Virus record (IMG/VR): IMGVR_UViG_3300043496_000060
Span: 1-32,407 of that record
DNA from: a virus
Strand: one strand, 5' to 3'
DNA length: 32,407 nt
Below the pieces are notes generated by a model. It searched no databases. It saw only the letters and a list, made by a program, of their open reading frames with translations, and was not told the origin of the DNA. The position numbers and the translations under genes were made by a program. Shown here piece after piece: positions 1 to 32,407 of this stretch (the stretch's first letter is position 1; each line of letters starts with the position of its first letter).

Positions 1-1
1 C

Positions 2-43
2 GACGACTGCGCGCACGCCGTCATGCTCGGCGAGCTGCGCTAG
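2..43 (+). CDS. C-terminal end of an upstream gene (partial)
   Basis: The window opens inside a reading frame that gives 13 residues (DDCAHAVMLGELR) and then a TAG stop at 41-43. It could be the tail of a rightward gene cut by the window edge. The fragment is too short to assign to any family, and it could be a chance open frame. The only support is that the frame is open from the first complete codon and that the following 100 bases carry no other gene start. Confidence 0.25.
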   Translation, partial: DDCAHAVMLGELR

Positions 44-141
44 ACGCAGCCCCTGTGTGGAGGGGCGAGCCCGCAAGGGCTCCGAGGGTCGGCGGGTAGG
101 GGTACCTCGGCCGGCCCTCGTTGTTGTGTCAGACTGCCGGG

Positions 142-270
142 ATGTTCAAGCCCGTCTACCGGCGACCTCCGGCGCCCATCGCTGCCCTGATCCTGTTGCT
201 CGCTCTGCTGTGGTGGGCGGGCCTGATCGGCGCCGCGACATGGGCGATCCGCACCTGCGGCCTCGACTAG
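142..270 (+). CDS. small single-span membrane protein (42 aa)
   Basis: The frame starts at ATG 142 and encodes 42 residues: a basic N-terminus with KPVYRRPP, a hydrophobic stretch at about residues 13-35 rich in Leu, Ala and Trp (it includes LILLLALLWW), and a short polar tail. This reads as one membrane helix with the N-terminus probably inside. The Shine-Dalgarno signal is weak. Its TAG stop (268-270) interlocks with the TAG stop of the leftward small terminase gene in the tetranucleotide CTAG at 267-270, so the two genes end tail to tail with no space. The function is unknown. Small phage membrane proteins of this sort can be holin-related or superinfection factors, but nothing here decides that. 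Confidence 0.45.
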   Translation: MFKPVYRRPPAPIAALILLLALLWWAGLIGAATWAIRTCGLD

Positions 271-779
271 AGCGACTCGGCAGTCCGCAGCGCCTCGTCG
301 CGCAGGTCGCCGACCTCGATCAATACGCGCTCGATGTAGCGGTCGAGCAGCTCGCGGCCCAGCTCCGGCGCGATGTCGAGGCGAGCGAGGAAGCGCTCGA
401 TGTGAGCGGCCGGCGCCGCCGCCAGTGCTGCCAGAAAATACTCGGCTTCATAGGCGCCCATCTTGAGCGCCTCGACGCGGTCGACGTAGCGCCCGGCCTC
501 GGCATCATAGCGGTGCTTGGCGAGCCGGAGCTTGGCAGCTGCGGCGGCGATCTTCGCCGAGGTATTGCGCCGGCTCTCGGCCTCGGCCTTCTCGCCGTCG
601 ACCTCGCGCACCTTGCGCAGCCGACCCCACGTCGCATCGGCCTGCTCGGGATCGACCCGGCCTTCGGCGTCCAGGACGATCAGGCGCTTCTCGACGGCAC
701 GGATGATCGTGCTATGGCTCACGCCGCGGGCCTTGGCGTAGCCTCGCAGGCTCATCAGTTCCTTCACCTCGTCGGCCAT
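267..779 (-). CDS. terS: terminase small subunit, Nu1-like (170 aa)
   Basis: The small terminase recognises phage DNA and delivers it to the large subunit for cutting and packaging. Residues 9-50 form a DNA-binding winged-helix/HTH segment: MSLRGYAKARGVSHSTIIRA, then a short wing and VDPEQADATW. This is the usual N-terminus of lambda Nu1-like small terminases. Residues 60-100 are Ala/Lys/Arg-rich and helical, and residues 105-170 are a helical C-terminal part. The length is close to Nu1 (181 aa). The orientation is unusual: it is transcribed away from terL. Its ATG (779-777) overlaps the terL ATG within CATG, and its stop overlaps the upstream gene's stop within CTAG. A weak Shine-Dalgarno (AGGGTAGGT) lies about 8 bases before its ATG, inside the terL coding strand. 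The family call rests on motif and position next to terL. Confidence 0.75.
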   Translation of the reverse strand: MADEVKELMSLRGYAKARGVSHSTIIRAVEKRLIVLDAEGRVDPEQADATWGRLRKVREVDGEKAEAESRRNTSAKIAAAAAKLRLAKHRYDAEAGRYVDRVEALKMGAYEAEYFLAALAAAPAAHIERFLARLDIAPELGRELLDRYIERVLIEVGDLRDEALRTAESL

Positions 780-2787
780 GGCTGACCTACCCTATTGGTT
801 TCTCGATACCGTCCAGCCGGAAAACTCGGTGCCGCTCTCCGAGTGGTCCGACGCGAATCGTGTTCTGACCACGCGCAGCGCCGCCGAGCCCGGCCCCTAC
901 TCTACCGCGCGCACGCCGTACCTCCGAGCCATCATGGATGATCTCTCGGTCGGCTCTCCGATCCTGCGCGTCGTGTTCAAGAAGTGCGCGCAGATCGGCG
1001 CCAGCGAGGTCGGCAACTGTTGGATCGGCTACCTCGTCGATCAGGCGCCCGGTCCCATCCTGATGGTCCAGCCTACGGTCGAGCTGGCGAAGCGCTACTC
1101 GAAGCAGCGCATCGACGCGCTGTTCGACGAGTCAGAGCTGATGCGCTCGAAGGTGCGGACCGCGCGCAGCCGCGACAGCGGCAACACCATCCTGCTCAAG
1201 GAATTCGAGGGCGGCCTGCTGATCATGACCGGCGCCAACTCGGCGGTCGGCCTGCGCTCGATGCCGGTCCGTTATCTGTTCCTCGACGAGATCGACGCCT
1301 ACCCCGGCGATGTCGAGGCCGAGGGCGATCCGGTTGCGCTCGCCGAGGCCCGCGCGCGGACCTTCTCGTTCCGCTCCAAGAAGTTCCTGGCCTCGACGCC
1401 GGGGCTCAAAAATATGTCGCGCATCAGCCGCGAGTATGAGCGCAGCGACCAGCGCAAGTATTTCGTCCCCTGTCCGCTCTGCGCCGTCATGCAGACACTC
1501 GAGTTCCCGCGCCTGCGCTGGCAGCCCGGCAAGCCGGCGACCGTCCAGTATCAGTGCAGCTCCTGCGAAGGGACGTTCGGCGAGCATCACAAGACCGACA
1601 TGCTGGCCGCTGGCGAGTGGCGATCGACCGCGGAGTCGCTCGACGCGCTGGCGCATGGCTATCACCTCAACGGGCTCTACTCGCCTGTGGGCTGGCTCGG
1701 ATGGGCCGACATCGCCAAGCAGTGGGAGGACGCTGTAAACGATGCCGACGCGCGCAAGACCTTTATCAATACCGTGCTCGGCGAGGAGTGGGAGGAGGAG
1801 GCGGCCGAAGTGCCTGACTGGCAACGCCTCTATGAACGGCGCGAGGAGTGGCCGCTCCACACCGTCCCCGAGCGCGGCCTGTTCCTGACCGCGGGCTCCG
1901 ACGTGCAGGCCGATCGCATCGAGGTCGACATCTGGGCGTGGGGTCGCGGTCTCGAATCCTGGCTGGTCGAGCATATCGTGCTCCCCGGGGATCCTGGTCG
2001 CACCGAGGTATGGGCGCAGATGACGGAGCTGCTCGGCCGGACGTGGGAGCACTCGACCGGCAACCGCATGGCGCTGCAGCGGCTCGCGGTCGATACCGGG
2101 TTCTCGACGCAATCGGTCTATGCGTGGGCGCGCGGACAGGACAAGGCGACGGTGCTGCCGGTGCGCGGTGTCGGAATCTATGACCGCGTCGTCCCTGTCG
2201 TCGGGCCCACCCCGGTCGAGGTCATGGCGAACGGCAAGAAGGTCAAGCGCGGCGTGAAAATCTGGACGGTCAGCGTCTCGTATTTCAAAAAAGAACTCTA
2301 CAAGCACCTGGGTCTCGACAAGCTCACCGACGAGCAGCTCGCGCAGGGCTACACATTCCCGGCCGGCTTCGTCCATCTCAACGACTCGACGAGCGACGAG
2401 TGGATCAAGCAGCTGGTCGCCGAGCAACAGGTCATCGTCCGCTCGAAGCACGGTTTCAATGCACGGACCGAGTGGCGCCAGCTCCGGCCGCGCAACGAGG
2501 CGCTCGATGCCCGGGTCTATGCCCGGGCTGCCGTCTGGCTGGCCGGCGCTGACCGCTGGCCGGATAGCCGCTGGCGCGCCCTGGAGGAGCAGCTAGGCCT
2601 CGGCGAGATGCCGGCCCGTAACCCCCCGCCGGCTACCTCGACGGCGCCCACCGGGGCAATGGCGCCCCCTGCGCCGGCCCCTGCCGCGCCTGTCGCCTTG
2701 CCCCCGGCTGCCTCGGCCGGCAACATCCGCGCCCGCCCGAACCTCCCGGGCGGCCGGCGGCGGCGTGTCGCCTACTGGCAGGGCTGA
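778..2787 (+). CDS. terL: terminase large subunit, lambda gpA-like ATPase/nuclease (669 aa)
   Basis: This is the packaging motor subunit, which cuts concatemeric DNA and pumps it through the portal using ATP. The N-terminal part (LSEWSDANR, then AAEPGPYSTARTPYLRAIMD, residues 20-54) is typical of GpA-family terminases. A degenerate Walker A region lies at about 68-78 (FKKCAQIGASE) and Walker B at 166-172 (YLFLDEI). Four cysteines (C232, C235, C260, C263) form a probable zinc finger between the ATPase and nuclease halves. GSDVQADRIEVDIWAWGRG at about residue 372 opens the nuclease domain. The last 60 residues are Pro/Ala-rich and end in a basic tail. Length fits the family (about 640-670). ATG 778 is the only possible start after an in-frame stop at 739-741, yet no Shine-Dalgarno sequence precedes it. 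Assignment is firm. Confidence 0.95.
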   Translation: MADLPYWFLDTVQPENSVPLSEWSDANRVLTTRSAAEPGPYSTARTPYLRAIMDDLSVGSPILRVVFKKCAQIGASEVGNCWIGYLVDQAPGPILMVQPTVELAKRYSKQRIDALFDESELMRSKVRTARSRDSGNTILLKEFEGGLLIMTGANSAVGLRSMPVRYLFLDEIDAYPGDVEAEGDPVALAEARARTFSFRSKKFLASTPGLKNMSRISREYERSDQRKYFVPCPLCAVMQTLEFPRLRWQPGKPATVQYQCSSCEGTFGEHHKTDMLAAGEWRSTAESLDALAHGYHLNGLYSPVGWLGWADIAKQWEDAVNDADARKTFINTVLGEEWEEEAAEVPDWQRLYERREEWPLHTVPERGLFLTAGSDVQADRIEVDIWAWGRGLESWLVEHIVLPGDPGRTEVWAQMTELLGRTWEHSTGNRMALQRLAVDTGFSTQSVYAWARGQDKATVLPVRGVGIYDRVVPVVGPTPVEVMANGKKVKRGVKIWTVSVSYFKKELYKHLGLDKLTDEQLAQGYTFPAGFVHLNDSTSDEWIKQLVAEQQVIVRSKHGFNARTEWRQLRPRNEALDARVYARAAVWLAGADRWPDSRWRALEEQLGLGEMPARNPPPATSTAPTGAMAPPAPAPAAPVALPPAASAGNIRARPNLPGGRRRRVAYWQG

Positions 2788-2788
2788 C

Positions 2789-2956
2789 ATGCTGACCAAG
2801 ACCGAGAGCGCCAAGCTGCTGCAGCTGATCAACGCCTACGTCGCCGCGGTCGTCGGCGTGCTCGCTACTGCTGACAGCACGCGGCGCGTCGCCGGAGTAG
2901 ACTCGGCCTCGCAGGCGCTGGAGCGCCTGCTCGAATACGTGGAGGAGATCAGCTGA
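2789..2956 (+). CDS. small helical protein, unknown function (55 aa)
   Basis: The gene starts at ATG 2789, one base after the terL stop, so it is probably translated by coupling to terL. An in-frame start at 2765 inside terL is less likely. The product is short, mostly helical and moderately acidic (it begins MLTKTESAKLLQLINAYVAA and ends in LEYVEEIS), with no cysteine, signal or clear membrane span. It sits in the position where many lambda-like phages place gpW, but it lacks the gpW pattern, and a better gpW candidate lies at 5459. Its TGA stop overlaps the probable CTG start of the next gene. Function not recognised. Confidence 0.6.
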   Translation: MLTKTESAKLLQLINAYVAAVVGVLATADSTRRVAGVDSASQALERLLEYVEEIS

Positions 2957-3507
2957 CTTACCGCCATCTCATGCTCGACCTGGAGACCTGGGGCACTCGA
3001 CCCGGCTGTGCGATCCGCAGCATCGGCGCCGTGTTCTTCGACTTCGATCAGCCGCTCGGCCCGAGCTACTACGCCAACGTCGACGATGAGTCGTGCATCG
3101 CGCTCGGCCTCTCGGTCGACCCTGTCGTGGTCGCGTGGTGGGGCGAGCAGTCGCCCGAGGCGAAGACCGCCCTCGATACCGACCGCATGCCGATCGCCGA
3201 CGCGCTCGCCGGCTTCCTCGGCTTCTTCGAGCGGAGCGAGGAGCCGGGCGAGGTCTGCGTGTGGAGCCACGGCGCGACGTTCGACATCCCGATCACCGAC
3301 TACGCAATGCACGAGGCCGGCCTGCGCACGCCCTGGAAGTTCCAGAACAACCGCGACACCCGCACCCTGATCTGGCTGGCCGGCGATCTCGGCATCACGT
3401 GGGAGCCGGAGCGCATCGGCGTACGCCATCATGCCCTCGACGATGCCAAGACGCGCGCGCTACAGATGATGGAGCTACGCAGGAGGGTGATCACCCTGCA
3501 CGCCTGA
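2953..3507 (+). CDS. DEDDh-type 3'-5' exonuclease (Rv2179c-like / phage exonuclease)
   Basis: The fold is RNase H-like with the DEDDh catalytic set: motif I DLET (D9, E11 counted from the CTG start), motif II WSHGATFDIPITDYA, and motif III HHALDDAKTRA. This matches the Rv2179c-like 3'-5' exonucleases common in phages, which degrade RNA or single-stranded nucleic acid. The first ATG is at 2971, but starting there removes most of the first beta strand (YRHLML) before the catalytic DLET. A strong Shine-Dalgarno, GGAGGA at 2941-2946, is spaced six bases from CTG at 2953, which overlaps the upstream TGA as CTGA. CTG is therefore the likelier start, although 2971 remains possible. The enzyme's role here is not known: nucleotide salvage, host RNA attack or replication support are all open. 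Confidence 0.85.
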   Translation: MTYRHLMLDLETWGTRPGCAIRSIGAVFFDFDQPLGPSYYANVDDESCIALGLSVDPVVVAWWGEQSPEAKTALDTDRMPIADALAGFLGFFERSEEPGEVCVWSHGATFDIPITDYAMHEAGLRTPWKFQNNRDTRTLIWLAGDLGITWEPERIGVRHHALDDAKTRALQMMELRRRVITLHA

Positions 3508-3518
3508 AAGGACACGCC

Positions 3519-4556
3519 ATGCCGAAGCCGCAGCGACAGGACAAGGGACCGCACGCCGCCGCCCGCTCCTCCGAATTCTATAGGCTGCGGCGACGGCCCA
3601 AGCCGCGGTCGACCACGCCGGACGGCAGCAGCCCGTTCGTCTGGCCGCGCAACGGCACCGAGCTGGCGCAGGCGCTAGAGAGCTTCGCCGAGGACTGCTA
3701 TGTTGGCATGCTCGACCCGCGTACCGCCGTCGAGCTGGACAAGACCATCACCATCGCCCAGCCCGGTCACGAGGGCAGCCCGTGGGGTGTCTGCGGGAAC
3801 TACGCCAAGGTGAATTGGGTGGGCCCGGTCGGCGACGACATGATCGTCTATCGAGGGACCAAGGGCGTCGGCAATCGCAACCTCGTCGTCGAGAAGCTCA
3901 GCCTCTATGGCGGCGGCTACGAAGGCAGGCCAGCCGGCGACTGCCTCAAACTCTATGCGCCCGAGGGCGACCCCGGCGCGATCTACAAATTCACCATGCG
4001 CGATCTGTACCTCTCGTATGGCAAGCGCGGGCTGGTCTTTCAGGGCGCCGTCTTCGAGGGCATGGGCTTCAACATCCACAGCGAGAACCACCAGGGCGAC
4101 GGCATCGCGATGGAGCACACCTACACACCGGGCGAGCATCAGGGCATTGTCAGTAACGTCATGCTGATCCATCCCAACAGCAGCCGAAACCTCGGCGCGG
4201 GGATTCACTCGGTCAATTCGTGCAACATGATCCTGGGCTCGTTCATCTTGAACGCCGAGGGCGGCGTGGTGGCGCCGGACGGCCTGCGCTACGCCGCGGC
4301 CTGCAACGGCGAGAACACCGGCGAGAGCGTCTTTGTCGTGCCCTATGCCGGCTGGGGCTCCGAGGTCTCCAGCAACAGCGGCGCGACCAACGGCGAGACC
4401 GCGGCGGCGAAGTACGAGAACGGCCAGTGGGTGACGGTCGGCAAGGTCGCCAAGTTCCTGCTCGAAAACGGCGAGGGTGACGTGCCGCAGCACCTCAACA
4501 GCATGGCGAACTACGGTAAGCCGACCGACCCGCCGACCGACGTGCTCGCGCCGTGA
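3519..4556 (+). CDS. right-handed beta-helix (pectate-lyase-like) protein (345 aa)
   Basis: The start at ATG 3519 follows AAAGGA at 3507-3512. The first 40 residues are basic and disordered (MPKPQRQDKGPH, then RLRRRPKPRS). The rest is rich in Gly, Asn and short alternating hydrophobic strands typical of a parallel beta-helix: MIVYRGTKGVGNRNLVVEKL, LKLYAPEG, FTMRDLYLSYG, GMGFNIHSENHQGDGIAME, SNVMLIHPNSSRNLGAGIHS. Such folds occur in tailspikes, depolymerases and pectate lyases. A catalytic pair cannot be identified from sequence alone. It is odd to find this between an exonuclease and head-tail genes, 16 kb from the tail fibres. It could be a capsid-attached decoration, a spike or an enzyme. 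No signal peptide is seen. The stop overlaps the next gene's GTG start. Confidence 0.7.
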   Translation: MPKPQRQDKGPHAAARSSEFYRLRRRPKPRSTTPDGSSPFVWPRNGTELAQALESFAEDCYVGMLDPRTAVELDKTITIAQPGHEGSPWGVCGNYAKVNWVGPVGDDMIVYRGTKGVGNRNLVVEKLSLYGGGYEGRPAGDCLKLYAPEGDPGAIYKFTMRDLYLSYGKRGLVFQGAVFEGMGFNIHSENHQGDGIAMEHTYTPGEHQGIVSNVMLIHPNSSRNLGAGIHSVNSCNMILGSFILNAEGGVVAPDGLRYAAACNGENTGESVFVVPYAGWGSEVSSNSGATNGETAAAKYENGQWVTVGKVAKFLLENGEGDVPQHLNSMANYGKPTDPPTDVLAP

Positions 4557-4813
4557 GCAGCAGCCCGATCAATACGCGCTATCATCGCGAGCGCACCATC
4601 AGGACCGGCCGCACCAAGCTGGCCGGCTGGTCGCCCAAGGATGTCGCCGAGCTGCTCGCCAAGCAGACGGTAGATCAGATCATCGATGTCAAACGTCGGA
4701 GCAAGGGCATGCCGCCGGCCAAGCCGCCGCCCGTGCTGTGTCCGCGCTGTGGTCACGACCTGACAGGAGGCACCAGTGGCGACAGCCTCGTTCACCGTAA
4801 CAGTCGACGCTAG
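4553..4813 (+). CDS. small basic protein with a CPxC knuckle (86 aa)
   Basis: It begins at GTG 4553, overlapping the TGA of the beta-helix gene as GTGA, which suggests translational coupling. The product is basic (HRERTIRTGRTKL), with a helical segment KDVAELLAKQTVDQIID and one CPRCGHDL knuckle near residue 63. Only one CxxC is present, so a full zinc ribbon would need a partner or dimerisation. The last 38 bases overlap the next gene in another frame. Function unknown. The overlap structure is the best argument that it is real. Confidence 0.5.
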   Translation: MSSSPINTRYHRERTIRTGRTKLAGWSPKDVAELLAKQTVDQIIDVKRRSKGMPPAKPPPVLCPRCGHDLTGGTSGDSLVHRNSRR

Positions 4814-5327
4814 GGCCTACGTCAATTCGCTGGGCGCGATCGCCAAGCCGAAGCTCGACCACATCGTGGCGCTGGCGCTGGCCGATACCGCCAAGAGCGC
4901 CAAGGTCCAGGCCGCCAAGTCGATCGCGAAGCGTACCGGGCTCAAGTCTTCGCTGGTGAAAGACCGCATCTACTATCCGCGAGTCGACGACGGCGAGTAT
5001 CAGGTCGAGATCAAATCCTCGAAGCGGCCGATCCCGCTGATCGAGTTCCCCAACGTGATGCAGACCGCGACAGGCGTGAGCACCAGGGCATGGGGCAAGA
5101 CGCAGCTCATCCGGCACGCCTTCATCGCGACCATGAAGAACGGCCACACCGGGGTCTATCGCCGGCAGACCAAGGCCCGGCTCCCGATCGAGCAGCTGTG
5201 GGGACCGACCATCGGCGGGACGTTTGCAACCAAGGAAGTGCAGGCGGTCGTCGCCAAGACCATGCAGGACCGCTTGTCAAAATCCCTGGCCCGGCGTATG
5301 GCAGCAGCCGTGCGCCGGAAGAACTGA
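4776..5327 (+). CDS. prophage minor tail protein Z-like (183 aa)
   Basis: The start is GTG 4776 with an excellent Shine-Dalgarno (AGGAGG at 4765-4770). The sequence resembles the minor tail protein Z/gpZ family: an N-terminal helical half with LALADTAKSAKVQAAKSIAK and the RTGLKSSLVKDRI pattern, then a beta-rich core (YQVEIKSSKRPIPLIEF), then AFIATMKNGHTGVYRR and a basic C-terminal helix. In lambda, gpZ completes the head-proximal end of the tail. Here it is encoded between terL and gpW, well before the other connector genes, so the module order is shuffled relative to lambda. Family assignment is from pattern and is fairly secure. A head-tail completion role is inferred. Confidence 0.7.
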   Translation: MATASFTVTVDARAYVNSLGAIAKPKLDHIVALALADTAKSAKVQAAKSIAKRTGLKSSLVKDRIYYPRVDDGEYQVEIKSSKRPIPLIEFPNVMQTATGVSTRAWGKTQLIRHAFIATMKNGHTGVYRRQTKARLPIEQLWGPTIGGTFATKEVQAVVAKTMQDRLSKSLARRMAAAVRRKN

Positions 5328-5345
5328 CAGGCCGCGCACGAGTTT

Positions 5346-5384
5346 CATAAAAAGATTGGGCCGCTCCGAGGGGGAACGGCCCAA
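5346..5384 (-). terminator. terminator-like hairpin reading leftward
   Basis: TTGGGCCG (5356-5363) and CGGCCCAA (5377-5384) form a perfect 8-bp stem with a 13-base loop. Read on the minus strand, the stem is followed by TCTTTTTATG, a U-rich tract typical of a rho-independent terminator. On the plus strand no T-run follows. There is no leftward gene nearby, so it may block antisense transcription, or the stem may serve the plus strand as an RNA stability element. Confidence 0.5.
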
Positions 5385-5415
5385 CATGATGTAGCTCAAC
5401 CTCGACCGACGACAG

Positions 5416-5439
5416 ACCGCAACCTCGCGGTAATTTTTT
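5416..5439 (+). terminator. short rho-independent terminator candidate (plus strand)
   Basis: ACCGC (5416-5420) and GCGGT (5427-5431) form a 5-bp GC-rich stem with a 6-base loop, followed directly by AATTTTTT. It lies between the Z-like gene and gpW. It could end or attenuate transcription of the terL block, so that the head genes need read-through or their own promoter. The stem is short, so strength is uncertain. Confidence 0.5.
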
Positions 5440-5458
5440 GTCGTGTCAAGGAGACGCT

Positions 5459-5725
5459 ATGTCTTGTGTGTACGGTCTGCCCGTCTGGCTCGACTGCTCG
5501 CCGGAAGCGCAGGATGCACGCAAGCGCGCGCTCGCAGGTCTCACCGCCAAGGCGAACAGCGGCGTCTCGTCGATCGCCGACCGCGGCCGCTCGGTCTCCT
5601 ACCGCGCACCGGCCGACATGGAGCAGCAGCTCAACCGGCTCAAACAGGAATACGTGGCCTGCGCGACAGGCGTGTGGCCGAGCCGCCGCGCGCTCTCCTA
5701 CGTCGACCTGATCAAGGGGCTCTGA
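5459..5725 (+). CDS. gpW-like head-to-tail joining protein (88 aa)
   Basis: The start ATG 5459 follows AAGGAGA at 5448-5454. An in-frame start at 5438 would overlap the terminator T-run and is less likely. gpW-family proteins plug the portal after packaging and create the site where the next connector binds. Residues 25-70 match the family pattern: a helix (ALAGLTAKANSGVSSIA), a hairpin with GRSVSYRAPADM, then a helix QQLNRLKQEYVACATG, like the gpW layout DGRRVEF..TSVSDL..YI. The N-terminus carries two cysteines (C3, C12). Lambda gpW is 68 aa, so this one has about 20 extra residues. It is immediately upstream of the portal gene, its normal place. Confidence 0.75.
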   Translation: MSCVYGLPVWLDCSPEAQDARKRALAGLTAKANSGVSSIADRGRSVSYRAPADMEQQLNRLKQEYVACATGVWPSRRALSYVDLIKGL

Positions 5726-5728
5726 GGC

Positions 5729-7309
5729 ATGTCGATCCTCGCGAGCGCCATGGGCTGGTTCACCCGCGGGATGCCGCCCAATCCGTTCGTGATCGACCAG
5801 CTCGGCGGCCCGCCTTCCGGGCTCGAAGCCGGCTCGCAGCGCAGGCGCATGGCGCAGTGGCAGCCGGCGCAGGTCCACGTCAACGCTCTGATGCGCGAGG
5901 CCGGGCCCACCGTCGTCGCGCGCGCCCGCTGGCTGGTCCGCAACAACGGCTACGCCAAGGCGGCGCTGCGGTCCTGGTCGGCTGCGACGGTGGGTGCCGG
6001 CATCAAGCCCTCCTCGCTGGTCCAGGACAAAGGCCTGCGCGAGCAGCTGCAGATCGCATGGACGGTATGGACCGACGAGGCCGACGCCGAAGACGTCACC
6101 GACTTCTACGGCCTGACCCGGCGCATCGCGCGCGAGGCCTTCCTGGCTGGTGAGTGCTTCGTGCGATTCCGCCCGCGCTTCCCGCAAGACGGGCTCTCGG
6201 TCCCGCTGCAGCTGCAGCTCCTGCCGACCGAGCAGCTGCCGGGCTGGCGCTTGGAGACCGTACCGGAGGGGCAGCCGAATGCCGGCGGCCAAATCCGTAT
6301 GGGCATCGAGTTCGATCGCAACCTCCGTGATAAGCGCGTGGCCTATTGGTTCCTGCGCGGCAACCCTACTGACCAGACCATCACTTTTTCCGACGCCCTG
6401 CTCGGCAGCCAGCTCGTTCGCGTGCCGGCCGAGGAGATCATCCACGTCTTCGATCCGGTCGAGGCCGGCCAGCTGCGCGGCCTGACAGGCTACGCCGCGG
6501 CGATGGTCAAACTGTTTCAGCTCGACCTGTACGACGACGCCGAGCTGGAACGGAACAAGCAACAGGCGCGCTACGCCAGCTTCATCGAGACCCCGGAGAT
6601 GCTCGACGGCGAGGGCAACCCACTTGAGCCGCGACCCGATGACGACCCCGCGACGTGGGGGCCGGGCGCTACCGTCCAGCTGTACCCCGGCGAGAAGGTC
6701 TCGTTCGCGAATCCGGGCGGCTCGGGCTCGGGCTATGAGCCCTTCCAGTTCCGCACCCTGCTGCAGCTCTGTGCGTCGCTCGGCATCCCCTATGCCGAAC
6801 TGTCCTCCGACCTGTCGAAAACGAGCTACGCCTCCAGCCGCGCCGGGCTGCTCGCCTACCGCACCGAAGTCGAGGCCTTCCAGCACGCCGTGCTGGTCTA
6901 TCAATTCCTGCGCAAGGTGTGGCGCCGCTGGCTCGACACCGCGGTCCTGGCCGGCGCCGTACCGATCACCGCCACGCAGTACAACGCGCAGCCCCTGCTC
7001 TATCGCGCGATGCAGGCGATCACGCCGCGCGCGCCCTGGGTCGACCCGCTGAAAGACCGGCAGGCGGTCAAGCTCGCCCTCGACATGCAGGTGATGGCGC
7101 CGCAAGACGCGATCGAGGCCGAGGGCTACGACATCGAGACGGTCTATCGTCGCATCGCCGAAGCCGATGCCCTGCGCAAGCAGTACGGCATCGAGGCGCC
7201 GAAGCCGGGCATTAACGCCAACGCGCCGCCAGCTGCAGCCGATCCAGCCGCTGATCCTGCCGAGCCGCCCGACCCGAACGAGCAGGCCGGCGACAAGGAG
7301 GCCGCATGA
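5729..7309 (+). CDS. portal protein, lambda gpB family (526 aa)
   Basis: This is the dodecameric ring at one capsid vertex through which DNA is packaged and ejected, and to which connector and tail attach. Landmarks of the lambda-type portal family are the early ARARWLVRNNGYAKAALRSW segment, AFLAGECFVRFRPR, LQLLPTEQLPG, and GTRDKRVAYWFLR-like strands before the HVFDPVEAGQLRGLTG motif. LGIPYAELSSDLSKTSYASS lies towards the C-terminal third. The last 45 residues are Ala/Pro/Asp-rich and probably disordered. Length matches the family (500-540). It starts four bases after the gpW stop. Its TGA overlaps the protease ATG as ATGA. Confidence 0.93.
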   Translation: MSILASAMGWFTRGMPPNPFVIDQLGGPPSGLEAGSQRRRMAQWQPAQVHVNALMREAGPTVVARARWLVRNNGYAKAALRSWSAATVGAGIKPSSLVQDKGLREQLQIAWTVWTDEADAEDVTDFYGLTRRIAREAFLAGECFVRFRPRFPQDGLSVPLQLQLLPTEQLPGWRLETVPEGQPNAGGQIRMGIEFDRNLRDKRVAYWFLRGNPTDQTITFSDALLGSQLVRVPAEEIIHVFDPVEAGQLRGLTGYAAAMVKLFQLDLYDDAELERNKQQARYASFIETPEMLDGEGNPLEPRPDDDPATWGPGATVQLYPGEKVSFANPGGSGSGYEPFQFRTLLQLCASLGIPYAELSSDLSKTSYASSRAGLLAYRTEVEAFQHAVLVYQFLRKVWRRWLDTAVLAGAVPITATQYNAQPLLYRAMQAITPRAPWVDPLKDRQAVKLALDMQVMAPQDAIEAEGYDIETVYRRIAEADALRKQYGIEAPKPGINANAPPAAADPAADPAEPPDPNEQAGDKEAA

Positions 7310-8568
7310 TCCGAGCGCTTCCCCATGTCCTGGCACGGATCTTCGGGCCGCCGCTCCTGATCGCGCCGGCCAAGCTCGACCAGATGTTGCTCGGGCTGCA
7401 CGCCGCGCTCCTGGCGCGTGGCTCGCTGCTCGCCGATCCGATCAACCTCCCCGACTTCCGCGGCGCTATCGACTCGGGCAAGGACGGCGCGCCGATCCGC
7501 GCGGCCGGCTACTCGATTCAATCGGGCGTGGCGACCGTACCGGTGCACGGCGTGCTGGTCCGCCGGGCCGGGCAGATACAGCCCGACTCGACGATCCTGC
7601 AGAGCTACGAGGAGGTCGCCCGCGTCTTGCGCACCGCCAGTGCCGACGATCGCGTGCGCGGCATCCTGCTCGATATCGACAGTCCAGGTGGCGAAGCCGG
7701 CGGCGTGTTCGATCTCGCCAAGGAGATTCGCGCGAGCGCGAGCCGCAAGCCGGTGTGGTCGATCGCCAATGACGACGCCCTGTCGGCAGCCTACGTGCTG
7801 GCCTCGGCGACCCAGCGTGTTTATGCGACACAGACCGCCTCGCTGGGCTCGCTCGGTGTGGTCGCTCTGCACGCCGACCAGTCAGCCTTCGATGCCGCCG
7901 AAGGCATCAAATATACCTACGTCTATCGCGGCGCGCACAAGGTCGACGCCAACCCGCACCAGGAGCTGAGCGACGACGCGCACGCCACCATTCAGGCCGA
8001 GGTCGACCGCCTCTACTCCATGCTGGTCGACATGGTCGGCGAGCATCGCGGCGTACCGGCGAAGGAACTGCGCGGCACGGAGGCCGGAATTTATTTCGGT
8101 GCTCACGCTAAGGCACAGAAGCTCGCCGACAAGATCGGCACCATCGACGAGGCGCATGCTGCTCTCGTCGCCCACACGTCTAAGAGAGGAGCACGCACCA
8201 TGTCCGACCCGACCCCCGAGCCTGCCGCCCAGCCCGCACCGGCAGCGACGCCACCCGCCGTCGACAGCAACGTGATCGCGCTCCGGGTCGACGAGGCCCG
8301 CACCCAGCTGCGCGCCGAGGCGACCGAGATCGCCGCGCTGTGCGCTCTCGCCAAGCATCCCGAGCTGGCCGCGGCCTACATCGGCGAAGGCCTGTCGAAG
8401 GCGGTCGTCATGCAGAAGCTGCAGGCGATACAGGCGGCCGACTCCGAGAAGGCCTCGCTCACGCCGATCGACACCAGCGACCGCCGCCACACCACGGCAG
8501 CCGCCGACGCCCGCAAGGCTGGCCTCGCCCGTCAAGCGGCGATGTCGACCGCGCATCCGAGGAGCTAG
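7306..8568 (+). CDS. S49-family head maturation protease with scaffold domain (gpC-like, 420 aa)
   Basis: The N-terminal 280 residues form a signal-peptide-peptidase A-like serine protease: VATVPVHGVLV (about 75-85), LLDIDSPGGEAGGV (121-134), catalytic Ser in DDALSAAYVLASA (S160) and the general-base Lys in YRGAHKVDANP (K212). The 52-residue Ser-Lys spacing equals that of lambda gpC. The protease cleaves head proteins during capsid maturation. Residues 299-420 are a Pro/Ala-rich linker followed by helices and act as scaffold, also made separately from an internal start (see 8200). It overlaps the portal gene by four bases. The fusion of protease and scaffold is the normal lambda arrangement. 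Confidence 0.93.
   Translation: MIRALPHVLARIFGPPLLIAPAKLDQMLLGLHAALLARGSLLADPINLPDFRGAIDSGKDGAPIRAAGYSIQSGVATVPVHGVLVRRAGQIQPDSTILQSYEEVARVLRTASADDRVRGILLDIDSPGGEAGGVFDLAKEIRASASRKPVWSIANDDALSAAYVLASATQRVYATQTASLGSLGVVALHADQSAFDAAEGIKYTYVYRGAHKVDANPHQELSDDAHATIQAEVDRLYSMLVDMVGEHRGVPAKELRGTEAGIYFGAHAKAQKLADKIGTIDEAHAALVAHTSKRGARTMSDPTPEPAAQPAPAATPPAVDSNVIALRVDEARTQLRAEATEIAALCALAKHPELAAAYIGEGLSKAVVMQKLQAIQAADSEKASLTPIDTSDRRHTTAAADARKAGLARQAAMSTAHPRS
8200..8568 (+). CDS. capsid scaffold protein, internal in-frame start (Nu3-like, 122 aa)
   Basis: Inside the protease gene, GAGAGGA at about 8184-8190 precedes an in-frame ATG at 8200 by nine bases. The 122-residue product begins MSDPTPEPAAQPAPAA and continues as helical segments (NVIALRVDEARTQLRAEATE, EGLSKAVVMQKLQAIQAADS). 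This is the arrangement of lambda C/Nu3, in which the scaffold is translated from inside the protease gene and shares its C-terminus. The scaffold guides capsid assembly and is then removed by the protease. The ribosome binding site and the domain boundary coincide, which supports it. Expression is inferred. Confidence 0.65.
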   Translation: MSDPTPEPAAQPAPAATPPAVDSNVIALRVDEARTQLRAEATEIAALCALAKHPELAAAYIGEGLSKAVVMQKLQAIQAADSEKASLTPIDTSDRRHTTAAADARKAGLARQAAMSTAHPRS

Positions 8569-8572
8569 GCCC

Positions 8573-8818
8573 ATGCTGGATTCGGGAACCGTTAAGACCA
8601 TCGTCGATGCCGCGCACTACCTGGTGCCGGCGCTCGGCGCCCTGGTCGCGCAAGATGCCGCGCAGCGCACGCCGGAGGATGAGGCGCTGATCCGCCAGCT
8701 CCGTGTCGCCATCGGCGCGCTCAACATGGCGCTGATGGAAGTCCCGCGCGCCCCGCCGCCATTGGTGCAGCCGCCACAGCCGGCGACTGCGGATGGCTCC
8801 GCCCCCCAAGCCACATAG
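8573..8818 (+). CDS. small protein with proline-rich tail, unknown (81 aa)
   Basis: ATG 8573 is preceded by AGGAG (8560-8564). Residues 1-55 form two or three amphipathic helices (VKTIVDAAHYLVPALGALVA, EDEALIRQLRVAIGALNMAL). The last 25 residues are a Pro/Ala tail (PRAPPPLVQPPQPATA). It sits between the scaffold and decoration genes, four bases after the protease stop. Its proline-rich tail resembles those of the neighbouring decoration protein and the 10686 product. Probably a minor head component or assembly factor, but no family is recognised. Confidence 0.55.
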   Translation: MLDSGTVKTIVDAAHYLVPALGALVAQDAAQRTPEDEALIRQLRVAIGALNMALMEVPRAPPPLVQPPQPATADGSAPQAT

Positions 8819-8830
8819 GGAGAATCATCA

Positions 8831-9532
8831 ATGGCTACCGCCCCCACCAAGGTCAGCGCCGCCGATACCGGCACCGCTCTCACGACTGCCCCACCGCGCG
8901 ATTGGGAGTTCCTGATCTCGCGCGCCAACGGCTATCGCTCGATGGATACCATCACGTTGATCCAGCGGCCGGAGCCGTGGCTCCCGGGCTCGTTCATCAA
9001 GTCCGATGGTACCGTGCCGGCCTCGCCCGACGAAATTCACGGCATCATCTGCGCCGGGCAGAGCACGCGTACCGGGCCGCGCGCCGCGACGATCGTCTCG
9101 CGCGACGCCGAGGTGAATGACGCCTATCTGCAATACGGGCTGTTCAATACCGCCCCTCTGCGCAAGCAGGTTCACGATCAGCTGGCCGACCTCGCGATCC
9201 ACGTCCGGCAGGGCGTGCTCCCCAACGTCGCGCCCGGCTCCTTCGATCCCAACGCGGCGCTTACTCCGGCGACGATCGTTTCAGGCATCCCGCCGACGGT
9301 ACCGCCGGTGCTCACCTTCCCGCAGCCCGCCAGCTTCGCGCCCTCGACGCTCGAAGCGACCGAGCCGACAGGAATGCCGGCCGCCGGTTCGCCGCAGCCG
9401 GCGCCGCCTACCGTGCCGGTCGCTATCGACCAGCCTCCGGGCACGCCGCCCCCGGAGGGGCAGGCCGGGCAGCAGCCCGACTCGGGGCAGCCGCCCGTCA
9501 TCCCGCCGCCCGTCCCAACTCCGCATCAGTAA
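8831..9532 (+). CDS. head decoration protein (gpD-like) with long proline-rich extension (233 aa)
   Basis: The start follows GGGAGAA. The core (about residues 1-135) matches the head decoration family of lambda-like phages: ISRANGYRSMDTITLIQ, then a gap, then DEIHGIICAGQ, and ATIVSRDAEVNDAYLQYG. Decoration proteins bind as trimers on the expanded capsid and stabilise it. Usual length is 110-140 aa. Here about 90 extra residues follow that are dominated by Pro, Gly, Ala and Gln (for example PGTPPPEGQAGQQPDSGQPP). This tail would stand out from the capsid surface and is probably disordered. It could act as an adhesive or spacer. Core assignment is confident, the function of the tail is unknown. 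Confidence 0.85.
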   Translation: MATAPTKVSAADTGTALTTAPPRDWEFLISRANGYRSMDTITLIQRPEPWLPGSFIKSDGTVPASPDEIHGIICAGQSTRTGPRAATIVSRDAEVNDAYLQYGLFNTAPLRKQVHDQLADLAIHVRQGVLPNVAPGSFDPNAALTPATIVSGIPPTVPPVLTFPQPASFAPSTLEATEPTGMPAAGSPQPAPPTVPVAIDQPPGTPPPEGQAGQQPDSGQPPVIPPPVPTPHQ

Positions 9533-9547
9533 AGGGGGAACCTCGCC

Positions 9548-10606
9548 ATGCTCGACGTTTTCAGCAACGCGGCATTTCACGTGTGGTCGCTGACCAGCGT
9601 GCTCAATCAAGTGCCGTACACGCCCGGCCTGATCGGCCGGCTGGGCCTGTTCTCGCCGCGCAATCTGGCGACGACCATGACCATGATCGAAGTGCGAGGT
9701 GACCGCCTCGCCCTGGTACCGGAGCGCCCGCGCGGTGCGCCGCCCACGCCCGACGTGGTCGACAGCCGCGCGCTGATCCCGGTCGGCATCCCGCACTTCC
9801 CGATCCGCACCAGCATCTTCGCCGACTCGGTGCAGAACGTCCGCGCCTTCGGCACCGACAACCAGCTCGAAGGGGTGCAGACCGTAGTCGACGAGCGCGA
9901 GGCGCAGCTCGGCCGGCGGCTCGATGTCACGCAGGAATATCTGCGGCTCGGCGCGGTCAAGGGTGTCGTGGTCACCGAGGCCGACCGCGAGTCGGGCGTG
10001 CCCATGACGCAGTACAGCCTGTTCGATATGTTCCACGTCCCACCGAACGCGGTGATCAACTGGCCGATCATCGGCGCTGGTGGCGCCACGCCGCCGGAGG
10101 CTACGTTCTGGCTCGGTCAGCTGACCGGGCTGGTCAACTCGCTCACCCGCGCTGTGGCGAACAACATCAACGGCGGCATGTACACCAGCCTCTACGGCAT
10201 CGCCGGCAGCGTAGCCTTCGACGCCTTCGCGATGCACCCCGAGCTGCGCACACCGTTCCTTGGCGTCAACCCGCAGCCGCTGCTGCGCAATGCGCTGGGC
10301 ACGACGCTCTCGTTTAAGGACATCACGATCGAGGAGTACCGCGGCAAGATCGGCAACATCGAGCTGGTCAAGCCCGACGAGATTCACTTCTTCCCGGTCG
10401 GCGTGCCTGACTTGTTCATCGAATGCTACGCGCCAGCCGACTATTGGGAGGCCGTGAACACCATCGCCCTGCCGCGCTACAGTAAGATGTGGCCGATGGA
10501 CTTCGACAAGGGCGTTGACCTCGAAGCGCAGATGAACGTGCTCCCGCTCTGCACGGCGCCGCGCACCCTGTTCACCGTCAAGGTCGTGCCCTACGTCGCG
10601 CCCTAG
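9548..10606 (+). CDS. major capsid protein, lambda gpE family (352 aa)
   Basis: This is the main shell protein of the head. It has the length (about 340-350) and landmarks of the lambda E family: MLDVFSNAAFHVWSLTSVLN at the start, GIPHFPIRTSIFADSVQNVR (the E-loop/N-arm region), a coiled stretch VVDEREAQLGRRLDVTQEYL, then RTPFLGVNPQPLLRN and DLFIECYAPADYWEAVNT near the C-terminus. A strong Shine-Dalgarno (GGGGGAA) lies upstream. The order protease, scaffold, decoration, capsid is exactly lambda-like. A short intergenic hairpin follows the stop. Confidence 0.92.
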   Translation: MLDVFSNAAFHVWSLTSVLNQVPYTPGLIGRLGLFSPRNLATTMTMIEVRGDRLALVPERPRGAPPTPDVVDSRALIPVGIPHFPIRTSIFADSVQNVRAFGTDNQLEGVQTVVDEREAQLGRRLDVTQEYLRLGAVKGVVVTEADRESGVPMTQYSLFDMFHVPPNAVINWPIIGAGGATPPEATFWLGQLTGLVNSLTRAVANNINGGMYTSLYGIAGSVAFDAFAMHPELRTPFLGVNPQPLLRNALGTTLSFKDITIEEYRGKIGNIELVKPDEIHFFPVGVPDLFIECYAPADYWEAVNTIALPRYSKMWPMDFDKGVDLEAQMNVLPLCTAPRTLFTVKVVPYVAP

Positions 10607-10633
10607 GCCATCTCGAGTGTGCGTAACGACGGC

Positions 10634-10648
10634 GACCCAATAAGGGTC
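10634..10648 (+). other. small hairpin after the capsid gene
   Basis: GACCC (10634-10638), loop AATAA, GGGTC (10644-10648) lies in the 79-base gap between the capsid gene and the next gene. No T-run follows, so it is unlikely to be a full terminator. It could protect the 3' end of capsid mRNA or lower read-through. Confidence 0.3.
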
Positions 10649-10685
10649 TAAGACACCGCTGTTCCAACCAGCCAAGGAGAATGAC

Positions 10686-11150
10686 ATGGCGAAATTGTAT
10701 GCGTATCAGATGGTCGGCGATGGGCTCGTGCTTCTCACGCCGGTCGGCGGCGCCGAGCATCCCGATCAGAGTCTCCCCGGCGGCGAGTATCCCGACATTG
10801 GTTTGCCCGGTCGCCCGGATCATATCTGGGGCGGCGGTCGTCCCGGTCGTCCGGGTCGTCCGGGTCGTCCCGATCAGGGCCTCCCGGGCGGTGGTGAGGA
10901 GCCGGGCATCCCCGATCACACGCTGCCGCCGATGCGGCCACCGACGGTGCTGCCGGGCTGGACGCTGATCCTTGTCCGCACGCCGTCCGGTCACTGGAAG
11001 TATGCGACGCTGGCGCCATCGAGCCCGCCGCCGCGCCCGCTGCCCGAGCCTATCCCGCCCGGCGGTCAGCCCGACCAGGGCCTGCCGCCGCAGCCTCCCG
11101 AGGCCGGCCAACTGCCGGGTGCGCCTCCGACTGCGCAGCCCAAGGCGTAG
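10686..11150 (+). CDS. proline/glycine-rich repeat protein, unknown (154 aa)
   Basis: A strong Shine-Dalgarno (AAGGAGA) precedes ATG 10686. A small ordered N-terminal part (KLYAYQMVGDGLVLLTPV) and a middle strand pair (GWTLILVRTPSGHWKYATL, about residues 91-110) are surrounded by low-complexity sequence. The motif PDQ(S/G)LPGG or PDxxLPxx recurs about six times, and GRP repeats in tandem at residues 51-62. The gene follows the major capsid gene, so a virion surface or head-fibre role is possible. The repeats show no known catalytic feature. Two ordered strands within repeats may form a small beta-domain. Confidence 0.65.
   Translation: MAKLYAYQMVGDGLVLLTPVGGAEHPDQSLPGGEYPDIGLPGRPDHIWGGGRPGRPGRPGRPDQGLPGGGEEPGIPDHTLPPMRPPTVLPGWTLILVRTPSGHWKYATLAPSSPPPRPLPEPIPPGGQPDQGLPPQPPEAGQLPGAPPTAQPKA
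10836..10871 (+). repeat. four tandem 9-bp repeats encoding Gly-Arg-Pro
   Basis: Units GGTCGTCCC, GGTCGTCCG, GGTCGTCCG and GGTCGTCCC lie head to tail at 10836-10844, 10845-10853, 10854-10862 and 10863-10871, in frame with the repeat protein. The near-identity of the DNA suggests recent expansion by slippage, so copy number may vary between relatives. Confidence 0.85.
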
Positions 11151-11156
11151 CAGACC

Positions 11157-11324
11157 ATGACGCGAGGGCTCGCTTATTGGGTCCTCATGCTGATCTGGCT
11201 CATCGTGGGCATTGCTTGGCATTTCGCGCTGATCGGTGCCTACGGTGTAGTCGGAGTAGCGCTTATCCCGTTCCTGCTGTTCGCCCTTGTCGGCTGGCAG
11301 GTGTTCGGGCCGCCGCTGCGGTGA
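11157..11324 (+). CDS. small two-span membrane protein (55 aa)
   Basis: The ATG at 11157 is six bases after the preceding stop. The 55-residue product is almost entirely hydrophobic, with two predicted membrane helices: about residues 6-27 (AYWVLMLIWLIVGIAW) and 30-50 (VVGVALIPFLLFALVGW). It ends in a short GPPLR tail. There is no obvious Shine-Dalgarno, so it may be coupled to the upstream gene. A gene this hydrophobic inside the head-tail connector region is unusual. It could be a holin-like pore or an accessory membrane protein, but there is no lysis enzyme beside it to support that. Confidence 0.55.
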   Translation: MTRGLAYWVLMLIWLIVGIAWHFALIGAYGVVGVALIPFLLFALVGWQVFGPPLR

Positions 11325-11333
11325 GCGCTGCCG

Positions 11334-11936
11334 ATGGGCATGGAGGATTTCCAGCACCTGCTCGGTGACCTCGCGACCGCTTTTCGCGAGGACGCTAACG
11401 CTGTGGCATGGCTGGGCGTCGTCGTGCCGGGCCGCTTCTACATCAACCCGCAGGAGGTCGGGCTCGGCGACATCGAGCCCGGCCTCGGCACGACCGAAAC
11501 CAAGTTCTATTGCGATCGCGCCGTGGTGCCCAAGCCGTGGCCGACGATCGGCGATCACCTCACGATCCGCGGACAGGATTACGAGATCGTCGAGCGCGAC
11601 GAGGATGATCTCGGCGAGTTCGCGTTCCGCTTGATCAAGCTACAGCTCGGCATCAGCACGGTGACCAGCGAGGGCATCTACAGCGGCAGCGCTGGCGTGC
11701 CTGTCCCGCACGCCGGCCCCGGTCGGCCGACGCGCCGGGCCGAGATCATCGCCGCCTATGAGGCCGCCGTCGCCGCCAAGCTCACCAGCCCGACGCAGCC
11801 GCTGCACGAAGTCATGGCTGTCATTCGCCAACGCCTGGGCAACGGCCGAGGCCTGTCCGATCGAACGCTGCGCAAGATCTTGGGCGGCGTGGTCCGCCGG
11901 GCCGCTTACGTCCCTCCGACCCCAAGTACCGGATGA
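11334..11936 (+). CDS. probable head-tail connector with extra HTH-like C-terminal domain (200 aa)
   Basis: Residues 1-105 look like a head-completion/head-tail joining protein of the gpFII type: an N-terminal helix (EDFQHLLGDLATAFRED), a small beta barrel with CDRAVVPKPWPTIGDHLTIRG, and DYEIVERDEDDLGEFAFRLIKL. The usual FII-like size is about 115 aa. After a linker (SGSAGVPVPHAGPG) residues 131-188 form a separate helical domain (RPTRRAEIIAAYEAAVA, then RGLSDRTLRKILGGVVR) that reads like a helix-turn-helix unit. The two halves may contact the connector and another partner. The stop overlaps the next ATG as ATGA. The connector role rests on fold pattern and location between capsid and tail genes. 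Confidence 0.6.
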   Translation: MGMEDFQHLLGDLATAFREDANAVAWLGVVVPGRFYINPQEVGLGDIEPGLGTTETKFYCDRAVVPKPWPTIGDHLTIRGQDYEIVERDEDDLGEFAFRLIKLQLGISTVTSEGIYSGSAGVPVPHAGPGRPTRRAEIIAAYEAAVAAKLTSPTQPLHEVMAVIRQRLGNGRGLSDRTLRKILGGVVRRAAYVPPTPSTG

Positions 11937-12193
11937 ACGACCGCCCGCCGTTCGACGTGGTGCGGGCGGCCTTCTATCTCGTCGCCTTCGTGCTGGTGAT
12001 CCATTGCCTCGTTGTGCTGATCGGCGTCGGCCTGTGTGCGTGGAACAGCCGCGATATTGTCGAGGGCAAGTTCAAGTGTGACAGCGACGGTCACCTGTTC
12101 GAGCTGCTCGGCTCTGCGCTGTCGGCTGCGCTGGCGTTCGCCGGCGGTCTGATGCGCGGCAGTGGGCCGCCGCCACCGCCGCCGAAACTATAA
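11933..12193 (+). CDS. small membrane protein with polyproline end (86 aa)
   Basis: It overlaps the connector gene by four bases (ATGA). Residues 12-36 form a clear membrane helix (AAFYLVAFVLVIHCLVVLIG). A polar middle part with IVEGKFKCDSDGHLFELLG follows, then a shorter hydrophobic, Gly/Ala-rich segment (SALSAALAFAGGLM) and PPPPPP before the end. This could be one span with a membrane-surface helix or two spans. Similar small membrane genes occur between connector and tail genes in some phages, with unknown role. A holin cannot be excluded. Confidence 0.6.
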   Translation: MNDRPPFDVVRAAFYLVAFVLVIHCLVVLIGVGLCAWNSRDIVEGKFKCDSDGHLFELLGSALSAALAFAGGLMRGSGPPPPPPKL

Positions 12194-12250
12194 ATGTTCC
12201 GGCCATAGAGTCCTGATTTTCGGCCAAGCAGTCGGTGCTAGAGCGCGAGG

Positions 12251-13180
12251 ATGCCGCCAGCGTCGCCGGTCCCCTACGTCACCAAGCTCCGCAAGGAGAC
12301 TATCGCCCGTCTGATCGCGCTGCCGCAATTCCCGAGGGTCTACGATTCGCGCCTGCCGCAGCTCAAGCGCGAGCTGCTCCCCGCGCTGCGCGTCTATACC
12401 AACTCGGCGAACTATCAGGGGCGCTCGATCTCGATCCCCGATTTCAAGACGACGGCGCACCTCATCATCCAGGTCATCTGCGAGGACATCACCGACGCGC
12501 TGATCGCCGAGCGCATGGACCTCTACTGCGAGCTGGTCAAAGTCTGCCTGATGTCCGACGGCAAGTGGCTGCAGCTCTTTGAGCGGCTGCTCACCATCGA
12601 CATCGAGATCGACCGCAGCGTCGAGGGCGAATGGCGCCTGACAACGGCGACCATCGACTTCGCGCTCGAATACAGCTGCTCCTATGAGCCTGTCGTGCCC
12701 GACTGGCTGCAGACCGTGGGCATGCAGGTCGACGTGATCGACCCCGCCGCCGATCCCAACACCGGCCCGCCCGGCACACCGCCGAACGTCGATGGCGGCT
12801 ACGTCGGCGGCTATCCCGGGCCGGATGGTCGCATCGAGGTCGAGGGCATCTTCAACACCATCCCGCCGGTCGTGATCGGCAACATCGTCGGTATCAACAA
12901 GGGCGTGAACCCGCTGCTCATGCTCGACGCCCGGCCGCTCGATCAGCGGATTCAGCCCGGCGCGCTGGTCTGGATCACGAGCCCGTGGCCCTCGCTGAGC
13001 GGGCGCTGGCTGTCCGTGCTCGATGTCGCCAACGTCCCGCTCTCGCAATTCCATCTGGCCGACGTTGACACGACGAACGAGGCCGGCATCGGCACCGGCA
13101 GCGTCGCGGTCTCCGCGATCCCTGCGCCTCTCACCAACCGAACCGCCCGCTCCTCTAACGGCCTAGCGAAAGGGAAATAG
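12251..13180 (+). CDS. neck / tail-terminator-like protein with extra C-terminal domain (309 aa)
   Basis: Residues 10-150 have the layout of a tail terminator or minor tail U-like protein: helix RKETIARLIALPQFPRVYDS, a strand ALRVYTN, then helix and strands around TTAHLIIQVICEDITDALIA and the final beta pair. These rings cap the tail tube next to the head. A Pro/Gly/Asp linker (about 163-192) leads to a second domain (residues 195-309) with IFNTIPPVVIGNIVGINKG and SPWPSLSGRWLSVLDVANVP, which has no clear family. The ATG abuts a purine stretch (GCGAGG) with no spacing, so initiation is weak or the start is elsewhere. It lies directly before the sheath gene, where a terminator is expected. Confidence 0.6.
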   Translation: MPPASPVPYVTKLRKETIARLIALPQFPRVYDSRLPQLKRELLPALRVYTNSANYQGRSISIPDFKTTAHLIIQVICEDITDALIAERMDLYCELVKVCLMSDGKWLQLFERLLTIDIEIDRSVEGEWRLTTATIDFALEYSCSYEPVVPDWLQTVGMQVDVIDPAADPNTGPPGTPPNVDGGYVGGYPGPDGRIEVEGIFNTIPPVVIGNIVGINKGVNPLLMLDARPLDQRIQPGALVWITSPWPSLSGRWLSVLDVANVPLSQFHLADVDTTNEAGIGTGSVAVSAIPAPLTNRTARSSNGLAKGK

Positions 13181-13182
13181 CC

Positions 13183-14748
13183 ATGCCCGTCTCCTTCGAG
13201 CGCATCCCCGCCAACATCCGCGTGCCGCTGTTCTACGCCGAGATTTCCGCGCGCGAGGCGGCTTACTTTCAGCAGCTGCAGCCGACGCTCCTGTTCGGCC
13301 CCAAGTTCGCGAGCGCTCCGGCGGTCGACTATCAGCCCGTCCTGGTGACGGATGCCAGTCAGGCCGCCGGCATGTTCGGCGCCGGCTCGGTGCTCGCCGA
13401 TATGGTCGCCTCCTACCGGCGCAATGACCTCGTCGGCACCCTGTGGTGCATCCCGCATCCCGAGCCGGCCTCGGCCGGAAAGGCGAACAAGACGGACACG
13501 ATCGCCGGTACGGCAGCGCAGGCCGGCACGGCGGCGGTCTATATCTCCGGCGACCGCTACGCTGTGACCATCGCGCAGGGCGACACCGGACCGACGATCG
13601 CCTCGCGGCTGGCGGCGCTGATCAACGGCGATGCCTTCGCGCTTGTGACGGCCGACGCGCCCGCTCCTGGCGGCGGCGGGACCAGCGGCACGCTCTCCTA
13701 TATCGCCAAGCAGGGCGGCGTGATCGGCAACGAGATCATGCGCATCTGGAACTGGCGCGGCCTCTCCGGCGGCGAGTACACGCCGGCCGGTATCACTATC
13801 ACGAGCACCGGTGATACCGACCTGTCCGGGCCGCTCGAAGCCGGTACCGGAACGCCCGACATCGCGCAGGTCATCGCCTCGATGGGCGACGACGAATACG
13901 ATTTCATCTGCTCGCCCTACACCGACACGACCTCGCTCGATGCGCTGACCGCCGAGATGAACGACATTACCGGCCGCTGGGCATGGTCGCGCCAGATTTA
14001 CGGCCACGTCTTCGCCGCCAAGCAGGGCACGCCCGCGACGCTGCAGACCTTCGGTATGACGCGCAACGACCCGCATACCTCGGTGCTCGGCTTCGGCGAA
14101 TCGCCGACGGTGAGCTGGCGCCGAGCTGCTGCGCTCTGCGGACAGGCCGCGGCCTCGCTGCGCATCGACCCGGCGCGCCCGCTGCAGACCTTGATCATGG
14201 CCGGCATCCAGCCCCCGGCGCGCGGCCAGCGCTTCAAGCTCGCCGACAACAACACGCTGCTCTACTCCGGCGTGGCGACCGAGATGGAGGCCGGAGGAGC
14301 GGCGGCTATCCAGCGCTGCGTGACCACCTATCGCGTCAATATGTGGAACCAGCCCGACCCCTCCTGGCTCGATGTCCAGACCCCGGCGACGCTGGCCTAC
14401 ATCATCCGCTTCATGCGCCAGCGCATCATGCAGAAGTTCGGCCGGCACAAGCTCGCCGACGATGGCACGCCATTCGGCTTCGGGCAGGCGATCGTCACGC
14501 CACGTATCATCCGCGCCGAGCTGGTCGCCGCCTATAGCGAGCTGATCTCGCAGGGCATCGCCGAGAACATGGACGCCTTCAAGGCGTTCCTGATCGTCGA
14601 ACGGGACGCTAACGATCCGAACCGGATCAACGTCCTGCTGCCGCCTGACCTCATCAACCAGCTGCGCATCTTCGCGATGCTGGTCGAGTTCCGCCTGCAG
14701 TCGTCCCCGGCCGCCGTCGCCGCCGTGGCGCCGCCGGTCGCGGCCTAA
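13183..14748 (+). CDS. contractile tail sheath protein, Mu gpL-like (521 aa)
   Basis: This protein forms the outer contractile sheath that drives the tube through the host envelope. The N-terminus (ERIPANIRVPLFYAEISARE) and TLLFGPKFASAPAV are typical of Mu-type sheath proteins. The middle contains protruding domains with many Gly/Thr. The C-terminal third has SWLDVQTPATLAYIIRFMRQ, RHKLADDGTPFGFGQAIVTP and ERDANDPNRINVLLPPDLIN, which are strongly family-like. Length is about that of Mu L (495). Shine-Dalgarno AAAGGGAAA. Presence of this gene defines the phage as a myovirus type. Confidence 0.93.
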   Translation: MPVSFERIPANIRVPLFYAEISAREAAYFQQLQPTLLFGPKFASAPAVDYQPVLVTDASQAAGMFGAGSVLADMVASYRRNDLVGTLWCIPHPEPASAGKANKTDTIAGTAAQAGTAAVYISGDRYAVTIAQGDTGPTIASRLAALINGDAFALVTADAPAPGGGGTSGTLSYIAKQGGVIGNEIMRIWNWRGLSGGEYTPAGITITSTGDTDLSGPLEAGTGTPDIAQVIASMGDDEYDFICSPYTDTTSLDALTAEMNDITGRWAWSRQIYGHVFAAKQGTPATLQTFGMTRNDPHTSVLGFGESPTVSWRRAAALCGQAAASLRIDPARPLQTLIMAGIQPPARGQRFKLADNNTLLYSGVATEMEAGGAAAIQRCVTTYRVNMWNQPDPSWLDVQTPATLAYIIRFMRQRIMQKFGRHKLADDGTPFGFGQAIVTPRIIRAELVAAYSELISQGIAENMDAFKAFLIVERDANDPNRINVLLPPDLINQLRIFAMLVEFRLQSSPAAVAAVAPPVAA

Positions 14749-14769
14749 CCCATTTGAAGGAGGTTCATC

Positions 14770-15147
14770 ATGGCGTGCAGACGAATCGCCGGCGTTGCCT
14801 ACATCTATGTCGACGGGCGGCAGTATCCCCTCCGTGGCGATCTTACGGTTTCGATCGACATGCTGGAACGCGAAGGCGTCGCCGGCATGGACGGCGTACA
14901 CGGCTTCACCGAGAAGCCGCGCGTACCGTGGATCGAGGGCTCGATCTCCGATCTCGGCGGCCTGTCGCTGATCGCGCTGCAGGAGATGTGTGACGTAACG
15001 GTCACCGTCGAGCTGGCGAACGGCAAGGTCTATGTCCTGCGCAATGCCTGGACATCGACGGCGCGCGAGTTCGATGCCGCCGAGGGGCAGGCGACGGTCC
15101 GCTTCGAGGGCATGTCGGCCGAGGAAATGATCCTGGGGAACGCCTAA
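14770..15147 (+). CDS. tail tube protein, Mu gpM-like (125 aa)
   Basis: An excellent Shine-Dalgarno (AAGGAGG) lies upstream. The protein forms the inner rigid tube. The pattern fits the Mu-type tube family of about 118 aa: RIAGVAYIYVDGRQYPLRGD, then a middle MDGVHGFTEKPRVPWIEGSI, then ANGKVYVLRNAWTSTAREFD and ATVRFEGMSAEEM. It follows the sheath gene and precedes the chaperone, the standard order. Confidence 0.9.
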   Translation: MACRRIAGVAYIYVDGRQYPLRGDLTVSIDMLEREGVAGMDGVHGFTEKPRVPWIEGSISDLGGLSLIALQEMCDVTVTVELANGKVYVLRNAWTSTAREFDAAEGQATVRFEGMSAEEMILGNA

Positions 15148-15148
15148 C

Positions 15149-15496
15149 ATGGAGCTGACCAAGCCCATTCAGGCGCACGGCCGCGAGGTCTCGACACTCG
15201 AGTTCCGCGAGCCCAACGGCGGCGACGTGGCCGCCTGCGGTTTCCCGTTCCGCTTTACCGTCGGCGAGGACGGCAACCAGACCATCATGCCGGAGGCGGC
15301 CTCGATCACCGCGCTGATCGCTCGCCTCGGCAACATCCCGCTCTCCTCGGCGCGCTCTCTGTCCTGGCAGGATTGGATGGCGGCGATGGGAGAAGTGTTC
15401 ACTTTTTTCGGGCAGTCGATCCCGGCTCCCTCGTCGACCGCTGTTTCGACCTCGCTTGGGTCTGGAAATGGGAGCCAAAAGCCGCCCTCGGCCTGA
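15149..15496 (+). CDS. tail assembly chaperone, short form (Mu gp41-like, 115 aa)
   Basis: The zero-frame product (115 aa) has the N-terminal pattern of the Mu gp41/E-type tail assembly chaperones: TKPIQAHGREVSTLEFREPN, GGDVAACGFPF, ASITALIARLGNIPLSSARS and WQDWMAAMGEVFTFF. These proteins coat the tape measure protein during tube assembly and are absent from the virion. The last 28 residues after the slippery site are Ser/Gly/Thr-rich and probably disordered. ATG 15149 follows GGGGAA and is one base after the tube stop. A longer form is made by frameshifting (see 15149-15573). Confidence 0.85.
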   Translation: MELTKPIQAHGREVSTLEFREPNGGDVAACGFPFRFTVGEDGNQTIMPEAASITALIARLGNIPLSSARSLSWQDWMAAMGEVFTFFGQSIPAPSSTAVSTSLGSGNGSQKPPSA

Positions 15497-15573
15497 GCTT
15501 CGCCGAGCTGGCGCTGTACGAAGAACAGACCGCGCGGATCCTCGCCGAGATCGAACGCAACCAGCCTAGGTAG
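15149..15573 (+). CDS. tail assembly chaperone, -1 frameshift product (141 aa)
   Basis: A second open frame, -1 relative to the first, runs through the site at 15403-15409 and ends at TAG 15571-15573. It has no ribosome binding site of its own. Joining residues 1-87 of the first frame to 54 residues of the second gives a 141-residue protein. The added part contains DLAWVWKWEPKAALGLSFAE and ALYEEQTARILAEIERN, the W-rich helical pattern of the second halves of phage tail chaperones (lambda GT, P2 E+E', Mu 41/41'). The long form is thought to bridge the tape measure and tube subunits. Frameshift efficiency is unknown. The tape measure ATG follows three bases after the stop. Confidence 0.82.
15403..15409 (+). 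other. -1 ribosomal frameshift slippery heptamer T_TTT_TTC
   Basis: In the zero frame the codons here are ACT TTT TTC GGG, so the heptamer T TTT TTC has the X_XXY_YYZ form. After slipping back one base, decoding continues with CGG at 15409 into the downstream frame. It sits inside the overlap of the two chaperone frames, where such sites are found in most long-tailed phages. Confidence 0.82.
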
Positions 15574-15576
15574 GTC

Positions 15577-17526
15577 ATGGCCGACAACATCGTCATCAGT
15601 GCTGTTGCCAAGGTCATAGATCAGGCGAGCGCGCCGCTGAAAGCGATTCAGGGTGTGATCGCTGGCGTCGCTGATACTGCGGCGAAGACGGGCGGCGCTA
15701 TCGCTGATGTCGGCGCCGGCATTAGTAAGGCGGTCGGCGGAATGACCGGCCGGCTCGGCACCGCGGCCAGTAAGGTCGGCGGTTTCGTCCGCAGCATGGC
15801 CGGCATCTTCGGGCCGATCTCCGGCCTGATGGGGCTCGGCGGTATCGCTGGGCTGACCTCGACGATCGGCGACTTCATCAGCAAGACCAAGGAGCTGTCG
15901 AAATCGGCGCAGACGTTGGGCGTCACGACCGATGCGCTGCAAACCATGTACGAGGTATTCGGCGGCTCGGCCGAACGCGGCACGCAGGCGATGGAGCAGC
16001 TGCAGAAGACGCTGGTCAACGTCTCGAAAGGCGGCAAGGAAATCCAGCCCACCATCGCGCTGCTGCGCAAGATGGGCGTCACGATGGACGAGATCAAAAA
16101 GGGCAACCTCGAAGCGGTCCTGCCCAAGATCATGGAGAGCTTCTCCAAGAATACCGACCCGATCGTACGCGGCAGGATGGCGGTCACTCTGTTCGGCAAG
16201 TCGTGGCAGGACTTCCTGCCCTATCTGGTCAAAGGCAAGGAGGGCTATGCCGCGGCGGCCGAGGCGGCGCGGAAATATCTCATCACGCAGGAGGGCATCG
16301 CCGCCGGCAAGGAGGCAGGGGCCGCCCTGGTCGACCTGAGCAACGCGGTCGATGGCGTACGCAATTCAATCGCGCAGGCGATCCTCCCGGCCTTCACGCC
16401 CATGGTGAAAATCATCACCGAGTGGGTCGACGCCAACCGCGAGCTGCTCAAGCAGACCGCGCTACCGATCTTCATCGGCTCGATCGCCAGCGCCGTGATC
16501 GGCCTCGGCATCGCCGTCGCTGCCGCCCTCGGCTTCTGGACTCTCCTGGCCGGCGCCATCGTCGCGGCCGGCGTGGCGATCTATCAGAATTGGGACGCCA
16601 TCATAAAATGGATCGACCAGGAGGTGCCGGGCCTTACGTCGACCATCGCGAAAGCCGGCGCCGATATCTGGGCCTTCGTCCAAAAATCGGCAAGCGACAT
16701 CGCCAAGGGCTTCGAGACCGGCGGGCTGGCCGGCGGTGTGACGGCCTACGTCACCGCGTTCAAGGCGGCCTGGGTCGGTGTCGGACAGTGGTTCGCCGAC
16801 CTGTTCACCAACGTCGATTGGAATGCCGTCGGCAGCGGCGCCGCCACCATGCTGTGGGGTGCCTTCGTCGCCGTGATCCAAGCGCAGGCCGCGCTCGGCC
16901 AGTTCATCATCGACCAATTCAACGCGGCTCTCGACTTCATCAAGACCGCCGATTGGGCGTCGATCGGCCGACAGGCTGGGCAGCTGCTCGGCCAGATGAT
17001 CATGATGGAGCTGCGCGCCGTCGTCGCCATCAACGAGTGGGGCGTCGAGCTGGGCGCGAAGCTGATCAACGCCATCGCTACCGCCGATTGGGGCAAGATC
17101 ACCACGTCGATCCTGCGCTTCTTCCTCGACCTGCAGACGACGTTCCTCAAGATGGGCTGGGACCTCATAAATGGCCTGATCTCCGGCATGATCGACGCCA
17201 TCCCCGGCCTGCGCAAAGTGACCGACCAAATCTCCTCCATGTTCGACGGCGCGATCGGCTGGATCAAAGGCGCGGCCGGCTCGGTCGCCAATGTGGCGCG
17301 CGACGTAGCGACCGCGGCGGGTGAATCGCTGGCGCGTGGTAGCGGGCAAGGCGGGCTCCTAGCGCAGCCCGGCGTCGCCGGCACGCAGAGGAGCGAGGTC
17401 ACCACCAACATCAACGTCAATGCGCCGCCCGGCTCTAGCGTGACGACCTCGCAGAGCAAGACCGGCGCGCCTGTCGACGGCGGCGTGAACGTCGGCGCCT
17501 CGACCATGGCGACGGGGACTCCGTGA
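15577..17526 (+). CDS. tape measure protein (649 aa)
   Basis: The tape measure spans the tail tube, sets its length, and is ejected with the DNA. The N-terminus (NIVISAVAKVIDQASAPLKA) is typical of Mu/P2-type tape measures. Residues 100-290 are helical and polar (TKELSKSAQTLGVTTDALQT, then a KGG-rich part). Residues 296-336 are a strong hydrophobic segment (IFIGSIASAVIGLGIAVAAA, then WTLLAGAIVAAGVA). Trp-rich amphipathic repeats follow, for example TNVDWNAVGSGA, KTADWASIGRQA and ATADWGKITTSI. The end is Gly/Thr/Val-rich. At 649 aa it predicts a fairly short tail. Location straight after the chaperone supports the call. Confidence 0.9.
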   Translation: MADNIVISAVAKVIDQASAPLKAIQGVIAGVADTAAKTGGAIADVGAGISKAVGGMTGRLGTAASKVGGFVRSMAGIFGPISGLMGLGGIAGLTSTIGDFISKTKELSKSAQTLGVTTDALQTMYEVFGGSAERGTQAMEQLQKTLVNVSKGGKEIQPTIALLRKMGVTMDEIKKGNLEAVLPKIMESFSKNTDPIVRGRMAVTLFGKSWQDFLPYLVKGKEGYAAAAEAARKYLITQEGIAAGKEAGAALVDLSNAVDGVRNSIAQAILPAFTPMVKIITEWVDANRELLKQTALPIFIGSIASAVIGLGIAVAAALGFWTLLAGAIVAAGVAIYQNWDAIIKWIDQEVPGLTSTIAKAGADIWAFVQKSASDIAKGFETGGLAGGVTAYVTAFKAAWVGVGQWFADLFTNVDWNAVGSGAATMLWGAFVAVIQAQAALGQFIIDQFNAALDFIKTADWASIGRQAGQLLGQMIMMELRAVVAINEWGVELGAKLINAIATADWGKITTSILRFFLDLQTTFLKMGWDLINGLISGMIDAIPGLRKVTDQISSMFDGAIGWIKGAAGSVANVARDVATAAGESLARGSGQGGLLAQPGVAGTQRSEVTTNINVNAPPGSSVTTSQSKTGAPVDGGVNVGASTMATGTP

Positions 17527-18785
17527 TGGCCGACTGGAAAGACAATCTCCGGCCGGCCTCCTATCGCGGCATCGCGTTCAAGACCGAGACGCTCGGCGGC
17601 GAGTCGGGCCGGCGCTGGGCTGATCATCAGTATCCCGGGCGAGATGTGCCGTACGCCGAGGACATGGGCCGCAGCCAGCGGCTATGGCGCTTCGCCGGCT
17701 ACCTGATAGGCGACGACTACGCGGTGCGCCGGACCGCGCTGGTGCTGGCCTGCGAGGCCGCCGGCCCTGGCATCCTGGTGCATCCGACGATCGGTACCGT
17801 GAATGTCGTCTGCCGCTCGGTCTCGCACTCTGAGGCGCGCGATCGCGGGCGCTACGTCACTTTGCAATTCGAGTTCGCCGAGGCCGGCCAGCTCCTAGAG
17901 CCCGCCTCGCTCGCCGACTACGAGTCGGTGATCGCCAGTGCCGCGCAGGCGCTCGGCTCGGCCGCGGCCAGTGCTCTCACGCGCAACTTCAATACCAGCA
18001 GCGGCGGCGCGTTCCTGACCAGTACCGCGGTCGGCCAGATCACCCGGCTGGCGACGACGCTGCAGACCGCGCGGCTGCCGGCGCCGGGCATCGACCAGGG
18101 GCCGCTCAACCGGGCTCTCCATGATCTGGTCGCCGAGGCGCCGCGGCTGGCCGGCGATCCGCAGGCGCTGGCCGATGCCGTCGATCAAGTCTTCGCCGAG
18201 TTCACCGATGCCGGCGAGGCGCTGCCCGTCCTCTCGGCGATGATGACCTACGCAGCACCCGGGGTCTCGTTCACGTGGCTGCCGACGGTGCAGTCTGTCC
18301 GGCTCGAAGCCGTCGACGCGCGCGACCTGCACGGCGGCACCGCTACCTATCGCCTGCCGGTGATCGAGCAGCGCCGCGTCAACACCCTGTCCTTCGAGAG
18401 TTATGCGCGCCTGCTCGCGCTGCGCGAGGTTGGCTACGCCGTGCCGGGCGTGCCGCTCGACAACTACGATCAGGCGATGCTCCTGCTCGATAGCGTCGCG
18501 CAGGCCTTCATAGTCCTGGAGTCGATCGCCGCCGATGCTGGCGACGACGATACTTTTCAGGCACTCGCCGGCCTGCGCCATGAGATCACGCACCTGATCC
18601 GCCAGCGCGCCACTAACCTCCGGCCGCTGGTCCGCTATCGCGTGCTCGGCTCGACCGCGGCCAACTCGCTCGCCTTCGCGTGGCGCATGTACCAGGACAG
18701 CAGCCGCGACCTTGAGGTGGTCAACCGCACGCGGGCGCGCACCCCGGCCTATCTGCCGTTCACCAGCCGGGTGCTGGCGGCATGA
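17526..18785 (+). CDS. Mu gp43-like protein with DNA circularisation N domain (419 aa)
   Basis: The N-terminal 120 residues match the DNA-circularisation-protein N-terminal family: WKDNLRPASYRGIAFKTE, GRRWADHQYPGRDVPYAEDM and FAGYLIGDDYAVRR, then VHPTIGTVNVVC and YVTLQFEFAEAG. Despite the family name, in Mu-like phages this is a tail or baseplate hub component next to the tape measure. The C-terminal 300 residues are mostly helical, ending in ARTPAYLPFTSRVLAA. Start is ATG 17526 overlapping the tape measure TGA. An alternative GTG is one codon upstream. Confidence 0.85.
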   Translation: MADWKDNLRPASYRGIAFKTETLGGESGRRWADHQYPGRDVPYAEDMGRSQRLWRFAGYLIGDDYAVRRTALVLACEAAGPGILVHPTIGTVNVVCRSVSHSEARDRGRYVTLQFEFAEAGQLLEPASLADYESVIASAAQALGSAAASALTRNFNTSSGGAFLTSTAVGQITRLATTLQTARLPAPGIDQGPLNRALHDLVAEAPRLAGDPQALADAVDQVFAEFTDAGEALPVLSAMMTYAAPGVSFTWLPTVQSVRLEAVDARDLHGGTATYRLPVIEQRRVNTLSFESYARLLALREVGYAVPGVPLDNYDQAMLLLDSVAQAFIVLESIAADAGDDDTFQALAGLRHEITHLIRQRATNLRPLVRYRVLGSTAANSLAFAWRMYQDSSRDLEVVNRTRARTPAYLPFTSRVLAA

Positions 18786-20044
18786 GTGCGCCGATCTCGC
18801 TCTATGTCGACGGCGCCGAATACAGCGGCTGGCAGAGCGTGCGCGTCACACGCGGCCTGCTGCGCGCGACCAGCGACTTCGACCTCTCGGTATCGGAGCG
18901 GTGGAGCACGGCCGGCGCGCAGTGGCAGATACAGCCCGGCGCCGCCTGCGAGATTCGCTATGGCAACAAGGTCCTGCTGACCGGCTTCGTCGATGCCTAC
19001 AAGCCGACCTACGATGACAAGTCGCACAACGTCCAGCTCTCCGGCCGCTCGAAGACCTGCGACTTCGTCGACAGCTCGGTAATGGTCGACGGCGGCCAGT
19101 TCAAGGGCTTGACCGTCGGCGATATCGCGCGCCAGCTCGCGCAGCCCTACAAGCTCACGGTCAAGGTACTCGACGATGGCGAGCCCGAGGCCGAGGTCCA
19201 GGTCCAGCAAGGGGAGACGTGCTTTGCTCTCGTCGAAAGACTGTCACGCCTGCAGGCGCTTCTGGTCACTGATGACGCGGATGGCAACCTTATCCTCACG
19301 CGCGCGGGAACCGGGCGCGCTGCCACGGCCCTTCGCCACGGCTCGAATATCCTCACCGCTAGTGCCACCCTCGATCACTCCAAGCGGTTCTCTGAGGTCC
19401 TGGTCAAAGCCCAGCGGCCCGGCAACGGCAACAAGTCCGACGACGACGCCGAGACTTGGCCCGACGTTATCCCCACACCCGGCCTCGCCGCTCGGCAACG
19501 TACCGCCGCACGGATAGCCGCGATCGCGAACCCGGGCGAGCGACATGCCGCCCGCATGCTCGACCAGCGCACCACTGGCAGCAAGAAGGGCAACCCGAAG
19601 TCGCTGACCGAGGTACACGGCAGCGCCAAGGACCCCGCCATCAAACGCTACCGGCCGCTGGTGATCGTCGCCGAGGCGCAGAGCGATGACGGCCTGTCCG
19701 AGAAGCGCGCCGATTGGGAGGTGCGCCGGCGCATCGCCGAGGGCACCAAGGCGACTATCACCATCAACGGCTGGAAGCAGGCCGATGGCGGCGAGCTGTG
19801 GCAGACCAACCAGATGGTCCCGGTCGAGGCGCCCTGGCTCGGCAAGCTCGACCGCGAGCTGGTGATATCGGAGATCACCTACAGCTACGACGAGGGCGGC
19901 GAGAAGACGACGCTGCAGCTCACGCTGCCCGATGCCTTCCTGCCCGACAAAAAGCGCAAGACGAAGAAGGCGAAGGCGGCAGGAGCTGGCGGCGGCGCCG
20001 CGGGCGATATGTGGACCGACGTAATACCAACGGGGGGATCATGA
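18782..20044 (+). CDS. baseplate hub protein, Mu gp44-like / gpD-like (420 aa)
   Basis: This is the hub that sits under the tube and on the spike. The N-terminus SLYVDGAEYSGWQSVRVTRG, the pattern DFDLSVSERW, the PGAACEIRYGNKVLLTGFVD barrel and SGRSKTCDFVDSSVMV are typical of Mu gp44 and the gpD/VgrG-like hub fold. The middle (LTVGDIARQLAQPYKLTVKV, RLSRLQALLVTDDADGNLIL) and the second barrel near residues 310-370 follow. The C-terminus is basic and ends in GGAAGDMWTDV. It overlaps both neighbours by four bases. Mu gp44 is of similar size. Confidence 0.87.
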   Translation: MSAPISLYVDGAEYSGWQSVRVTRGLLRATSDFDLSVSERWSTAGAQWQIQPGAACEIRYGNKVLLTGFVDAYKPTYDDKSHNVQLSGRSKTCDFVDSSVMVDGGQFKGLTVGDIARQLAQPYKLTVKVLDDGEPEAEVQVQQGETCFALVERLSRLQALLVTDDADGNLILTRAGTGRAATALRHGSNILTASATLDHSKRFSEVLVKAQRPGNGNKSDDDAETWPDVIPTPGLAARQRTAARIAAIANPGERHAARMLDQRTTGSKKGNPKSLTEVHGSAKDPAIKRYRPLVIVAEAQSDDGLSEKRADWEVRRRIAEGTKATITINGWKQADGGELWQTNQMVPVEAPWLGKLDRELVISEITYSYDEGGEKTTLQLTLPDAFLPDKKRKTKKAKAAGAGGGAAGDMWTDVIPTGGS

Positions 20045-20658
20045 GCGAGCAGTCGATCGTCCAGCGCCGCGTCATGAACATGGTGACGCGTGGCGTGATC
20101 GCCGAGAGCAACGACGAGCCGGGCATGCAAAACGTCCAGGTCTCGCTCCTGTTCGACGAGGCCAAGGTCGCGGTCGAGCGCATGCAGAACTATGGCTTCT
20201 CCGGCCACGCGCCGCGCGACAGCGAAGTGGTTGTGGTCTTTATCGGCGGCGGGCGCGATCACGGTGTGATCATCAGCACAGACAGCCGCGACTCGCGGAT
20301 GACCGGGCTCGCCGAGGGCGAGGTCGCGGTCTACACCGACGAAGGCGATTCGATCGTGCTCAAGCGTGATAACACCGTCGAGGTCACGACCAAGAAGCTG
20401 ATCATCAAAGCCGAGGATGAGGTAACGATCGAGACTAAGCAGGCGACGATCAAGGCCTCGGAGAAGGCGACGATCGAGGCGCCGCAGATTCTGCTGAAAG
20501 GCCATGTCGAGGTTGACGGCGATCTCACGATGGCGAGCGGTGGCAACGCCTCGGCCATCAACATCAAGGGTGACATCAACCTGACCGGCAACCAGCACGT
20601 CACGCAGACGGTGACCGCTGACACGATCAACGCGCCGCACGGACACGTCGGCCCATAG
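20041..20658 (+). CDS. baseplate spike, Mu gp45 / gpV-like (205 aa)
   Basis: The start ATG overlaps the hub gene stop (ATGA). The N-terminal half is the OB-fold typical of gp45/gpV spikes (RRVMNMVTRGVIAESNDEPG, then NVQVSLLF and NYGFSGHAPRDSEVVVVFIG). The second half is a run of short beta repeats (TTKKLIIKAEDEVTIETKQA, TIKASEKATIEAPQILLKG) that would form a triangular beta-helix. It ends in PHGHVGP. The HGH near the end matches the HxH metal-binding apex known from P2 gpV-type membrane-piercing spikes. The spike opens the outer membrane on contraction. Confidence 0.88.
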   Translation: MSEQSIVQRRVMNMVTRGVIAESNDEPGMQNVQVSLLFDEAKVAVERMQNYGFSGHAPRDSEVVVVFIGGGRDHGVIISTDSRDSRMTGLAEGEVAVYTDEGDSIVLKRDNTVEVTTKKLIIKAEDEVTIETKQATIKASEKATIEAPQILLKGHVEVDGDLTMASGGNASAINIKGDINLTGNQHVTQTVTADTINAPHGHVGP

Positions 20659-20670
20659 GAGGCGCGCACA

Positions 20671-22143
20671 ATGGCCCCACCTGTCAAAGAGCTGCCGCCC
20701 CGGCAGCGAGCCCCCAAGACGCAGCAGCAGCCGCCACAGGCGACCGCCTTCGCCGAGGACGGCTCGCAGCTGCAGGTCCGCATCTCCGAACTCGAGCCCG
20801 CCACCAACATCGCCGACGGCGACCTGCTTGAGCTGAGTCAGGGTGGCTACTCGCGGCGCATGTCGATGCTGCAGATGAAAGCGGCGACGATCCCCGACCT
20901 CACGCCGTTCCTGACCGGCATCGTCGGTGGCGCCGGTATCGAGGTACTCGGCACGGCGCCGGTCCCTACTGTCCAACTCGACGACGCCGGCACCGCCGGC
21001 ACCTACGGCGACGCCGACAACATTCCCGCGATCACGACCGACGCGTATGGCCGCGTCGTTGGCGTCACCCTGGTGCCGGTCGCGCAGCCCGACATCTCCG
21101 GCCTCGCGCCGATCGACAGCCCGGCCTTCACCGGAGTGCCGACGGCGCCGACGCCGCCGCCGGGCAACGCCTCCGATCGCCTCGCTACCACGCAGTTCGT
21201 CGGACAGGAGTTCAGCGCCCGCGCGCTCGCTCCGCTCGCCAGCCCGGCCTTCTCCGGCAACCCTACGGCGCCGACGCCCGCGCCGGGCGATGCCGACACC
21301 AGCATCGCGACCACCCGGTTTGTCGAGGATCGCGTGGCCGGCATCGTACCGCCCGACCTGACCGGCTATGCGCCGATCGACAGCCCGACTTTCACGGGCA
21401 ACCCGAAGGCGCCGACCCAGCCGACGATCGACAATACGCAGAACCTCGCGACGACCGCCTTCGTCAAGGCAGCGCTCGCGTCCGGCGGCGCCTCGATCTC
21501 GGTCGGTATCGCGCCGCCGCCCTCGCCTACCGTCAATGCGCTGTGGTGGAACAGCGAGACCGGCCAGCTGCTGCTCTACTACGACGACTCCAACTCGCGG
21601 CAGTGGGTGCCGGCCTCGCCGGCCGCGACCGTGGGTCAAAACCGGATGCCCGGCGAGATCGTCGACTTTGCCGGCGATGTCGTGCCGGCTGGCTGGTACG
21701 CATGCGACGGCTCGCTGAAAAACCGTCTGACCGACGCGCCGCTGTTCGCCGCCATCGGTACCAAGTACGGCGCGGGCGACGGCTCGACGACCTTCGCGCT
21801 GCCCGATACAGGCGGGCGTGTGACGGCGGGCAAGGAGACGGTCGCGACTCGGCTCACGGTGGGCGGCTCCGGCATCGACGGCTCGGTGGTCGGTGCAGCA
21901 GGCGGTGTGCAGACGGTCGTACTGACAGCCGCCCAACTTGCCTCTCACGCTCACTCGGCGCGCGGCGTGGGTCTCGTCGGCCAGAACCTCTCCCTCGGAA
22001 CCTCGCGCGCGGTCGGTACGGCCGACGGTGTCGCCTCGGGCTATTTTCAGGACATCGGGGTCACCGTCGATGCTGCCGGCGGCAATGGCGCGCACCAGAA
22101 CACGCAGCCGACCATCGTCATGCTCAAAATGATCAAGAGGTGA
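20671..22143 (+). CDS. tail fibre / collar-domain protein (490 aa)
   Basis: A strong Shine-Dalgarno (AGGAGG) lies upstream. The N-terminus is Pro/Gln-rich, probably an attachment segment. Three repeats of about 28 residues follow (150-177, 191-218, 238-265) of the form SPxFTGxPxAPTPxxGxx then ATTxFV, known from phage long tail fibres. Residues 292-317 (WWNSETGQLLLYYDDSNSRQ then WVPASP) form a small module shared with the next gene. A tail-collar domain (about 328-385: MPGEIVDFAGDVVPAGWYAC, TKYGAGDGSTTFALPDTGGR) follows, and the tip holds SHAHS and NTQPTIVMLKMIK. It probably trimerises and binds the host surface. Placement before gp46 is unusual for Mu-like phages. Confidence 0.85.
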   Translation: MAPPVKELPPRQRAPKTQQQPPQATAFAEDGSQLQVRISELEPATNIADGDLLELSQGGYSRRMSMLQMKAATIPDLTPFLTGIVGGAGIEVLGTAPVPTVQLDDAGTAGTYGDADNIPAITTDAYGRVVGVTLVPVAQPDISGLAPIDSPAFTGVPTAPTPPPGNASDRLATTQFVGQEFSARALAPLASPAFSGNPTAPTPAPGDADTSIATTRFVEDRVAGIVPPDLTGYAPIDSPTFTGNPKAPTQPTIDNTQNLATTAFVKAALASGGASISVGIAPPPSPTVNALWWNSETGQLLLYYDDSNSRQWVPASPAATVGQNRMPGEIVDFAGDVVPAGWYACDGSLKNRLTDAPLFAAIGTKYGAGDGSTTFALPDTGGRVTAGKETVATRLTVGGSGIDGSVVGAAGGVQTVVLTAAQLASHAHSARGVGLVGQNLSLGTSRAVGTADGVASGYFQDIGVTVDAAGGNGAHQNTQPTIVMLKMIKR

Positions 22144-22147
22144 CGTG

Positions 22148-23308
22148 ATGGCCGCTCTCGATTTTCCCGCCTCGCCGGTCGACGGCCAGATCTTCAACGC
22201 GCCGAACGGCGTCACCTACACCTGGATCGCTGCGGTCGGTTTCTGGAAGGCAAGCGGGACAGCGCCGCCGATCGTCATAGTCAGCCCGACGCCGCCCGCG
22301 AGCCCCGGCCCAGGACAGCAGTGGTTTAACTCCACGCTCGCCACGCTGTTTATCTGGTACGACGACGGCAACTCGCAGCAGTGGGTGCCGGCCTCGCCGA
22401 ATATGTCGGCCGCCTTCCCCGGCGGCGACTTCTTCACGGCGGTATCGAGCACGGGCTTCGGCGGGGCGCTCACGACCATCCTGTTCCCGGTCGCCATGAG
22501 CGGCAATGCAGGCAACTGGTACAATCCGGCGAACGGCCGCTACACGCCGCCGGCCGGGCGCTATCACATTTTCTCGACGTTCAGTGCCGGGCTTTCAACC
22601 GGCCCGACGCAGGTCGCTATTGTCCTGCGCAAGAACGGCGTGGCCGTCATCAGCGCCTCCCAAGTACCGGCCAACATCAATTGGGCGGGTGATCCTTCCG
22701 TCGTCGCCAACGTCGACGCCAACGGGACTGACTGGTTCGATATCCAAGCGAGCTGCAACAACGGCTCTAATGTTGCCTCGTGGATGTGGTTCGGCGCCTT
22801 CCCGCTTAACGGCATCAAAGGACCGCCGGGCGACATCGGAGCGCCGGTCGCCAACTTCAATGTCCGGGCGACGGTGCAGGACACCTTGAACGGGCCGAGC
22901 GCCATCGCCCTGTTCCGGCCCGCCGCGACGCCGGTCAAAGACTTCGATCCCGACAACGTGTGGGACCTCGCCAACAGTCGCTTCGTCGCGCCGAGCACGG
23001 GTCGCTATGCCTTCCAAGCCCAGACCTACCTTAGCCCCAACGCCGCGGGGCAGGCCGCGCTCTATCTCCGGCACATGACATCAGCCGGCGCCTCGATCAG
23101 AGACTATGCCGACGCGCACAACGTCGATGCCAGTGCCTACGGCGCCAGCTTCCATCTTTCGATGGAGCTGCAGATGACGGCCAGCGAGCGCGTCCAGTTC
23201 GTCATGGGTGCTCCGCAGACGGTCGCTAATATCCTCGCGATTGGCGGCAGCGTCGGCGGTATCACCGGCTCGACGCTGACCTTCGCGAGCGGAAGGAAGG
23301 TGGTGTGA
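22148..23308 (+). CDS. tail fibre with two C1q-like jelly-roll modules (386 aa)
   Basis: ATG 22148 is spaced seven bases from AGAGG. A GTG one codon earlier is possible. It opens with ALDFPASPVDGQIFN, a short anchor repeated at the start of the next gene. Residues 50-85 carry the WFNSTLATLFIWYDDGNSQQ module also present in the collar protein. Two jelly-roll domains of C1q/TNF type follow: YNPANGRYTPPAGRYHIFST with VLRKNGV (about 120-220), and WDLANSRFVAPSTGRYAFQA (about 275-380). They are joined by a collagen-like GIKGPPGDIGAP. Such trimeric modules bind surface glycans or proteins. It probably acts in host recognition. Confidence 0.75.
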   Translation: MAALDFPASPVDGQIFNAPNGVTYTWIAAVGFWKASGTAPPIVIVSPTPPASPGPGQQWFNSTLATLFIWYDDGNSQQWVPASPNMSAAFPGGDFFTAVSSTGFGGALTTILFPVAMSGNAGNWYNPANGRYTPPAGRYHIFSTFSAGLSTGPTQVAIVLRKNGVAVISASQVPANINWAGDPSVVANVDANGTDWFDIQASCNNGSNVASWMWFGAFPLNGIKGPPGDIGAPVANFNVRATVQDTLNGPSAIALFRPAATPVKDFDPDNVWDLANSRFVAPSTGRYAFQAQTYLSPNAAGQAALYLRHMTSAGASIRDYADAHNVDASAYGASFHLSMELQMTASERVQFVMGAPQTVANILAIGGSVGGITGSTLTFASGRKVV

Positions 23309-24402
23309 TGGCCGCGATCGACTTCCCCGCCTCGCCTGTTCTCAACCAGCTGTTCGGTGCGACGAACGGCGTCGTCTACAAATGGGACGGCCAGCTCTGG
23401 CTCGCGATCAGCGGTATCCCGTCGTCGCCGGGCGGTGACTTCATGGCGATGCGCACGACTGCGCTCTCGCTCACCGGTTCGCTCGCCGTGCTGGTGCTCA
23501 ACAGCGTAGCCGCCGGCAATGCGGGCTCCTGGTACAATCCCGCGACCGGGCGCTACACGCCACCAGCCGGGCGCCATTTCATCCGTGGCTCGATGTCGAC
23601 CTACAACTCCGGCGGCACCGCGGGCTCGGTCGATTTCCAGCTGCGCAAGAATGGCGTGACCATCCTCGACCGGGCGAGCGAGACCACGGTCGGCGGCAGC
23701 GCGCAGCAGCCGGTCGTTGCCGCGACAGTCGACGCCAACGGTACCGACTATTTCGAGCTGATGGCGCTGACCGGCGCCAGCGCGGGCGATATCAGCAACC
23801 TCACGTTCCAGGCGTTCCCAATAAGCGGCATCAAAGGTCCGCCGGGCGATCCAGGTGCGCCGGCCTTCCGGCTCCTGCAGCGTGTGGTGGCCGCCGCTGC
23901 CGCGCCGACCCTCGATCTCACCGGCATCCCGGCCGACATCAACGATCTCGAAGTCCGCTTCGACATCACGCCAGTGGTCAACGGGCAAGATCTTGTCCTG
24001 AAATTCTATGACGCTGCCGGCGCCTTGCTCTCGGCCGGCTACGGCTTCGTCTGCAGCGTCGCCCAGAACAGCGTGGCGATGGGCGCGCCGCCGACGATCT
24101 CAAACAATGTCGGGGCTGGCTTCACCGCCGGCATGATCCTCAACTACAGCGCCGCGAGCAGTCGCGTCGGCAATGTGTCGGGCCTCCGAGGCAGCGCCAA
24201 GATCAACAACATCCGCGATGCCGCGCGCTTTAAGTCGGCCGACTGGACCGGCAACTACGTCAATGATGCCGGCACGACACTCTATGCGCTGACCGGCTCG
24301 GGCTGGCGCGGTACGGCGGGCGCGATCTCCGGCCTGCAATTCATCTTCGGCTCGTCGGCGATCATCGCCGGCAGCACGATGAGCGTATGGGGGTCGCCGT
24401 AA
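23308..24402 (+). CDS. second C1q-like tail fibre, paralogue of the previous gene (364 aa)
   Basis: AAGGAAGG precedes ATG 23308 by seven bases, and the ATG overlaps the preceding TGA. The N-terminus AIDFPASPVLNQLFGATNGV is paralogous to the upstream gene. It lacks the WFNS module, then has one C1q-like domain (YNPATGRYTPPAGRHFIRGS, LRKNGVTILDR) and the same GIKGPPGDPGAP linker. The C-terminal 170 residues differ: DLTGIPADINDLEVRFDITP, then GWRGTAGAISGLQFIFGSSA and IAGSTMSVWGSP, the end pattern of a beta-sandwich domain common at phage fibre tips. The pair looks like a tandem duplication followed by replacement of the receptor-binding end. Confidence 0.75.
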   Translation: MAAIDFPASPVLNQLFGATNGVVYKWDGQLWLAISGIPSSPGGDFMAMRTTALSLTGSLAVLVLNSVAAGNAGSWYNPATGRYTPPAGRHFIRGSMSTYNSGGTAGSVDFQLRKNGVTILDRASETTVGGSAQQPVVAATVDANGTDYFELMALTGASAGDISNLTFQAFPISGIKGPPGDPGAPAFRLLQRVVAAAAAPTLDLTGIPADINDLEVRFDITPVVNGQDLVLKFYDAAGALLSAGYGFVCSVAQNSVAMGAPPTISNNVGAGFTAGMILNYSAASSRVGNVSGLRGSAKINNIRDAARFKSADWTGNYVNDAGTTLYALTGSGWRGTAGAISGLQFIFGSSAIIAGSTMSVWGSP

Positions 24403-25046
24403 TGGCCTTCGAGCCACAGCCCTCTTTCGCCGTGCCGACGATCCCCTACGGCGCCGGTACGGTCGAGCGCATCACAGAGGATGGCCGCAGGCGCGTCACC
24501 GAGGACGGGCGCGACATCCGCATCACCGAACTCAAGCCGATCGTGACCATCCCGGTCGAGCCGCCGATCACCTCGCTCTCGGATATCCGCACGACGTGGG
24601 ACCCGTGGGCGCTGCACGGCGATTGGCTGTTTATCCCGCCTGACCTGGTCACCGGCCGCGACCTCGAAAGCGCGGCGACGATCTCGCTGTTCACCGACCG
24701 GCTGGCCCTGCCCGACGATAAGCTGCCCGATCCGAACGACGGCGATCGCCGCGGCTGGTGGGCCGATTGGGAAGCCGACGGCGGGCCGATCGGCTCGCGC
24801 ATCTGGCTGCTCTCGCGTGAGAAGGAGACCGAGGCGGTCCGCCAGCGCGCCGAGGATTACTGCCGCGAGGCCCTGCAGTGGATGCTCGATGATGATGTCG
24901 CCGACGCCGTCGAGGTCATTGCCGCTTGGAACGTACAGGCGCCGGGCCGGCTCGATGTCGACGTGGTGATCAGCCGCGACCGCAACGTCCTGCTGAAACG
25001 CAACTACAGCTGGGCATGGGGGCAACTGTTCAATGCCATTCGCTAG
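24402..25046 (+). CDS. baseplate protein GP46 family, Mu gp46-like (214 aa)
   Basis: The ATG overlaps the TAA of the fibre gene as TAATG. The core matches the GP46 family: DIRTTWDPWALHGDWLFIPP, then DLESAATISLFTDRLALPDD, WWADWEADGGPIGSRIWLLS, EDYCREALQWMLDDDVADAV and VDVVISRDRNVLLKRNYSWA. gp46 is a small baseplate wedge component. The first 50 residues are an extension not usual in the family and contain a near repeat ITEDGRRRVTEDGRDIRITE. The last 14 bases overlap the baseplate J gene. Confidence 0.87.
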   Translation: MAFEPQPSFAVPTIPYGAGTVERITEDGRRRVTEDGRDIRITELKPIVTIPVEPPITSLSDIRTTWDPWALHGDWLFIPPDLVTGRDLESAATISLFTDRLALPDDKLPDPNDGDRRGWWADWEADGGPIGSRIWLLSREKETEAVRQRAEDYCREALQWMLDDDVADAVEVIAAWNVQAPGRLDVDVVISRDRNVLLKRNYSWAWGQLFNAIR

Positions 25047-26097
25047 ACCATCCCTCGGCGACATCCGCCGCCGCATCGCCGACGATCTCGTGAACAAGCT
25101 GCCGGGCGCTGACACGCGCCTGCGCGTCAACAACCTGCGCGCCTTCTCCGAGGTCGAGGCCGGCACCACGCACCTGCTCTATGGCCGTCTTGAGTGGAGC
25201 TTCCGCCAGCTCTTTCCCGATACCGCCGAGCAGGAATTCCTCGACCGCTGGGCTTCGATCTGGGGCGTCCAACGCATCCCGGCGGCGGCGGCTACGGGCT
25301 ACAGCATTTGGCAGGCGCAGCCCGGCGCGCGCGTCGCGGCCGGCGCCCTGATGCAGCGCGCCGATGGCGTGCGCTACGTCACCCAGGATGGCGGCTCCGA
25401 AGCCGGCGGCTCGATCACGGTAGCGATCGAGGCCATCACGCTCGGCGCTATCAGTAACGCCGAGCCCGGCACCCAGCTCAATCTGCTGACCACCTTCGCT
25501 GGTGTCGCGGTCCAGGGCGTAGTGGCTGACCCCGGGCTCGCGGGCGGCGCCGATCAGCAGAGCGATCAGGCGCTGCTGCAGGCCGTGCTGATGCGCATAC
25601 AGATGCCACCGCATGGCGGTGCCGCGTTCGACTATGTGCGCTGGGCGCTCGAAGTGCCGGGGGTGACGCGGGCGTGGTGTTACCCACTCGAGATGGGCGC
25701 CGGCACCGTCACGGTCCGCTTCATGATGGACGACGTACGCGCCGACCAGGACGGCATCCCGACGCCGGCCGATGTCGCGATCGTCGCCGACTACATTGAC
25801 CCGCGGCGCCCGGTGACGGCCAAGGTCTTTGTCGCTGCGCCGATCCCCTATCCGGTCGTTGTGACGATCAGCGACCTCCAGCCCGACACGCCAGCGATAC
25901 GCACCGACATCGAGGCCAACCTCCGGCAGATGCTGTTGGAGGAGGCCGAGCCCGGCGGCACGATCTATCTCTCGCAATGGACGACGGCGATCGGCATCAC
26001 CGCCGGGGTCGAGCGCTTCGTCCTGGATGCGCCGACTGGCGAGACCGATCCCGGCCTCGGCAAGATCGTGATCCTCGATAGCGTGACCTACGCATGA
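25033..26097 (+). CDS. baseplate J-like wedge protein, Mu gp47-like (354 aa)
   Basis: This protein forms the baseplate wedge and links the hub to the fibres. Typical landmarks are PSLGDIRRRIADDLVNKLPG, a helix AFSEVEAGTTHLLYGRLEWS, DTAEQEFLDRWASIWGVQRI, YVTQDGGSEAGGSITVAIEA and NAEPGTQLNLLT, then GGADQQSDQALLQAVLMRIQ and WALEVPGVTRAWCYPLEMGA. The C-terminal part TIYLSQWTTAIGITAGVERF is also family-like. Length fits (about 350-370). It overlaps both neighbours, so the wedge genes are translated as one coupled set. Confidence 0.92.
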   Translation: MPFARPSLGDIRRRIADDLVNKLPGADTRLRVNNLRAFSEVEAGTTHLLYGRLEWSFRQLFPDTAEQEFLDRWASIWGVQRIPAAAATGYSIWQAQPGARVAAGALMQRADGVRYVTQDGGSEAGGSITVAIEAITLGAISNAEPGTQLNLLTTFAGVAVQGVVADPGLAGGADQQSDQALLQAVLMRIQMPPHGGAAFDYVRWALEVPGVTRAWCYPLEMGAGTVTVRFMMDDVRADQDGIPTPADVAIVADYIDPRRPVTAKVFVAAPIPYPVVVTISDLQPDTPAIRTDIEANLRQMLLEEAEPGGTIYLSQWTTAIGITAGVERFVLDAPTGETDPGLGKIVILDSVTYA

Positions 26098-26822
26098 TCC
26101 GACTCGAACTAGCCGCGGATCCGACTCCGCTCGGCGACCAGGAGACGCAGCAGGTCTGCGGCTTCACGGCCGACGATTACGCGCAGGTCTTGACCGACCT
26201 GCTGCCGTTCGGCTGGGCGTGGGCGCGCGATCCGGGCAGCGTCCTCATGCTCACGATCGAGGGCCTCGCCGCCGAGTTCGCCCGCGTCCACGCGCGCGAC
26301 TGCGACCTGCTCGCCGAGAGCTATCCTGGCACGGCGCTCGAAACGCTGACCGATTGGGAGCGCATCACGGGCCTGCCCGATCCCTGCACCGGTACGCTCG
26401 GGACCATCCAGCAACGGCGCGCCGCGATCCTCGCCAAGCTGGCGGCGCGCGGCGGGCAGAGCCGGCAATACTACATCGACGTTGCGCTGGCGGTCGGCTT
26501 CGTCATCACGATCGAGGAGTTCGATGCCTTCCGGGTCGGCCGCAACCGCGCCGGGCAAGCGCTCTATGGCGAGGAGTGGATGTACTACTGGCGGGTGACG
26601 TCATGGGAGCAGAACCAGAAGATCATCGCCTTCCGTACCGGACACTCGACGACGCGCGAGCCGCTGCGCAGCTGGGGCAACGACATGCTCGAATGCCTGA
26701 TCCGCGGCATCATGCCGGCGCACACCATCGTGATGTTCGCCTACCAGCTGCTGGTCAGCTCTTGGGATGGCGGCGCGACGCGATGGGATGGCGGTACGTC
26801 GATTTGGGACCAAGAGATTTAA
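26094..26822 (+). CDS. YmfQ-like baseplate / tail protein, Mu gp48-like (242 aa)
   Basis: ATGA overlap with the J gene. The family pattern (DUF2313/YmfQ) is clear: DYAQVLTDLLPFGWAWARDP, LAAEFARVHARDCDLLAESY, PGTALETLTDWERITGLPDP, QQRRAAILAKLAARGGQSRQ and YYIDVALAVGFVITIEEFDA. Residues 184-200 (WEQNQKIIAFRTGHSTTREP) include the usual domain that joins the wedge to the fibre. The end carries two similar Trp/Gly motifs, SSWDGGATRWDGGTSIWDQE, a short tandem repeat of WDGG. Usual length is about 190-200, so it is slightly long. Confidence 0.88.
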   Translation: MIRLELAADPTPLGDQETQQVCGFTADDYAQVLTDLLPFGWAWARDPGSVLMLTIEGLAAEFARVHARDCDLLAESYPGTALETLTDWERITGLPDPCTGTLGTIQQRRAAILAKLAARGGQSRQYYIDVALAVGFVITIEEFDAFRVGRNRAGQALYGEEWMYYWRVTSWEQNQKIIAFRTGHSTTREPLRSWGNDMLECLIRGIMPAHTIVMFAYQLLVSSWDGGATRWDGGTSIWDQEI

Positions 26823-26831
26823 GAGGGCACC

Positions 26832-27164
26832 ATGGCGAGCGCGATCAACGACAACTATCCGGTCGAGGGCAATCCGACCACCAAGTCGGTGCGCGACAAC
26901 TTTACGATCGCAAAGAACGAGATCACCAACCTGCAGACCCAGCTCGCCGGGGTCCTGCTCAACATGCCCTATATGCCGCTCGCGGGCGCGACGATGACCG
27001 GGCCGCTGATCCTGCGCGGCGAGCCGACACAGGACCTTGAGGCGGCGACCAAGCTCTACGTCGACTCGCTGGCAGCCTACGTCACGACGCTCGATGCGCG
27101 CATCACGGCGCTCGAACAGAACCCCCTCGCCGCGCGTGTCGCCGCGCTGGAACAACACGACTAG
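26832..27164 (+). CDS. short tail fibre-like / coiled-coil protein (110 aa)
   Basis: Residues 15-45 contain a helix (KSVRDNFTIAKNEITNLQTQ). Residues 50-80 are the MPLAGATMTGPLILRGEPTQ then AATKLYVD module that is repeated in many phage tail fibres. The C-terminus is a coiled coil (LDARITALEQNPLAARVAAL). Shine-Dalgarno GAGGG. It may be a small fibre connector or a truncated fibre. It lies where Mu has the fibre gene (gp49), after gp48. Only one copy of the module is present. Confidence 0.7.
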   Translation: MASAINDNYPVEGNPTTKSVRDNFTIAKNEITNLQTQLAGVLLNMPYMPLAGATMTGPLILRGEPTQDLEAATKLYVDSLAAYVTTLDARITALEQNPLAARVAALEQHD

Positions 27165-27176
27165 GGAGACCCCGCT

Positions 27177-28358
27177 ATGCAACGCATCGACAATCCGTCT
27201 GCCGTCGCCGTCCGTCCCACGCCCGGCCCGCTCGGCACGCCGGGCTTCTTCACCAACGGCAACCCCGCGCTGGCGCAGGAGGCGACGATCGTCGACGACT
27301 GGTGGGCCAACTCGGTGCAGGAGGAAATCCTCACCGTCATCGAGCAGGCCGGCATCGTCCCGAATAAGAACAATGTCGGCCAGCTTTTCGAGGCGTTGAA
27401 CATCCTGTTCCAGGGCATCGGCGACCTCGGCGATACCTACCTCACGATCGCCGGCTGGCGGCAGTGGACGGCGCCGATCCTGACCGCGAATACGGCGACG
27501 AGCTACACCATCACCTATACGCGCTCGCCCGGCGCGCTGGTCGACGGCATGCTGCACATGGTCGAGTTCCATGTCGCCAACGGCGCGCTCGCCACGCTTA
27601 ACGTCAACGCGCTGGGGCCCAAGCCGATTCACTACTACTCGGTCGGCGCATGGCGGCCGGTCCCGCCCGGCCTCGTCGGTCCTAACCAAGTCCAGCCCGT
27701 CGCCTATCACCTCGCGACCGACGCCTATCGGCTGATCGACCGCGACGACATCACGGGCGACTACGTGCCGACCGGCCGCGATATCGCGCGGACCGGGACC
27801 ATCCTGGCGCTCGGCCAGCCGGTCAGCCGCACCGACTATGCCGGCCTGTTCGCGGCCTACGGTACGCGCTACGGCGCCGGCAATGGCTCGACCACTTTCA
27901 ATCTGCCCGACGCCCGCGGCCGTGCCGTCTTCGGCGCCGACCAGGGAGCGGGCCGCCTCGGCGTCGCCGTCGGCGCCTCGGTCGCCGGTACGCTCGGCAG
28001 CTTCGGCGGCGTCGAAATGATGCAGTACGTTGTCACCGGTTCGACACCCAGCCAGTCGGTCGCCGGCAACGCCTATGTCAGCGGCACGGCGTACACCGCC
28101 GGAGCCGGCGTACACGTCTACGGCACCAGCGACATCGACCCTGGTGTGGTCAACGTGAACATGCTCGGCGGCACCCAGGCCTCGGTCCATCCGCACAACC
28201 ATGGCATCGACATCTATGGGCAGATCACGCAGCACGTCGGCCTCGACGCGACCGGCACGATTAACGGCTGGACCAGCGGCGCGCAGATCAGCGGCTCGAC
28301 CGACAACCGGACCAACATGCCGCCGGCGATCGTCGGCAACTACGCCATCGCCCTGTAA
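27177..28358 (+). CDS. tail collar / fibre tip protein (393 aa)
   Basis: Shine-Dalgarno AGGGAGA. Residues 1-75 resemble the N-terminus of prophage tail collar proteins (GFFTNGNPALAQEATIVDDW, VQEEILTVIEQAGIVPNKNN). Residues 200-260 are a tail collar domain (VPTGRDIARTGTILALGQPV, TDYAGLFAAYGTRYGAGNGS, TTFNLPDARGRAVFGAD). The end has HPHNHG, probably metal-coordinating histidines as in other fibre tips, and NMPPAIVGNYAIAL. It probably contributes to host adsorption and is a second collar-type protein besides the 20671 product, with different N- and C-terminal parts. Confidence 0.85.
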   Translation: MQRIDNPSAVAVRPTPGPLGTPGFFTNGNPALAQEATIVDDWWANSVQEEILTVIEQAGIVPNKNNVGQLFEALNILFQGIGDLGDTYLTIAGWRQWTAPILTANTATSYTITYTRSPGALVDGMLHMVEFHVANGALATLNVNALGPKPIHYYSVGAWRPVPPGLVGPNQVQPVAYHLATDAYRLIDRDDITGDYVPTGRDIARTGTILALGQPVSRTDYAGLFAAYGTRYGAGNGSTTFNLPDARGRAVFGADQGAGRLGVAVGASVAGTLGSFGGVEMMQYVVTGSTPSQSVAGNAYVSGTAYTAGAGVHVYGTSDIDPGVVNVNMLGGTQASVHPHNHGIDIYGQITQHVGLDATGTINGWTSGAQISGSTDNRTNMPPAIVGNYAIAL

Positions 28359-28369
28359 AGGAGGCCGAC

Positions 28370-28600
28370 ATGCCGATCAGCACGCAGACGACTTTCATCT
28401 GTGACCGCGATGGGGTCACCGCCGGGCCGATCAGCGCCGAGGCGAACATGGCCGCCGTTCGGGCACCACCCGAAGGCTGGATGCGCATCATGTGGGATGG
28501 CGTACCGACGGGCGAGGAGGTGATGGCGAGCGGGACCGGCTTCCTCTGTCCTGGTTGCGTCACCGCCTTCAAGACCTTCATCGGCAAAGACCTGCGGTGA
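28370..28600 (+). CDS. small protein with CPGC motif (76 aa)
   Basis: Excellent Shine-Dalgarno (AAGGAGG). Residues 6-15 have FICDRDG, residues 30-45 WMRIMWDGVP, and residues 59-68 FLCPGCVTAF. This is the layout of a small zinc-ribbon-like protein, but the first knuckle has only one cysteine (CDRD), so metal binding is uncertain unless Asp or another residue substitutes. Function unknown. It ends in GTGA overlap with the next gene, indicating coupled expression behind the tail genes. Confidence 0.65.
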   Translation: MPISTQTTFICDRDGVTAGPISAEANMAAVRAPPEGWMRIMWDGVPTGEEVMASGTGFLCPGCVTAFKTFIGKDLR

Positions 28601-28869
28601 CCGTCGAACGAGCTCAACTCGTCGAGTTCTGGCCGCTCGCCGATGTCGGCCGGATCGGGCTCAAGCCCGGCGATACCGTGATCATCCGGGCGACCGCGGC
28701 GCTGCCGGCCGAGACCAGGGGCCGACTGCGCGAGGCGTGGCAGGCCGCCTTCCCCGGTGTGAAAGTGATTGTCGCCAACGGCCCACTCGAGTTCGTCGTG
28801 TGGCAGCCGATGCCGGAGCTGCGCGCCGAGGACCTCGTGCAGCCTGTCCGGCCGACCACCATGGACTGA
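28597..28869 (+). CDS. small protein, unknown (90 aa), last gene of the rightward block
   Basis: GTG 28597 overlaps the preceding TGA. The product opens TVERAQLVEFWPLADVGRIG, then LKPGDTVIIRATAALPAETR, GRLREAWQAAFPGVKVIVAN and ends with a Pro-rich tail (QPVRPTTMD). The arrangement strand, helix (ETRGRLREAWQAAF), strand (VKVIVAN) suggests a small alpha/beta fold similar to short phage proteins that end a tail operon. No family is recognised. A large terminator-like hairpin lies 39 bases after the stop. Confidence 0.6.
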   Translation: MTVERAQLVEFWPLADVGRIGLKPGDTVIIRATAALPAETRGRLREAWQAAFPGVKVIVANGPLEFVVWQPMPELRAEDLVQPVRPTTMD

Positions 28870-28907
28870 GCCGGCGAGCTGAGTTACCTACGGCGACCCA
28901 AGCCCCC

Positions 28908-28960
28908 GGCCCCGGGGTCCCTTCCCACGACTTCCCCACATCCCCGGGGCCATTTTGTTT
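28908..28960 (+). terminator. rightward terminator after the structural operon
   Basis: GGCCCCGGGG (28908-28917) and CCCCGGGGCC (28942-28951) form a perfect 10-bp GC stem with a 24-base pyrimidine-rich loop, followed by ATTTTGTTT. It lies directly after the last rightward gene. The loop is long for a rho-independent terminator, but the position and T-rich tail fit. Confidence 0.6.
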
Positions 28961-29173
28961 CCCGTGAAACTTTCGGGCTCCGGCCCGGGCCTTTCCGGGG
29001 GACCATCCGCCGGACCGGTATCCTATCCCGGGCCGGCGGGTGTACCCCGCCAGCGCGCCGCACGGGCGAGGCAGGGGCGCAAAATCCCCCTTAGCCGGTC
29101 CTACCCTAGCCCAAGCGGGCCGAAACCTCTGTGCGGGCAGATTTAGGGCCTTAGCGGCGATTTCAGCCGGGGC
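28961..29173. other. structured non-coding spacer between convergent operons
   Basis: No convincing gene lies here. The stretch is very GC-rich and full of inverted repeats: CCGGCCCGGG (28980-28989) pairs with CCCGGGCCGG (29027-29036), and GGCGGG (29035-29040) pairs with CCCGCC (29046-29051) around TGTAC. A CCTACCCTAG sequence at about 29099-29108 resembles the TACCCTAG element repeated at 32193-32214. No tRNA cloverleaf or promoter was recognised. Confidence 0.5.
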
Positions 29174-29209
29174 AAAAAAGAGGCCCGCCGGGGAGTGTCC
29201 GAGCGGGCC
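29174..29209 (-). terminator. leftward terminator of the minus-strand operon
   Basis: GGCCCGC (29182-29188) and GCGGGCC (29203-29209) form a 7-bp stem with a 14-base loop. On the minus strand it is followed by TCTTTTTTGCC (complement of the A-run at 29174-29179). It lies 31 bases beyond the stop of the last leftward gene and is a good rho-independent terminator. Confidence 0.75.
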
Positions 29210-29239
29210 GAGGCCGTGCCTGCGTGGCTGCAGCGGAGC

Positions 29240-29455
29240 CTAGCGCGGCCGGGGGCGCCTCGCTACGGCCGGCAGGTCGCCCCGGTAGGGCGGCAGGTCG
29301 ACCGGCGCCTTAAGGCTCGGGACCAGGGGCAGGACGTACGCCCACACCGCCAGCCGCAGCACGTCGGCCTCCGGCACTTGCCAGTGCCGGGCGAGCTTGC
29401 GGACCAGCCGCGCGTCGCGCTCACGGATCGAGAAGCTGACTCGCTTCCTGGACAT
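29240..29455 (-). CDS. ribbon-helix-helix-like small protein (71 aa)
   Basis: The likely start is ATG at 29455. Upstream in-frame ATGs at 29476 and 29497 exist but lie deeper inside the previous gene and lack a better ribosome site. Residues 3-40 read strand-helix-helix: RKRVSFSIRERDARLVRKLA then VPEADVLRLAVW, typical of ribbon-helix-helix DNA-binding proteins. The tail is Pro/Arg-rich and may be disordered. It may repress its own or neighbouring promoters, but no operator is identified. It is last in the leftward operon and overlaps the preceding gene by 35 bases. Confidence 0.5.
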   Translation of the reverse strand: MSRKRVSFSIRERDARLVRKLARHWQVPEADVLRLAVWAYVLPLVPSLKAPVDLPPYRGDLPAVARRPRPR

Positions 29456-29657
29456 GGCTCCGGGTCTCCCGTTCATAGATCGCCCGCTGGTCGGCACACT
29501 CGGGCGCCGGGCTCTGCCCTCTCGACCAGCGCAGCTGATCGAGCTTGCCGCAGACGTAGGCCGAGGCGAGTTTCAGGTCGGGGATGGTGTTCCCGAAGTA
29601 CGTCCATAAGGCGAGCAGCATCCCGCCGAGCGATATCGCGAACGAGAGCCACTTCAT
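29421..29657 (-). CDS. small membrane-anchored protein (78 aa)
   Basis: The N-terminus is a membrane helix at residues 3-22 (WLSFAISLGGMLLALWTYFG), followed by a polar periplasmic or cytoplasmic part of about 55 residues with two cysteines (VCGKLDQL, ECADQRA) and a charged helix (AIYERETRSHVQEASQLL). This layout is like a signal-anchor protein, and a spanin or Rz-like role is possible, but it is short and there is no endolysin nearby. The start overlaps the stop of the preceding gene as ATGA. Confidence 0.55.
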   Translation of the reverse strand: MKWLSFAISLGGMLLALWTYFGNTIPDLKLASAYVCGKLDQLRWSRGQSPAPECADQRAIYERETRSHVQEASQLLDP

Positions 29658-29830
29658 CGCCGCCGCCGCTTGCGCTTGGGCTTCGGCTCGCTCTTGACGT
29701 GCTCCAGGACCATCACGGCGAACTCGGTCGTGCAGAACCTGAACATCGCGATCAGCGCCTCGGCGCGCTGAGCGGTGGGCAGGCCGCGCAACGCCACGAT
29801 CTCTGACGGCAGAGCCTTGGGTTTCTTCAT
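29654..29830 (-). CDS. small basic protein (58 aa)
   Basis: ATG at 29830 overlaps the previous stop as ATGA, and its own stop overlaps the next ATG. The product is MKKPKALPSEIVALRG, a helix (PTAQRAEALIAMFRFCTTEF, then AVMVLEHV) and a highly basic tail (KSEPKPKRKRRRR). The tail could contact nucleic acid. No known family. Upstream in-frame extension to 29986 exists but would overlap two genes and is not supported. Confidence 0.55.
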   Translation of the reverse strand: MKKPKALPSEIVALRGLPTAQRAEALIAMFRFCTTEFAVMVLEHVKSEPKPKRKRRRR

Positions 29831-29973
29831 GACGTCACCGTCATGCCGGCACCGAGGCCGTGCGCGATGTAGAGGTGCCCGCAGTCGAGCATCGCCATGA
29901 AGCGATAGACGACAGGCGGCGGCTTGCGAGCCCGGCGGAAGCGCTGGCGTCGTGGTCCGAACTGGCCCCTCAC
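29827..29973 (-). CDS. tiny basic protein (48 aa)
   Basis: GTG at 29973 overlaps the TGA of the regulator gene (GTGA), and its TGA overlaps the next ATG (ATGA). It encodes a basic N-terminus (RGQFGPRRQRFRRARK) and a short hydrophobic part (VVYRFMAMLDCGHLYIAHGL). DCGHLY, with one Cys and two His, is reminiscent of half a zinc knuckle seen in small phage proteins. An upstream in-frame extension to 30090 is an artefact of GC-rich antisense sequence. Function unknown. Confidence 0.45.
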   Translation of the reverse strand: MRGQFGPRRQRFRRARKPPPVVYRFMAMLDCGHLYIAHGLGAGMTVTS

Positions 29974-30485
29974 GGGTGCGCCCCATTGAGTCGGCCCGGG
30001 ACCTCGGCGAAGAAGTCCTTGGGCAGACCCAGGTGCTTGATCAGACCAGCGCGGTATTTCGGGATCGTCGGGATCATGCCGCCCTCCCATTGCGCTACCG
30101 CCGCCGTGCCCTTGGCGCCGATCATCTTGCCCAGCTGCACGGCCTGCAGCCCCTTGGCGACGCGCGCCTCTCTGATCTTGCGGCCGAGCGCCGCGCGCTT
30201 CGCCTTGCCGAGGTTGGGCGAGAACACCGGAGCGTCGCCGACCTCGCGCGCGCCGAGCAGCTTGGCAGCATCGCGCAGGTCGCCCGCGGTCAGCCCGTAC
30301 TTATGGGCGAACGCCAGCAATCCGGCGCGCGCCTTGTCCTTGGCACGCTCGACGGCGAGCCGCTCCTCGATCTCCTGCAGGGCCTCGACGAGGCGCTGCG
30401 TCTGCGTGCTCGCCGGGCCGGCCTTCAATGTGTAGCCGGCGGCGCGCGGCGTACGCTTTCCGCTCTTGGGGATTCCTCTCGGCAT
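29970..30485 (-). CDS. XRE-type regulator with helical N-terminal domain (171 aa)
   Basis: ATG at 30485 follows a GGAG about nine bases upstream. An extension to 30533 would overlap the previous gene. Residues 1-25 are basic (MPRGIPKSGKRTPRAAGYTL). Residues 28-80 are helical and resemble the coiled N-terminal of small nucleoid-type phage proteins (QRLVEALQEIEERLAVERAK, LLAFAHKYGL). Residues 99-155 form a Cro/CI-type helix-turn-helix (ALGRKIREARVAKGLQAVQL, then GKMIGAKGTAAVAQWEGGM). It probably controls lysogeny or early genes. There is no divergent partner in the window, so the repressor role is unproven. Confidence 0.72.
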   Translation of the reverse strand: MPRGIPKSGKRTPRAAGYTLKAGPASTQTQRLVEALQEIEERLAVERAKDKARAGLLAFAHKYGLTAGDLRDAAKLLGAREVGDAPVFSPNLGKAKRAALGRKIREARVAKGLQAVQLGKMIGAKGTAAVAQWEGGMIPTIPKYRAGLIKHLGLPKDFFAEVPGRLNGAHP

Positions 30486-30489
30486 GCTC

Positions 30490-30924
30490 CTATGCTCCTG
30501 TCGGCTCGTTCTTGCGTGCGTCGTCGCGCACATCGACGGTGTGATGGATGCGGCCTCGCTTGCGGCGCGGACCGCTGCGCGCCTTCTTCGGCGGCCGGTA
30601 CTGCGGCAGCACGTAGGCCGGCGGCGGCGAGAAGTCGATTTCCTGGGGCACGAATCGCCCGCCTCGGTCGAACGCGACGATCTCGCGCGTCGCGTACTCC
30701 GGCACCGTCCAACGGCGCCATCGCTCCTGTGCCTCGAATTTGAGATAGAGCCTGCCCTTGTGGACCTTGGCGGCCACGACGTTCTTCACCGAGCGGATAC
30801 AGGCTCGCGCGATCGCGCAGGCGTCGGGGTTCATCGGTTGACCCTTCTCGATATCCGCCTTGGTGATCTTGACGCGCAGCCGCGTCATACCGTTGGCGAC
30901 GGGCTGGCCGTCTATGCGTTTCAT
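30490..30924 (-). CDS. conserved-type phage protein with CAIA motif (144 aa)
   Basis: AGGAGA lies seven bases before ATG 30924. Residues 15-45 (RLRVKITKADIEKGQPMNPD then ACAIARACIR) have the pattern of a small phage family of unknown function in which DI-x-x-G is followed by CPIA or a variant. Residues 57-70 and 70-95 form strands (KGRLYLKFEAQERWRRWTVP, REIVAFDRGGRFVPQEIDF). The C-terminal 45 residues are Pro- and Arg-rich (PKKARSGPRRKRGRIHH). An in-frame extension to 31047 is not supported. The stop is five bases from the regulator ATG. Confidence 0.65.
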   Translation of the reverse strand: MKRIDGQPVANGMTRLRVKITKADIEKGQPMNPDACAIARACIRSVKNVVAAKVHKGRLYLKFEAQERWRRWTVPEYATREIVAFDRGGRFVPQEIDFSPPPAYVLPQYRPPKKARSGPRRKRGRIHHTVDVRDDARKNEPTGA

Positions 30925-30962
30925 GGTGTCGTCTCCTGTCGTTGGTTGAGCTGTCTGTTCAT
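30921..30962 (-). CDS. 13-residue coupling peptide MNRQLNQRQETTP
   Basis: The ATG (30962-30960) overlaps the TAA of the upstream gene as TAATG, and the TGA (30923-30921) overlaps the ATG of the next gene as ATGA. The 13-codon frame contains the AGGAGA ribosome site of the downstream gene. It probably carries terminating ribosomes from one gene to the next. It may have no function as a peptide. Confidence 0.4.
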   Translation of the reverse strand: MNRQLNQRQETTP

Positions 30963-31219
30963 TATTGCCGAGGCGGCGGGGCCTCGGAGTTTGGCGGGTA
31001 CACGACGCCCTCGCCGAACCTCCATTCAAAAACGGTGTAGTCGCCACCGTCCGTGATGATCACGCGCCGAGTCGTGCCGAGCCGGCCGCCGACCCCGTGT
31101 GTCAGCTGCGCCGCCTGTTCGACCGCGGTGCGGCCATCGACGAACGAGAGGACGCGCTCGTAGCTTTTGTTGGCGAAGAATTGGTAGACCGAAAACTCGC
31201 GATTTTCGACGGCCCTCAC
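30962..31219 (-). CDS. small protein, unknown (85 aa)
   Basis: GTG at 31219 overlaps the preceding TGA (GTGA). The product (ENREFSVYQFFANKSYERVL, DGRTAVEQAAQLTHGVG and RRVIITDGGDYTVFEWRFGE) looks like a compact alpha/beta fold with a Pro-rich end (PPNSEAPPPRQ). In-frame sequence further upstream overlaps the cysteine-cluster gene and is antisense-type. Its FxVYQFF and DGGDYxVFEW patterns resemble small phage proteins in replication or accessory regions. No function is assigned. Confidence 0.6.
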   Translation of the reverse strand: MRAVENREFSVYQFFANKSYERVLSFVDGRTAVEQAAQLTHGVGGRLGTTRRVIITDGGDYTVFEWRFGEGVVYPPNSEAPPPRQ

Positions 31220-31908
31220 TTGCGCTGCTCCATCGCCTCGCGTTCCTCGCGGTACTTTCGGGCTCGCGCCAGCGCGGCGCGGGCCTGCTCGCGATCCTCG
31301 ATCGCGTGCGTGCCTATCGCCACCTGATGATCGCCGACCTTGAGCGTGGTCCGGTACATCCGGTCGTCTCCGCTCGCGATCTCGATCTCGACCTCGCCGC
31401 CGAGCGCCGCGGCCTTCTCCTCCAAGGTGTGCGTGTGCTCCGACATCAGGCCGGACTCGTGCTCGACCCAGCCCTGCCCGTCCGTCATGGCGGGCGGGAA
31501 CAGCACGAAGCCCTCGCGGCTCGAATAGCGGATGATCGCCGGCTTGTTCTTCGCCGCCAGCCATCGCCGGAACGAGGGCGCGCGATGCGCCAGCTTATGC
31601 CCTGGGTCGACCCACACCTGGATGACCTCGATGTGAGTCGGCGGGCTGCCGTCATGCGGCTTCATCGTGATGAAGTCCGGTATCAGGTCGATCACGTAGT
31701 GCGAGCGATCAGGCCGCGGCAGATCGTGCGTGCTGTCCTCGACCAGCCAGCGGCAGGACCACAGCTGGCACGACATGGGCCGCCTCGGATAGATCACGCA
31801 ACCGCAGTAGGATTTTTGATGGGGGCAGCGCTCGTTCGCTGGCTTGTTGATCTCGTCGGTGGGGAGCAGGCGGCAACACAGCTGGCAGTCACCACATTGG
31901 CGCGTCAT
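31216..31908 (-). CDS. YkgJ-like zinc/iron-chelating cysteine-cluster protein (230 aa)
   Basis: Residues 5-54 contain nine cysteines: CxxCQLCC (C5, C8, C11, C12), C28, CxC (C35, C37), C47 and C52, in the order seen in the YkgJ family (CxxCCR, then RCPH, CGCxIYPxRPxxC). These proteins bind a metal, proposed to be zinc or iron. The role in phages is unknown. The centre (WVDPGHKLAHRAPSFRRWLA, EGFVLFPPAMTDG) matches an extended form of the family, and the last 65 residues form a separate beta/coiled part (EEKAAALGGEVEIEIASGDD, then ARAALARARKYREEREAMEQ). ATGA overlap upstream, GTGA downstream. Confidence 0.75.
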   Translation of the reverse strand: MTRQCGDCQLCCRLLPTDEINKPANERCPHQKSYCGCVIYPRRPMSCQLWSCRWLVEDSTHDLPRPDRSHYVIDLIPDFITMKPHDGSPPTHIEVIQVWVDPGHKLAHRAPSFRRWLAAKNKPAIIRYSSREGFVLFPPAMTDGQGWVEHESGLMSEHTHTLEEKAAALGGEVEIEIASGDDRMYRTTLKVGDHQVAIGTHAIEDREQARAALARARKYREEREAMEQRK

Positions 31909-32096
31909 TTCGGCAGCTCCTGCGCATCCTGATCGTCGAGTTCGCGCAGGCGCCGGACGAAGGGCGGCTCGTCGCCCGGGGCGCGTAGGCCGCCGACGCC
32001 CAGCTCAAGCGAGGCGACGTAGCTTTCGAGATGTTTGATTCGCCGCTCTGCCGCGACGAGGCGTGCGAGCACGATATGCTCTGTCTGTTGGTTCAA
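31905..32096 (-). CDS. small coiled-coil protein, first gene of leftward operon (63 aa)
   Basis: The start is TTG at 32096, with AGGAGA about nine bases upstream. No ATG is available nearby. Residues 5-35 form a heptad coiled coil (EHIVLARLVAAERRIKHLES, then YVASLELGV), followed by a polar acidic tail (RRLRELDDQDAQELPK). Its stop overlaps the ATG of the cysteine-cluster gene. Function unknown; a dimeric adaptor is possible. Confidence 0.55.
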   Translation of the reverse strand: MNQQTEHIVLARLVAAERRIKHLESYVASLELGVGGLRAPGDEPPFVRRLRELDDQDAQELPK

Positions 32097-32192
32097 GGTG
32101 TGCGGTCTCCTATCTCCCGCGAGCGCTAGCTTACTCTGTACAACCGGACAACGGTACCTGCAGGAGCGCAGGGCTACCGGCCGAGCGGGCCT

Positions 32193-32214
32193 TGTACCCT
32201 AGGCTGTACCCTAG
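32193..32214. repeat. two direct 10-bp repeats TGTACCCTAG upstream of leftward operon
   Basis: TGTACCCTAG occurs at 32193-32202 and again at 32205-32214, twelve bases apart from start to start, so both lie on nearly the same helix face. Two further GTAC cores follow towards the operon (TGTACA at 32137-32142 and GGTACC at 32153-32158). The set sits between a promoter candidate and the first leftward gene and may be an operator. Confidence 0.5.
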
Positions 32215-32259
32215 CTAAGCGGCAGCCGCTGAAAATGCCCGTGCCAGCTGCGCTTAACG

Positions 32260-32289
32260 ATTCAAAATCGCTACTGGTATTTTGGGCAA
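32260..32289 (-). promoter_or_regulatory. weak leftward promoter candidate
   Basis: On the minus strand TTGCCC (complement of 32284-32289) is followed after 18 bases by TTGAAT (complement of 32260-32265), with four of six matches to each sigma-70-type hexamer. It would give a leader of about 160 bases that crosses the TGTACCCTAG repeats. The region is relatively AT-rich compared with the rest. Matches are modest, so other positions are possible. Confidence 0.25.
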
Positions 32290-32306
32290 CGCCGATTTTC
32301 CCACGG

Positions 32307-32326
32307 CTCCCCTCTGCTCCCCTCTG
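32307..32326. repeat. tandem 10-bp repeat CTCCCCTCTG
   Basis: CTCCCCTCTG is repeated at 32307-32316 and 32317-32326 with no gap, in the non-coding region upstream of the leftward operon. It may be a short slippage repeat or a protein-binding site. On the minus strand it reads as purine-rich CAGAGGGGAG twice. Confidence 0.6.
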
Positions 32327-32364
32327 CCGGATAAAGCCCGCCGCAGCTGGCTTTTAGCGCTCTC

Positions 32365-32377
32365 CTCAATTTTTGAG
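32365..32377. promoter_or_regulatory. short palindrome in AT-rich end region
   Basis: CTCAA (32365-32369), TTT, TTGAG (32373-32377) is a perfect 5-bp inverted repeat in the only clearly AT-rich part of the window (about 32340-32400). It may be a repressor operator or part of an origin-like or promoter region that continues beyond the window. Confidence 0.3.
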
Positions 32378-32407
32378 AATTTCCCTTTGTTTTATTTCGT
32401 ACGTCCC

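Follow-up and report, generated by a model that had tools for sequence, protein, structure and literature searches.

A small terminase gene inverted head to head with the large terminase gene in one clade of uncultivated phages

Few features of tailed-phage genomes are as constant as the co-transcription of terS and terL, the genes for the small and large terminase subunits, and the stoichiometry of the small to the large subunit has long been in question in studies of DNA packaging. In nearly all tailed phages the two genes sit side by side on the same strand, an exception being Yersinia phage PY100, where terS and terL are found on opposite strands and far apart, as ORF2 and ORF18 (PMC3488191). 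Opposed, overlapping transcription has been described in phages, as in the case of the ith-1/tha-1 non-contiguous operon of S. aureus phage 80alpha (PMC11087260), and has been reviewed (PMC7154746). On inverted, divergent or fused terS and terL, the open-access literature yielded the remark on PY100 alone, and no published case of adjacent head-to-head terS and terL genes, or of a fused terS-terL gene, was found there.

The locus described here lies in viral record IMGVR_UViG_3300043496_000060, all 32,407 bases of which were analysed and are referred to as the window. The phage is contractile-tailed and has a lambda-type head module, with the portal, maturation protease, major head protein, tail sheath and baseplate genes running rightward throughout. 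Bases 3-42 encode the end of a gene that has an intact homologue in a related locus (L005:3260-3493; related loci are given L numbers), so the record begins within a gene and is a fragment. Judged by TerL, the closest isolated phages are Rhodobacter phages, at 54% identity, and the best TerL among 84,980 species genomes, searched for a host or prophage, is 60% identical. Shortly 3' of terL, within the packaging and head region, the window encodes a 3'-5' exoribonuclease (2971-3507, plus strand; Rv2179c-like, Pfam E 2e-39).

Coding frame and identity of the leftward gene

The large subunit gene, terL, occupies positions 778-2787 of the plus strand and encodes a protein of 669 aa that matches Pfam GpA_ATPase (E 3e-87), GpA_nuclease (E 2e-84) and phrog_15 (E 1.9e-223). 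Next to it, on the minus strand, the putative terS (267-779) encodes a protein of 170 aa. The inversion of terS relative to terL, as given in the preliminary description, was confirmed, and the leftward coding frame is backed by the pattern of substitution between the window and L005. In this comparison the minus-strand frame has a pS of 0.48 and a pN of 0.13, indicative of purifying selection, whereas a plus-strand ORF across terS (3-785, 260 aa) has a pS of 0.16 and a pN of 0.24 and was rejected as coding sequence. Since substitutions are biased to third positions in the minus frame, with the reverse in the plus-strand ORF, terS is real and leftward. No second TerS, and thus no rival small terminase on the rightward strand, was found in the window record or in relatives of 53.7 kb and 46.5 kb.

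The profile search agrees with the earlier assignment of the leftward product as a terminase subunit, in that residues 5-166 match phrog_57 (small terminase) with E 7.7e-9, or E 7.4e-11 in a genome-wide search. An AF2 model (pLDDT 88) has a winged helix-turn-helix (HTH) at residues 7-55, followed by a long helix and a helical C-terminal domain. The winged HTH superimposes on 7lwr_A, an entry titled viral DNA-packaging motor, with a Z of 6.8 and an rmsd of 1.8 over 49 residues, a fit that, with Z < 8, is supportive only. Three traits of the TerS family are present, namely a phrog_57 match over most of the protein, a predicted N-terminal winged HTH with a helical domain, and adjacency to terL, but in inverted order.

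Of the label 'Nu1-like small terminase' used in the preliminary description, the second part stands, given the phrog_57 match and the homologues found just upstream of terL in 203 forward loci. The first part does not, since the Pfam Phage_Nu1 model gave no match (sub-threshold matches were to HTH_50 and DUF4315, at up to E 1); the name TerS is thus supported, and membership of the Nu1 family is not. That the leftward protein is instead an HTH regulator unrelated to terminase is highly improbable, and this reading is already mostly refuted. It would suit the lack of a terminase match in Pfam and NCBIfam, where neither TerS nor its paralogue X (see below) receives a name over the cut-off, and the likeness of the winged HTH to MerR and excisionase folds as well, but it would not explain why the phrog_57 match spans nearly the full length, why the 203 forward loci carry homologues at the terS position, why the annotated TerS proteins of Rhodobacter phages give weak matches to the window TerS, or why X is fused to TerL in related phages. 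A sequence search of the PDB for relatives returned none.

Distribution of the inverted order and the shared start site

The orientation of terS was counted with one curated TerS profile on upstream ORFs only, as an iterated profile run on all ORFs drifted to composition-like matches. Among 253 loci with a related terL, terS was inverted in 27, forward in 203 and without a TerS match in 23, where the 27 inverted records include many duplicates and amount to approximately 13 distinct sequences. A further 97 loci yielded 12 inverted records, with the same sequences as before, 76 forward loci and 9 without TerS. In every more distant relative with a recognised terS (203 loci) the gene is forward, as it is in all reference-genome relatives of TerL with a detectable TerS. 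The inverted loci group in the TerL tree with seven loci of open terS state, as one clade (support 100/100) that is sister to the forward loci, and TerS identity among the inverted loci falls to approximately 25%. The search of related phages for the inverted order thus found it in about 13 distinct sequences, which are part of one TerL clade. Comparison of these sequences shows the inverted terS cassette to be a genuine and evolutionarily kept feature of one clade of uncultivated phages, rather than an artefact or a one-off.

The two start codons of the window overlap in the sequence CATG (777-780), with the terL ATG at 778-780 and the terS ATG at 779-777, as had been described. The CATG supplies the sole possible start for both genes, there being no in-frame ATG, GTG or TTG upstream. 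This interlock is kept in 11 of the approximately 13 distinct inverted sequences (the window, L004, L005, L006, L007, L008, L010, the L012 group, L016, L023 and L170). An exact CATG is missing from L019, where a GTG and an ATG start abut, and from L020, where the starts of terS and terL are some 10 bases apart. The CATG is fixed even where the lengths of the N-termini vary, as evidenced by the longer TerL N-terminus of L023 and L170 and the shorter TerS of L170.

At the other end of terS, the preliminary description had reported a second interlock, in which the terS stop codon shares CTAG (267-270) with the stop codon of the upstream gene. The overlap is present, with an ORF of 42 aa (142-270, plus strand) that is convergent with terS and encodes a hydrophobic stretch, but it is not conserved. 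The ORF has a weak coding score and no family, and falls inside a segment of approximately 225 bases (43-267) that is missing in L005, where the CTAG at the terS stop is used by another plus-strand gene. In most relatives, a further leftward gene follows terS in place of a CTAG partner. The stop overlap is a by-product of the palindrome, as a terS ending in C followed by TAG automatically gives a TAG on the opposite strand, and the CTAG interlock was rejected as a conserved feature.

The translation signals of the two genes are unequal. Upstream of the terS start is a purine-rich Shine-Dalgarno (SD)-like stretch, 5'-ccaatagggtaggtcagcc-ATG (781-799, minus strand), that lies inside terL codons 2-7 and has a duplex energy of -6.9 in the window. 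Relative to other windows antisense to terL, the site is stronger on average over 10 loci (Fisher p 2e-4), as it is when these are thinned to six lineages (p 9e-4). It is strongest in L007 (GAGGGAGG), where the amino acids of TerL differ. In the inverted clade the N-terminus of TerL reads MAx[ILVF]PxF in place of the 'FDGAE..RAWRDG'-like sequence of forward relatives, and the corresponding codons, read antisense, form the GG-rich SD-like stretch ahead of terS. By contrast, the terL leader (757-777, plus strand), which is antisense to terS codons 1-7, has no SD; its duplex energy is 0 in the window, and none better than -3.8 was found before terL in 10 CATG loci. The lack of an SD before terL, noted from the window in the preliminary description, therefore holds for all CATG loci tested, in each of which the terS SD-like site is present, and it sets terL apart from most other genes of the window phage.

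Most likely, translation of terS uses a leadered leftward mRNA that would start within terL, and translation of terL begins without an SD. A leaderless terL mRNA, with its 5' end at or beside the ATG, would be compatible with start codons this crowded and with the absence of an SD from all CATG loci tested, but non-SD initiation on a leadered mRNA would serve equally well, and promoter sequences at the required position are wanting: by eye, no -10-like hexamer 6-12 nucleotides upstream of terL is consistent across the clade, and window 1-3000 contains no promoter-like site. A leaderless message is accordingly disfavoured, and we regard it as quite improbable.

Paralogue X and the origin of the head-to-head order

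In nine loci (L006, L008, L010, L012, L016, L019, L020, L023 and L170), a separate leftward gene, X, lies directly downstream of the inverted terS. In profile searches X, a helical domain of approximately 100 aa, aligns with the C-terminal half of phrog_57 (for example at E 3e-13 to 3e-12 in the L012 group), and the N-terminal parts of TerL in L021 and L025 align there too; X is therefore a TerS paralogue that lacks the winged HTH. For instance, the X of L012 (3173-3502, minus strand) has a predicted three-helix fold with a pLDDT of 74. In L010, L012 and L016, the start of X overlaps the terS stop. No X was found in the window, L004, L005, L009 or L011, which are fragments whose whole genomes may differ; in the lineage of the window, terS has no neighbouring X. 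In the case of L007, a gene fragment directly 3' of terS (1-361, minus strand) matches threonine dehydratase (phrog_7093, E 1.4e-8).

Two kinds of fusion are found among the relatives. In L021, L025, L341 and L342, terS is forward and is followed by an ORF in which X leads in frame into the N-terminus of TerL (L021:3671-4701, plus strand; L025:1784 onward). In L017 and L018, a TerS-like C-domain, an X-like domain and TerL make up one plus-strand ORF of 885-904 aa (L017:1654-4308, running off the contig; L018:65-2779), and no TerS gene with a winged HTH was seen beside this triple fusion. Both loci nest inside the inverted clade, as a grouping of the inverted loci without them was rejected (AU p 0.0135), and the tree therefore calls for either two separate inversions or a single re-inversion accompanied by fusion.

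The head-to-head order is well explained, from the order of genes in these loci, as the product of a cassette inversion. The ancestor would have carried terS, X and terL in that order and all rightward, with X fused to TerL later, or already, in the sister loci. A single segment of terS and X would then have flipped, giving leftward X and leftward terS ahead of rightward terL, as in the inverted loci. The simplest course is an inversion with its ends in two CATG start sites, each a palindrome, which would leave both ATGs in one CATG. Because CATG is its own reverse complement, an inversion between the CATG at the terS start and that at the terL start would directly yield the interlock. Thereafter, a mutation in the common A or T would strike both starts, and the interlock would be frozen.

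Transcription across the junction and comparison with known systems

Under such an arrangement, terS and terL would have no same-sense mRNA in common. terS would be read from a leftward RNA beginning inside terL, its SD-like site being terL codons 2-7, and the RNA for terL would run rightward, start within terS or on the far side of it, and offer no SD. Should both messages have leaders, their 5' ends would be complementary, and the subunits would be made from separate, probably mutually antagonistic transcripts in place of a coupled operon. On balance, we think it probable that terS and X were flipped as a unit between CATG sites, that the interlock was frozen, and that the terS and terL transcripts are separately controlled and probably antagonistic. 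Mutual interference of the two transcripts is a possible means of setting the ratio of TerS to TerL. It would go further to regard the junction as a working switch, in which the complementary 5' ends make the synthesis of TerS and TerL mutually exclusive in time, together with a two-part small terminase consisting of a DNA-binding TerS and a headless X, the latter fused to TerL in the sister loci and all three joined in one polypeptide in L017 and L018; this fuller reading is unlikely.

Scans of window 1-3000 found no sigma70-like promoter and one terminator-like site, which is at chance level, and a synonymous-site test across the inverted clade detected neither a conserved promoter nor any constraint on synonymous codons there or elsewhere around the terS/terL junction. 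A junction with no such constraint, and with no conserved motif except CATG and the SD-like site, is also what would be left by a frozen accident, that is, by one inversion that was kept by the common start bases alone, with two ordinary promoters and no regulatory role, since the A and T each serve both starts, which accounts for conservation without function. An accident of this kind is a serious possibility, though short of probable, as the interlock has stayed while the N-terminal lengths of both proteins varied (L023, L170), and the cassette is back in forward order in L017 and L018 and so was not irrevocably trapped. Inside terL, the sole DNA-level signal found is a run of codons (212-232, at 1411-1473) with unusually strong synonymous conservation in the inverted clade (z 4.9, where the 95%-of-maximum threshold is 3.8). 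This run is not seen in 15 forward loci and is possibly a binding site or regulatory element.

The genes left of terS in the window and L005 are rightward and meet it at the common CTAG, with no terminator found between them, so that read-through is allowed. With no room for a terminator at the CTAG, and with precedents in phages (PMC11087260, PMC7154746), these two loci would suit a non-contiguous operon, in which a rightward late RNA passes through antisense terS into terL, a leftward RNA provides TerS, and the two silence each other. This reading is rather unlikely, and read-through cannot be the rule across the clade: the left-hand genes of L008 are all leftward, and in the L012 group a strong intrinsic terminator with an 8-bp GC stem and a T8 tail (L012:3067-3086, plus strand) separates the rightward genes from the leftward X/terS pair. 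In these loci, a terL promoter is called for inside terS or X, in keeping with the separate transcripts favoured here.

The clade with terminase genes on opposite strands, set beside relatives in which terS is forward or TerS-like domains are fused to TerL, represents a natural comparison for the importance of coupling and of subunit ratio. It also bears on annotation, as the rule of looking for a same-strand gene upstream of terL misses TerS in such phages.

In the gene order of the window and L005, as in non-contiguous operons and excludons, an opposite-strand gene sits between rightward ones, and overlapping transcripts are predicted; however, it is the 5' ends of divergent genes that would overlap here, and L008 and L012 contradict read-through. 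With PY100, the locus has in common that the subunit genes are on opposite strands, which are widely separated there but adjacent, head to head and with common start bases here. The lambda-type modules of Rhodobacter phages RcKemmy and RcOceanus and of Wolbachia phage WO, where terS precedes terL on one strand, share with the locus the same TerL family, a TerS with a winged HTH and a phrog_57 C-terminal domain, and the adjacency of the two genes. Relative to these modules, terS is inverted, the two starts are interlocked, the N-terminus of TerL is replaced, and there is no co-translation from terS to terL.
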